Positions 1-48,600 of a stretch of 48,600 bases of DNA are shown piece after piece. The notes under the pieces were generated by a model. The model did not search any database and was not told the origin of the DNA. It saw only the letters and a program-made list of their open reading frames with translations. The translations under genes and the position numbers were made by a program. How positions within the stretch are numbered: the first letter of the stretch is position 1; each line of letters opens with the position of its first letter. Source of the DNA: Lachnospiraceae bacterium (GTDB taxonomy: Bacteria; Bacillota; Clostridia; Lachnospirales; Lachnospiraceae); NCBI GenBank assembly GCA_015056725.1, contig SVFS01000011.1:1-48600 (forward strand). The letters are read 5' to 3'.

Positions 1-96
1 ATTACTGTATATCCTGGTGAAGATGAACTTCTTGCATTAACTCAGGGTGCACTCCGTGTTCTCAGAGGCGAAGAAGAAGCTTCTATCTACGAATAA
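1..96 (+). CDS. buk: Butyrate kinase, C-terminal fragment
   Basis: An open frame enters from the left edge and ends at TAA 94-96, leaving 31 residues. The tail contains [19 protein letters not shown] followed by RGEEEA, which matches the conserved C-terminus of butyrate kinases (acetate/sugar kinase/Hsc70 superfamily). Butyrate kinase converts butyryl-phosphate plus ADP to butyrate plus ATP in the cytoplasm. The fragment is too short to show the active site, so a branched-chain or other short-chain fatty acid kinase cannot be excluded. The context supports butyrate: the operon making butyryl-CoA lies about 10 kb away. The gene converges on the DHH gene, with a shared hairpin between them. Confidence 0.8.
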
Positions 97-115
97 AATA
101 TTCTATAGAATGTCA

Positions 116-146
116 AAAACCGGAGACCAATTGTCTCCGGTTTTTT
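116..146. terminator. Bidirectional intrinsic terminator between buk and the DHH gene
   Basis: A 9-bp perfect stem (ACCGGAGAC / GTCTCCGGT) with a five-base loop is flanked by an A-run on the left and six T on the right, so it can terminate transcription from both sides. It sits 20 bp after the buk stop and just before the DHH stop codon on the opposite strand. Confidence 0.9.
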
Positions 147-147
147 A

Positions 148-1665
148 TTATCCATTTACTCTCTCATATGTTTCTGCAAAAATATTCTGCTCAATAATAT
201 ACACATCATGGAGATCATCCTTGCGAACCGCAAGATAATCCCCTTCTTTTCCGAGCATATATTTTTCTTCATCCCAAGGAGTAAACACCTTTACTCTGTG
301 ATCAAGCTGCTTTACATAAATATAACTTTCTCCCGTTGAGAAACATGCTTTTGCATGCGGTATTAAAGAAATATTATTTCCTTCTTTATTATCCCTGATG
401 ATTGGCTTATATTCTCCTTTAAACTGATACGGTGTATTCAGGCGCTTATATCCCATTTCAAATTTGTCTTTCATAATCGGATATACTTCACCCTTGATGC
501 CAATCATGATATAAATATCATTCCGGATTTCCACATCCAAATCGCCTTCTAAGGTACGAACAAGCGCATTAGCGCCCTTAGGCATAACTTCTGTTGCCTC
601 GACGTAACCAAGAGTAAGCGATTTCTTTTTGTACAGCTCCATCCCGCTTAGGTCTGCTTGATAATCATCCGTGTCAATAATCTCGATATCATCAAAATAG
701 TCTGTCATTCTGTAAATCAAAAGTTTTTCTATCCCTTCCGTTGTTTTCGGATATCCTTTTCGTTCACACTCCGGAAGTATCAGTTCCTGCTGAATAAAGC
801 CACCCGCTTTTTCCAAATGTCCGCCGCCGGAGCCAATTCCTTTGGTAATAAACTCCGCCAGTTCACTAGCCTTCACTTCTTTCACACAGCTTCTTACCGA
901 AATTTTCACACCAAACGGAAGTACACTGAATACGAGACACGTATCCACCGCATCTACCTCCAGCATCAAATCACTAATCATTCCCAAAATATTAGGATCA
1001 CATGGTGCCGCCTCCACAACAGCATAACGATAAGTCTCGTTATACGCATAATTCAGCAGCGCGTTGCCGGCAATTTCCATTTCCTGTAAAGACAGATTCG
1101 CATTCCGAAATCTTGTAATTGTACTGCGCTCAACAATGGCATCATCCCGCATATCCTTATCAAGCGGATGCGAAATTTCGGTAAAATTGTTTGTATCTGT
1201 CATCAGTCCATAATACAGTGCTGTTGCAAGCTTTTTATTATAATTAAAATCAATGCCTTCCGCCAGGAGTAATTCTCTGACAACTGTAGAGCAGGCTCCG
1301 AGATTACCTCTGACCTCATTTAGCTGGGGCAATTCGCCTCCTATCTGATGGTGATCAATTACCGCAACTTCTTTTGCCTCAAATCTTGTTACATTTCCCT
1401 GTCCGTATTGGCAATCTACTGTTATTAACAGTTCCGGTTCCTCCATAGAATCAACATATTCAATCGGTATTTCCAATTCGCTTATCATCAGTACTAAATT
1501 GCTCTTTTGAATTTTGTACTGTCCGCCGTAAACAAACCGTACTTTCTTACCCCTCTCCTGAAAATACAAATATACTCCAAATCCGCTTGCCAGTGCATCC
1601 GCATCCGGATTGTCGTGGCATTGTATTACAATATTGTCATATTCCATCAATTCTTCTAGTCTCAT
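148..1665 (-). CDS. DHH/DHHA1 family phosphoesterase with an extra C-terminal half
   Basis: This 505-residue cytoplasmic protein has the DHH phosphoesterase motifs: HDNPDADA at 17-24, a metal-binding Asp in ITVDC (D84), DHH at 104-106, and LMTDTNNF around 154-161. The DHHA1 substrate domain carries GSGGGH at 278-283. These are the features of NrnA/GdpP/RecJ-like enzymes that hydrolyse short oligonucleotides or linear/cyclic dinucleotides. Typical NrnA proteins stop near residue 320; here about 200 more residues follow. That region looks like two related modules (about 349-407 and 436-502) with TLEG, GE-YP and GDYL-type motifs and an F-x(3)-Y end, which I recall from phage-type 'GDW/GDYL' proteins. 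Its ATG overlaps the TGA of the upstream TIR gene (ATGA), implying translational coupling. The substrate is unknown. Confidence 0.85.
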   Translation of the reverse strand: MRLEELMEYDNIVIQCHDNPDADALASGFGVYLYFQERGKKVRFVYGGQYKIQKSNLVLMISELEIPIEYVDSMEEPELLITVDCQYGQGNVTRFEAKEVAVIDHHQIGGELPQLNEVRGNLGACSTVVRELLLAEGIDFNYNKKLATALYYGLMTDTNNFTEISHPLDKDMRDDAIVERSTITRFRNANLSLQEMEIAGNALLNYAYNETYRYAVVEAAPCDPNILGMISDLMLEVDAVDTCLVFSVLPFGVKISVRSCVKEVKASELAEFITKGIGSGGGHLEKAGGFIQQELILPECERKGYPKTTEGIEKLLIYRMTDYFDDIEIIDTDDYQADLSGMELYKKKSLTLGYVEATEVMPKGANALVRTLEGDLDVEIRNDIYIMIGIKGEVYPIMKDKFEMGYKRLNTPYQFKGEYKPIIRDNKEGNNISLIPHAKACFSTGESYIYVKQLDHRVKVFTPWDEEKYMLGKEGDYLAVRKDDLHDVYIIEQNIFAETYERVNG

Positions 1666-4600
1666 AAATCTCCCTCGTTGTCCATAGCATATCGGATACG
1701 TTCTTCTCTTGTCAGACGTGCATCACCAAACTGCTCTTTCGCTTCTTTGCAAAGCTGTTCCAATGTCATATACGGAAAACGATATAACGTCTTACTATAT
1801 TTCATATAGATGGCATCTCTCGATGGCATATAGCATGCACCATCCATTTCTTCTACAATCGGTTGATAGCTCTTTGTATCCATTAAAAGCAGTTCACCGC
1901 TTGTTAAAACCGCAAGTACCGACTGCTGTTCATGGTAAAAAGTTCTGCTAATACTATTATTCATCGTCATCGCAATATAAGCAAAGTCCTTCTTTTCTAT
2001 ATCATAAATGCGAATATAATAATCATCACCTTGCAATAACAACTTCGTATCGTTCTCAATAAATCCGATAAAACTCCGGTAAACACCCGCATAAGGTACT
2101 TCTGCAACTGTTTCCAATTTTTCCAAATCAAATATTCGCAGCATATAATCTTTACAGCTTACTGCAAAATAACGTCCATCTGACGAAAGTGCCATGCCCT
2201 TTTTATTATCAGAGCTTGTAATCATTTGATATTTTTCACGGTCTGCTGCGCGCTCATCTGTTTCCTGATCTTTATCTATCCGTATTTCTACTTCTGCATA
2301 TTCATCTTCTTTATATAGTTTATCCTGAAACAGCGTCGTTGCCTCTCCTGTAGCAGCTTTAAGTTTTGTTAGTCCCACCTCTTTTTGATTTCCATAAATG
2401 CATTTACCATCTTCTGATAAAATACCTCCATAGAAATAACTCAGAAATTCACCATCATCCACTACTTTTTGTTTTTTCAAATCAACAACTGCATATTTTC
2501 TTGATTGATATGCTAAAAGGTACTTTCCATTTTTTGTCATATAGCAATCTGTCATATAGTCTTCTTCAAACAAAGAAAGTCTATTCTCTTTTCCTTTTGC
2601 TACATCATAAAAATAAACATACCCTTTTCCGTCAAAAATATAATATGTTTCTTGGCCAACAAAGCCGCCACTTGTAAGAATCCCGTTTCCCGAACAAGTC
2701 ACACAGCCCATTTGCTGATCTGTAATAGCATCATAAAAATAAATATCTCTGGTATAGGAATCCACATAGGTTTCAACAGCATACATTTGCTCATCATCTG
2801 TATACCACACCTCACCTATCCTGTCCGAATATGTTTCCAGTTCTTCCATTCCATATCCGGTATGATATTTCATAATCGTAAGCTCGGATGAATATTTTTC
2901 CCGAATCGTAATCGTACTGTTTTTTATTTCTAACTGCGAAATATCCTTTCCCGTTTCAATGGCAGCACCACTATAATTCGTTCCGTTTGTTGTGTTTATA
3001 ATGTGAAGCGTTCCCGCCGCATCCGAAATATATCCAAAGTAATCATCTTTCGCAACTGCTAAAGAACGTATTCCCGTCCCCGTATGCAATCGGCAAAGTT
3101 CCTCACCGGTTATTGCATCATACGAATATACACCATTGTCAATTGACATGATTATTTCAGGATTCATTTTATTAAGTGCATCACGATAGCTCCGGGACTT
3201 TAACTGTAAGCTTGCAGCTTCTGCTCCGAAATATAAATATTCATAATTTGCTCTCCACTCTTCTGCTCCTGTGGAACTATCAAGTTTCTGCAACACGCCT
3301 TTGCATACATCCTGCCCCGATAAAATCTCCGTAGAATCAGAAGAAGCCACTACAATATCACCATCCGGTGCAAATACAACTTCCTGTATATAATCCGCTT
3401 GTGTCACATAATCTTTCTGCTGCCTTTTCTGTAAATCGTATACTGTCACGTAACCTTCAGAGGCAGTATCCTTTATAATATTATGGGATATGGCGCATTT
3501 TTTGTCCTTCTCAGAATATTCTATTTCCATAGAAAAACTATACTCCAACCTGTTTGGAATCCTATGGAGTACATCTCCGGTACGGATATCATGTATACAC
3601 ACCAAATCGCCGGATTGGCAAATAAGGATTTCATCTTCAAAATTATATTGACATTCGGATAAAGACAATTCTCCTTCCGGAATTTTTTTCCAAAGTTCTT
3701 TTCCGCTGTGCGAAATGCAACGGATGGAATTATCCTCTACAACGATAAGTCTGTCTTCAAAAGGTATTGCCGCTATCACATTTTCAACATAACCATTTTC
3801 ATCCAATGAAGGCAGTACCTGTAATAGTTTCTCACCGGTTTCCAAATCCCATACATAAATACTGTCGCTTTGATCTATGGACGCCAGTATGGTTCCCTCT
3901 TTATCATAGTAAAAATCACTTACCGGCAGGTCATGCTTCAGAACCCTATCCATTTTCATAATGTTTCCGGTATCGTAAGCATGTACTGCTTCTGTAAGAG
4001 CATACTGTGCAAGTGCCACATAAGGTCTGTCATCTTCTTCATTCGGTAATGCTTCCAATGCCACAAGTGCAGCTGCCTTCCTATCCCCTTCTTCTAAGAG
4101 TTCTATTGATTTATTTGCAAGATATTTTGACTGATTAATCTGTTTTTGTTCATAGTTCTGCCGAATCAGCATTGTATTGTATGCATTATAAATACCAAAC
4201 AGTACGCCAAGGCATGCTACTACTGCTGTTATTGCAACAATCTTTTTTAATCTGCGTTCTCTGTGACGTTGCCGCAAATCATCATAGCTACAGCCAAGCA
4301 GTGGAGCCAGAATACGAAGCAATTCTTCTTTCAGTTTCTTTTCTGTCTCTTTTTTTGTTTTTCCACGGACATCTGCTGCCAGAGGTTCGACTGCTTTTCC
4401 ATGTTCATCGCTTAATAAAATTTTAGGAAATGCCTCTGATGGTTCTCCTTCAATCAAAACAGCCAATACATGCTCTCTGTCATGAAGTTCTATAAACGTT
4501 TCTATTTCACGTTGCACCCATTCAGACTCCGGTGTACGTGGAGAACATATAACAATCAAATATTCCGATTCTTTCAAAGCACCAACAATATTATCTCCCA

Positions 4601-4778
4601 GGTCACTTCCTATCGGCAGTTCATCCTGATCACGAAATACTCTTTTAATAGACTTTTTTCCACTTTTCTTTCGGATTGCTCTTGGCACACGGAAAGTCTC
4701 TAAACTCTTATGTAATTTCTGGGCAAGAAACATATCTGCTTCTGCGTGTCTGTAACTAATAAATGCATCATAGCGCAT
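1662..4778 (-). CDS. TIR domain - transmembrane - beta-propeller protein
   Basis: A 1038-residue protein. Residues 1-125 form a TIR domain: box 1 DAFISYRHAEAD, a strand EYLIVICSP, and SEWVQREIE with the Glu (E91) at the place of the catalytic glutamate of TIR NADases. A basic stretch (RHRERRLKK) precedes one membrane helix at about 180-200, so by the positive-inside rule the TIR domain is cytoplasmic and the C-terminus lies outside. Residues 215-250 (LANKSIELLEEGDRKAA) match the helical linker often found before WD40 repeats. Residues 260-990 contain many degenerate beta-propeller blades, such as SIYVWDLETGEKLL and LRIFDLEKLETVAEV. The C-terminal LTREERIRY resembles the tail of other bacterial TIR/WD40 proteins. 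The start overlaps the upstream gene by 11 nt. NADase activity and ligand sensing are inferred. Confidence 0.85.
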   Translation of the reverse strand: MRYDAFISYRHAEADMFLAQKLHKSLETFRVPRAIRKKSGKKSIKRVFRDQDELPIGSDLGDNIVGALKESEYLIVICSPRTPESEWVQREIETFIELHDREHVLAVLIEGEPSEAFPKILLSDEHGKAVEPLAADVRGKTKKETEKKLKEELLRILAPLLGCSYDDLRQRHRERRLKKIVAITAVVACLGVLFGIYNAYNTMLIRQNYEQKQINQSKYLANKSIELLEEGDRKAAALVALEALPNEEDDRPYVALAQYALTEAVHAYDTGNIMKMDRVLKHDLPVSDFYYDKEGTILASIDQSDSIYVWDLETGEKLLQVLPSLDENGYVENVIAAIPFEDRLIVVEDNSIRCISHSGKELWKKIPEGELSLSECQYNFEDEILICQSGDLVCIHDIRTGDVLHRIPNRLEYSFSMEIEYSEKDKKCAISHNIIKDTASEGYVTVYDLQKRQQKDYVTQADYIQEVVFAPDGDIVVASSDSTEILSGQDVCKGVLQKLDSSTGAEEWRANYEYLYFGAEAASLQLKSRSYRDALNKMNPEIIMSIDNGVYSYDAITGEELCRLHTGTGIRSLAVAKDDYFGYISDAAGTLHIINTTNGTNYSGAAIETGKDISQLEIKNSTITIREKYSSELTIMKYHTGYGMEELETYSDRIGEVWYTDDEQMYAVETYVDSYTRDIYFYDAITDQQMGCVTCSGNGILTSGGFVGQETYYIFDGKGYVYFYDVAKGKENRLSLFEEDYMTDCYMTKNGKYLLAYQSRKYAVVDLKKQKVVDDGEFLSYFYGGILSEDGKCIYGNQKEVGLTKLKAATGEATTLFQDKLYKEDEYAEVEIRIDKDQETDERAADREKYQMITSSDNKKGMALSSDGRYFAVSCKDYMLRIFDLEKLETVAEVPYAGVYRSFIGFIENDTKLLLQGDDYYIRIYDIEKKDFAYIAMTMNNSISRTFYHEQQSVLAVLTSGELLLMDTKSYQPIVEEMDGACYMPSRDAIYMKYSKTLYRFPYMTLEQLCKEAKEQFGDARLTREERIRYAMDNEGDL

Positions 4779-6183
4779 CTAACATGCCTCCGTAACGTTT
4801 TTCTATATTTCTACTCCATGGCATAAGTGTCATAAGTAAATCCATTTCATCCATATGTAATACATCTAGCACTTCTCCCGTATTTTCAGGGATTTGCTCA
4901 GTCAGTTCTCTCATGTTGACTAACCCAGTCACTTTAATGACATTTGTGTCATTCTCTTTTATTGTAAGATAATTAATATCGATTTCTGTTGTTTCTTCCT
5001 TTATGCCACGTATGTCAGCCGAAACTGCCAACTCTTTCTTTCCTTGAATGATATTCATATAAACAGATAAGTCCTCTGTTATTTCTGCATCAAGTATTAT
5101 CTGTACCTCGTCAGAATCTTGTGTTTCCTCTCTTCCTATTTCTTGGTCAATTATTTCTTTGTTGCCCAACAGCACTTTTGCATCAACATTCACTTGATCT
5201 GTTATCTCTTCTTCTCCCAGAAATTGCAGTTCCGCTTCTTCTGTTATGATATTTCCATATTCGAATTCTTCTGGGAATCTAAGAATACGGACATTCTTAT
5301 TTTTATCAAGTGCAATTTCAAATGTACTACTCTCGTCTTTATCTTGTTTTCCCGACTCCTTTTCTCTGCTTCTTTCGTCTTCAAATGTAACAAGATATGT
5401 TCTTAGTTCTAACACCGACTCTTCAACAGTAATCGTTTCTTCCTTATCCGCCTTATCTACCTCATCAATTTCTTTATCTTCAAATATGTCCAGCAGCATT
5501 GTTTGAAGCCACACTTCATCCGGAATAGCTACATTATATGTTTCATATGGATATAACGATAATTCCATCGGTATTTTCACATCCAGATACTGGCTCAATT
5601 TCGATTCATTAAATTGCTTATCAATATGCTCCGTATTAAGCAAAATACTATCCGTTTCCGTGACTTCCGGCAAACACACCGCCAGCTCATCATGATACCC
5701 ATAAACATCAGCAAGAAGCATTTTTATTCTTGATATACTTATATCTGTATGCAGATACATCTTCTTATCAGTCACATTGCGCTGGAAAACGCCGTCTGCT
5801 CCAATCGTTTTTCCATCCAATTCGGGTACATTGCTGATGTTCAAAGTATAATCCACATCTACATTACCTGCTGTCAGACGATTGATACGCTTTTCAATCC
5901 CTTCTCCCGTAAGTAATGCTTTCTCCGATTCTTCCAATTCTTCAAGCAGCTTTTCCAGTCCTTTTTCCACCGGATGAGTAACCTTTGCTTTTTTCTTTAT
6001 CTCATTTACTATCCGATGACCTTCTTCCGTATCATCATTTTTAGGCACAAAAAATAGAATTGCAAGTATAGTTGCTATCGTAGCAAACCCAAATATACCA
6101 CCAAAAAATAACTTTGTTTTTAAATCGTGCTTTTTTTGTTTAGTTTCCCAACGTCGTACGTTTTTCCCAACCTGTTTTCTCAT
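4768..6183 (-). CDS. Single-pass membrane protein of unknown function
   Basis: I do not recognise this 471-residue protein. It has a basic N-terminus (KQVGKNVRRWETKQKKHDLKTK), one membrane helix at about 26-46, then a roughly 420-residue, strongly acidic extracytoplasmic region. That region has a helical stretch (about 70-110) and alternating strand-like segments, without cysteines or zinc motifs. This suggests a beta-rich lipid- or ligand-binding fold but does not prove one. It is the first gene of a tightly overlapping three-gene unit, and its 3' end overlaps the TIR gene by 11 nt. It may present or sense something for the propeller of the TIR protein. The start is supported by AGAGGATGGGGG a few bases upstream. 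Confidence 0.7.
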   Translation of the reverse strand: MRKQVGKNVRRWETKQKKHDLKTKLFFGGIFGFATIATILAILFFVPKNDDTEEGHRIVNEIKKKAKVTHPVEKGLEKLLEELEESEKALLTGEGIEKRINRLTAGNVDVDYTLNISNVPELDGKTIGADGVFQRNVTDKKMYLHTDISISRIKMLLADVYGYHDELAVCLPEVTETDSILLNTEHIDKQFNESKLSQYLDVKIPMELSLYPYETYNVAIPDEVWLQTMLLDIFEDKEIDEVDKADKEETITVEESVLELRTYLVTFEDERSREKESGKQDKDESSTFEIALDKNKNVRILRFPEEFEYGNIITEEAELQFLGEEEITDQVNVDAKVLLGNKEIIDQEIGREETQDSDEVQIILDAEITEDLSVYMNIIQGKKELAVSADIRGIKEETTEIDINYLTIKENDTNVIKVTGLVNMRELTEQIPENTGEVLDVLHMDEMDLLMTLMPWSRNIEKRYGGMLDAL

Positions 6184-6228
6184 TCCCCCATCCTCTCTTT
6201 ATTGGGATATGCTTTTTTCATCAAAATA

Positions 6229-6237
6229 ACTATACCA
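6229..6237 (-). promoter_or_regulatory. Putative extended -10 promoter of the TIR operon
   Basis: On the minus strand TGGTATAGT (TG at -14/-15, TATAGT as -10) lies about 46 nt upstream of the start of the first gene. The matching -35 region (TAGTGC at 17 nt spacing) is poor, which fits an extended -10 promoter. Confidence 0.4.
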
Positions 6238-6576
6238 TACATTTTCTTTTTGCACTATTACCATGTTCTCATCTTCTCATCATCTGTGCATGTAAGAAAA
6301 AAGTAGTAGTTTAAGCAAGATTCAAACCTGTAGGCAACTCAGTATTGATTAAAAGACGTCACAATAAAAGCATTCACAATTAAACCCACGGAGCAATCCG
6401 TGGGTATCAAAAAAAGTAGCTATGAAAAAATAATCACCGTTTACAATTAACGATATTTGCGCTATTACTATTGTCTTTTTATAATGCGACGATAAACTAA
6501 TAAAAGTAACATTAAGAAACGCGAATAGCAAAGAATGTTAAACATAATTAAACTTCAATTGCCCACTTACTTAACT
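6238..6576. other. AT-rich intergenic region with one strong hairpin
   Basis: No credible gene is seen; a 60-codon frame here lacks a ribosome binding site and resembles no known protein. The region holds a hairpin at 6384-6405 (ACCCACGGA, loop, TCCGTGGGT) followed on the minus strand by GGGTTTAATT. It may be a weak terminator for the SGNH/MBOAT operon that ends at 6577. Confidence 0.6.
6384..6405 (-). terminator. Hairpin downstream of the SGNH gene, possible terminator
   Basis: A perfect 9-bp stem with a four-base loop (GCAA) lies about 170 nt after the SGNH stop codon. On the minus strand it runs into TTTAATT, a weak U-tract. A cut-down transposon end hairpin is an alternative reading, but no transposase remnant is present. 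Confidence 0.45.
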
Positions 6577-8040
6577 TTAATATAATGTAATGTCTTTTAT
6601 AGCGCATTCATTGATAGTTCCATTCATAGTAATATAACCATTATTTTGAATGACGAGCTTTGTAGTGGTTATATCAGTTAAGTCTATAACAATACGTTGC
6701 CATTTGTCATCTTGATTTTCACTTTTCTGGAAATTAATGTGTTCATAAATAATATGCTCATTTTCATCATATATTTCCAAATCGTATTCTTCATTAGTGT
6801 TCTCTAAATAAAAAACTAAATAATCATACATGTTCGCATTTTCTATCACTATATTCGTGTTTAATGTTTCGCCACTAATTATTTCCATCGGCACAATCCC
6901 TGTAAGTTCCTCGTTTAGAAGTGCCGCAGCATAGATATCCTGGTCATAGTCTTCTTGTAATTCAAGGAGACTATAATCAAAAGAGCTATAAAACATCAGT
7001 TCTTCAGATAAGTATTCTTCGTAATTGTCTTTTGTTAATTGATACATTCCTTCATGCATCCATTTTAAAATAAGACTATTTATCCACTCTCCATAATGTG
7101 TATAATCCGCATAGTAATTTAAATCAGTTATAATGTCTGTTCGATTATTGAAGGAAAACAAATGTATATTGTCATATTCCAATAGTAACTCAATGACACA
7201 TTGTTCTGCTTCAATCTGCTTATACATTGAAGAATCTTTTATAGTTTCCCACCAGCTCGCGATACTATATGGTGAAAAGAAGTAATAAAAATCAACATCA
7301 GGATATTTCTCAACTAATGAGGTTACGTTTTCCCGAATATTTTTCTCAATTATATCTCTTTCCTCATTCGACAAATGTTCGATTGGCACGTTTTCTGTAT
7401 CGGATACTATTTCATCAATTCCGTCCGGCAATATAGTATTTTTTCCGAAAGTCCTTTCTTGTTGCCAGTTATCGTATTCATCAAAAGATGTAATTCCGGG
7501 CAAAAAACCGTCCTGCTTTGTTTCTGAAATCATGGGAATAATTCTATTCAATAGTACATCCTTATTAAACAGATATTTCACATCATTGAATGGATTTTTA
7601 TCATAAAGGTATGTCGGATAAGTTCCCGTATCATATCGCAAATTGCCATTGATTTCAAAACACTCTAAGGGATCAATAGCTCTGACAATTGTTTTCATAT
7701 TCGGATTACGTTCCAATGCAATAGCAAGATTATCATTGATTTCTTTATATGTCCCCGCTTGATATGACACCTTGATAGATTTGACCCCAAACAAATCATC
7801 AAACTCTGTTGTTTTAAAATTGTTTGTCATTGACGTGCCTGTAATTATAGCATCATAGTCAAAATGTTTTGTAATTCCGTCGTTTTGATACCTGGCATTA
7901 TTTAGCGAATAATAATATTTTTCAATGTTAGGTTTATGGAAATGCATATAGGGATCAATTTTATAAACGCCATATCCTATAACGCCTAAAAACAATGCTA
8001 CTATAGCAAGCCATTCGATTATCAAAAATTTTGGCTTCAT
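6577..8040 (-). CDS. SGNH-like membrane-anchored partner of the MBOAT acyltransferase
   Basis: A 487-residue protein with one N-terminal membrane helix (about 7-27) and a long extracytoplasmic domain. The motif ITGTSMTNNF (residues 66-75) fits SGNH block I with Ser70 as nucleophile, and ADYTHYGEW supplies the D-x-x-H of block V. This resembles AlgJ/AlgX/DltD-type proteins, which work with an MBOAT protein to place acyl groups on exported polysaccharide or teichoic acid. About 130 C-terminal residues after the SGNH core look beta-rich, possibly a carbohydrate-binding module. It begins 14 nt after the MBOAT stop, so the two form one operon. The acceptor polymer cannot be read from the sequence. 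Confidence 0.7.
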   Translation of the reverse strand: MKPKFLIIEWLAIVALFLGVIGYGVYKIDPYMHFHKPNIEKYYYSLNNARYQNDGITKHFDYDAIITGTSMTNNFKTTEFDDLFGVKSIKVSYQAGTYKEINDNLAIALERNPNMKTIVRAIDPLECFEINGNLRYDTGTYPTYLYDKNPFNDVKYLFNKDVLLNRIIPMISETKQDGFLPGITSFDEYDNWQQERTFGKNTILPDGIDEIVSDTENVPIEHLSNEERDIIEKNIRENVTSLVEKYPDVDFYYFFSPYSIASWWETIKDSSMYKQIEAEQCVIELLLEYDNIHLFSFNNRTDIITDLNYYADYTHYGEWINSLILKWMHEGMYQLTKDNYEEYLSEELMFYSSFDYSLLELQEDYDQDIYAAALLNEELTGIVPMEIISGETLNTNIVIENANMYDYLVFYLENTNEEYDLEIYDENEHIIYEHINFQKSENQDDKWQRIVIDLTDITTTKLVIQNNGYITMNGTINECAIKDITLY

Positions 8041-8053
8041 ATTTCATTTTCTC

Positions 8054-9502
8054 CTAAAATCCAAAATATACAAATACTGATTCGCTACCGAGACTCAAAA
8101 AAGCCCAAACGAATAATATCGCAGCAAAGAACATTTCTATGTAAGAATTTTTCTTTATACGTTTATAATTATTTTCCGGTATCAAGCATATTACATAAGC
8201 AATCAGCACAAATGCCATCAGCCAAAAACCATGTACTTTTTCAGACACAGCGTTTATAAAATAGAATTTATTGCACAAAAAACCAATTTCATCAATTTTA
8301 AATATGCTAATTAGCTCACTACTTATATTCAAATCTGTAAAGAATAGTATTTTTTTGATCATAAGAACCCACTGCTGAATCGTTTGAGCCCTAAATAGCA
8401 ACCACAGAAGATTTATAATACCAAAAGTTAAAAACCATCTGACCGGTTCAAAAACTTTCTTTTCAACTTTTTCAAATATTCGATCAAAAACACTAAATAA
8501 GCCGTGCAATACTCCCCATAAAATAAATGTCCAATTAGCCCCGTGCCAAATACCACTAATCACAAATACCACAAGTGTATTGATACAGGTTCTGACAACA
8601 CCTTTCCTGCTCCCGCCAAGAGGAATATACACATTTCTTGTTAAAAAATTGGTCAAGGAAATATGCCATCGTTTCCAAAAATCACGAATAGACATAGCTT
8701 TGTACGGAGAATCAAAGTTTATTGGCAACATGATATTAAATATTAGAGATGCTCCTGTAGCCATATCGCAATATCCACTGAAATCAAAATAGATTTCAAA
8801 TGTATAAAAAAGCATAACAAGTAAAATGTCCATGGAAGAAGCCGTATCAACATGGATAATCCCCCAGTCCACCGCTTTTGCAAAAGTATCTGCCAAAAGC
8901 AATTTCTTAAATAAGCCCAGACTGAAAATTTTTAAACCATTAGATACATTTTCCCAATCAACCTTCTTTCGTCTCACGTCATTAATTTGTTGTGAAAAAT
9001 CAAGTGGATCCATGAGTGGTCCCATAAGAATTTTAGGGAAATATAAAATATAGGCAAAATAATCAATAATATTTAATCCCAACGTACCATTATAGATAGA
9101 AATACAATACGATATTTGCTGAAATGTAAAAAAACTTATACCAATAGGCAATACAATATCTTTAAGCTGAAAATCTTTTGAAAAACATTGGTTGAAATTT
9201 GTAATAAGAAAATTTGTATATTTGTAATATATTAGTAAACAGATATTTATAAGGACAGGCAATACAAAAAAGAACTTCTTTTTCATATCGAAACGCTTCA
9301 TCAGGGAAGAGAAGAAATAATTTATAAAACAGCTTACTATTAAAATTTTGGCTACAGAAATATCCGTGTATGCATAAAAAATAAAACTTGCAACAATAAT
9401 TACAAATTTCCCCATTTTTATACTTCGATAATTAGATAAAAAATATAACAAAGCTGTTATTGGTAGAAAAGCCAATACAAATACGTATGAGTTAAATTGC
9501 AT
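8054..9502 (-). CDS. MBOAT family membrane O-acyltransferase (AlgI/DltB-like)
   Basis: A 482-residue polytopic membrane protein with the MBOAT signatures PIGISFFTFQQISY, DFWKRWHISLTNFL and ISGIWHGANWTFILWG. The last contains the conserved histidine regarded as catalytic. The length matches AlgI-type proteins, about 470-520 residues. These proteins carry activated acyl groups across the membrane, usually acetyl, to an extracellular acceptor with an SGNH-type partner, here the next gene. DltB is less likely because no dltA, dltC or dltD gene is adjacent. The start is supported by AAAGGAG and by a plausible promoter close upstream. Confidence 0.9.
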   Translation of the reverse strand: MQFNSYVFVLAFLPITALLYFLSNYRSIKMGKFVIIVASFIFYAYTDISVAKILIVSCFINYFFSSLMKRFDMKKKFFFVLPVLINICLLIYYKYTNFLITNFNQCFSKDFQLKDIVLPIGISFFTFQQISYCISIYNGTLGLNIIDYFAYILYFPKILMGPLMDPLDFSQQINDVRRKKVDWENVSNGLKIFSLGLFKKLLLADTFAKAVDWGIIHVDTASSMDILLVMLFYTFEIYFDFSGYCDMATGASLIFNIMLPINFDSPYKAMSIRDFWKRWHISLTNFLTRNVYIPLGGSRKGVVRTCINTLVVFVISGIWHGANWTFILWGVLHGLFSVFDRIFEKVEKKVFEPVRWFLTFGIINLLWLLFRAQTIQQWVLMIKKILFFTDLNISSELISIFKIDEIGFLCNKFYFINAVSEKVHGFWLMAFVLIAYVICLIPENNYKRIKKNSYIEMFFAAILFVWAFLSLGSESVFVYFGF

Positions 9503-9526
9503 TGCCTGTTACTCCTTTATACAAAC

Positions 9527-9555
9527 ATAATAATTGGACATAGCCACTCTCTAAA
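9527..9555 (-). promoter_or_regulatory. Putative promoter of the MBOAT-SGNH operon
   Basis: On the minus strand TTTAGA (9550-9555) and TATTAT (9527-9532) are separated by exactly 17 nt, about 25 nt upstream of the MBOAT start codon. Four of six bases match the -35 consensus and five of six the -10. Confidence 0.5.
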
Positions 9556-9569
9556 TATAGCAAAAAACA

Positions 9570-9638
9570 AATTGCCACGCAATAAATTTTCATAGCTCAT
9601 AGCTTCTTCTTGCGCGCCCATTCACAATAGTGGCAATT
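9570..9638. repeat. Inverted repeat with a long loop
   Basis: AATTGCCAC (9570-9578) and GTGGCAATT (9630-9638) form a perfect 9-bp stem around 51 nt. On the minus strand the right edge runs into TTTGTTTTTTGC. It lies between the etfA terminator and the MBOAT promoter. It could be a second terminator or a small palindromic repeat. Confidence 0.55.
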
Positions 9639-9647
9639 CTGCGGACT

Positions 9648-9688
9648 CAAAAACACCCTCCTTACCGGCTATCCGGTAAAGAGGGTAT
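9648..9688 (-). terminator. Terminator of the butyrate operon
   Basis: On the minus strand a long imperfect stem (ACCCTCTTTACCGG, loop ATAG, then CCGGTAAGGAGGGT) is followed by five T. It begins about 60 nt after the etfA stop codon. Confidence 0.85.
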
Positions 9689-9750
9689 ATCTTTTATCTA
9701 TCTATGGAATCTTATAACCTCATAAGGTAAATTCCATCCTAAATAGAAAC

Positions 9751-10812
9751 TTATTTGTTTGCAATAGCTGCCTTAATCTGTTCTGTTAATAATGGAACAA
9801 CTTTGTTAAGGTCACCTACGATACCGTAATCAGCTACATCGAAGATTGGAGCATCTTCATCTTTGTTGATAGCAACGATAATGTCAGATTCTTCCATACC
9901 TGCAACGTGCTGGATTGCTCCGGAAATACCGATAGCGAAGTATACGTTAGGACGAACTGTCTTACCTGTCTGTCCAACCTGTAAATCTCTTACTTTCCAG
10001 CCGGAATCTACAACTGCACGAGAGCAGCTTACTGTACCGCCAAGTACTGCAGCGAGGTCTTCAAGAATCTTGAAGTTTTCAGCACTACCTACACCACGGC
10101 CACCGGATACAAGAATCTTAGCATCCATAATATCAACTGTATCTGTAACAGCTTTTACTACTTCTTTGATAGTTACATATTTGTTGTTAACTTCAAAGCC
10201 TGGGTTGTAGTTAATAACTTCTGCTTTAGCACCTTTGATTGGCTCGATTTTCTGCATAACACCTGGACGAACTGTAGCCATCTGAGGACGTGTATTAGGA
10301 CAAGCGATAGTAGCGATTGTGTTACCACCAAATGCAGGACGAGTCATCAGTAACTGGTTGTGTTTCTGTTCATCTTCTTTGCCTGGGATTGCTACTAATG
10401 GGAAATCACCGATTTCAAGTACTGTACAGTCAGCTGTAAGACCTGTAGCAACTCTTGCAGATACTGTAGGACCTAAATCTCTACCGATTGCTGTAGCACC
10501 TACTAACATGATGTCTGGTTTGTATTCATTGATTACAGAAGAAAGAGCATGTGCGTATGGCTCTGTTCTGTATGTTTCTAATTCCGGATCATCTACTACG
10601 ATAACTTTATCAGCACCGTATTCAGCTAAAGAATCAACTAAGTCGCCTACGTTAGAACCAAGAAGTACAGCTGTAACATCTGTATTTAATGGTGCTGCTA
10701 ATTCTTTTGCTTTACCAAGTAATTCATATGCAATGCCGCTGATTACGTTATCAACCTGCTGTGCATATACATATACGCCTTTATATTCTTGTAAACTCAT
10801 CTTATTCACCAC
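9751..10812 (-). CDS. etfA: Electron transfer flavoprotein alpha subunit
   Basis: 353 residues. The C-terminal FAD-binding domain is clear: ILVSGGRGVGSAENF, SRAVVDSGWK, QVGQTGKTVRP and YFAIGISGAIQHVAGM. The N-terminal half is the alpha/beta domain that packs against EtfB. With EtfB and Bcd it forms the cytoplasmic Bcd-EtfAB complex. In clostridia this complex couples crotonyl-CoA reduction by NADH to ferredoxin reduction (electron bifurcation). It is the last gene of the operon, 7 nt after etfB, and is followed by a strong terminator. Confidence 0.97.
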   Translation of the reverse strand: MVNKMSLQEYKGVYVYAQQVDNVISGIAYELLGKAKELAAPLNTDVTAVLLGSNVGDLVDSLAEYGADKVIVVDDPELETYRTEPYAHALSSVINEYKPDIMLVGATAIGRDLGPTVSARVATGLTADCTVLEIGDFPLVAIPGKEDEQKHNQLLMTRPAFGGNTIATIACPNTRPQMATVRPGVMQKIEPIKGAKAEVINYNPGFEVNNKYVTIKEVVKAVTDTVDIMDAKILVSGGRGVGSAENFKILEDLAAVLGGTVSCSRAVVDSGWKVRDLQVGQTGKTVRPNVYFAIGISGAIQHVAGMEESDIIVAINKDEDAPIFDVADYGIVGDLNKVVPLLTEQIKAAIANK

Positions 10813-10819
10813 CTTCTAA

Positions 10820-11605
10820 TTAAATAACATGTTTTTCTAATAATTTGCCAACGATGTATGCTGCTGCATCTTCTGGAGAATCTGGAGTAACTTTTTCACC
10901 AGCACCTTTACGAACTTTGTCGGATGCTTTAGCAATCTTTGTTGGTGAACCAGCAAGACCCAAGTTGCAATCTTCAACATCTTTAAGGTCTGCTCTGCCC
11001 CATGTAGTAATTTCAGCTTTGCAAGCATCAAAAATTCCACCTGGAGTCATGTAACGTGGATCATTTAATTCAGAAAGTGCTGTTACGAGACATGGCATCT
11101 GAGCTTCTAATACATGGTATCTGTCATCATACTGTCTCTGTACAACTACTTTGTCACCATCAACTTTGATATCCTGTGCATAAGAAATTACAGGAATATT
11201 TAAGTGTTCAGCAATCTGAGGACCAACCTGAGCTGTATCACCGTCGATAGCCTGACGACCTGTGATGATTAAGTCGTATTCAAGGTTTCTGATTGCACCA
11301 GCAAGAGTTGTAGATGTTGCCCATGTGTCAGCACCACCAAGAACTCTGTCTGTTACGAGAACTGCTTTGTCAGCGCCCATAGCGAGAGCTTCACGTAATA
11401 CATCTGTAGCCTTTGGAAGACCCATTGTGATTACTGTTACTTCTGCACCATACTGATCTTTTAATCTAAGAGCTGCTTCAAGACCTGCTTTGTCATCTGG
11501 ATTCATGATTGCAAGCATTGCTGCTCTGTCAAGTGTACCGTCTGGGTTGAATTTAACGCCACCCTTTGTATCAGGTACCTGTTTAATACAAACAACGATT
11601 TTCAT
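10820..11605 (-). CDS. etfB: Electron transfer flavoprotein beta subunit
   Basis: 261 residues, the normal EtfB length. It begins MKIVVCIKQVPDTKG and has DLIITGRQAIDGDTAQVGPQ, the signature region of the nucleotide-binding EtfB fold. In bifurcating Etf proteins this subunit binds NADH and an FAD. It pairs with EtfA directly downstream and with Bcd upstream. The 113-nt spacer between bcd and etfB carries a multi-hairpin repeat. A clean ribosome binding site (AAGGAGATTAACACA) precedes the ATG. Confidence 0.97.
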   Translation of the reverse strand: MKIVVCIKQVPDTKGGVKFNPDGTLDRAAMLAIMNPDDKAGLEAALRLKDQYGAEVTVITMGLPKATDVLREALAMGADKAVLVTDRVLGGADTWATSTTLAGAIRNLEYDLIITGRQAIDGDTAQVGPQIAEHLNIPVISYAQDIKVDGDKVVVQRQYDDRYHVLEAQMPCLVTALSELNDPRYMTPGGIFDACKAEITTWGRADLKDVEDCNLGLAGSPTKIAKASDKVRKGAGEKVTPDSPEDAAAYIVGKLLEKHVI

Positions 11606-11631
11606 TGTGTTAATCTCCTTATTTTATTCTT

Positions 11632-11647
11632 AATCCTGACATTTATT
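11632..11647. repeat. 16-bp direct repeat, copy 1
   Basis: AATCCTGACATTTATT occurs here and again at 11708-11723, flanking the hairpin element in the bcd-etfB spacer. A variant with one change lies at 13782-13797, between crt and hbd. Confidence 0.85.
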
Positions 11648-11649
11648 GA

Positions 11650-11716
11650 GCACTTGCTATCCTAATTTGCTTCGCAAAAGCAAGTGCGTAGGTCACGATT
11701 GCTTTGCAATCCTGAC
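11650..11716 (+). repeat. 67-bp multi-hairpin intergenic element, copy A
   Basis: Outer stem GCACTTGC/GCAAGTGC encloses an inner stem TTTGC-TTC-GCAAA. This is followed by GTAGGTC and a second hairpin in which GATTGC-TTT-GCAATC is embedded in GTCA/TGAC. The same architecture and 67-bp length recur on the minus strand at 38617-38683, with paired changes in the stems. The element sits between bcd and etfB. Confidence 0.75.
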
Positions 11717-11718
11717 AT

Positions 11719-12870
11719 TTATTTCAATAAAGAACCACTGATAACCATACGCTGTACTTCACTTGTACCTTCGTAGATTTCAGTAATCTTAGCATCACGC
11801 ATCATACGTTCTACATCGTATTCTCTGATGTAACCGTAACCACCGTGTAACTGAACACACTTAGTAGTAACTTCCATAGCTACTTCTGCAGCATATAATT
11901 TAGCCATAGCTGCTTCTGTAGAATATACTTTCTGAGTAGCTTTAGCCATAGCTGCTTTGTAAACTAAAAGCTGTGCAGCCTGTACTTTAGTAGCCATGTC
12001 AGCAAGCTGGAACTGTGTATTCTGGAACTGAGCGATAGATCTGCCAAACTGTTTTCTTTCTTTTACATAGTTGATTGTTGTTTCTAAAGCACCTTCTGCG
12101 ATACCAAGAGCCTGAGCAGCGATACCGATACGACCACCATCAAGTGTATGCATAGCGATAGCGAAACCTTTACCCTTCTGACCGAGTAAGTTTTCCTTTG
12201 GAATTCTACAATCTGTGAAGATTAATTCATATGTAGAGGAACCGCGGATACCCATTTTCTTTTCTTTTGTACCAAAAGTAAAGCCTGGTGTTCCTTTTTC
12301 TACGATGAAAGCAGAGATTTCTTTCTGAATTCTGCCGCGTTTTTCAACTTTGCCTGTTACAGCGATAACGATATAAATGTCAGCTTCTTTACCGTTTGTG
12401 ATGAAGCATTTGCTTCCGTTAAGAACCCATTCGTCACCATCTAAAACAGCTTTTGTCTGCTGTCCCTGAGCATCTGTACCAGCACCCGGTTCTGTTAAAC
12501 CGAAAGCACCTAATTTTTCACCTTTTGCAAGTGGAACAACGTATTTCTGTTTCTGTTCTTCTGTACCATATGTCATGATTGGGTCTACACAAAGAGATGT
12601 ATGTGCAGATACGATAACACCTGTAGTACCACAAACTTTAGATAATTCTTCAACACACATAGCGTATGTTAAAGGATCACAACCCTGTCCGCCATATTCC
12701 TTTGGAACAGGAATGCCAAGGAAACCGCATTTAGCCATTTTCTCAACTGTTTCTCTAGGGAATACTTCTGTTTCGTCAACCTCCTGAGCAAGAGGTTTTA
12801 CTTCGTTTTCAGCGAAATCTTTGAAAAGCTGTCTCGCCATCTCATGTTCTTTAGCTAATGTAAAATCCAT
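11719..12870 (-). CDS. bcd: Butyryl-CoA dehydrogenase
   Basis: 383 residues, an acyl-CoA dehydrogenase of full length. FAD-binding segments (FGLTEPGAGTDAQGQ, FITNG) and the catalytic-glutamate region IYEGTSEVQRM near the C-terminus are present. It reduces crotonyl-CoA to butyryl-CoA as the partner of EtfAB in the same operon, and the neighbours thl, crt and hbd fix the C4 specificity. Codon use is strongly biased, as in highly expressed genes. The stop codon lies inside a 16-bp direct repeat, and the next gene is separated by the hairpin element. Confidence 0.97.
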   Translation of the reverse strand: MDFTLAKEHEMARQLFKDFAENEVKPLAQEVDETEVFPRETVEKMAKCGFLGIPVPKEYGGQGCDPLTYAMCVEELSKVCGTTGVIVSAHTSLCVDPIMTYGTEEQKQKYVVPLAKGEKLGAFGLTEPGAGTDAQGQQTKAVLDGDEWVLNGSKCFITNGKEADIYIVIAVTGKVEKRGRIQKEISAFIVEKGTPGFTFGTKEKKMGIRGSSTYELIFTDCRIPKENLLGQKGKGFAIAMHTLDGGRIGIAAQALGIAEGALETTINYVKERKQFGRSIAQFQNTQFQLADMATKVQAAQLLVYKAAMAKATQKVYSTEAAMAKLYAAEVAMEVTTKCVQLHGGYGYIREYDVERMMRDAKITEIYEGTSEVQRMVISGSLLK

Positions 12871-12897
12871 GATTAAATTCCTCCATTAAAAATAATA

Positions 12898-13737
12898 TTA
12901 TTTGCTGTAATCAAAGAAACCGATTCCAGTCTTTCTACCAAGTTTCTTTTCTTCTACCATCTGTTTAAGAAGTGGCTGTGGAGCATACTTCTCATCTTTT
13001 GTTTCATTGTAAAGAACTTCCATAATTGCAAGACAGATATCTAAACCAATTAAATCACCTAAGTGAAGAGGTCCCATTGGATGAGATGCACCGAGCTGCA
13101 TAGCGATATCGATGTCTTCTGCAGAAGCTGTACCAGCTGCAAGAACGCCGATTGCTTCGTTAATCATTGGGATAAGAATTCTGTTTACTACGAAACCTGG
13201 AGCTTCTTTTACTTCTACAGGAGTTTTGCCGATTTCTACGGAGATAGCTTTTACTTTGTCTACCATTTCCTGTGGTGTGTTTTCACCTTTGATAACTTCT
13301 ACAAGTTTCATTCTGTCTGCCGGGTTGAAGAAGTGCATACCAATCATTGGTCTGTCAAGTCCTTCACCAATCTTTGTGATAGATAAAGAAGATGTGTTAG
13401 AAGCAAACATACAATCTTTCTTTACGATACCCATTAATTCTTTGAAGATAGCCTGTTTGATTTCAAGTTTTTCAAGAGCTACTTCTACGATTAAATCACA
13501 GTCTGCACAGATATTGTTTAAACCTGTTGTGATTTTTCCCATAATTTCATCAGCTTTTTCCTGAGAAATTTTTTCTTTGCTCACAAGGAAATTCATGTTT
13601 TTCTGAATTCTTGCTTTTCCGCCTTCAGCGAATTCTTCTTTAATGTCGCAAAGACATACTTCATAACCATCTGTCATAGCAAATGCCTGAGCAATACCGG
13701 CACCCATTGTGCCTGCACCAATAATACCAACTTTCAT
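12898..13737 (-). CDS. hbd: 3-hydroxybutyryl-CoA dehydrogenase
   Basis: 279 residues. The N-terminal Rossmann motif is VGIIGAGTMGAGIAQAF, the catalytic-His segment is MIGMHFFNPADRMKLVE, and ASNTSSLSI is also present. The C-terminal helical domain ends GRKTGIGFFDYSK. It reduces acetoacetyl-CoA to 3-hydroxybutyryl-CoA, with NADH the usual donor. It lies 27 nt upstream of bcd and downstream of crt, in the Lachnospiraceae-type order. The ribosome binding site AGGAGGACAACACA supports the start. Confidence 0.97.
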   Translation of the reverse strand: MKVGIIGAGTMGAGIAQAFAMTDGYEVCLCDIKEEFAEGGKARIQKNMNFLVSKEKISQEKADEIMGKITTGLNNICADCDLIVEVALEKLEIKQAIFKELMGIVKKDCMFASNTSSLSITKIGEGLDRPMIGMHFFNPADRMKLVEVIKGENTPQEMVDKVKAISVEIGKTPVEVKEAPGFVVNRILIPMINEAIGVLAAGTASAEDIDIAMQLGASHPMGPLHLGDLIGLDICLAIMEVLYNETKDEKYAPQPLLKQMVEEKKLGRKTGIGFFDYSK

Positions 13738-13768
13738 TGTGTTGTCCTCCTATATAATATATCTTGTC

Positions 13769-13797
13769 ACGGTTACCTTACAATCCTGACATTAATT
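13769..13797. repeat. Partial copy of the butyrate-operon hairpin repeat
   Basis: This stretch in the crt-hbd spacer matches the 3' part of the element at 11693-11719 with about four differences, including the shared CAATCCTGACATT. It starts right after the crt stop codon, as the copy near bcd starts right after the bcd stop. Confidence 0.65.
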
Positions 13798-14581
13798 AAC
13801 AGTTTTTAAATGGTTCTTTTACTTTTTCTTTGTTTTTGTCAAGGAAAAATGCCATACCGTATTTCTGGTCTTCTGTTTCGAAGCAGTCACCGAATAATTT
13901 TTCTTCGATTACAAGAGCTTCATCCATAGTTACATCAAGACCATCGTTGATAGCTTTCTTGCAGTTACGAACAGCGATTGGAGCATTCTTAGCGATGCCG
14001 TTAGCCATTTTTTCTGCCTGAGCTAATAATTCTTCCTGTGGATATACAGCGTTTACAAGACCGATTCTGTAAGCTTCATCAGCTTTGATGTTTCTAGCTG
14101 TATAAATAAGCTGTTTAGCCATACCAGGGCTTACAAGACGCGCAAGTCTCTGTGTGCCACCGAAACCAGGTGTAATTCCAAGACCTACTTCCGGCTGACC
14201 AAATACTGCATTTTCAGAACAGATTCGGATATCACAGCTCATAGAGATTTCACAGCCGCCGCCAAGAGCAAAGCCGTTGATTGCTGCGATTACAGGGATA
14301 GGGAATGTTTCTAACTTACGGAAAACGTCATTACCTTTCTTACCGAAAGCTTCGCCTTCTGCTTTTGTTAAGTTGCTCATTTCTCCGATATCAGCGCCTG
14401 CTACGAAGGATTTTTCGCCTGCACCTGTTAAGATTAAGCATCTAACTACATCTAAATCTACAGAATCTAATACTTCATTTAATTCATCAAGTACTGTAGA
14501 ATTAAGAGCATTTAATGCCTTTGGACGGTTGATTGTAATAATACCAATCTGATTTTTCTGTTCGAATAAAACAAATTCCAT
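13796..14581 (-). CDS. crt: 3-hydroxybutyryl-CoA dehydratase (crotonase)
   Basis: 261 residues of the enoyl-CoA hydratase family. The oxyanion-hole segments are SFVAGADIGEM and NGFALGGGCEISMSCDIR. The catalytic glutamates lie in the CEISMSCDIR and FGQPEVGLGITPGFGG regions. It dehydrates 3-hydroxybutyryl-CoA to crotonyl-CoA, the step between Hbd and Bcd. The 58-nt spacer to hbd carries a partial repeat element, and the 109-nt spacer to thl carries a hairpin. Confidence 0.97.
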   Translation of the reverse strand: MEFVLFEQKNQIGIITINRPKALNALNSTVLDELNEVLDSVDLDVVRCLILTGAGEKSFVAGADIGEMSNLTKAEGEAFGKKGNDVFRKLETFPIPVIAAINGFALGGGCEISMSCDIRICSENAVFGQPEVGLGITPGFGGTQRLARLVSPGMAKQLIYTARNIKADEAYRIGLVNAVYPQEELLAQAEKMANGIAKNAPIAVRNCKKAINDGLDVTMDEALVIEEKLFGDCFETEDQKYGMAFFLDKNKEKVKEPFKNC

Positions 14582-14621
14582 CTTTTTTCTCCTTTATATT
14601 TTGTTGCTATTACGACAAATT

Positions 14622-14659
14622 ACGGAAGTCTGCCCGAAAGCAGACTCCCGTCTTTTTTT
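14622..14659 (+). terminator. Hairpin between thl and crt with a T-run on the antisense side
   Basis: ACGG-AGTCTGC pairs with GCAGACT-CCGT around CCGAAA, with one mismatched pair. It is followed on the plus strand by CTTTTTTTA. Read in the plus direction this is a good intrinsic terminator against antisense transcription. Read in the operon direction it is a stable intercistronic hairpin without a T-run. Confidence 0.65.
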
Positions 14660-14690
14660 AATTAACATAGAAAGATTATAAAGCTTACGC

Positions 14691-15878
14691 TTAGTCTCTT
14701 TCAACGATAGTAGTACATCCCATACCACCACCGATACACAGTGTAGCAAGACCCTTCTTAGCGTCTCTCTTCTGCATTTCGTGGAGAAGTGTTACGAGGA
14801 TACGGCAACCGGAAGCACCTACCGGATGTCCGAGTGCGATTGCACCACCATTTACATTTAATTTTTCAGGATTAAATCCAAGATCTCTTGCTACTGCTAA
14901 AGACTGTGTAGCGAAAGCTTCGTTTGCTTCAATTAAATCCATATCATCAATTGTTAAACCAGCTTTTGCAAGAGCTTTCTTTGTTGAAGCAACAGGACCT
15001 ACACCCATGATAGAAGGATCAACACCACCAAGAGCACCTGTTACGAATGTAGCCATAGGTGTAACACCTAATTCTTTTGCTTTTTCTTCGCTCATAACAA
15101 CGATTGCTGCAGCACCATCATTGATACCACTTGCATTACCTGCTGTTACTACGCCGCCTTCTTTTTTGCCGGAGCAGCATTTTAATGCGCTAAGGCTTTC
15201 TGCTGTAACGCCTGCACGTGGACCTTCGTCTGTAACGAAATCAACAATCTGTTTTTTAACCTTAACAGGAACAGGAACGATTTCATCTGCGAATTTGCCT
15301 TCTGCCATAGCTTTTTCACATTTCTGCTGGCTGCTTGCTGCAAATGCATCTAATTCTTCTCTTGTGAGGTTCCATTGTTCAGCTACGTTTTCAGCTGTAA
15401 TCATCATATGGTACTGGTTGAATGCATCCCATAACGCATCGTTAACCATTGTATCTACTAATGTACCATTGTTCATTCTATAACCAAAACGGCCATTCAT
15501 CATAGCGTATGGAGCCATAGACATGTTTTCCATACCACCTGCTACAACGATATCAGCATCGCCTGCCTGAATCATCTGTGCAGCCATGTTTACACAGTTA
15601 AGACCGGAACCACATACAACGTTTACAGTAACCGCAGGTGTTTCAATTGGTAAACCGGCTTTGATAGAAGCCTGACGAGCTACATTCTGTCCAAGACCAG
15701 CCTGGATTACACAACCCATATATACGTGGTCAACTGCTTCTGCAGGTACACCTGCTCTTTTAATTGCTTCTTTAATAACGATAGAACCAAGTTCTGCTGC
15801 CGGAGTATTGCTTAATGCTCCACCCATTTTACCGATTGCAGTACGGCATGCGCCTGCTAATACAACTTTCTTTGCCAT
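14691..15878 (-). CDS. thl: Acetyl-CoA acetyltransferase (thiolase)
   Basis: 395 residues, the usual size for biosynthetic thiolases. The active-site Cys89 lies in [11 protein letters not shown]. The C-terminal catalytic motifs are [17 protein letters not shown] (His) and LCIGGGMGC (second Cys). It condenses two acetyl-CoA to acetoacetyl-CoA and so opens the butyrate pathway. As first gene of the operon it has its own promoter at 15991-16019 and a strong ribosome binding site (TTGGAGGAAGAATA). Confidence 0.97.
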
Positions 15879-15990
15879 TATTCTTCCTCCAATTTTAAAT
15901 TCACATCATGTAACATCTGAAAACCGCCATTTCTAAGCATTTTTTACGCTTTAAAATGATTGTTATTTTTTTGTCACATTCATCCTTTCC

Positions 15991-16019
15991 ATTTTATCAT
16001 AGCGCATATATTTTTGCAA
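15991..16019 (-). promoter_or_regulatory. Promoter of the thl-crt-hbd-bcd-etfBA operon
   Basis: On the minus strand TTGCAA (16014-16019) and TAAAAT (15991-15996) are 17 nt apart, and a TG one base before the -10 makes it an extended -10 promoter. The start codon lies about 110 nt downstream, so the transcript should have a leader of about 105 nt. No known regulator site was recognised in the leader. Confidence 0.75.
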
Positions 16020-16035
16020 CGGTAATAGTTTTGTA

Positions 16036-16065
16036 AAAACCCCAAATTTTGACAGGGTAAATTGG
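16036..16065 (-). terminator. Weak terminator after hpf
   Basis: On the minus strand CCAATTT pairs imperfectly with AAATTTGG around ACCCTGTCA and is followed by GGTTTTT. It lies 17-46 nt after the hpf stop and just upstream of the thl -35 box. Confidence 0.45.
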
Positions 16066-16081
16066 AGAAATATGGTAAATT

Positions 16082-16609
16082 TTACAATTCAGGTTCCATG
16101 AGTCCGTAAGTATTGCCTTTTCTCTTATAAACTACATTTACCTGGTCTGTTTCTGCATTTAAAAATACATAAAAGTCATGTCCCAGAAGTTCCATCTGAA
16201 TGCATGCATCTTCCGGATACATCGGTTTAATATCAAACTGTTTTGTTCTGACAATTTTGATTTCTTCCTCTTCTTCCACTTCTCTTTCGATAAATGCCTG
16301 ACTGAAAGAAACCGCATTCTGTTTCTTATCTACCAGTTTGTTCTTATACTTTTTAAGTTGTCTTTCAATGATTTCCTGTACCAAATCAATAGAAACATAC
16401 ATATCGCTGCTTACCTGCTCTGAACGAATGATATTTCCTTTCACAGGAATGGTTACTTCAATTTTCTGTCTGTCCTTTTCTACGCTGAGGGTTACTTTTG
16501 CAGTAGTGTCGTCTGAAAAGTATTTTGCTAGTTTACCGATTTTTTCGTTTACTGCTTCTTTCAAACCTTCTGTGATGTCGATGTTCTTTCCGGTAATAAT
16601 AATATTCAT
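16082..16609 (-). CDS. hpf: Ribosome hibernation promoting factor, long form
   Basis: 175 residues from the chosen start (MNIIITGKNIDITEG). An upstream in-frame ATG would add 18 basic residues without homology, so the internal ATG preceded by AGAGAGGG is preferred. Residues 1-100 form the HPF/YfiA ribosome-binding domain. Residues 118-175 form the C-terminal dimerisation domain typical of long HPF (FDIKPMYPEDACIQMELLGHDFYVF). The protein dimerises 70S ribosomes into inactive 100S particles in stationary phase or stress. Three DnaA boxes lie about 170 nt upstream. Confidence 0.93.
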   Translation of the reverse strand: MNIIITGKNIDITEGLKEAVNEKIGKLAKYFSDDTTAKVTLSVEKDRQKIEVTIPVKGNIIRSEQVSSDMYVSIDLVQEIIERQLKKYKNKLVDKKQNAVSFSQAFIEREVEEEEEIKIVRTKQFDIKPMYPEDACIQMELLGHDFYVFLNAETDQVNVVYKRKGNTYGLMEPEL

Positions 16610-16663
16610 ATAGTGCCCTCTCTTTCCTGCCCGCAGGCTGTATTTCATGAAGACATGCTTCAT

Positions 16664-17002
16664 GTTATTATTTTATCATATCAAAGAGCATTTTTATATA
16701 GATTTTAATCATTAAATTTTAGTGAAGCTTTACAAAACATTTGTTCCTTAAGTTACCATAAAATCTTATTTTTGGCCTGTGGATAATGTGGATAACTCGG
16801 TGCATAAGTCGTTTTTGTGCTTAAAACCGTTGTTTTACCTGTGGATAATTATTGTTTACAAATTTTGGCACTTTTTTGTAATTGTCAGACATTAAAAAAA
16901 CTTTCAGCACCTTGCACAAGATTGAAAAACTTGTCTTTTTCTTATTGACAAATCTCCTGCAAATCATCTCTGTCAATATATTTCTATTTACTTTTTCAAA
17001 AT
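16664..17002. other. Gene-free region upstream of hpf with a DnaA-box cluster
   Basis: No gene is seen in this AT-rich region between the hpf start and the abfA terminator. Its notable content is three identical 9-mers TGTGGATAA (reverse complement TTATCCACA), annotated separately, with AT-rich tracts on both sides. A clear sigma-A promoter for hpf was not identified. Confidence 0.7.
16778..16848. promoter_or_regulatory. Cluster of three perfect DnaA boxes
   Basis: TGTGGATAA occurs at 16778-16786, directly abutting a second copy at 16787-16795, and again at 16840-16848, all in the same orientation. This is the consensus DnaA box. No dnaA, dnaN, rpmH or gyr gene is in the window, so a DnaA-regulatory or titration cluster is more likely than oriC. 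Confidence 0.75.
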
Positions 17003-17005
17003 AGT

Positions 17006-17035
17006 AAGGAGGAAAACCTTTCGGCTTTCCTCCTT
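17006..17035 (-). terminator. Terminator of the GH51 gene
   Basis: AAGGAGGAAA and TTTTCCTCCTT form a long stem directly after the arabinofuranosidase stop codon. On the minus strand ACTATTTTG follows. The stem is strong and the U-tract moderate. Confidence 0.75.
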
Positions 17036-17039
17036 GCTA

Positions 17040-18605
<1,566 letters not shown>

Positions 18606-18620
18606 TCACATGCACTAAAA

Positions 18621-18650
18621 AGTCCACGAGATATACCCGTGGACTTTTTT
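18621..18650. terminator. Terminator of the NlpC/P60 gene
   Basis: AGTCCACG and CGTGGACT form a perfect 8-bp stem with A- and T-runs on both sides. On the minus strand it lies just after the NlpC/P60 stop codon and before abfA. Confidence 0.85.
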
Positions 18651-18682
18651 ATTCCAATATTAAATTTTTATTATCTAACGCA

Positions 18683-20626
18683 TTAGAAAATCCTTCTGAT
18701 TGCCAAAATATTCTTATATGCTGCATTTGAAACGATAATACCTGTCTTACGTGTAGACGCATGAACAATCTTACCGCCGCCGATATACAACGCTACGTGA
18801 CCGGAGTAACAAATAAGGTCACCAGGCTGTGCTTCTGCAAGAGATGCCACACCATAACCTACGCTTCTGTCTGCTTTAGACGAATGAGGAAGGCTTACAC
18901 CAAAGTTTTTATATACACTCATAACAAAGCCTGAGCAATCTGCTCCGTTTGTCAAGCTTGTTCCACCGTATACGTACGGATTACCAACAAACTGAAGTGC
19001 ATACTGCGCAACCGCATTACCCATACTGCTTCCTTCGCCCTGCTGTACATAGCTGCTTGCTGCATTGTATTTCTTGCTTTCGGAAGCTTTCTTTGCTGCT
19101 GCTTCCTGAGCCTTTCTTCTTGCTTCTGCTTCTTTCTCAAGTCGGGCTTCTTCTTCTGCTTTGGATTCGGCTTTTGCAAAATCCGTACGAAGTGAAACAT
19201 AGTCTGTAGAAACCCAGCCGTCTCCTTCTTCGATACTTACTTTCACCCAGCCATCTATCTGTTCAGATACCGTTAAATCTTCACCTTCCGGAACCTGACC
19301 GACTATTTCTGCATCTAAAGACGCTTCCGAACGAACACGTAAGCCCTCTGTTTCAACCGTTGCCATACGAATGCCGACTTCTTTAGCCATTTCAATTGCC
19401 GCATGACCGGTGACACAAAACTCTCCTTTTACAAAGCCTGTTACGTTACCGGAATTGATTTTATACCAACCGTTTTCTTCTTCAATATAGTTTCCAACAG
19501 ATCCATCGTAAAGCTTACCTACGATTTCGCCATCTTCACCTGCTTTATCACGTACATTGACATAATCATTTACATCAGCAATAACAAGCTTCTCAAAACT
19601 TCTCTCTTCATCTGTCATATTGGCAGCACGAAGCACTTCCATCTCTGCCGCAGACATAGTCGTTTCAATCACTTTTTCTTCGAGTTTTGTTACTTTGTCC
19701 GATACTGCCTCTTCTATGTTCTTTTCTGTTTTAACAACAGTCGGCTTTGACACATCTTCGCCTTTGATTGCTGCTTCTGCAATAGCTGAAACAGAATTTC
19801 CGGATACTGTTGTTGCAGGAAGCATAACTGTTTCTTCCGTTTTCTTTTCCTCATTATCCGTTTCTGCTTCTTCTGCTTTTTGTGATGTATTATTAGAAGG
19901 CTCTGTATCTTTAGAAGCTTCATCTTTTATTTTAGCTTCATCATTTGCCACAGTATCTTCTGCCTTCTGTGATGTACTATCTGCCTGTTCTGTGATGTTT
20001 GTATCTTCTTCCTTTTCAATAGATACATCTGTATCTGTTTCATCACTATTCTCTGTCTGTAATTTAACTTCTTCTGACGATTCGGATTTTATCTCTGCAG
20101 GAGTTGTTTCATTTGATGTCTTTTCTGTTACAGCACTTAACTTTTCTGCAACAATTTTTTCCGAAACAAGCTCTGTAACAGTACTTTCAGATTCCTGATT
20201 AAGCTCTGTCTTCTTAGAAAGAAAATCCGTCACATCCTCTTTTATTGTTTCTTTTGTCTCTTCTCCCACAAACTTCTGCTCTATCATTGGTAAAACAGCT
20301 TCGTTTGAAGTTTTATCTTTTATCAGTACATTGTCTTTGATTCTGCTGGATGCAGTCGCATAGCCTTTAACTCCTGACAACTTATTTGTCAGCACCATAA
20401 GCTCCAATTCAGAAAGCGAAAGACGTTTTTCTTCTTTTTTGTATTCTGCTTTTACTGCACTACTTTTAATTTTGGCTAATGATGTACCGTGGGATACGGT
20501 AAGACCGATACCTGCTGCCGGTAACACATCAGAAAGATTCGCTGCATATGCCTGCATTCCTGTCGAAGATGCAGTAATTGCCACTGCAAGACCGAGTGCA
20601 GCGAGTCTCATTTTTCTTTGTAACAT
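18683..20626 (-). CDS. Secreted SH3b-SH3b-NlpC/P60 peptidoglycan hydrolase
   Basis: 647 residues. A signal peptide (about 1-29, ending MQAYAA) is followed by a Glu/Thr/Ser-rich low-complexity region (about 100-340) that includes a repeated TSQKAE segment. Two SH3b domains follow (about 350-403 with YVNVRDKAGEDGEIVG, and 424-480 with GLRVRSEASLDAEIVG), then a charged coiled coil (482-520). The C-terminal NlpC/P60 domain (535-647) has Cys564 in GADCSGF, His610 in YSGHVALYIGG and His622. Such enzymes cut stem peptides of the cell wall, typically between D-Glu and the diamino acid, and help with elongation or cell separation. A WalR-type box and a good promoter precede the gene. The protein is exported and wall-associated. 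Confidence 0.92.
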   Translation of the reverse strand: MLQRKMRLAALGLAVAITASSTGMQAYAANLSDVLPAAGIGLTVSHGTSLAKIKSSAVKAEYKKEEKRLSLSELELMVLTNKLSGVKGYATASSRIKDNVLIKDKTSNEAVLPMIEQKFVGEETKETIKEDVTDFLSKKTELNQESESTVTELVSEKIVAEKLSAVTEKTSNETTPAEIKSESSEEVKLQTENSDETDTDVSIEKEEDTNITEQADSTSQKAEDTVANDEAKIKDEASKDTEPSNNTSQKAEEAETDNEEKKTEETVMLPATTVSGNSVSAIAEAAIKGEDVSKPTVVKTEKNIEEAVSDKVTKLEEKVIETTMSAAEMEVLRAANMTDEERSFEKLVIADVNDYVNVRDKAGEDGEIVGKLYDGSVGNYIEEENGWYKINSGNVTGFVKGEFCVTGHAAIEMAKEVGIRMATVETEGLRVRSEASLDAEIVGQVPEGEDLTVSEQIDGWVKVSIEEGDGWVSTDYVSLRTDFAKAESKAEEEARLEKEAEARRKAQEAAAKKASESKKYNAASSYVQQGEGSSMGNAVAQYALQFVGNPYVYGGTSLTNGADCSGFVMSVYKNFGVSLPHSSKADRSVGYGVASLAEAQPGDLICYSGHVALYIGGGKIVHASTRKTGIIVSNAAYKNILAIRRIF

Positions 20627-20660
20627 AGAAACCTCCGTGATTTTATCCCCTGTTCACATT

Positions 20661-20677
20661 TGTTACAATTTTGTTAC
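20661..20677. promoter_or_regulatory. WalR (YycF)-type direct repeat
   Basis: TGTTAC-AATTT-TGTTAC fits TGTWAH-N5-TGTWAH, the WalR binding consensus known from Bacillus and Staphylococcus. The opposite strand also fits. It lies 35-51 nt before the NlpC/P60 start and roughly +6 to +22 relative to the predicted transcription start, a position more typical of repression. WalR controls wall hydrolases, which agrees with the downstream gene. Confidence 0.65.
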
Positions 20678-20689
20678 ATTCCGTTAAAT

Positions 20690-20718
20690 AATATAACACT
20701 CCTCAGAAATATTGTCAA
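20690..20718 (-). promoter_or_regulatory. Promoter of the NlpC/P60 gene
   Basis: On the minus strand a consensus TTGACA (20713-20718) and TATATT (20690-20695) are 17 nt apart. The start codon is about 65 nt downstream. Confidence 0.8.
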
Positions 20719-20816
20719 CCCGGGGACATTTTCCAGATTCCACCAAAACCTGTATTTATCCGGCAAACTTTCCTTGCGATATCCTATAACTGCTTTTGTA
20801 TTCCCTGATAATAAGG

Positions 20817-20822
20817 TATAAT
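20817..20822 (+). promoter_or_regulatory. Putative -10 element of the SDR gene
   Basis: A perfect TATAAT lies 41 nt before the SDR start codon. The -35 region (TTTTGT at 17 nt) is poor. Confidence 0.5.
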
Positions 20823-20863
20823 ATAAGTATGAAAATTCTTCATTTATGAGGAGGTGTAACTAT

Positions 20864-21583
20864 ATGAATAAACGTGTCTTAATTACAGGTGCATCTCGTG
20901 GCATTGGAGAAGCCATTGCCAGAAAGCTTGCAGAAAATCATTATGATTTGTATTTGACCTGTAAAAAATCCGAAAAGAAGCTTTTGGCTCTCGCCGAACA
21001 TTTAGAACAGGAATATCCTATAAAAGTAAATGCGTTTTTATGTGATATGTCGAAATCTACAGATGTCGATAATCTGTTCCGCGAAATAGACCATTTGGAT
21101 GTCTTAATCAACAATGCCGGTATTTCTCATGTAGGCCTTTTAAGCGAAATGACACCGGAAGAATGGCATCGTGTTATCAATACAAATTTAAGCAGCATGT
21201 TTTATACCTCCAGACATGCCATTCCAATGATGCTAAAAAAGCATAGCGGAAAAATCATCAACATTTCTTCTGTCTGGGGAAACGTAGGTGCTTCCATGGA
21301 AGTTGCATACTCAGCCTCTAAAGGTGGTGTAAACAGCTTTACGAAAGCACTTGCCAAAGAGCTTGCCCCGTCCAACATCCAGGTCAACGCACTATCCCTC
21401 GGTGTTATTGACACCGACATGAACCGCATCTTTACAGACGAAGAAAAACAGCTCCTGATAAGCGAAATCCCTGCTGACCGCATGGGAAAAGCATCAGAAG
21501 CTGCTGATATGGTATATTCTATTTTACAAATGCCAAGCTACACCACCGGTCAGATTTTCACAATGGACGGCGGCTGGCAATAA
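20864..21583 (+). CDS. SDR family oxidoreductase (FabG-like)
   Basis: 239 residues from the chosen ATG, which follows AGGAGGTG by 7 nt. The ATG six codons upstream overlaps that ribosome binding site and was rejected. It is a classical short-chain dehydrogenase: TGASRGIGEA (NADP-type cofactor loop), LINNAGIS, the catalytic Ser in NISSVWG, and YSASKGG with Tyr and Lys. It ends TGQIFTMDGGWQ. The closest functional class is 3-oxoacyl-ACP reductase, but no fab genes are nearby, so the substrate is open. Its stop codon abuts the stop of the convergent kinase gene with no base between. Confidence 0.88.
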   Translation: MNKRVLITGASRGIGEAIARKLAENHYDLYLTCKKSEKKLLALAEHLEQEYPIKVNAFLCDMSKSTDVDNLFREIDHLDVLINNAGISHVGLLSEMTPEEWHRVINTNLSSMFYTSRHAIPMMLKKHSGKIINISSVWGNVGASMEVAYSASKGGVNSFTKALAKELAPSNIQVNALSLGVIDTDMNRIFTDEEKQLLISEIPADRMGKASEAADMVYSILQMPSYTTGQIFTMDGGWQ

Positions 21584-22651
21584 TCACATCATTTGCATAC
21601 AGATTTTTTGCAGTTCGGACTCTTTGCTTTCTATGTCCGCCACCAGCTTAAACTGATTTCTGGCTCGTTCCAGATTATGATGTTCTCTGTGAATTTTAAA
21701 ATAGGTATCGCCGTTTAAGTAATCTGTAAGGAAACGTATTCCGCTTTCATAAGTCATCAATTTAACCGCAAACGGCAACAAAGCAAACTCATCGCTTACC
21801 AGGCTATCTTTCATTTCTGAAAGGTAGCCTTTTGTAAATGCTTTAAAAGCTGCCGTATCAAACCGCACCTTATCTAAATCCACTTCATCCTCTGCCGCAG
21901 TAGATGCCCCCATGCGAAGAGCATCTCCAAAATCATATAACGCACTTCCCGGCATAACCGTATCCAAATCAATAACGCACACCGCTTCGCCGGTTTTCTC
22001 ATCGAATAAAATGTTATTAATTTTTGTATCGTTATGTGTCACACGATAAGGAATATCACCTTTTTCCAACTTATCTATTACAGTATCTGCAAACAACGCA
22101 CTGTCTAAAGCAAAACGGATTTCCGCTTCCGCCAAAGCCTTTCGTCCCACTCTATCTTCTGCTATCGCCTGTTTTAACGCCTCAACACGTTTTGGTGTAT
22201 GGTGGAAATCCGCAATCGTTTCATGCAGTTTATCCACCGGAAAATCGGCCAGCATCTTTTGAAACCGACCAAATCCAATGCCCGCATGACACAAATTTTC
22301 ATATGTTTTATCAAATTCTATGGATTTTGTATTTTCAATAAATTTATACACCCTGAAAACATTTTCATCATCATATCGATAGCAGTTTTTTCCATCCTTT
22401 GTCTTCACAACAGTCAAGGTCTCCCTATTAGGATTCCCTCCTGCCTGTGTGATTTTCGAACGTAAAAAGCTTGTCACATTTTCAATGTTTTCCATAAGCT
22501 TCTCTGGATCTGTGAAAATTGTTGTATTAATCCGTTGTAAAATACATTTTGACGTCTCAATACAATATGTATCATTGATATGTCCATTTCCATAAGGTTT
22601 CAGTTTTGCTTCTATCTCAAACTGTTCCATGACCTTATTCAAATCCATCAT
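21584..22651 (-). CDS. nahK: N-acetylhexosamine 1-kinase-like phosphotransferase
   Basis: 355 residues of the APH/ChoK kinase-like family. The motifs and their order match NahK of bifidobacteria: PYGNGHINDTYCI, ILQRINTTIF, FRVYKFIENT, the catalytic loop VTHNDTKINNIL and the metal-binding VIDLDTVMPGSALYDFGD, then SGIRFLTDYLNGD. NahK phosphorylates GlcNAc or GalNAc at C1 with ATP, feeding UDP-HexNAc synthesis or the lacto-N-biose/galacto-N-biose pathway. It lies 26 nt downstream of dus and probably shares its transcript. No lacto-N-biose phosphorylase or UTP-transferase gene is nearby, so substrate preference is inferred from similarity alone. Confidence 0.82.
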   Translation of the reverse strand: MMDLNKVMEQFEIEAKLKPYGNGHINDTYCIETSKCILQRINTTIFTDPEKLMENIENVTSFLRSKITQAGGNPNRETLTVVKTKDGKNCYRYDDENVFRVYKFIENTKSIEFDKTYENLCHAGIGFGRFQKMLADFPVDKLHETIADFHHTPKRVEALKQAIAEDRVGRKALAEAEIRFALDSALFADTVIDKLEKGDIPYRVTHNDTKINNILFDEKTGEAVCVIDLDTVMPGSALYDFGDALRMGASTAAEDEVDLDKVRFDTAAFKAFTKGYLSEMKDSLVSDEFALLPFAVKLMTYESGIRFLTDYLNGDTYFKIHREHHNLERARNQFKLVADIESKESELQKICMQMM

Positions 22652-22677
22652 TCTTATCCCTCCTCACTTCTTTGGTG

Positions 22678-23646
22678 CTATGACAACTTTTCTTCTTTCA
22701 TAGGTTGACATAATAGTGTGTTGGCAATTGTTTTGTACTCCGCAATACTCTGTGACTTCTTTATCTTTTTCAGAAGCTTCTCTGAATCCTCATAGAAACT
22801 TCCCATATAAAACCAAATTTCTTTCATCTTAAACAACACCGGTCTGTCTCCCGAAAAAGCTTCCGTATAATCTGATAAAAGCTGGTCATGGAAATCCTTC
22901 ATTCTCTTAGATAATTCCCTTCTGTCGAAAGCTTCATCTCCAAGAGGCACTAGCATTGCAGGATTTTTCAAAAAGCCTCTTCCAATCATAAGGTTTTCCA
23001 CACTTGGAAATTCGTTTGTAAACTCCATAACTTTCTTTATGGTAAATAAATCACCATTATAGCATAGTGGATTTTTACTACATGCCATGCCATAACGGAA
23101 CATCTCCATATTTGGAAAATTATTATAGTAATCCTTTTGGAGTCTGGGATGAATCGTCAGCATTTCCATCGGATATTGATTGTAAATCTCTAACAGTTTC
23201 GGAAACTCTTCCGGATTTTCCATACCGATTCTTGTTTTTACTGAAATTTTAAGTTCCGGCGAAAGCTCGGAAAATATCTGTTCAAAAAATCTATCCAGTC
23301 CCTGCAAATCCGCAAGAAATCCGGAACCTTTCCCTTTGGCAACTACCGTTCCGGATGGACATCCTAAATTGAAATCTACCTGATGATACCCCATTTCTTT
23401 TAGCATTTTTGCAGTTCTGACAAAGTCCTCTGCCTGATTTGTCAAAATCTGCGGAATCACCGGAATATTTTGATTATTTTCAAGTAATATATCTTTAATC
23501 TCTTTTCCTTTTAGGTCGCGATTCCGATGTGGTGCAAGAAACGGTGTAAAATATGCCGTTACCCCAGGAAAATATTTTGCGTGGGCATTACGGAATATGT
23601 AACCGGTAATGCCTTCCATTGGTGCCATATATATATTGCATTTCAT
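22678..23646 (-). CDS. dus: tRNA-dihydrouridine synthase family protein
   Basis: 322 residues from MKCNIYMAPMEGIT; the ATG six codons earlier has no ribosome binding site. It is an FMN-dependent TIM barrel with the Dus signatures APMEG at the N-terminus and the catalytic Cys in VDFNLGCPSGTVVAKGKGSG. VKTRIG, LTIHPR, YNGDL and LMIGRGFLKNP (FMN phosphate) follow. It reduces uridines to dihydrouridine in tRNA. The divergent sequence suggests a Firmicute-type Dus; the target position cannot be read. It is the first gene before nahK and is separated from degV by a terminator-like hairpin. Confidence 0.9.
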   Translation of the reverse strand: MKCNIYMAPMEGITGYIFRNAHAKYFPGVTAYFTPFLAPHRNRDLKGKEIKDILLENNQNIPVIPQILTNQAEDFVRTAKMLKEMGYHQVDFNLGCPSGTVVAKGKGSGFLADLQGLDRFFEQIFSELSPELKISVKTRIGMENPEEFPKLLEIYNQYPMEMLTIHPRLQKDYYNNFPNMEMFRYGMACSKNPLCYNGDLFTIKKVMEFTNEFPSVENLMIGRGFLKNPAMLVPLGDEAFDRRELSKRMKDFHDQLLSDYTEAFSGDRPVLFKMKEIWFYMGSFYEDSEKLLKKIKKSQSIAEYKTIANTLLCQPMKEEKLS

Positions 23647-23684
23647 ACTATTTCTCTTTCTCATATGAAAAATATAGAAAACAA

Positions 23685-23712
23685 GCCATATACACCATTT
23701 CCTGTATATGGC
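23685..23712 (-). terminator. Terminator after degV
   Basis: A perfect 10-bp stem (GCCATATACA / TGTATATGGC) with an 8-nt loop is followed on the minus strand by TTGTTTTC. It lies directly after the degV stop codon. Confidence 0.75.
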
Positions 23713-23718
23713 TGAATA

Positions 23719-24597
23719 TTACCAGTTATGATTTCTGCATTTGCTTACCGCAATGCCAAGACCACCCGGACCAATATGACAAGACAAGCTTAATGTCAAC
23801 ATATCCGTATGCAGTGGGAGATTTGGAAAAGCTTCCATAATCTGCTCTTTCCATTCTTCCACTTCTTTCGTGTTCATGGAAGAATGTGCCATATGAATGC
23901 AAAGCTCATCATTTTTTAATTCTTCCTGGAAATTTTCCTCAATTTCCTTTCTGATTGCTGCAATCATAGCACGACGTCCGGCTTTCATACCACGTACTTT
24001 TTCATACGCATCCAGCTTTTCCCCTTTTACTACCAGCACCGGCTTTACATTTAACATCGTACCAAATACAGCTGCCGCAGCAGTAATTCTTCCGCCGCGT
24101 TTTAAATATTTCAAGGTATCTACCGTAATGTAAATCGTAAACCGAAGTGCATCCTTTTCAAGTTCTTCACGTACTTCTTTTGCACTCATTCCCTGTTTTA
24201 CGAGTGCCACCGCATCCATTACAAGCTGCTTCTGTGGTACAGAAATACGTTTTGAGTCAAGCACCTGAACTTTTCCGTCATAATCCTGTGCCAGCATGCA
24301 TGCCGTTTCATAAGATTTGCTCAATCCGCTAGACATCGGAATGTAAATAATTTCATCATATTTTTTCAGATATTTATTCCATAAATCGATAACTTCACCG
24401 GGTGCCGGCTGTGAAGTAAACGGTTCTGCCCCCTGAGCCAGCTTTTCGAAAAATTCTTCGTGCGTAATGTCTACGCCTTCATAATATATTTTTCCATTTA
24501 TAATAAATGACATCGGAAGCACTACAACACCATATTTCGCTGCTTCTTCTTTGCTCATTCCCGAATTTGAATCTGTCATAACAAGAACATGTAACAT
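23719..24597 (-). CDS. DegV family fatty-acid-binding protein
   Basis: 292 residues, the usual DegV length. It begins with the DegV signature VMTDSNSGMSKEEAAKYGVVVLP. The Thr/Ser-containing segments FTSQPAPGEV and YIPMSSGLSKSYETA and the basic LKRGGRIT region line the lipid pocket. DegV/FakB proteins bind a fatty acid; FakB types present it to FakA kinase, giving acyl-phosphate for phospholipid synthesis. No fakA is nearby. It follows the GNAT gene by 28 nt and shares its direction. Confidence 0.92.
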   Translation of the reverse strand: MLHVLVMTDSNSGMSKEEAAKYGVVVLPMSFIINGKIYYEGVDITHEEFFEKLAQGAEPFTSQPAPGEVIDLWNKYLKKYDEIIYIPMSSGLSKSYETACMLAQDYDGKVQVLDSKRISVPQKQLVMDAVALVKQGMSAKEVREELEKDALRFTIYITVDTLKYLKRGGRITAAAAVFGTMLNVKPVLVVKGEKLDAYEKVRGMKAGRRAMIAAIRKEIEENFQEELKNDELCIHMAHSSMNTKEVEEWKEQIMEAFPNLPLHTDMLTLSLSCHIGPGGLGIAVSKCRNHNW

Positions 24598-24625
24598 GTC
24601 TTATCCTCCTATGTCCCAAGCATTA

Positions 24626-25111
24626 TTATCGGCTAAATTGATAAGCAATCCTCGGACTGCCGTCTTCTATATAAATAATACCACATTTTTCAAAACCATT
24701 CCTCTCTAAAACAGCCTGCATGATTTTATTATCCTCATGGGTATCTGCCCGAAGCTCTGAAACATGTGAAAGTGCAAACGCTTTACACTTTTCCATAATA
24801 CCGGAACAAGTTCCATCTGAACCCAATCTGTGAATCGTTCCGTAAGGTAAGTCGTTTTTCCACTGTCCGTTTTCAATATAAAGATATGTGGGATCTTCTC
24901 CTAAAATAAATGCAAATACTGCACATAAATGATTTTTCTCTTCACATACAAAGCACTGCTTCTTAGCAATATCATCACGCCACAATTTCTCTGACGGATA
25001 TCCGTTAATCCATTGTGCATGATTTCCATTTGCTCTCATATAATCTCTGGCACTATTACAAATTCTCATTATTTCCGGAATATCTGCCGGTACTGCGTTT
25101 CGAATATTCAT
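24626..25111 (-). CDS. GNAT family N-acetyltransferase
   Basis: 161 residues with the GNAT layout: MNIRNAVPADIPEIMRICN at the N-terminus, a central strand CAVFAFILGEDPTYLY, and the acetyl-CoA region IHRLGSDGTCSGIMEKC. The C-terminal DTHEDNKIMQAVLERNGFEKCG is typical of the family. The acceptor is unknown. It lies between the MATE gene and degV, all on the minus strand. Confidence 0.85.
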   Translation of the reverse strand: MNIRNAVPADIPEIMRICNSARDYMRANGNHAQWINGYPSEKLWRDDIAKKQCFVCEEKNHLCAVFAFILGEDPTYLYIENGQWKNDLPYGTIHRLGSDGTCSGIMEKCKAFALSHVSELRADTHEDNKIMQAVLERNGFEKCGIIYIEDGSPRIAYQFSR

Positions 25112-25150
25112 AAAAAATCCTTTGCTGATATTTCTACCTTTGTATATGGA

Positions 25151-26524
25151 TTACAGCTCTAACATCTGCTTCATTTTCTTCCTGATTATGATATAGCAAA
25201 TAACATGCGCAAGCAATGTTACTGTCCAGCTGACAGGATACGTCAGGTAAAGTGATTCTACCGTATGGAATTGTTCCATCCGAAAGAAAGTAAATATCCA
25301 AAACAGTCGCAGTCCGCAAGCGCCAATCAGAGAAACGATCATCGGCTGAATAGAATATCCAAGTCCTCTTAGCATCCCTACCATAACATCCATCATACCA
25401 CAAAGTGCATACAATTTGGAAATTACCGCCAGTCTTTTCATTCCTGCCGCCACCACCAAATCACTTGTCGTATACAGCTTTAATAAAGTCTCGCCATAAA
25501 TCACTTCCAAATTACCAAGTAATAGACCTACTACAATTACAAGCCCTTCCGTTACAAATAAAATCTTATTGATACGTTCAAATTTTCCTGCACCAAGGTT
25601 CTGCCCCGTAAAGGATATTGCTGCCTGATAAAACGTATTCATCGCCACATAAACAAATCCTTCCAAATTTGCCGCCGCAGAATTTCCTGCCACGATAATC
25701 GGTCCAAAAGAATTTACCGAGCTTTGAATAATTACGTTAGAGAAAGAAAACAGCATTCCTTGCAGACTCGCCGGAAGCCCTATCTTAAAAATCGCCGCCA
25801 TGATATCTTTATGCAGATATAATTGCTTCATATCCAGTCTGATTTCGCTTTGTGAACGCATCATACAACGCACAATTAACCCGGCTGATACACACTGCGA
25901 AAGTGCTGTTGCAAGACCAACTCCGGCTGCACTCATATGGAAAAACACTACAAAAATCAAATTCAATATTACATTTACTACCCCTGCAATGGAAAGATAA
26001 TAAAGCGGTCTTTTCGTATCTCCTACCGCACGTAATATGGCACTGCCAAAATTATATATCATGCATGCGGTCATGCCTAAAAAATACGTCCGCAAATATA
26101 TCGTTGCAAGTGGAAGAATATCTGCCGGCGTATCCATCCACATTAAAATCTGCTTTGCCAGAACACAGCCGATTACAGTAAGCAAAATACCACTATACAA
26201 ACTAAGAAGCATCGCTGTATGTACTGTCCGTGACAAATCCTTATGGCGCTTTCCACCATAAAATCTCGCAACCATTACGTTCGCACCAATGGATAAACCG
26301 ATAAAGAAATTTGTCAGTAAATTAATAAGCGACGATGTCGAACCTACCGCCGCAAGTGCATTATCTCCTGCAAATCGCCCTACTACAATAATGTCCGCCG
26401 CATTAAATAACAACTGCAAAATGCTGGAGCACATAAGCGGCAATGCAAAAATCAAAATTTTGCCAAACAAAGGACCATTGCACATATCTATTTCATATTT
26501 TTTGTCCCTCGACATAAATGTCAC
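25151..26524 (-). CDS. MATE family efflux transporter
   Basis: 457 residues with twelve predicted membrane segments in two homologous halves. The MATE N-terminus is recognisable (MCNGPLFGKILIFALPLM, then LQLLFNAADIIVVGRFAG, AAVGSTSSLINLLTNFF and GANVMVARFYG). It exports drugs or metabolites using a sodium or proton gradient. The start is a GTG with AGGAAAG 4 nt before it; the ATG three codons later is the alternative. It lies downstream of the alpha/beta hydrolase gene. The substrate is unknown. Confidence 0.93.
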   Translation of the reverse strand: MTFMSRDKKYEIDMCNGPLFGKILIFALPLMCSSILQLLFNAADIIVVGRFAGDNALAAVGSTSSLINLLTNFFIGLSIGANVMVARFYGGKRHKDLSRTVHTAMLLSLYSGILLTVIGCVLAKQILMWMDTPADILPLATIYLRTYFLGMTACMIYNFGSAILRAVGDTKRPLYYLSIAGVVNVILNLIFVVFFHMSAAGVGLATALSQCVSAGLIVRCMMRSQSEIRLDMKQLYLHKDIMAAIFKIGLPASLQGMLFSFSNVIIQSSVNSFGPIIVAGNSAAANLEGFVYVAMNTFYQAAISFTGQNLGAGKFERINKILFVTEGLVIVVGLLLGNLEVIYGETLLKLYTTSDLVVAAGMKRLAVISKLYALCGMMDVMVGMLRGLGYSIQPMIVSLIGACGLRLFWIFTFFRMEQFHTVESLYLTYPVSWTVTLLAHVICYIIIRKKMKQMLEL

Positions 26525-26589
26525 ACTTCTTTCCTATTTACGTTCATTTCCCAAAGGAGTTCTTTAGCATTTTTCATAAACACCATGCT

Positions 26590-27534
26590 TTATTTTAAAA
26601 TACGTTCTAAAAACTCTGTCACAACCTTCTCATAGTGCTCCGGATCTACCATATAACACAATCCATGTCCCGCATGCTCAAATGTATGCAACTCAACATT
26701 GTCTCCACCGGCTGCTTTAATTAAACGGCTCATTCCGCATGGCACAAAATCATCTGCCAGACCGTGCACAAGCAATATCGGCAACTTTGCTTCTTTTACT
26801 GCTTCCACCGCACTACTTTCTTCTAAATCAAAATGCCCGTAGATTCTTGCACCTAATTTTACAAATGGATACATAAGCTTTGGTGGATAATGTATTTCTT
26901 TTCCAACTTTTTGGATGATTTCTTTTGGCGACGAATACGGGCAGTCTGCCATAATCCCCACAACGCTTTCAGGCAAGTTTTGATCTGCTGCCATAAGCAC
27001 CGTCGCTGCTCCCATGGAAAGTCCGTCTAAGATAATTTTTGTATCTTTCCCAAAACGATTTATAGCATACTCTATCCACTTTAAGCAATCTTTTCTTTCA
27101 CAAACACCAAACGTAATTGTTTTTCCTTCGCTTCTTCCATGAGACCGTTCATCTACTACAAGTGTATTGTGTCCCATTTTCGCTGCCAGCTTATTTCCTC
27201 CGGAAAAATCTACAAATGCACTGCTTTTATATCCATGCATCTGGATATGCAGCGGTGCATTATCTGCCACATGGTAGTATCTGGCGTAAAGCTTTAACCC
27301 ATCAAACGATGTGATTGTTACCGCTTCATATTCGCGGGCATACATTTCATTCACGCAACGCTCAATAATATCATGATACTTATCGTATTGTCCTCCTTTG
27401 GGGAGTATCGGTGTATCGTCATCCTTGCGTGGCAACGCCTTGAAGGTTATGGAATATCCCACATAAGATAATACCAGTACACTTGCAATAACTGCTATGA
27501 AAATAATTGCTGTCGTAATTAAAAAACCTGTCAT
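26590..27534 (-). CDS. Membrane-anchored alpha/beta hydrolase
   Basis: 314 residues. One N-terminal membrane helix (about 4-26) precedes a serine hydrolase domain with the oxyanion motif QMHGYKS. The nucleophile elbow is DGLSMGAAT (GxSxG), the Asp lies in LVHGLADDFVP and the His in HAGHGLC. Such proteins are often annotated as BAAT- or YqkD-like esterases or peptidases acting at the outer face of the membrane. The substrate cannot be predicted. The ribosome binding site ACGAGGTATTC precedes the ATG. Confidence 0.88.
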   Translation of the reverse strand: MTGFLITTAIIFIAVIASVLVLSYVGYSITFKALPRKDDDTPILPKGGQYDKYHDIIERCVNEMYAREYEAVTITSFDGLKLYARYYHVADNAPLHIQMHGYKSSAFVDFSGGNKLAAKMGHNTLVVDERSHGRSEGKTITFGVCERKDCLKWIEYAINRFGKDTKIILDGLSMGAATVLMAADQNLPESVVGIMADCPYSSPKEIIQKVGKEIHYPPKLMYPFVKLGARIYGHFDLEESSAVEAVKEAKLPILLVHGLADDFVPCGMSRLIKAAGGDNVELHTFEHAGHGLCYMVDPEHYEKVVTEFLERILK

Positions 27535-27643
27535 GAATACCTCGTAATTTGTTTATATAAAGAATTATTCCCAGAATGAGAGGGTTCATTACATGGAATA
27601 TTATAGACCTGTTGAAAAGGTTGTACAAGTAGGGAGCATTTTG

Positions 27644-27674
27644 AATCTGCCAATAAATAAGGATTGCTGCGAAT
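27644..27674 (+). repeat. 31-bp direct repeat, left copy
   Basis: Positions 27644-27674 are identical to 29339-29369 (31 of 31 bases). The two copies bracket the gene at 27718-29151. Confidence 0.85.
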
Positions 27675-27700
27675 TTGAATTGCAGCAATCCTTATTTATT
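27652..27700. terminator. 19-bp perfect hairpin downstream of the GT-C-like gene
   Basis: Positions 27652-27670 pair perfectly with 27682-27700 around an 11-nt loop. It starts 18 nt after the stop codon of the gene on its right. The stem itself ends in TTATTTATT, so it may act as a terminator. The left arm belongs to the 31-bp direct repeat. Confidence 0.7.
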
Positions 27701-27717
27701 ACAAATTCCTAATTATT

Positions 27718-29151
27718 CTAGTCTCCTTGTGTTTCTATTTGTGTTTGATACTCATAAAAATCATGAATTATTAATGTTCTTTCGCTATTTGCTTCCAGTA
27801 TGTTCCCAAATATTGTTATCCATAACAAATATATAATGGCAATCCCAAGAGCCATCTTTATACGTCTGCCTTCTAGCTTTAAAAACAATTCTTTGTAATT
27901 AATCTCAACAAATACGTAATAATAACTAATCAAATATAATGGTATGAAAAACCGCAGCTCAGGTGCTCCAAATAATTGCAACAATGCCGGCACACTTACT
28001 GCAAATATCCAAAACACATTACATAAAGATTTTCTGTCAAACAATTCCATGATACCTATTCCTGAGACTATCCATATCAGAATAGATATTGAGGCCAGAA
28101 TACCTTTATCCGTATACATATTTGTTATATATATTTCTCTATACGCCGGAGTTAACAATGAAATCATATGGCGCATGTATAAGCCTATCATGTCCATCGG
28201 ATATTTCAGTATAAGCTTGAAAACAGATTTCAAGGAAAAATTATCAATTGATAGTTGTTCCTTCCTAATTATTTCATTTCCTATTTCATCATCAAACCAA
28301 ACTCTAATCAACGGGTATTGCTCTGTACTTCCCTCATAAGTTTCATAGCGAGGATAAATTAATCCCCAATATACTTGTAGTGCTTGCAGATCGTGGGAAT
28401 AACCATATAATTGTTCCGTATAAACCTTGGGCGAAAATACCCCTACATATTGTTTGTTTATCATGCACTGCGGTATAGCTATTATAAACACACCTATAAC
28501 AAGTGCTATAAGAACTAACAGCAATTGCTTTATGTTTTTTCGATTTAAGAAAACAAACAATCCAATAATGAAAACAACACCGTATAGGTATGCTGCTCTT
28601 GTGTTATAAGCAGCATATAGTAAAACGCCTGCAAAAACACCTTTAATCAGTGTTTTTAGGCTTTTGCTATTTAAATCTATTGTTCTAAGTATTGCCGCAC
28701 CTGAAAAAGCACATAACGCAGCCGGAAAATCCGACAGGGGATACTGCATGAAATCTCCCCATATCCATAGAAATACTGCATAAGCAAGTAACACTCTTAT
28801 ACATTCTGCTATTTTTGTAATGCCCCTACCTGTAATTAAATACGGCAACGAAAATGAAAAACACACTGCCAAACAGACTGACGATAACACTCTCCAGCCT
28901 CTTACTCCACCGAAAACAAACTTGAATAATGAAATTGTAGTTGGTAAAACATAACCCCTAAACGTTTCCGGAAATGCCGATATATCAAATCCATTTGCAA
29001 AAACAGAGTCTGCCGTTGTCCAATAATATTCCGCATCATATGGGTAATTTACCACACCTAACTTTTCACCAAATAAGAAAGACACAAAAAATATAACGCA
29101 AAAAAGCATCCACTTTATTGTTTTTTCTTTTAGTATAACTTTCTGATTCAT
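27718..29151 (-). CDS. Polytopic membrane protein, GT-C glycosyltransferase-like
   Basis: 477 residues from the ATG that follows GGATGGAG by 7 nt; an earlier ATG lies inside that ribosome binding site. It has about ten membrane helices. An acidic first outer loop (YPYDAEYYWTTADS) and a second Asp motif (YPLSDFPAAL) resemble the layout of GT-C enzymes that use polyprenyl-phosphate sugars. A long outer loop follows helix 7. I do not recognise a family beyond this resemblance. The gene is AT-rich compared with its neighbours, is bracketed by 31-bp direct repeats and has no functional neighbours. It may be a relatively recent insertion. Confidence 0.55.
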   Translation of the reverse strand: MNQKVILKEKTIKWMLFCVIFFVSFLFGEKLGVVNYPYDAEYYWTTADSVFANGFDISAFPETFRGYVLPTTISLFKFVFGGVRGWRVLSSVCLAVCFSFSLPYLITGRGITKIAECIRVLLAYAVFLWIWGDFMQYPLSDFPAALCAFSGAAILRTIDLNSKSLKTLIKGVFAGVLLYAAYNTRAAYLYGVVFIIGLFVFLNRKNIKQLLLVLIALVIGVFIIAIPQCMINKQYVGVFSPKVYTEQLYGYSHDLQALQVYWGLIYPRYETYEGSTEQYPLIRVWFDDEIGNEIIRKEQLSIDNFSLKSVFKLILKYPMDMIGLYMRHMISLLTPAYREIYITNMYTDKGILASISILIWIVSGIGIMELFDRKSLCNVFWIFAVSVPALLQLFGAPELRFFIPLYLISYYYVFVEINYKELFLKLEGRRIKMALGIAIIYLLWITIFGNILEANSERTLIIHDFYEYQTQIETQGD

Positions 29152-29166
29152 TATTTCTCCATCCAT

Positions 29167-29436
29167 GCTGTTTCTATTTCAAATTTTTTGATTAGCATAG
29201 CACAATTGTCGGTAAATAACAAGATAAGTGTCCCTCAAGGAAAACAAGTGTCTTCGCATTTATTTCGTCATTTCTTCCTACATATTTGCGAGCCAGATTT
29301 GAACCTCAATTCCGCTTCGCTTCATTTCGGTCATCTCAAATCTGCCAATAAATAAGGATTGCTGCGAATGCAAGAAATAATTCGCAGACACTTCGTGTCT
29401 TGCTCACCATCTCTTGCATTCCAATGAATTGCAGCA
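29167..29436. repeat. Hairpin-dense intergenic region downstream of rpsI
   Basis: No gene is seen. The region contains a 9-bp stem at 29294-29302/29336-29344 and the right copy of the 31-bp repeat at 29339-29369. It also contains a 10-bp stem GAATGCAAGA/TCTTGCATTC (from 29366) enclosing AGACAC-TTC-GTGTCT, and an alternative stem CTGCGAAT/ATTCGCAG. Positions 29352-29369 also pair with 29487-29504 at the rpsI stop. Several of these stems exclude one another. Confidence 0.65.
29339..29369 (+). repeat. 31-bp direct repeat, right copy
   Basis: Identical to 27644-27674. Unlike the left copy it has no perfect right arm next to it; its near-match arm (one G-U difference) is at 29487-29504, overlapping the rpsI stop codon. 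Confidence 0.85.
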
Positions 29437-29437
29437 T

Positions 29438-29476
29438 AAAAAAAGAACTTCTCGAGTAAACTCGGAAGTTCTTTTT
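29438..29476 (-). terminator. Terminator of rplM-rpsI
   Basis: AGAACTTC-CGAG pairs with CTCG-GAAGTTCT (one bulged base) with a four-base loop. On the minus strand seven T follow. It lies 25 nt after the rpsI stop codon. Confidence 0.92.
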
Positions 29477-29500
29477 CCAAACTGCAATTCGCAGTAATCC

Positions 29501-29899
29501 TTATCTCTTTGAGAACTGTGGTGCACGACGAGCTGCTTTGAGACCGTATTTCTTTCTTTCTTTCATACGTGGATCTCTTGTTAAGAAGCCGGCTTTCTTT
29601 AATGTTGGTCTGTAGTCTGCATCTACTGTTGTTAATGCTCTTGCAATACCGTGTCTGATAGCACCAGCCTGGCCTGTTGTACCGCCGCCTTTAACTGTTA
29701 CAACTACGTCAAACTTATCTGTTGTTTCTGTAGCTGCAAGTGGCTGACGAACGATAACTTTTAATGTTTCAAGACCAAAATATTCGTCGATGTCACGTTT
29801 GTTAATTGTAATATTTCCTTTGCCTGGTTTTAAATAAACTCTAGCAATTGATTTTTTTCTTCTACCTGTACCGTAAAAATTGTTTGCTGCTTTAGCCAT
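29501..29899 (-). CDS. rpsI: 30S ribosomal protein S9 (uS9)
   Basis: 132 residues. [19 protein letters not shown] at the N-terminus, [19 protein letters not shown] in the middle and the basic tail RRAPQFSKR reaching the P-site tRNA identify uS9. It follows rplM by 29 nt, the universal pair, and is followed by a terminator. The 3' end overlaps an arm of an inverted repeat. Confidence 0.98.
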
Positions 29900-29928
29900 T
29901 TCACTTTTCTCCTTTCAGTTCCTTTTGG

Positions 29929-30357
29929 TTAAAATGTTAATGCTTCCGGTTTCTGTGCAGCATGTTTGTGCTCAGGTCCTGCATAAACGAAAAGTTTTTT
30001 ATACATCTGTCTTCCTAAAGGTCCTTTTGGAAGCATGCCTTTTACAGCAAGTTCAATTACTTCTTCCGGTTTTTTAGCTAACTTTTCTTTTAATGTTGTT
30101 TCTTTCATACCACCAACGTAGTCAGAGTGATGATAGTAAATCTTCTGGTCTAATTTTTTACCAGTTACTTTAATCTTCTCAGCGTTGATAACAATTACAA
30201 AATCACCTGTATCAATGTGAGGAGTGAAGATTGCTTTGTTTTTGCCTCTTAAAACTTTTGCTACCTCAGAAGCTAAACGTCCGAGTGTCTTATCTGTAGC
30301 ATCCACTACATACCATTTTCTATCGATTGTAGCTGGACTTGCCATAAATGTTTTCAT
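29929..30357 (-). CDS. rplM: 50S ribosomal protein L13 (uL13)
   Basis: 142 residues. [20 protein letters not shown], the [20 protein letters not shown] segment and the C-terminal [18 protein letters not shown] mark uL13, an early assembly protein of the large subunit. It is transcribed with rpsI from a consensus promoter overlapping the end of truA. The mRNA leader is about 155 nt and may be regulatory. TACGGAGG precedes the ATG. Confidence 0.98.
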
Positions 30358-30514
30358 GGTATTACCTCCGTAAAAATCGTATAAACATTGTCTACATTCT
30401 CGCTATCCTCTTCGTGCAGATGTCCGGGCCACACAGCCGATTAAGCTCGAATAATTCTATGATCTCAACGTACTTTACCGGGCTAATGATAAAGCACATG
30501 AAATGTCGCCACAT
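30358..30514 (-). promoter_or_regulatory. 5' leader of rplM-rpsI, candidate r-protein leader
   Basis: The region between the predicted start of transcription and the rplM ATG is about 155 nt and contains hairpins such as GCTTTA...TAAAGT and GGC-TGTGTG-GCC. An L13 leader RNA that mediates autoregulation is known upstream of rplM in Firmicutes. I could not match its consensus by eye, so identity is only suggested by position. Confidence 0.35.
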
Positions 30515-30520
30515 TTAGAT

Positions 30521-30549
30521 ATTATATTATAAGGGATTATGCGTGTCAA
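30521..30549 (-). promoter_or_regulatory. Consensus promoter of rplM-rpsI
   Basis: On the minus strand TTGACA (30544-30549) and TATAAT (30521-30526) are both perfect and are spaced 17 nt. The -35 box overlaps the truA stop codon. Confidence 0.9.
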
Positions 30550-31295
30550 CAGGTTTTTCCAGCAAATTCATAGTTTACAAGCATTAATCCACGTGCCGGT
30601 GCCGTTGGTCCGGCTGCATTTCTATCTTTTGCTTCCAATATGGTTTTGATATCCTCCGGATGCAGCTTTCCACTGCCAATCTCCATCAATGTTCCTGCTA
30701 TAATTCGAACCATATTATATAGAAAACCATTTCCCTGAATCCGAATTCGGATGTATTCCTCATCCCGTATCACTTCTGCCTTGTATATAGTCCGTACTGT
30801 TGTTTCCACAACTGCTGACGGTGCACAAAAGCTTTTGAAATCATGCTCTCCGATCAGATACTCTGCCGCTTCCTGCATCTTTTCCACATCTAATGGAGTG
30901 TATGTGAAATGACTATATAAGCGTTTTGTCGGATCAGGAAATTTTGCATTATATATTTTGTATTCATATGTCTTCCTGCTTTCGACATGCCTTGGATGAA
31001 AATCCGCTTCCACTTCAAGAGATGCCACTACCTTAATATCTTCCGGCAGCCGCTGGTTGAGCGCATAAGAAAATTTTTCTCCCGGAATACTGGAATTCGT
31101 ATCAAACACCGCAATATTGCAAAGTCCATGTACTCCTGCATCTGTTCTGCTGGCTCCAATTACCTGAATCTCTTCTCCGGTAAGCTCCTTCAGCACTCTA
31201 TTCAGTTCCCCTTCGATAGTGACTCCGTTTGGCTGAACCTGCCATCCATGATAGGCTGTTCCATCGTATGCCACCGTTAGCATTACTCGTTTCAT
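30546..31295 (-). CDS. truA: tRNA pseudouridine38-40 synthase
   Basis: 249 residues, standard length. The catalytic Asp lies in GASRTDAGVHG. The N-terminus VAYDGTAYHGWQVQPNG and the C-terminal GNGFLYNMVRIIAGTLMEIG and AARGL-type motif are typical. It modifies U38, U39 and U40 in the anticodon arm of many tRNAs. It lies 87 nt after ecfT in the common Firmicute order ecfA1-ecfA2-ecfT-truA-rplM-rpsI. Confidence 0.97.
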   Translation of the reverse strand: MKRVMLTVAYDGTAYHGWQVQPNGVTIEGELNRVLKELTGEEIQVIGASRTDAGVHGLCNIAVFDTNSSIPGEKFSYALNQRLPEDIKVVASLEVEADFHPRHVESRKTYEYKIYNAKFPDPTKRLYSHFTYTPLDVEKMQEAAEYLIGEHDFKSFCAPSAVVETTVRTIYKAEVIRDEEYIRIRIQGNGFLYNMVRIIAGTLMEIGSGKLHPEDIKTILEAKDRNAAGPTAPARGLMLVNYEFAGKTC

Positions 31296-31382
31296 ATTTC
31301 CCTGTAATCATTACTTTCATTTTTGATTTGCATGCTTCATTAAGGCTTTACCTACACACTTTGCAGCTTATATATCCATGTA

Positions 31383-32186
31383 CTATAACGGTGCAAATCG
31401 AGACGCGATAATCATCGCAAAATATCCTATTAATATAAAATACGCTACTCGGTCCCGTGCTTTATACACAAGCGGCTTCATCTTTGTCCTGCCTTCTCCG
31501 CCATGATAGCATCGAGCTTCCATTGCCATAGCCAAATCATTTGCACGACGAAATGCTGATATAAACAGCGGCACTAAAAGCGGCACCAAATTTTTGGCTT
31601 TTTTCACCAGATTTCCCGTCTCAAAATCTGCCCCTCGTGCCATTTGCGCTTTCATAATTTTATCCGTTTCTTCCAATAAAATCGGAATAAATCGAAGTGC
31701 TATCGACATCATCATTGCCACTTCATGAACCGGAACTTTAAAGATGCGAAGCGGCTTCATCAGTTTTTCCATACCATCTGTCAAATTGTTCGGTGTCGTA
31801 GTCAGCGTCATAACAGATGAACCAATAATCAAAAAGGTTAACCGAATCGCCATTTTAACTGCAAGAGCGATTCCTTCTTTTGTAATTTGTAATTTCCAAA
31901 CAGACCAAACCACTTCTCCCGGTGTCAAAAACAAATTGAATCCGAACGTAATAAGTAATAAAAATGCAATCGCACGCATTCCTTTTATCATATACCGGAA
32001 CGGGACATGCGACAGCTTAATCATACACCCCAGAAAAATCGCCGCAATCAGATACCCTATGAAGTTTTTAACCACAAAAAGCGAACACAAAAATGCAATT
32101 GTTGCAACCAGCTTCACTCGCGGGTCTAATCGGTGTATTACAGAATCCGTCTGATAATACTGCCCCAGCGTAATATCTCTTATCAT
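31383..32186 (-). CDS. ecfT: Energy-coupling factor transporter transmembrane protein
   Basis: 267 residues. It starts GQYYQTDSVIHRLDPRVKL, typical of EcfT, and has the two cytoplasmic coupling motifs: AQMARGADFETG and the region of AMEARCYHGGEGRT. Five to six membrane helices are visible. EcfT links the ATPases EcfA1/A2 to exchangeable S components for vitamins and metals. It follows ecfA2 by 23 nt. No S component gene is adjacent, so this is the shared group II module. Confidence 0.96.
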   Translation of the reverse strand: MIRDITLGQYYQTDSVIHRLDPRVKLVATIAFLCSLFVVKNFIGYLIAAIFLGCMIKLSHVPFRYMIKGMRAIAFLLLITFGFNLFLTPGEVVWSVWKLQITKEGIALAVKMAIRLTFLIIGSSVMTLTTTPNNLTDGMEKLMKPLRIFKVPVHEVAMMMSIALRFIPILLEETDKIMKAQMARGADFETGNLVKKAKNLVPLLVPLFISAFRRANDLAMAMEARCYHGGEGRTKMKPLVYKARDRVAYFILIGYFAMIIASRFAPL

Positions 32187-32209
32187 TTATTTCTCCGTAT
32201 AATCTCATT

Positions 32210-33073
32210 TCACATTTCTTTTACAACGCCTCGAAAGCATTTCAAGATTTCATCTCTTGCTTCCTCAACGCTGATAACGTCTGTACTTACGTCACAGCCT
32301 TCTTTTTTAAGCTCATGCATAATGTACGTAACCTGCGGAGCTGCAAGTCCGATTGCTTCTAATTCGGCTGCATGGGAAAAGACTTCTCGCGGCTCATCAT
32401 CGTACATTACTTTTCCCTTGTTCATAACCAAAATTCTGTCTACATACTCTGCCACGTCATCCATACTGTGAGACACCAAAATGATCGTCATACCATTTTC
32501 CTTTTGCAATTTTGCAATCAATTGCAATATCTCATCGCGTCCTTTCGGATCAAGTCCCGCCGTAGGCTCATCCAATATCAGCACCTCCGGCTTCATGGCA
32601 AGCACACCTGCGATTGCCACTCTTCTCTTTTCACCGCCTGACAAATCAAATGGAGACTGATAAAAGTAATCATCAGAAAGCCCCACCTGCTTTAACGCCT
32701 GATACGCACGCAACTCTACTTCCTTCTGGGACAAGCCCAAATTTTTGGGACCAAAGCATACGTCCGAAAACACATCTACCTCAAAAAGCTGATGCTCCGG
32801 ATACTGGAATACAAGTCCAACCTTGCTTCTAAGTTCTTTTCGGTTAAACTCCGGATCATGGATATCTTTCCCGTTGTAATAAATATTGCCCTTTGACGGT
32901 TTCAGCAAACCATTTAAATGTTGTACAAACGTCGATTTACCGGAACCGGTGTGCCCTATCAGGCCAATGAACTGACCATCCGGAATTACTAGACTAACAT
33001 CATCCAGTGCCCGTATCGAAAGCTCTGTATCACTTCCATATTCATATACTACATGATCTAAAATAATTGCCAT
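32210..33073 (-). CDS. ecfA2: Energy-coupling factor transporter ATPase EcfA2
   Basis: 287 residues. Walker A GHTGSGKSTF, signature LSGGEKRRVAIAG, Walker B EVLILDEPTAGLDP and the switch His in ILVSHSMDD are intact. It abuts ecfA1, starting directly after its stop codon. EcfA1 and EcfA2 form the ATPase pair of the ECF transporter at the inner membrane face. Confidence 0.96.
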   Translation of the reverse strand: MAIILDHVVYEYGSDTELSIRALDDVSLVIPDGQFIGLIGHTGSGKSTFVQHLNGLLKPSKGNIYYNGKDIHDPEFNRKELRSKVGLVFQYPEHQLFEVDVFSDVCFGPKNLGLSQKEVELRAYQALKQVGLSDDYFYQSPFDLSGGEKRRVAIAGVLAMKPEVLILDEPTAGLDPKGRDEILQLIAKLQKENGMTIILVSHSMDDVAEYVDRILVMNKGKVMYDDEPREVFSHAAELEAIGLAAPQVTYIMHELKKEGCDVSTDVISVEEARDEILKCFRGVVKEM

Positions 33074-33925
33074 CTATCTTAATTCCTTCAACGCTTCTAC
33101 AAGTTCCTTTGTTGTTAAAATACCATTCGGCAATGGAAGGCCTGCTTTCTTTAATTCATATGCAAGCAGCGTAACCTTAGGCACATCTAATCGTAATTCT
33201 TTAAGCTTATCCACCTGCGAAAAGATTTCCTTTGGTGTTCCTTCCATTACAATACGACCTTCATCCATAACGAAAATCTTTTTTGCATAAATTGTTTCTT
33301 CCATATAATGTGTAATCAAAACTACCGTCACTTCTTCCACATCATTTAGTGCTCTGACAGCACGGATTACTTCCTTGCGTCCCACCGGGTCAAGCATTGC
33401 CGTAGGCTCGTCCAAAATAATGCATTTCGGATGCATTGCAATCACTCCGGCTATAGATACTCTCTGCTTCTGTCCGCCGGATAACTTATTGGGCGAATGC
33501 TTCCTATATGCATACATGCCAACAGTTTTCAAGCTTTCTTCCACGCGCTCCCAAATTTCTTTTGTAGGAATCCCCATATTTTCAGGACCGAATCCCACAT
33601 CCTCTTCTACCACCTGACCGATAATCTGATTATCCGGATTCTGAAATACCATACCTGCTTTCTGGCGGATATCCCATATATTTTCCTGCTCTGCCGTATC
33701 CTTTCCATCCACCCATACAGTCCCTTCTGTCGGCATATGAATGGCGTTAAAGTGTTTGGCAAGGGTGGATTTACCGGAGCCGTTATGACCCAAAATGGCA
33801 ATAAAATCCCCCTGTTCAATATCGAGATTCACGTCGTTGACCGCTGTTGTAATGCCTTCAACATTACCATCTTCGTCACGTCTTATATATTCAAATAAAA
33901 GATTCTTGGCTTTAATAATTCCCAT
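33074..33925 (-). CDS. ecfA1: Energy-coupling factor transporter ATPase EcfA1
   Basis: 283 residues from MGIIKAKNLLFEY; AGGAAG lies just before this ATG. The longer frame adds seven residues without a binding site. Walker A GHNGSGKSTLAKHF, signature LSGGQKQRVSIAG, Walker B CIILDEPTAMLDP and VLITHYMEE are intact. It is the first gene of ecfA1-ecfA2-ecfT-truA and has its own promoter. The usual upstream neighbour rplQ is separated here by an oppositely oriented gene. Confidence 0.96.
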   Translation of the reverse strand: MGIIKAKNLLFEYIRRDEDGNVEGITTAVNDVNLDIEQGDFIAILGHNGSGKSTLAKHFNAIHMPTEGTVWVDGKDTAEQENIWDIRQKAGMVFQNPDNQIIGQVVEEDVGFGPENMGIPTKEIWERVEESLKTVGMYAYRKHSPNKLSGGQKQRVSIAGVIAMHPKCIILDEPTAMLDPVGRKEVIRAVRALNDVEEVTVVLITHYMEETIYAKKIFVMDEGRIVMEGTPKEIFSQVDKLKELRLDVPKVTLLAYELKKAGLPLPNGILTTKELVEALKELR

Positions 33926-33985
33926 GAACTTCCTACTTTCATACATCCACTAATCCTGTCGCATTACAAGCGACGCCATTTTCCT

Positions 33986-34014
33986 ATTTTACAAGATATT
34001 CATCATAAATACAA
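33986..34014 (-). promoter_or_regulatory. Promoter of ecfA1-ecfA2-ecfT-truA
   Basis: On the minus strand TTGTAT (34009-34014) and TAAAAT (33986-33991) are 17 nt apart, about 60 nt before the ecfA1 start. Confidence 0.65.
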
Positions 34015-34037
34015 GATACCCCGGCAGGTGAGGTATC
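34015..34037. other. Hairpin next to the ecfA1 promoter
   Basis: GATACC pairs with GGTATC around an 11-nt GC-rich loop. It directly abuts the ecfA1 -35 box. It resembles a terminator without a good T-run on either strand and may be a relic of an older rplQ-ecfA1 junction. Confidence 0.45.
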
Positions 34038-34223
34038 GCTTTCTTATTCGATTTTCAGAAGTTCGTTCCGATTGTAAAGTTATTCTTTTTTCTGTTTGGT
34101 ACTGTTATATAGTTTGTTTTTATTTTTTGCTACTATTTTTTCTTTTTCTATATTTTCACTTCGTAAACTTATGATAAACTAGAGCTAGAAATAATTCATA
34201 ATCCAAGAAACGAGGTATCTGTT

Positions 34224-35126
34224 TTGAACAAAAAGCAGCAAACCACCTTACTTAAAAATAGTATACTTTTATTCATTCTTATTGTTTCATGTGCCATTTT
34301 TTCACGTTGTGCATTAAAGGGAGAAACCTTATCAGAATACGAACAAAAGCAAGCCGAAAAAAGTGCAATCGAACCTATAACAGAAAATACTCTAAATGAT
34401 AGTAGCTCTAATGAACTTACTGCCAAAATTACATTAGAAGCCCCTTCTCAAAGTACCGAAACTGCATCCGATAAGACTAGTACAAATCCGGACAATACTA
34501 CACCAAAGGAGACTCCTATGCCAGACCGCATCACTTACCAAAATGGATTTTATTATGAATCATTAAGCCCGGACATGATAAAACGCATTCGTGGCTGTTC
34601 CTATCCTACTGACGATACCAATTGCCAAATCAGTCTCGATGACCTTCGCTATGTCAGTGTACTATACTACAATTTTAACGACCATGAAAAGCACGGCGAA
34701 CTCATCTGTAACAAAGACATCGCTCAGGATTTAGTAGAAATCTTTTATGAGCTTTATCTTGCACAATATCCGATTGAAAAAATTCGCCTGATAGATGAAT
34801 ATAACGCTGATGACGAGTTATCTATGGCCGATAACAATACTTCCTGCTTTAACTATCGTGTCGTAGCCGGAACAGACAGACTCTCTAAGCATTCTTATGG
34901 ATTAGCGATTGATATCAATCCCTTCTTCAATCCTTATGTGACTTATAAAAACGGTGAACCCAACTGCGCTCCGGCAGGAAGCGAATACTACATGGACCGC
35001 ACAAAAGATTTTGCCTATAAAATCACAACCGAAGATCTCGCCTATAAACTGTTTACAGAGCATGGCTTTACTTGGGGCGGCAATTGGAAGTCCAGTAAGG
35101 ATTACCAGCATTTCGAGAAAAAATAA
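34224..35126 (+). CDS. M15 family D,D-carboxypeptidase (VanY-like), probable lipoprotein
   Basis: 300 residues starting with TTG, preceded by GAGG at 8 nt. The N-terminal helix ends in IVSC, a plausible lipobox with Cys23, followed by a Ser/Thr/Glu-rich linker to about residue 95. The catalytic domain has the M15 zinc motifs SKHSYGLAIDINP (His and Asp of H-x6-D) and DYQHFE (second His). It should trim terminal D-Ala from wall peptides outside the membrane. No vanH/vanA/vanX-like genes are present, so this is cell-wall maturation rather than a resistance cluster. It is the only plus-strand gene between ecfA1 and rplQ. Confidence 0.85.
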   Translation: MNKKQQTTLLKNSILLFILIVSCAIFSRCALKGETLSEYEQKQAEKSAIEPITENTLNDSSSNELTAKITLEAPSQSTETASDKTSTNPDNTTPKETPMPDRITYQNGFYYESLSPDMIKRIRGCSYPTDDTNCQISLDDLRYVSVLYYNFNDHEKHGELICNKDIAQDLVEIFYELYLAQYPIEKIRLIDEYNADDELSMADNNTSCFNYRVVAGTDRLSKHSYGLAIDINPFFNPYVTYKNGEPNCAPAGSEYYMDRTKDFAYKITTEDLAYKLFTEHGFTWGGNWKSSKDYQHFEKK

Positions 35127-35152
35127 TATAGTATTGGACAAGCTATAAACGT

Positions 35153-35183
35153 AAAAAGAGCTACGACAAATGTCGTAGCTCTT
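35153..35183 (-). terminator. Terminator of the ribosomal/rpoA/rplQ operon
   Basis: A perfect 11-bp stem (GAGCTACGACA / TGTCGTAGCTC) with a two-base loop is followed on the minus strand by TTTTTACG. It lies 33 nt after the rplQ stop and also faces the end of the M15 gene on the other strand. Confidence 0.92.
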
Positions 35184-35213
35184 CATTGTTTCTCATTGAA
35201 TCAAATCTAAGGA

Positions 35214-35750
35214 TTATACTAATTCAATCATAACCATCATTGCAGCATCACCTTTACGCTGACCAATTTTAACGATTCTTGTGTAACCACCGTTTCTGTT
35301 AGCGTATTTTGGTGCGATTTCATCAAACAGCTTGTTAGCCATATTGATTTCTTTTGTATTTTTCTTACGTCCAGCTGCTTTTTCAGGTACTTCTGTTACA
35401 GGCATAACCACTTTCATGATTTTTCTTCTAGCATGCTGTCTGGATGGTAAGTCTTTTTTGATTTCTTTTTCTACTTCATCAAAAACTGTTACTTTCTTTC
35501 CATCAACAACTTCTTTCACTCTCTTGCCATCTTTGTCTTTACGAGCAACTTTAGCTGTAACTTTAACTGTTTCAAAGTTGTCTTTTTCTTTTACAGCAAT
35601 AGCGATTAAGTGTTCAGCAATTTTTCTGATTTCTTTAGCTTTTGCTTCTGTTGTAACGATTTTACCGTTGTTTAAAAGTGCTGTTACCTGGTTTCTAAGT
35701 AATGCTTTTCTCTGGCTGCTTGTTCTGCCAAGTTTTCTGTATTTTGCCAT
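35214..35750 (-). CDS. rplQ: 50S ribosomal protein L17 (bL17), long form
   Basis: 178 residues from [14 protein letters not shown], preceded by AAGGAG; an upstream in-frame ATG would add 11 residues spanning the binding site. The N-terminal half and the end [25 protein letters not shown] match bL17. Most bacterial L17 are about 120 residues. Here about 55 extra Lys/Glu-rich residues (about 60-125) are inserted, including [18 protein letters not shown]. Similar long forms are, to my knowledge, common in Lachnospiraceae. It is the last gene of the alpha operon. Confidence 0.96.
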
Positions 35751-35779
35751 GTCCGGCTCCTTTCTACTCATAAATGGTG

Positions 35780-35817
35780 TCATTCGGCTACGCTCGTCGG
35801 TCTTACTTACCGAATGA
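35780..35817 (-). repeat. Hairpin A in the rpoA-rplQ spacer
   Basis: An 8-bp stem TCATTCGG/CCGAATGA encloses a 22-nt loop which on the minus strand contains AAGACCGACGAGCG. Hairpin B, 24 bp away, has a different stem but nearly the same loop. Confidence 0.7.
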
Positions 35818-35841
35818 ATGATTAGTTACCATCATGAAATA

Positions 35842-35873
35842 CACGCCCGCGCTCATCGGTCTTATCAGGCATG
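35842..35873 (-). repeat. Hairpin B in the rpoA-rplQ spacer
   Basis: On the minus strand CATGCC pairs with GGCGTG (one G-U) around a loop containing AAGACCGATGAGCG, one base different from hairpin A. Confidence 0.6.
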
Positions 35874-35917
35874 CGCTTTTCACAATCTATTAGATACTTG
35901 TTACTGCTCTGGGAATA

Positions 35918-36877
35918 TTATTCTTCGCTAGAGCTAAGTTCAAGTCCTAATTCTTTTAATTTAGCAAGTACTTCTTCTAAAGATTTACGTCCAAGATTAC
36001 GAACTTTCATCATATCTTCTGAAGTCTTGTTTGTTAATTCCTGAACTGTATTGATACCAGCTCTCTTTAAGCAATTGTAAGAACGAACAGATAATTCAAG
36101 TTCATCAATGCTCATTTCCATTACTTTGCCTTTTTCGTCATCTTCTTTTTCAACCATAACGTCTACTAATTTAGTAGTTTCGGAAAGGTCAATGAAAAGA
36201 CTTAAATGTTCACTAAGTACTTTTGCTGCAAGACTTACTGCTTCATCCGGAGCAAGAGTTCCATTTGTGTATACATCCATAGTTAACTTATCGTAGTCTG
36301 TAATCTGACCAACACGTGTATTTTCAACTGTTACGTTTACACGTTCAACAGGTGTATAGATAGAATCAACAGGAATCACACTGATAGATAAGTCATCTTT
36401 CTTATTCTTATCAGCACCTACATATCCTCTACCTTTTGTAATAGTAAGTTCTACATATAATTTAGAATCTTTTCCACCACTAAGTGTAGCAATAATCTGG
36501 TCAGGATTCATAATTTCAATATCCTGATCTACCTGAATATCGCTTGCACGAACTACACCTTCACCATGGAAGTCAATATATGCTGTCTTAGGCTCATTGC
36601 TGTCACTGTTATTTCTGATAGCAAGGCTCTTAATATTCATAATGATTTCTGTTACATCTTCTTTTACGCCTTCAATAGATGTAAATTCATGTAACACACC
36701 ATCGAATTTCACCTGGCTTACAGATGCACCAGGCAAAGAAGAAAGCATGATTCTTCTAAGAGAGTTCCCTAATGTGATACCATAACCTCTTTCTAAAGGT
36801 TCTACCACAAATTTGCCATACTTTTTATCATCAGAGATTTCTACAACCTCAATATTCGGTCTTTCAAACTCAAACAC
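35918..36877 (-). CDS. rpoA: RNA polymerase alpha subunit
   Basis: 319 residues. The N-terminal dimerisation domain starts [12 protein letters not shown] and contains [20 protein letters not shown] and [11 protein letters not shown] linker around 235 leads to the C-terminal domain ([37 protein letters not shown]) that contacts UP elements and activators. It lies between rpsD and rplQ as in most Firmicutes. Spacers on both sides are more than 100 nt and carry hairpins. Confidence 0.98.
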
Positions 36878-36944
36878 TGCAAATACCCTCCTTTTTGCTT
36901 TGTGAATTTATAACAAACTCACATCCTCGTTTAACTTGTAATGC

Positions 36945-36969
36945 CAGCAGATGGAAAATCCACCTGCTG
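36945..36969. other. Hairpin in the rpsD-rpoA spacer
   Basis: CAGCAG-TGGA pairs with TCCA-CTGCTG with one mismatched pair and a small loop. It begins 15 nt after the rpsD stop. No T-run follows, so it is more likely a processing or stability element than a terminator. Confidence 0.6.
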
Positions 36970-36984
36970 ACTACATTTGCAAGA

Positions 36985-37578
36985 TTATTTAGAATATAAT
37001 TCGACGATAGCCATTTCATCTACTGGTACGTCAATCATTTCTCTTGTAGGAAGTGCTTTGATGTTTCCTTTGAAAGCTTCCTGGTCAACATCCATCCATT
37101 CAGGAACAATTCTGCCGCCTGTTACTTCGATGATGTCTTTGTATCTCTGTAATTCTTTTGCTTTTTCTGTAAGCTCAATTACATCACCAGCTTTAATTAA
37201 GTAAGATGGGATGTTAACAAGTTTACCGTTTACAAGGATATGTTTGTGACCAACCACCTGTCTTGCTTCTCTTCTTGTTCTAGCGAAGCCCATTCTGAAT
37301 ACTACGCTGTCTAATCTTCTTTCCAGAAGAATCATAAGGTTTTCACCTGTCTGACCTTTCATTCTATCAGCTTTTTCATAGTAGTTTCTGAAAGGTTTTT
37401 CAAGAACGCCATAAATGAATTTAGCCTGCTGTTTTGCACGAAGCTGCATACCATATTCACTCATTTTTTTGCCTGCTCTTGGGGATTTTCTGTTAGACTT
37501 TTTGTCATATCCTAAGAATGTTGGATCTAAGTCTAAAGATCTACATCTTTTAAGTACCGGTGTTTTATTTACTGCCAT
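36985..37578 (-). CDS. rpsD: 30S ribosomal protein S4 (uS4)
   Basis: 197 residues. MAVNKTPVLKRCRSLDLDP is the N-terminus; the S4 RNA-binding domain runs from RRLDSVVFRMGFARTRREA through VGHKHILVNGKLV. It is a primary assembly protein of the small subunit and, in many bacteria, a translational repressor of the alpha operon. No zinc-binding cysteine cluster is present at the N-terminus (C- type). It lies between rpsK and rpoA. Confidence 0.98.
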   Translation of the reverse strand: MAVNKTPVLKRCRSLDLDPTFLGYDKKSNRKSPRAGKKMSEYGMQLRAKQQAKFIYGVLEKPFRNYYEKADRMKGQTGENLMILLERRLDSVVFRMGFARTRREARQVVGHKHILVNGKLVNIPSYLIKAGDVIELTEKAKELQRYKDIIEVTGGRIVPEWMDVDQEAFKGNIKALPTREMIDVPVDEMAIVELYSK

Positions 37579-37661
37579 TTTTAGGCTCCTTTCTACATGT
37601 GGAGCTATCTGCTCTCACGCTATTGTTTACAGTGCTATGCACTTTCTTCCAATAAATCTCT

Positions 37662-37678
37662 CAATTACACAGTAATTG
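37662..37678. repeat. Short hairpin repeat in the rpsK-rpsD spacer
   Basis: CAATTAC-ACA-GTAATTG is a perfect 7-bp stem. The 16-mer at 37663-37678 recurs with one change at 38167-38182 in the rpsM-rpsK spacer. Confidence 0.6.
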
Positions 37679-37697
37679 CTACTTAAGTCGTATATCA

Positions 37698-38093
37698 TTA
37701 TACGCGACGACGCTTAGGTGGACGACATCCATTATGAGGTACTGGAGTCACGTCACAAATGCTTACTACTTCAAGACCGCAAGCCTGAAGTGCACGGATA
37801 GCTGCTTCACGTCCTGAACCAGGACCTTTTACGAATACATCTACAGTTTTTAAGCCATGAATAAGAGCTGCTTTTGTAGCTGTTTCAGCTGCCATCTGAG
37901 CTGCATATGGAGTAGATTTCTTTGAACCTCTAAATCCTAGACCACCAGCACTTGCCCAGCTAAGAGCATTACCTTCAGTATCTGTTAATGTAACGATTGT
38001 GTTATTAAAAGATGCCTGAATATGTGCCTGTCCGCGTTCAACGTTTTTCTTAACACGACGTTTTGTTACTTTCTTTGCAACTTTTTTTGCCAT
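37698..38093 (-). CDS. rpsK: 30S ribosomal protein S11 (uS11)
   Basis: 131 residues. [38 protein letters not shown] and the C-terminal [18 protein letters not shown] are the uS11 hallmarks. It forms part of the platform near the Shine-Dalgarno helix. It sits in the conserved order rpsM-rpsK-rpsD. Confidence 0.98.
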
Positions 38094-38162
38094 TTCTAAA
38101 CTAACCTACTTTCTTTTTTACTATGCATCATCAAATAATGCGTTTTCTTTCTTGGTTACCTA

Positions 38163-38214
38163 TCACAATCACACAGTAATTGTGACATATTCCGATTTAT
38201 GCACAAATCGGATA
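38163..38214. repeat. Two hairpins in the rpsM-rpsK spacer
   Basis: TCACAAT/ATTGTGA (38163-38169 with 38179-38185) is followed by CCGATTT-ATGCAC-AAATCGG. The first contains the 16-mer shared with the rpsK-rpsD spacer. Confidence 0.6.
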
Positions 38215-38227
38215 CTGCCTAATAAAA

Positions 38228-38596
38228 TTATTTTTTCTTATTAGCAACAGTTTTCTTAGGACCTTTTCTTGTTCTAGCGTTTGTTTTTGTTTTCTGACCA
38301 CGAACAGGAAGTCCTTTTCTATGACGAATACCACGGTAGCAACCGATTTCCTGTAATCTCTTGATGTTAAGAGCTATTTCACGTCTTAAATCACCTTCAA
38401 CTACATAATCAGCATCAATTACTTCACTGATTGCTTTTACTTCTTCGTCAGTTAAATCTCTACAACGAGTATCCGGATTTACTTTTGCTTTCTCCAGAAT
38501 CTTTGTAGCACTTACTCTACCAATACCATAGATATAAGTAAGTCCGATTTCGACACGTTTGTCTCTTGGTAAGTCGACACTTGCAATACGAGCCAT
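38228..38596 (-). CDS. rpsM: 30S ribosomal protein S13 (uS13)
   Basis: 122 residues from [34 protein letters not shown] supplies the ribosome binding site, so the ATG five codons earlier was rejected. [13 protein letters not shown], the h2TH-like middle and the basic tail [18 protein letters not shown] identify uS13, which contacts the P-site tRNA and 50S bridges. A 360-nt structured region separates it from rpmJ upstream, so the distal alpha genes may have separate control. Confidence 0.98.
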
Positions 38597-38956
38597 TTTG
38601 TTTTCCTCCATTACTTGTCTTGGTTACAAAGCAACCTAAGACCTACGCATTTGCCTTTGCCATGCAAATTTATTTGCAAATGCTGCTAGTTAATTGTTAC
38701 TAATTGATTGGGGCGGTCATTTAGCCCAACCGGAAACGAATCCGATCTTTCCGATACATGATGTTGCCTGTCATAACCGCATCGCAATTATGACTCCTAT
38801 CCCACATAATATCTGTAATTTTACAAACACTATGGATAGAATGACTGCTGACATCTTCGGTACCAAAAAGTAATCTCCCGTAGGCTCACTACGGTCAATT
38901 ATATGAAACACATATGCTCTGATTTCTTAAAAACCAGAACAAGACAGCACTATGAA
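38597..38956 (-). promoter_or_regulatory. Structured leader region between rpmJ and rpsM
   Basis: This 360-bp region has no gene. Hairpins seen: 38878-38894 (CCGTAG/CTACGG), 38771-38793 (TCATAA/TTATGA), 38708-38729 (TTGGGGC/GCCCAA) and 38647-38683 (nested GCATTTGC/GCAAATGC). A further one at 38617-38640 lies just before the ribosome binding site. A perfect TATAAT on the minus strand at 38898-38903 could be a -10 box, but its -35 is poor. A ribosomal-protein leader for rpsM-rpsK-rpsD-rpoA-rplQ is a reasonable interpretation. Confidence 0.45.
38617..38683 (-). repeat. 67-bp multi-hairpin intergenic element, copy B
   Basis: On the minus strand the outer stem GCATTTGC/GCAAATGC encloses TTTGC-ATG-GCAAA. 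It is followed by GTAGGTC and a hairpin GGTTGC-TTT-GTAACC inside GTC/GAC. Copy A at 11650-11716 has the same length and plan, and a C-G pair in the outer stem there is replaced by T-A here. Confidence 0.75.
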
Positions 38957-39070
38957 TTAGCCCTGTACCTGTTTGTGTTTTGGATTCTCACAGATGATTC
39001 TGATTTTTCCTTTTCTTCTAATTACTTTGCACTTTTCGCAAATTGGTTTTACTGATGATCTAACCTTCAT
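38957..39070 (-). CDS. rpmJ: 50S ribosomal protein L36 (bL36), zinc form
   Basis: 37 residues, beginning [20 protein letters not shown] and ending HKQVQG. The zinc ligands C11, C14, C27 and H32 are all present. A good AGGAGG sits upstream of the ATG. It is too short for usual ORF cut-offs but is in its standard place between infA and rpsM. The protein stabilises helices near the peptidyl transferase region of the 50S subunit. Confidence 0.98.
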
Positions 39071-39161
39071 TTGAAAACCCTCCTTTCAAAAAGACCGTCT
39101 TTCATTTTATCACAACAGATTCCCCATTGCAAGAACTATTTTAGGCATACACAAATATTTT

Positions 39162-39380
39162 CTATTTGTCTCTCCAGATAATTCTTCCTTTGGATAAATC
39201 GTATGGTGACAACTCTAAAGTTACTTTATCGCCAGGCAGAATTCTGATGAAATTCTGTCGAAGCTTTCCACTGATATGAGCCAATACTTTATGGCCGTTT
39301 TCTAATTCAACCTGAAACATTGTATTAGGTAATTTTTCTACTACTGTTCCTTCAATTTCGATTACATCTGCTTTTGACAT
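39162..39380 (-). CDS. infA: Translation initiation factor IF-1
   Basis: 72 residues, exactly the usual size. [39 protein letters not shown] and [11 protein letters not shown] define the S1-like OB fold. IF-1 occupies the A site during initiation. Its AGGAGG and start lie inside the 3' end of the KOW gene (19-nt overlap), suggesting translational coupling. Confidence 0.98.
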
Positions 39381-39622
39381 GCTTTAACCTCCTGAATTAC
39401 TTCTGCACAGTCTATTGCTTCATTATTTAATAGTTTCTTTTCCAGCTCAGGATTCTTATACCGCTTTATGACCTGTATATGCTTTTTGTTTTTCTTTTTG
39501 GGATTATGAAATGTTCTTGTTTTCCCATCCAGTACATATACATATTCAGCTTCTTCCCTGATTATGAGATATATTTTTTTACGGTCATGACCTGCTTTTG
39601 AATAAGCCATACAACCTACCAT
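39362..39622 (-). CDS. KOW domain RNA-binding protein
   Basis: 86 residues with a KOW-like, L14e-type N-terminal half ([21 protein letters not shown]) and a lysine-rich middle ([15 protein letters not shown]). Small KOW proteins occur between map and infA in many Clostridia, and position plus composition support that assignment. The role is unknown; ribosome or RNA binding is likely. GGGAG lies 6 nt before the ATG. The gene starts 10 nt after the map stop and overlaps infA. Confidence 0.8.
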
Positions 39623-39632
39623 ACTACGCTCC

Positions 39633-40385
39633 CTACCTCAGTGTAAGAATTTCCGGTTCTCCATCCGTAATCAGAATGGTGTTTTCATAATGTGCTGACA
39701 AGCTACCGTCTTCTGAAACTACTGTCCAATCATCATCAAGCCACTCTACATCTGCTCTGCCCATGTTAATCATTGGTTCAACCGCCAGTGTCATGCCCGG
39801 AAGGAGTTTCATTCCTCTTCGTTTTTGGCGGAAGTTTGGAACCTGTGGATCTTCATGAAGCGAAGTTCCGATTCCATGTCCTACCAAATCTCTTACGATT
39901 CCGTATCCAAACTGACTTACATAGGCATCTATCGCATTGGATATGTCATAAAGATGATTTCCTGCTTTTGCCATTTTGATACCTTCAAAGAAGCTCTGTT
40001 TTGTCACATCAATCAGCTGCTGTGCCTCTTTGCTAATCTGCCCTACCGGATAGGTTCTTGCTGCATCAGAATGATATCCTTTATAAATAAGTCCACAATC
40101 CAGACTAACAATATCACCTTCCTGGATAATATGGTCCATTGCCGGAATACCGTGTACTACTTCATCATTAACCGATACACAGACAGATGCCGGATATCCA
40201 TTATAGTTTTTAAAATTCGGAATACATCCAAAGTCACGAATCAGCTTTTCTCCGTAAGCATCAATTTCTCCCGTCGAAATTCCAGGACGAATGATTTTTC
40301 CCATCTCTTCATGAACAATCGAAAGCAATCTGCAGGATTCTCGCATCAGCTCTATTTCTCTTGAAGATTTAATACTAACTGCCAT
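39633..40385 (-). CDS. map: Methionine aminopeptidase, type I
   Basis: 250 residues from MAVSIKSSREIELMRESC; GGAG lies 9 nt before this ATG, while the longer frame starts without a site. The metal ligands are visible: Asp in SLDCGLIYKGYHSDAART, His in VGHGIGTSLHEDPQVP, Glu in LAVEPMINMG and Glu in the YENTILIT region. It removes the initiator methionine from nascent proteins. The adk-map-KOW-infA-rpmJ order is normal for the group. Confidence 0.97.
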   Translation of the reverse strand: MAVSIKSSREIELMRESCRLLSIVHEEMGKIIRPGISTGEIDAYGEKLIRDFGCIPNFKNYNGYPASVCVSVNDEVVHGIPAMDHIIQEGDIVSLDCGLIYKGYHSDAARTYPVGQISKEAQQLIDVTKQSFFEGIKMAKAGNHLYDISNAIDAYVSQFGYGIVRDLVGHGIGTSLHEDPQVPNFRQKRRGMKLLPGMTLAVEPMINMGRADVEWLDDDWTVVSEDGSLSAHYENTILITDGEPEILTLR

Positions 40386-40413
40386 TTCAGTTTCTCCGTC
40401 TATCAATCCACTA

Positions 40414-41055
40414 TTAGCCTAAAATTGCAACGATAGAATCAAATACAACCTGCATATCTACAGTTCCGTCCACCGTCTTTAAAATATTTTTTGCTGTATA
40501 GTATTCAATTAACGGCTGTGTCTGTTCATGATAAACATTCAGTCTGTTCTTTACTGTTTCTTCTTTATCATCATCACGAAGAACGAGTGCTTCTCCGCAT
40601 CTGTCACAGATACCTTCTGCTTTTGGCGGAACATGTTCAATATGATATGTTGCGCCACATGCAAGACATGCTCTTCTTCCTGACATTCTTTTAATAATAT
40701 TTGCATCCGGAACATCAACATCAATTGCAAAATCAATCTTGTCACCAAGCTCTGTTAACGCTTTATCAAGTACTTCTGCCTGTGGAATTGTTCTTGGGAA
40801 TCCGTCTAAAACGTATCCGTTTTTGCAATCTTCCTGAGCAACTCTGTCCAGAAGAATCTTTACGGTAAGTTCATCCGGAACCAGAAGTCCTTTATCCATA
40901 TATGTCTTAGCTTCTTTGCCAAGCTCTGTACCATTTTTAATATTTGCACGGAAAATATCTCCTGTAGAAATGTGTGGTACGCTGTATTTGTCTGCAATCA
41001 TTTTAGCCTGTGTGCCTTTACCTGCTCCAGGTGCACCTAACATAATAATTTTCAT
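40414..41055 (-). CDS. adk: Adenylate kinase, zinc-LID type
   Basis: 213 residues. P-loop [12 protein letters not shown], the AMP site ([12 protein letters not shown]) and [14 protein letters not shown] are present. The LID domain has the four cysteines C130, C133, C150 and C153 of the Gram-positive zinc form. It equilibrates ATP, ADP and AMP. It lies downstream of secY, separated by a 169-nt spacer with a long hairpin. Confidence 0.98.
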
Positions 41056-41169
41056 GTTTTACCCTCTCTGCTTTTTAAATTTCCTCTGCTATATATTCAC
41101 ATAATCTGTAAATATTTTGGTTATCTATATTCAAATTCAAATTATTGTCCAGCTTATACAAGATGTAAC

Positions 41170-41218
41170 GTGATAAGGGATGCAGTTACAAAGCACTCCA
41201 TCCCAAATCAAACATCAC
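41170..41218. other. Compound hairpin in the secY-adk spacer
   Basis: GGGATG (41177-41182) pairs with CATCCC (41199-41204), enclosing AGT/ACT and a GCTTTGTA-type loop. GTGAT/ATCAC (41170-41174 with 41214-41218) forms an outer stem. No T-run follows on the minus strand. The loop resembles the second hairpin of the 67-bp element. Confidence 0.55.
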
Positions 41219-41224
41219 AATTAC

Positions 41225-42541
41225 TTAGTCATTCAAAAATCCTTTATAATTACGAACTAACATTAATGATTCTACCTGTTTCAGTGTTTCAATGATAACA
41301 CTTACAACGATGATAAGACTTGTTCCACCGAAAGATACACTTGCACCAAATACACCGTTAAAGATGAATGGTACAACACTGACGATCATAAGACCGAATG
41401 CTCCGATGAAAATAACGTAATTTAAGATTCTTGATAAATATTCGCTGGTTGGTTTACCCGGTCTGATACCCGGAATAAAACCGCCCTGGCGTTTCATGTT
41501 GTCTGCAATCTCAAGTGGATTGAAAGTAACAGATGTATAGAAATAAGCGAAAAATACTAATAATAAAATGTATACTATTAAACCAATAGAATAGATTGGT
41601 TCGCTTGGTTTACACCAGTTACTTGAGCTAAGTCCTTTCAGAACCTTGCCCCAGAAGCCTGTACCACCTGTTACACCTAAAAGGGAACAAATAATAACAG
41701 GGAACTGCATAATGGATGAAGCAAAGATTACCGGAATAACACCTGCTGTATTTACTTTCAAAGGAATGTTTGTGGAGTTACCACCAACTAATTTTCTTCC
41801 CTGAACTTTTTTTGCATACTGTACCGGAATCTTACGTACACCATCATTTAAGAATACTACAAGGACAATCATAAGTACGATTACTGCAATAATAATAATC
41901 GATGCTACAACGCCCATTGCAATGTCTTTACCAACTACGAACTGGTTAAATAATCCGATAATTTCCTGTGGCATTCTGGATACGATATTGATTGTAAGTA
42001 CAATAGAAATACCATTTCCGATACCTTTATCTGTGATTCTTTCACCAATCCACATCAGGAATGCACTACCTGCTGTAAGTGCTAACACAACTGTAATAAT
42101 ATTAAATGCTGTGTATTCCTGTAAGAGTCCCTGACGACCAAAACCGATTGCCATAGCTGCGGACTCAATAAGCGCAAGGCCTACTGTTACATAACGTGTG
42201 ATAGAAGCAATTTTCTTTCTTCCATCTTCGCCATCTTTCTGCATTTCCTCTAATTTAGGAATTGCAATTGTAAGAAGCTGCATGATGATGGAGGATGTAA
42301 TATACGGTGTAATGTTCAATGCAATAATAGACATATTAAGGAATGAACCACCTGTAAATGCATCAAATAAGTTAAATGCATCACCCGTCTGAAGTGCAAA
42401 CCATGCTGCAAAATAGTCTCTGTTTACGCCTGGTGCCGGCAGCTGAGCAGCTACACGGATCACCACGAGCATTAAGAACGTAAACAATACTCTCTGTCTG
42501 ATTTCTTTTACTTTAAATGCGTTTCTTAGTGTTGTAATCAT
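41225..42541 (-). CDS. secY: Protein translocase subunit SecY
   Basis: 438 residues with ten membrane helices. Typical segments are LPAPGVNRDYF, the plug region AFTGGSFLNMSIIALNITPYI and the conserved cytosolic loop NMKRQGGFIPGIRPGKPTSEYL. It forms the Sec channel with SecE and SecG. It starts one base after the rplO stop, with its ribosome binding site inside rplO. Confidence 0.98.
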   Translation of the reverse strand: MITTLRNAFKVKEIRQRVLFTFLMLVVIRVAAQLPAPGVNRDYFAAWFALQTGDAFNLFDAFTGGSFLNMSIIALNITPYITSSIIMQLLTIAIPKLEEMQKDGEDGRKKIASITRYVTVGLALIESAAMAIGFGRQGLLQEYTAFNIITVVLALTAGSAFLMWIGERITDKGIGNGISIVLTINIVSRMPQEIIGLFNQFVVGKDIAMGVVASIIIIAVIVLMIVLVVFLNDGVRKIPVQYAKKVQGRKLVGGNSTNIPLKVNTAGVIPVIFASSIMQFPVIICSLLGVTGGTGFWGKVLKGLSSSNWCKPSEPIYSIGLIVYILLLVFFAYFYTSVTFNPLEIADNMKRQGGFIPGIRPGKPTSEYLSRILNYVIFIGAFGLMIVSVVPFIFNGVFGASVSFGGTSLIIVVSVIIETLKQVESLMLVRNYKGFLND

Positions 42542-42542
42542 A

Positions 42543-42983
42543 TTACATCACCTCTGCTGTTCCACCAAGTGCCTGAATTTTTTCAGCTGCTGAAGCACTG
42601 AAAGCTGCTGCTTTCACGTTCAGTTTCTTGGTAAGTTCTCCATTTCCAAGGATCTTAACACCGTCTCTTGGGTTTTTAATGATACCTTTTTCAATAAGTG
42701 CATTTACATCTACTGTACTGTCGTTTTCAAATACTTCTAATGCACTGATATTAATTGCAACGATATCTTTTGCGTTATAATTTTTAAAGCCTCTCTTAGG
42801 AAGACGTCTGTACAACGGCATCTGACCACCTTCAAAGCCGATTCTTGGAGCTCCTGAACGAGCTTTCTGACCTTTGTGACCTTTACCAGCTGTCTTTCCA
42901 TTACCTGAACCGTGTCCACGACCTCTTCTAAAATTATCATTATGCTTGGAGCCTTCTGCTGGTCTTAAGTTAGATAATTCCAT
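42543..42983 (-). CDS. rplO: 50S ribosomal protein L15 (uL15)
   Basis: 146 residues. [19 protein letters not shown], the Gly/Lys-rich [20 protein letters not shown] segment and [18 protein letters not shown] identify uL15, a late assembly protein of the 50S. It lies between rpmD and secY, as usual. Confidence 0.98.
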
Positions 42984-43005
42984 TCTGATGACACCTCCTT
43001 ATCTA

Positions 43006-43194
43006 TTAAGCTTCTTCTACTTTTACTAAATGTCTTACTTGCTGAACCATTCCTCTTGTAGCTGCGTTATCCGGTAACTCAACTGTCTGGTGCATTTTCT
43101 TAAGTCCTAATGCTACTACTGTTGCACGGTGTTTTGGAATCGCACCAATTGGAGATTTCACTAAAGTAATTTTTAACATTTTATTATCTGCCAT
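43006..43194 (-). CDS. rpmD: 50S ribosomal protein L30 (uL30)
   Basis: 62 residues, the usual size. [20 protein letters not shown] and [20 protein letters not shown] match the uL30 fold and signature. It is placed between rpsE and rplO, with short spacers and a good ribosome binding site. Confidence 0.97.
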
Positions 43195-43227
43195 GATTAT
43201 TCTCCTTTCCTTTGTCTACCAAAGTTA

Positions 43228-43737
43228 TTAGCTAACAACTTCTTCTACAGATTTTCCACGGTTACTAGCTACTTCTTCAGGAGTCTTTAACTGGCTTAAG
43301 CCTGCGATTGCTGCTAAAACTACATTCTGTTTGTTATTAGAACCTAAAGATTTAGTACGGATGTTCTTAATACCTGCAAGTTCGCAAACGATACGAGCCG
43401 GACCACCAGCGATGATACCAGTACCTTCCGGAGCTCTCTTTAAGAGAACTTCTGAAGAACCGAATTTGCCGATGAAGTCGTGTGTAATACTTGCATTTTC
43501 ATCCAATGCAACGCTTACCATATTTTTGATAGCGTCTTCTTTACCTTTACGAATAGCGTCTGGAATTTCTGTTGCTTTTCCAAGACCTGCTCCTACATGA
43601 CCATTTCCATCGCCAACAACAACCAAAGCGGTGAAACGCATGTTACGACCACCTTTTACAACCTTAGTAACACGTTTGATTGTAACAACTTTGTCTTGCA
43701 ATTCCATGTTGCTTATATCAATGATTGTACGTTTCAT
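43228..43737 (-). CDS. rpsE: 30S ribosomal protein S5 (uS5)
   Basis: 169 residues. The N-terminal dsRBD-like domain ([39 protein letters not shown]) and the C-terminal domain ([20 protein letters not shown]) are clear. uS5 shapes the mRNA entry site and affects decoding fidelity. The first ten residues ([10 protein letters not shown]) precede the conserved core. GGGAG is 11 nt from this ATG, and no better start is visible. Confidence 0.98.
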
Positions 43738-43756
43738 ATAATACGTTTCTCCCTTC

Positions 43757-44125
43757 CTAGAATTCTAAGCCAGCTTCTCTGGCTGCTTCAGCTAATGCTG
43801 CGATTTTACCCTGGTATATAAAGCCGCCTCTATCAAAGACTACTGTATTAATACCTTTTTCAAGTGCTCTTTTAGCAATTACTGTTCCTAAGTATGCTGC
43901 TGCATCAACATCATTTGTTTTTTCAAGCTGAGCTTTTACATCTTTTTCAACTGTAGAAGCTGCAACTAATGTATTTCCAACTGTATCATCGATAATTTGA
44001 GCATACATATGATTATTGCTTCTGAATACTGCAAGACGTGGTCTAGCAGCTGTTCCGCTTAAACGATGACGCATTCTTCTGTGTTTTTTTGCACGAATTT
44101 CCTGTCTAGATTCTTTTCTAACCAT
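43757..44125 (-). CDS. rplR: 50S ribosomal protein L18 (uL18)
   Basis: 122 residues. The basic N-terminus ([20 protein letters not shown]), [18 protein letters not shown] and the C-terminal [20 protein letters not shown] mark uL18, which binds 5S rRNA with uL5 and bL25. Its position between rplF and rpsE is standard. Confidence 0.98.
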
Positions 44126-44144
44126 CTTTTATACCCTCCTTATC

Positions 44145-44687
44145 TTATTTCTTACCAGTCTTACCAACTTTACGTCTGATTGTTTCATCAGCATACTTAA
44201 TACCTTTACCTTTGTATGGTTCAGGTCTTCTCTTGTCTCTGATTTCAGCTGCGAATTGGCCAACTTTTTCTTTATCAATACCTTTTACGATAATGACATT
44301 CTGTCCTTCAAGAACAGTTTCGATGCCTTCAGGATCTGTCATTTCTACCGGATGAGAATATCCAAGAGAAAGTGTAAGTACCTTGCCGGCTTTCTGTGCT
44401 CTGTAACCTACACCGTTTACTTCAAGTTTCTTTTCATAACCAGATGTTACACCAACAACCATGTTATTGATAAGAGTTCTTGTTAAACCGTGTAAGGATT
44501 TCATTTTCTTTAAGTCGTTTGGTCTGGATACAACAACTTCTGCACCTTCAACCTTAATTTCCATCTCAGATGGTAAAACTCTTTCAAGAGTTCCTTTTGG
44601 ACCTTTAACAGTCACTTTGTTATTTTCTGCAACTTCAACAGTTACGCCTGCTGGAATCGCGATTGGCATTCTTCCTATACGTGACAT
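44145..44687 (-). CDS. rplF: 50S ribosomal protein L6 (uL6)
   Basis: 180 residues in two similar domains. [37 protein letters not shown] and the C-terminal signature [16 protein letters not shown] are present. uL6 lies near the factor-binding site of the 50S subunit. It follows rpsH in the spc order. Confidence 0.98.
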
Positions 44688-44715
44688 GCCCGTACCTCCT
44701 TATATAATGTGGGGA

Positions 44716-45117
44716 TTACCATACGAAAGCTAATACTTCGCCACCAACGCCAAGTTCTCTAGCTTTTTTGTCAGTAATAACACCCTGATTTGTAGATAAA
44801 ATTGCAATACCGAGACCACCAAGTACTCTTGGTAACTCTTCTTTGTTTGCGTATACACGAAGACCTGGTTTGGAAATTCTCTTAATACCAGAAATGATCT
44901 TTGTATTCTTATCTGCACCATATTTTAATGTGATGTGCATTGTCTTGAATACACCATCTTCGATAACGTCATATTTTGCGATGTAACCTTCATCTAACAG
45001 AATCTGTGCAATAGCAAGTTTCATTTTAGATGCTGGTACGTCTACTGTATCGTGTTTTGCAGTATTTGCATTACGGATTCTTGTAAGCATATCTGCAATT
45101 GGATCGCTCATTGTCAT
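44716..45117 (-). CDS. rpsH: 30S ribosomal protein S8 (uS8)
   Basis: 133 residues. [20 protein letters not shown] at the N-terminus and the C-terminal [22 protein letters not shown] signature identify uS8. It binds 16S rRNA early and in many bacteria represses spc operon translation. The ATG is supported by AGGAGG nearby. Confidence 0.98.
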
Positions 45118-45130
45118 GATTTATACCTCC

Positions 45131-45316
45131 TTACCAGCTTGCTTTCTTAACGCCTGGGATTTCTCCCTTGTATGCTAATTCACGGAAGCAAATTCTGCAG
45201 ATTCCGTATTTTCTTAAATATGCATGTGGACGACCACAAATTTTGCAACGGCTATACTCTCTTGTAGAGAATTTCTGTTTGCGCTGCTGTTTAATCTTCA
45301 TCGCTGTCTTAGCCAT
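45131..45316 (-). CDS. rpsZ: 30S ribosomal protein S14, zinc-binding type (uS14)
   Basis: 61 residues, the short S14 form. Zinc ligands C24, C27, C40 and C43 are all present ([10 protein letters not shown] and GICRICFRE). Bacteria with this form often keep a second, zinc-free S14 elsewhere for zinc shortage; none is in this window. It lies between rplE and rpsH. Confidence 0.98.
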
Positions 45317-45331
45317 GGAATTTACCTCCTA

Positions 45332-45871
45332 TTATTTTTCGAATGGCATGTTGAATAATCTGAGTAACTCACGAGCTTCTTCGTCTGTCTTAGCTGTTGT
45401 TACGATGATTACGTCCATACCTCTTACTTTATCAATTTTATCATATTCGATTTCAGGGAAGATAATCTGTTCCTTGATACCAAGTGCGTAGTTACCTCTT
45501 CCATCGAAAGCGTTTGCATTAACACCTCTAAAGTCACGTACACGAGGTAATGCCAGGTTTACGAGACGATCAAGGAATTCATACATCTTTTCGCCACGAA
45601 GAGTTGTTTTACATCCAATTGCCTGTCCTTCTCTGATTTTGAAGTTAGCAATAGAGTTTTTAGCTTTTGTAGCAACAACATGCTGTCCTGTAATCTTTTC
45701 CATTTCAGCCATTGCTGTTTCTAATACCTTTGGATTTTCCTTTGCTTCGCCAACACCCATGTTTACAACGATTTTGTCGATTTTAGGAACTTCCATAATG
45801 TTTTTATAACCAAACTTTTTGATCATAGCATCTACGATCTCATTTTTATACATTTCTTTAAGTCTGCTCAT
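45332..45871 (-). CDS. rplE: 50S ribosomal protein L5 (uL5)
   Basis: 179 residues. [20 protein letters not shown], the [18 protein letters not shown] segment and [19 protein letters not shown] identify uL5, which binds 5S rRNA and contacts the P-site tRNA elbow. Spacers on both sides are short. Confidence 0.98.
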
Positions 45872-45894
45872 CTTTTATGTCCTCCTTCCTAAAA

Positions 45895-46206
45895 TTAGTC
45901 AATTACGTCGCCTGTGCTCTTAGCGAAACGAACTTTTTTGTCTCCGTCCATTTTGAAACCAACTCTTGTTGCTTTTCCTTTATGAACATACATAACGTTA
46001 CTAGCATCAATAGCAGCTTCTTTCTGAACGATACCACCGTTTGGATTGCCTGCAGATGGTTTCATATGCTTTGTAATCATGTTAACGCCTTCAACGATAA
46101 CTTTACCGTTTTTGCGGTCAACAGACATTACTTTGCCTTCTTTATCTTTGTCTTTACCTGCAATTACTTTAACAGTATCGCCTGTTTTAATTTTCATCAT
46201 TGACAT
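45895..46206 (-). CDS. rplX: 50S ribosomal protein L24 (uL24)
   Basis: 103 residues. The KOW motif region ([20 protein letters not shown]) and [12 protein letters not shown] are diagnostic. uL24 is one of the two assembly initiators of the 50S subunit. AGGAGGTGTCGTT precedes the chosen ATG. Confidence 0.98.
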
Positions 46207-46217
46207 AACGACACCTC

Positions 46218-46586
46218 CTATAATACTTCCGGAGCAAGTGAAACAATTTTCATGAACTGTTTTTCACGAAGCTCTCTTGCTACTGGTCCAAAAATACGTG
46301 TACCCTTTGGAGTCTTGTCATCTTTGATAATAACAGCAGCATTTTCATCGAATCTGATGTAAGAACCGTCTTTACGACGAGCGCCTTTTACTGTACGAAC
46401 AACAACAGCCTTAACTACGTCGCCTTTTTTAACAACGCCGCCTGGTGTTGCATCTTTAACAGAAGCAACGATTACATCACCAATATTTGCATATCTTCTT
46501 GTAGATCCGCCCATAACTCTGATGCAGAGTAATTCTTTAGCACCTGTGTTATCAGCAACCTTCAATCTGGTTTCCTGTTGAACCAT
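46218..46586 (-). CDS. rplN: 50S ribosomal protein L14 (uL14)
   Basis: 122 residues, the invariant length. [20 protein letters not shown], the [17 protein letters not shown] segment and [20 protein letters not shown] are typical. uL14 forms an inter-subunit bridge and is the binding site of the silencing factor RsfS. Confidence 0.98.
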
Positions 46587-46644
46587 GCTAATTCTCCTTT
46601 CAATAACGGTTTACCGGTTCATCCGGCAAAACCCGAAATAAATC

Positions 46645-46902
46645 TTATTTTGCTCTTTCAATGATTTCTACAAGTCTCCATCTCTTATCTTTAGATAATG
46701 GTCTTGTTTCCATAACCTTTACAGTATCACCGATGTTGCAATCATTGTTTTCGTCATGAGCTTTCAATTTGTAAGTTCTTTTAACGATTTTATTATACAG
46801 TGGATGTTTTACATTATCCTGGATTGCTACAACAATCGTTTTATCCATTTTATCGCTGACAACTTTGCCAACACGAATTTTTCTTAAATTTCTTTCTTCC
46901 AC
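46645..46902 (-). CDS. rpsQ: 30S ribosomal protein S17 (uS17)
   Basis: 85 residues with an OB fold. [38 protein letters not shown] and [17 protein letters not shown] are present. It binds 16S rRNA helices 7 and 11. It lies between rpmC and rplN. Confidence 0.98.
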
Positions 46903-46940
46903 GACACGTTCTCCTTTCTAGATCAATACATCACTCAAAA

Positions 46941-47141
46941 CTATTCAGCTTTTGCTGTGATAACAGTCTGAATTCTTGCAATGTTTCTTCTAACTTCTTT
47001 GATTCTTGCTGTATTGTCTAACTGATTTGTTGCGTTCTGGAATCTCAAATTGAAAAGTTCTTTTTTAGCAGCAACTAATTCTTCCGCTAATTCTGCAGAA
47101 GTTTTTGCTTTTAAATCTTCTACATACTTATTAGTTTTCAT
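46941..47141 (-). CDS. rpmC: 50S ribosomal protein L29 (uL29)
   Basis: 66 residues from [19 protein letters not shown] longer frame of 113 codons runs back into rplP, but its first 47 residues are the out-of-frame rplP sequence, and AAGGCGG lies before the internal ATG. The helical hairpin with [18 protein letters not shown] is the L29 signature. The protein sits at the tunnel exit and helps recruit SRP and trigger factor. Its start overlaps the rplP end by 11 nt. Confidence 0.97.
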
Positions 47142-47568
47142 TTGATACACCGCCTTCCAAGTCTGCTTTAGAAACAATTTTACATTTACATGGAAGCTTA
47201 TGTGTTGCAAGACGTAACGCTTCTCTTGCTGTCTCTTCAGGTACACCTGCGAGTTCGAAAAGAACGCGTCCTGGCTTAACAACTGCTACCCAGTATTCGA
47301 GAGTACCTTTACCGGAACCCATACGTGTTTCTGCTGGTTTTGCTGTTACTGGTTTATCTGGGAAGATCTTAATCCAAACCTTACCACCACGTTTTACATG
47401 ACGAGTCATAGCAACACGGGCTGCTTCAATCTGGTTAGATCTGATCCAACATGGTTCTGTTGCTACAATACCGAATTCACCGTAAGTAATTTTTGTACCT
47501 CTGGTTGGTTTGCCTGCCATGGAACCACGGAACTGTTTACGACGTTTTACTCTTTTTGGCATTAACAT
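47131..47568 (-). CDS. rplP: 50S ribosomal protein L16 (uL16)
   Basis: 145 residues. [17 protein letters not shown], the [17 protein letters not shown] segment and the [19 protein letters not shown] loop near the A site identify uL16. It starts 2 nt after the rpsC stop and overlaps rpmC at its end, as is common in S10 operons. Confidence 0.98.
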
Positions 47569-47570
47569 AA

Positions 47571-48227
47571 TTATTTATCGCTCCCTTCCTTGTTTCCTTT
47601 AGTAGGAAGTACTTCGCCTTTATAGATCCACACTTTAACACCAACTTTACCGTATGTTGTATCTGCTTCTGCAAATCCATAATCGATATCAGCTCTAAGT
47701 GTCTGAAGTGGAATAGTACCTTCACTATAGAACTCTGTACGTGCCATATCAGCACCACCAAGACGTCCTGAACAAGCTGTCTTGATACCGAGAGCTCCGG
47801 CTTTCATTGTTCTACCCATACAAGATTTCATAGCTCTTCTGAAAGTTACACGGTTTTCTAACTGAAGTGCAATGTTTTCAGCTACTAACTGAGCATCTTT
47901 GTCTGGTCTCTTGATTTCTTTAATATCTACTAATACTTTTTTATCAGTAAGTTTAGCAAGTTCCTTCTTAGTAACTTCGATTTCTGCACCGCCTTTACCA
48001 ATAACAACGCCTGGTTTAGCTGTGTAGATGATAACTTTTACTCTATCGGATGCTCTTTCAATCTCGATTTTAGAAATACCTGCAGCATATAATTTCTTCT
48101 TCAGGAATTTTCTAATGTTATAATCTTCTACTAAGAAATCGGAAAATTCAGCATCAGCATACCATCTGGAATCCCAATCCTTGATAACACCGACTCTTAA
48201 GCCATGAGGATTAACTTTCTGTCCCAT
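47571..48227 (-). CDS. rpsC: 30S ribosomal protein S3 (uS3)
   Basis: 218 residues. [20 protein letters not shown], the KH domain with [14 protein letters not shown] and the C-terminal domain ([20 protein letters not shown]) are clear. uS3 lies at the mRNA entry channel and takes part in mRNA unwinding. The C-terminal extension is short, as usual in Firmicutes. Confidence 0.98.
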
Positions 48228-48238
48228 GATTTTTCCTC

Positions 48239-48600
48239 CTATCTTTCATTCAGCACGATTTTGATATTGCTCATTCTCTTTTCGATTCTGTAAGCTCTAC
48301 CCTGTGCTCTTGGTCTTACACGTTTCATAATTGCGCCGTTATTTGCGTAACATTCTTCGATATAAAGATTGTCTCTATTCATGCCGTTGTTGTTTTCAGC
48401 ATTTGCGATAGCAGACTCTAATAATTTTTTAATTACAGAAGAAGCATATCTTGGATTGTATTCAAGAATAGCCAAAGCAGATGTAACATCTTTGCCTCTG
48501 ATAGCATCTAAGACGAAACATGCTTTCTGTACAGGAACTCTAGCATAAGATAACTTTGCTGAAGGTCTTGTATCCTTCTGTGCATTTCTCTCTCTTTTGA
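48239..48600 (-). CDS. rplV: 50S ribosomal protein L22 (uL22), 5' end outside the window
   Basis: The frame is open from the window edge ([20 protein letters not shown]...) to the stop at 48239, giving about 120 residues. An internal ATG within ALAILEYNP is not the start. [32 protein letters not shown] and [20 protein letters not shown] are diagnostic of uL22, whose hairpin lines the exit tunnel. Only a few N-terminal codons are missing. Confidence 0.96.

Follow-up and report, generated by a model that had tools for sequence, protein, structure and literature searches.

A predicted membrane-spanning TIR protein with tandem WD40-type propellers and a DHH phosphoesterase partner gene in Lachnospiraceae

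The locus and the domain plan of P0001

The window analysed here is a stretch of 48,600 nucleotides from a Lachnospiraceae bacterium (assembly GCA_015056725.1, contig SVFS01000011.1, positions 1 to 48,600 of the forward strand). Near its start lie a gene for a TIR protein (P0001), a DHH phosphoesterase gene (P0002) and a third gene upstream (P0003); the contig ends 147 bases beyond P0002. The features are as follows.

148..1665, minus strand: P0002, a DHH/DHHA1 phosphoesterase of 505 residues (Pfam DHH), overlapping the end of the TIR gene by 4 bases at its start
1662..4778, minus strand: P0001, a TIR-TM-double propeller protein of 1038 residues (open reading frame and translation, Pfam, AlphaFold2 model)
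4404..4778, minus strand: TIR domain of P0001, residues 1-125 (Pfam TIR_2, ThsB_TIR and TIR, each above its cut-off)
4506..4508, minus strand: codon of E91, the putative catalytic glutamate in the WxxxE motif (conserved in all 51 full-length relatives)
4170..4286, minus strand: residues 165-203, a basic juxtamembrane stretch followed by the transmembrane segment (hydropathy and charge bias across the 135 homologues)
3987..4172, minus strand: helical stalk, residues 203-264 (model helices 165-229, 233-243 and 255-264)
2859..3971, minus strand: first beta-propeller, residues 270-640 (strands in the AlphaFold2 model)
1770..2858, minus strand: second beta-propeller, residues 641-1003 (AlphaFold2 strands; WD40-type Pfam matches at 847-976)
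4768..6183, minus strand: P0003, 471 residues with one TM near the N terminus (syntenic neighbour, probably outside the system)

The glutamate of the WxxxE motif of TIR domains is the catalytic residue. In P0001 it is E91, which sits in WVQRE, so that the catalytic-type glutamate noted in the first-pass annotation lies in an intact motif. Residues F6, S8, Y9, H11, R46, F48, R49, D50, E53, S85 and W87 were, like E91, invariant in all 51 relatives. With a TIR domain and the WxxxE glutamate, P0001 has the sequence features of the TIR NADase fold family. It also carries a ThsB-like TIR in the sense of Thoeris (Pfam ThsB_TIR 40.1 bits, cut-off 21.2). In a profile search against solved structures the best matches were plant Roq1 and an Arabidopsis TIR, followed by L6, TcpB and TLR2. 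Other TIRs, among them SpbK, SARM1 and those of plants and further bacteria, are established NADases whose activity depends on self-association (PMC12847820). The P0001 domain appears to be of the catalytic type, and cleavage of NAD+ is predicted.

The AlphaFold2 model of P0001 had a mean pLDDT of 88.7. The C-terminal part, previously described as propeller-like, was predicted to form two tandem WD40-type propellers, the second with an insert of low confidence at 821-835. Tandem-propeller IFT-A chains aligned with P0001 over residues 271-1005 with a large rmsd (VIA-align). Residues 165-229 form one continuous helix in the model, with pLDDT below 50 at 182-190; the length of the stalk differs among relatives.

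A hydrophobic segment after the TIR domain (Kyte-Doolittle mean of at least 1.4) was present in 135 of 135 non-redundant homologues and reached at least 1.6 in 123; a second such segment within the ectodomain was found in one. Lysines and arginines were counted in the 20 residues before and after the segment. The N-terminal side was the richer in 128 of the 135 homologues, equal in four and poorer in three (means 6.1 before and 3.2 after). By the positive-inside rule the more basic flank of a membrane helix lies inside, and with this charge bias the TIR domain is predicted to be inside and the propellers outside. The single helix after a basic stretch that had been read from the window is borne out by the long model helix and the hydrophobic segment of the homologues, and the proposed topology holds as a prediction. 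Pooled cysteine content of the ectodomain was 1.38%, intermediate between the values for exported-like (1.22%) and cytosolic-like (1.56%) proteins, and does not discriminate the topology. The predicted arrangement is one TM helix with the TIR domain inside and the sensor outside.

Spread of the family and the upstream gene

The P0001 family was present in 55 of 397 Lachnospiraceae genomes and in 13 of 98 near relatives of the source genome, its own genome counted in both. In a phylum-wide draw 5 of 249 genomes matched, two of them outside Lachnospiraceae. A single-sequence query against genome contigs returned no relative; an alignment query returned at least 563, of which the best 80 were kept, giving 79 loci. 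The 135 non-redundant homologues were taken from 144 loci, including those of the family search, the window and these named relatives, and the set leans toward near relatives of the window because the best 80 of at least 563 were kept. The named relatives among these best 80 include Roseburia, Acetatifactor, Butyrivibrio and Pseudobutyrivibrio. Plasmid records (Butyrivibrio, Sinorhizobium, Novosphingobium and others) and a Fusobacterium record of 2.1 Mb contain more distant relatives. The plasmid records with a match number 13 (242,710 to 2,380,791 bases), seven covering at least 80% of the query; the Butyrivibrio and Sinorhizobium relatives are annotated merely as 'toll/interleukin-1 receptor domain-containing protein'. 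At the sensitivity of the searches, phage records held no P0001 relative, and none of 17 pattern matches in viral contigs was confirmed as one.

Mean pairwise identity among 51 aligned proteins was 0.695 in the TIR domain, 0.69 in the juxtamembrane region and 0.228 in the ectodomain. Locus L099 encodes a kinase-TIR-TM-propeller protein, with the protein kinase ahead of the TIR domain; in L109 a kinase was found and the TIR part was below Pfam detection. Tandem copies occur in L195, L200 and L223. TIR-TM proteins with other C-terminal parts also adjoin DHH or RyR genes, carrying DUF6273 (L125, L129 and L148), MORN (L140 and L256) or Sel1 (L266). In the diversity-generating target proteins of phages, DUF6273 is a domain in which variable regions lie (PMC11792537).

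The three genes had been proposed to form a cassette. The pairing of the TIR and DHH genes recurs (64 of 135 loci; 35 genomes against 9.0 expected), but P0003 did not follow them. At E up to 1e-4 it was matched in three other genomes of the 397 (four with its own). Each of the three clear relatives lies 3' of a butyrate operon, as does P0003 in the window, where an etfA-like gene is found upstream at 9751-10812. We take the operon before these relatives to be thl-crt-hbd-bcd-etfBA-like, and two of them presumably lie among ABC-exporter-like genes. The cassette is not supported, because the clear relatives track butyrate-type operons. One weak match (L073_6, 35.8 bits) is the exception; since it lies in a TIR locus, two genes before the DHH gene, a role for P0003 is unlikely and not cleanly excluded. 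P0003 is probably outside the TIR/DHH system.

DHH and RyR genes beside the TIR genes

P0002 scored 57.9 bits against Pfam DHH (cut-off 28.1) and 22.0 against DHHA1, under the cut-off of 25.9. Residues D21, D23, D84, D104, H105, H106, D157, G280-G282 and H283 were invariant in 36 of 36 family members, and the DHH motifs and GGGH place the protein in the DHH/DHHA1 phosphoesterase superfamily. In the profile search it matched DHH phosphodiesterases, pyrophosphatases and NrnA. It shares the DHH and GGGH motifs with NrnA, TmPDE and c-di-AMP phosphodiesterase enzymes, with profile matches over residues 7-310, but differs from NrnA-type enzymes in an extra C-terminal region (301-505) and in its score against the NrnA equivalog (28.5 bits; NCBIfam NF053633, cut-off 350).

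A long DHH gene was found in 26 of 60 loci from the family search, the window being additional. It lies within three genes of the TIR gene in 64 of the 135 loci, a set in which near relatives of the window are over-represented (best 80 of at least 563); in the other 71 there is none within that distance, eight of these loci ending at a contig edge. Directly adjacent same-strand pairs number 51, with the DHH gene first in 41 and the TIR gene first in 10 (window included). Among adjacent pairs 17 overlap and 46 lie within 60 bp, and convergent pairs occur too. Over the 397 genomes the TIR gene was found in 55, the long DHH gene in 65 and both in 35, against 9.0 expected (Fisher p 1.4e-18), with long DHH defined by E up to 1e-70, a limit chosen after the match list had been viewed. 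The remaining 30 of the 65 long-DHH genomes lack a P0001-type TIR, and shorter NrnA-like DHH proteins are common.

Gain and loss were followed on two TIR trees. On a quick tree of the 135 homologues, in which support was low (55 of 132 inner branches below 80), DHH presence changed 25 times, against 42.6 in shuffles (lowest 34). On a careful tree of 123 rows, with 12 long branches left out and 116 rows of known DHH state, there were 22 changes in DHH presence, 5 in RyR presence and 11 in DHH position. The approach was also reversed. Thirty-six loci, mostly outside the known TIR loci, were fetched by DHH, and 35 contained the DHH gene. A TIR gene lay directly beside it in five (L118, L125, L129, L145 and L148), and three of these five TIRs are TIR-TM-DUF6273 proteins; L152 holds a propeller gene with the TIR end cut off by the contig. 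The DHH phosphoesterase is a real partner of the TIR gene.

Nudix genes were also considered as a partner. They were rejected, since they lie beside three TIR loci (L170, L171 and L177), too small a number and probably a single instance of synteny.

Some TIR genes without a DHH gene are adjoined by genes for membrane proteins, mostly of 460-690 residues, with a C-terminal RyR domain. Their middle part looks Rossmann-like, by a weak match (TrkA_N 17.9 bits in L074, cut-off 23.8). The RyR domain was above the Pfam cut-off in L140, L168, L098, L256 and L264 and below it in L104, L106, L193 and L184; in L234, L074, L232 and L063 Pfam found none at E 0.05. Against ryanodine receptor 1 (RyR1) the family profile gave a match at E 1.8e-16.

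A local RyR model gave 16 matches among the loci examined, 15 of them in TIR loci (10 directly adjacent, of which the one in L063 is weak), a proportion that is partly circular because the model was built from TIR neighbours. A more independent test used 20 loci chosen by hand among the places of RyR matches: in seven (L256, L257, L263, L265, L266, L268 and L273) a gene with Pfam TIR_2 lay no more than two genes away, and in one of the 20 (L260) the local RyR model matched nothing. Twenty control regions on TIR-bearing contigs (248 genes) gave no match to P0002, to the RyR model or to the local TIR model, the last of which misses some Pfam TIRs such as that of L268.

Among 97 TIR loci with full context, RyR was found in none of 50 with DHH and in 9 of 47 without (p 0.00095). 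L140 counts against strict exclusion, since a DHH gene occurs there along with genes for a RyR protein and a TIR-TM-MORN protein. Over the 397 genomes TIR and RyR are modestly associated (both in 15, with 7.8 expected; p 0.004), and no association was seen between DHH and RyR (9 against 9.2). The source genome, in an assembly 85.6% complete, gave no RyR match, and therefore no reader was found for the copy in the window. According to a preprint (PMC13232231), phage proteins with a RyR domain cleave or sequester two cADPR isomers, 2'cADPR and 3'cADPR, that the TIRs of Thoeris produce.

Possible function and relation to known systems

The preferred reading, to which we give about an even chance, is that P0001 is a receptor-type TIR protein making an NAD+-derived messenger that is limited by the DHH enzyme. 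The double-propeller ectodomain, held outside the membrane on its helical stalk, would bind an extracellular or envelope ligand, and binding would cluster the chains through their single helices. From the conserved residues and the self-association-dependent chemistry of TIR domains, the cytosolic domains would then come together and cleave NAD+ at the site of E91, giving an ADP-ribose-type product that would act as a messenger and not merely through the loss of NAD+. Gene linkage and enzyme family suggest that the DHH/DHHA1 phosphoesterase, encoded in the same operon, may hydrolyse this product or a derivative, setting a threshold or ending the signal. In sister loci without DHH, the RyR-domain membrane protein may read the same kind of messenger. 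A TIR and a RyR membrane protein would resemble a messenger/reader pair, and a TIR and a phosphoesterase a messenger/eraser pair.

Known defence genes showed no clear enrichment in the sampled neighbours of the TIR family. A sample of 128 from the 393 eligible neighbours matched 50 PADLOC models (E up to 1e-10), each by at most two members, the number of members with any hit not being reported; of the 25 models listed, 10 are E1-E2 models, all with a single member. The 128 control genes matched 20 models, each by at most three members, including Dnd/Ssp and Zorya-like hits. P0002 and P0003 had no PADLOC hit. Of ten neighbours inspected by sequence, we take most to be housekeeping-like genes. 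Patchy presence and rapid change of the ectodomain would be in keeping with defence, and also with competition or host-interaction sensing.

These observations bear on two other kinds of receptor. Fairly unlikely, in our view, is an abortive-infection receptor that senses phage at the envelope and depletes NAD+, with the DHH protein as second effector or salvage enzyme. SpbK-type TIR proteins do deplete NAD+ upon phage sensing (PMC12847820), and the patchy spread (55 of 397 genomes) and divergent ectodomain fit an arms race; yet no PADLOC family occurred in more than two of the 128 sampled neighbours, the phage and viral searches gave no match at their sensitivity, and a partner that degrades nucleotides or carries RyR would fit a messenger better. 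The housekeeping-like neighbours also weigh against such a receptor and would favour one for environmental or cell-wall signals, whose TIR output would regulate physiology outside defence, as in one-pass Ser/Thr kinases with extracellular sensors. This is consistent with the kinase-TIR-TM-propeller protein of L099 (and the kinase of L109, its TIR part below Pfam detection), with the kinase PkwA among the matching solved propellers and with the tandem copies in L195, L200 and L223, but patchiness and quick divergence of the ectodomain are unusual for a core receptor, and we consider it unlikely.

It is improbable that the helix is no more than a tether or lies buried, leaving TIR and propeller both inside as in NTPase-WD40 conflict proteins. 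WD40 propellers are mostly cytosolic, the cysteine content is intermediate and the model is weak at 182-190, but the hydrophobic segment is universal among the 135 homologues, 128 show the positive-inside bias, and other TIR-TM proteins carry DUF6273, a domain known from phage diversity-generating targets (PMC11792537). We give equally little weight to an incidental DHH linkage, in which the long DHH protein is a housekeeping nano-RNase sharing insertion sites with TIR genes. The 30 long-DHH genomes lacking a P0001-type TIR and the common NrnA-like proteins would agree with it; both gene orders, the 17 overlaps, the convergent pairs, the 22 changes on the TIR tree and the DHH genes beside other TIR-TM-DUF6273 proteins argue against it. 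For the copy in the window, a receptor producing an ADP-ribose-type messenger under DHH control remains the most likely reading.

P0001 shares its Pfam TIR families with Thoeris ThsB, and both are candidate messenger producers with a separate partner gene. ThsB makes cADPR-type messengers; P0001 differs in its membrane anchor, propeller ectodomain and DHH partner. ThsA-type Thoeris effectors are of SIR2, TM-macro or caspase-like type (PMC12847820). Pfam found none of these domains in P0003 or in the two genes that follow it upstream, so that no ThsA-type gene was seen on the side of the P0001 locus covered by the contig. The TIR domains of the plant TNLs Roq1 and L6 are among the closest solved by profile, up to and past the catalytic glutamate; TNLs are cytosolic and carry NB-ARC and LRR, unlike P0001. 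PkwA-type WD40 kinases have a related propeller sequence, and L099 joins a kinase to the P0001 family plan, but the output of PkwA is a kinase and that of P0001 a TIR domain.

The receptor-like plan suggested earlier stands as a prediction. Animal Toll-like receptors, like P0001 as predicted, have a cytosolic TIR domain, one helix and a repeat-built extracellular part. In them an N-terminal extracellular LRR part precedes the TM helix and a C-terminal TIR domain; in P0001 the order is reversed, with an N-terminal TIR domain that is predicted to be catalytic and WD40-type propellers in place of the leucine-rich repeats. Among the titles and abstract openings listed in searches of open-licence literature, none described a TIR-TM-propeller protein with DHH or a TIR and RyR membrane protein pair.

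To our knowledge the known bacterial TIR systems sense inside the cell. The predicted plan of P0001 suggests that signalling proteins resembling Toll receptors exist in bacteria as well. Coupling of a TIR enzyme to a sensor outside the cell would, if true, mean that bacteria use transmembrane TIR receptors, and P0001 would be a tractable system for studying the activation of TIR catalysis by an extracellular ligand. The DHH protein is a concrete candidate for the eraser of a TIR messenger and the RyR membrane protein of sister loci a candidate for its reader. The link between TIR chemistry and RyR, known for phage evasion proteins (PMC13232231), would become a signalling pair. More tentatively, and with less confidence than in the reading of P0001 itself, Clostridia may hold a class of transmembrane TIR receptors with varied ectodomains (WD40 propellers, DUF6273, MORN and Sel1) whose NAD+-derived messengers are read by RyR or reset by DHH. 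If true, this class would be a bacterial counterpart both of the Toll receptor plan and of the cADPR-ryanodine receptor pair.

Neighbourhood of the TIR gene

The gene upstream of the TIR gene encodes a protein with one TM helix and has relatives at three other loci (L134, L135 and L136). All four were located after butyrate-operon-like genes, and the P0003-like gene was surrounded by ABC-exporter-like genes in two genomes. The window features concerned are:

4768-6183, minus strand, one-TM protein P0003
6577-9502, between an etfA-like gene and P0003, an MBOAT O-acyltransferase and a 487-aa protein with no Pfam match

In three Butyrivibrio loci (L170, L171 and L177), genes of a single cluster (219-222 aa) were found directly before the TIR gene, the L171 member being assigned as a Nudix hydrolase by Pfam. 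Elsewhere in the genome of the window, a weak second similarity to query residues 31-107 (32% identity, E = 7e-4) was detected at L002 (G000:C33:2544-2774), within a 596-aa frame.

Variants of the TIR-TM-propeller gene

A protein kinase domain was found N-terminal to the TIR-TM-propeller part in two proteins:

L099:5172-8831
L109:6687-11000 (TIR detected by BLAST only)

This architecture would represent one receptor with two signalling outputs. Full TIR-TM-propeller genes were present in tandem in L195 (three), L200 (two) and L223 (two). In L050, L201 and L203, a break in the ectodomain divides the gene into two open frames, with full-length DHH phosphoesterase genes adjoining; decay, assembly error or switching may account for the split.

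Other TIR architectures with DHH or RyR partners

TIR-TM-DUF6273 proteins were followed directly by a DHH gene at:

L125:6735-8252
L129:137-1552
L148:6204-7610

In Faecalibacterium phages, variable regions of diversity-generating retroelement targets sit in DUF6273 (PMC11792537).

Several further architectures (TIR-TM-MORN, TIR-TM-Sel1, TIR-NB-ARC-TPR and TIR-TPR) neighbour RyR-domain membrane proteins in eight loci (L140, L256, L257, L263, L265, L266, L268 and L273). TIR plus RyR is possibly a separate module in its own right.
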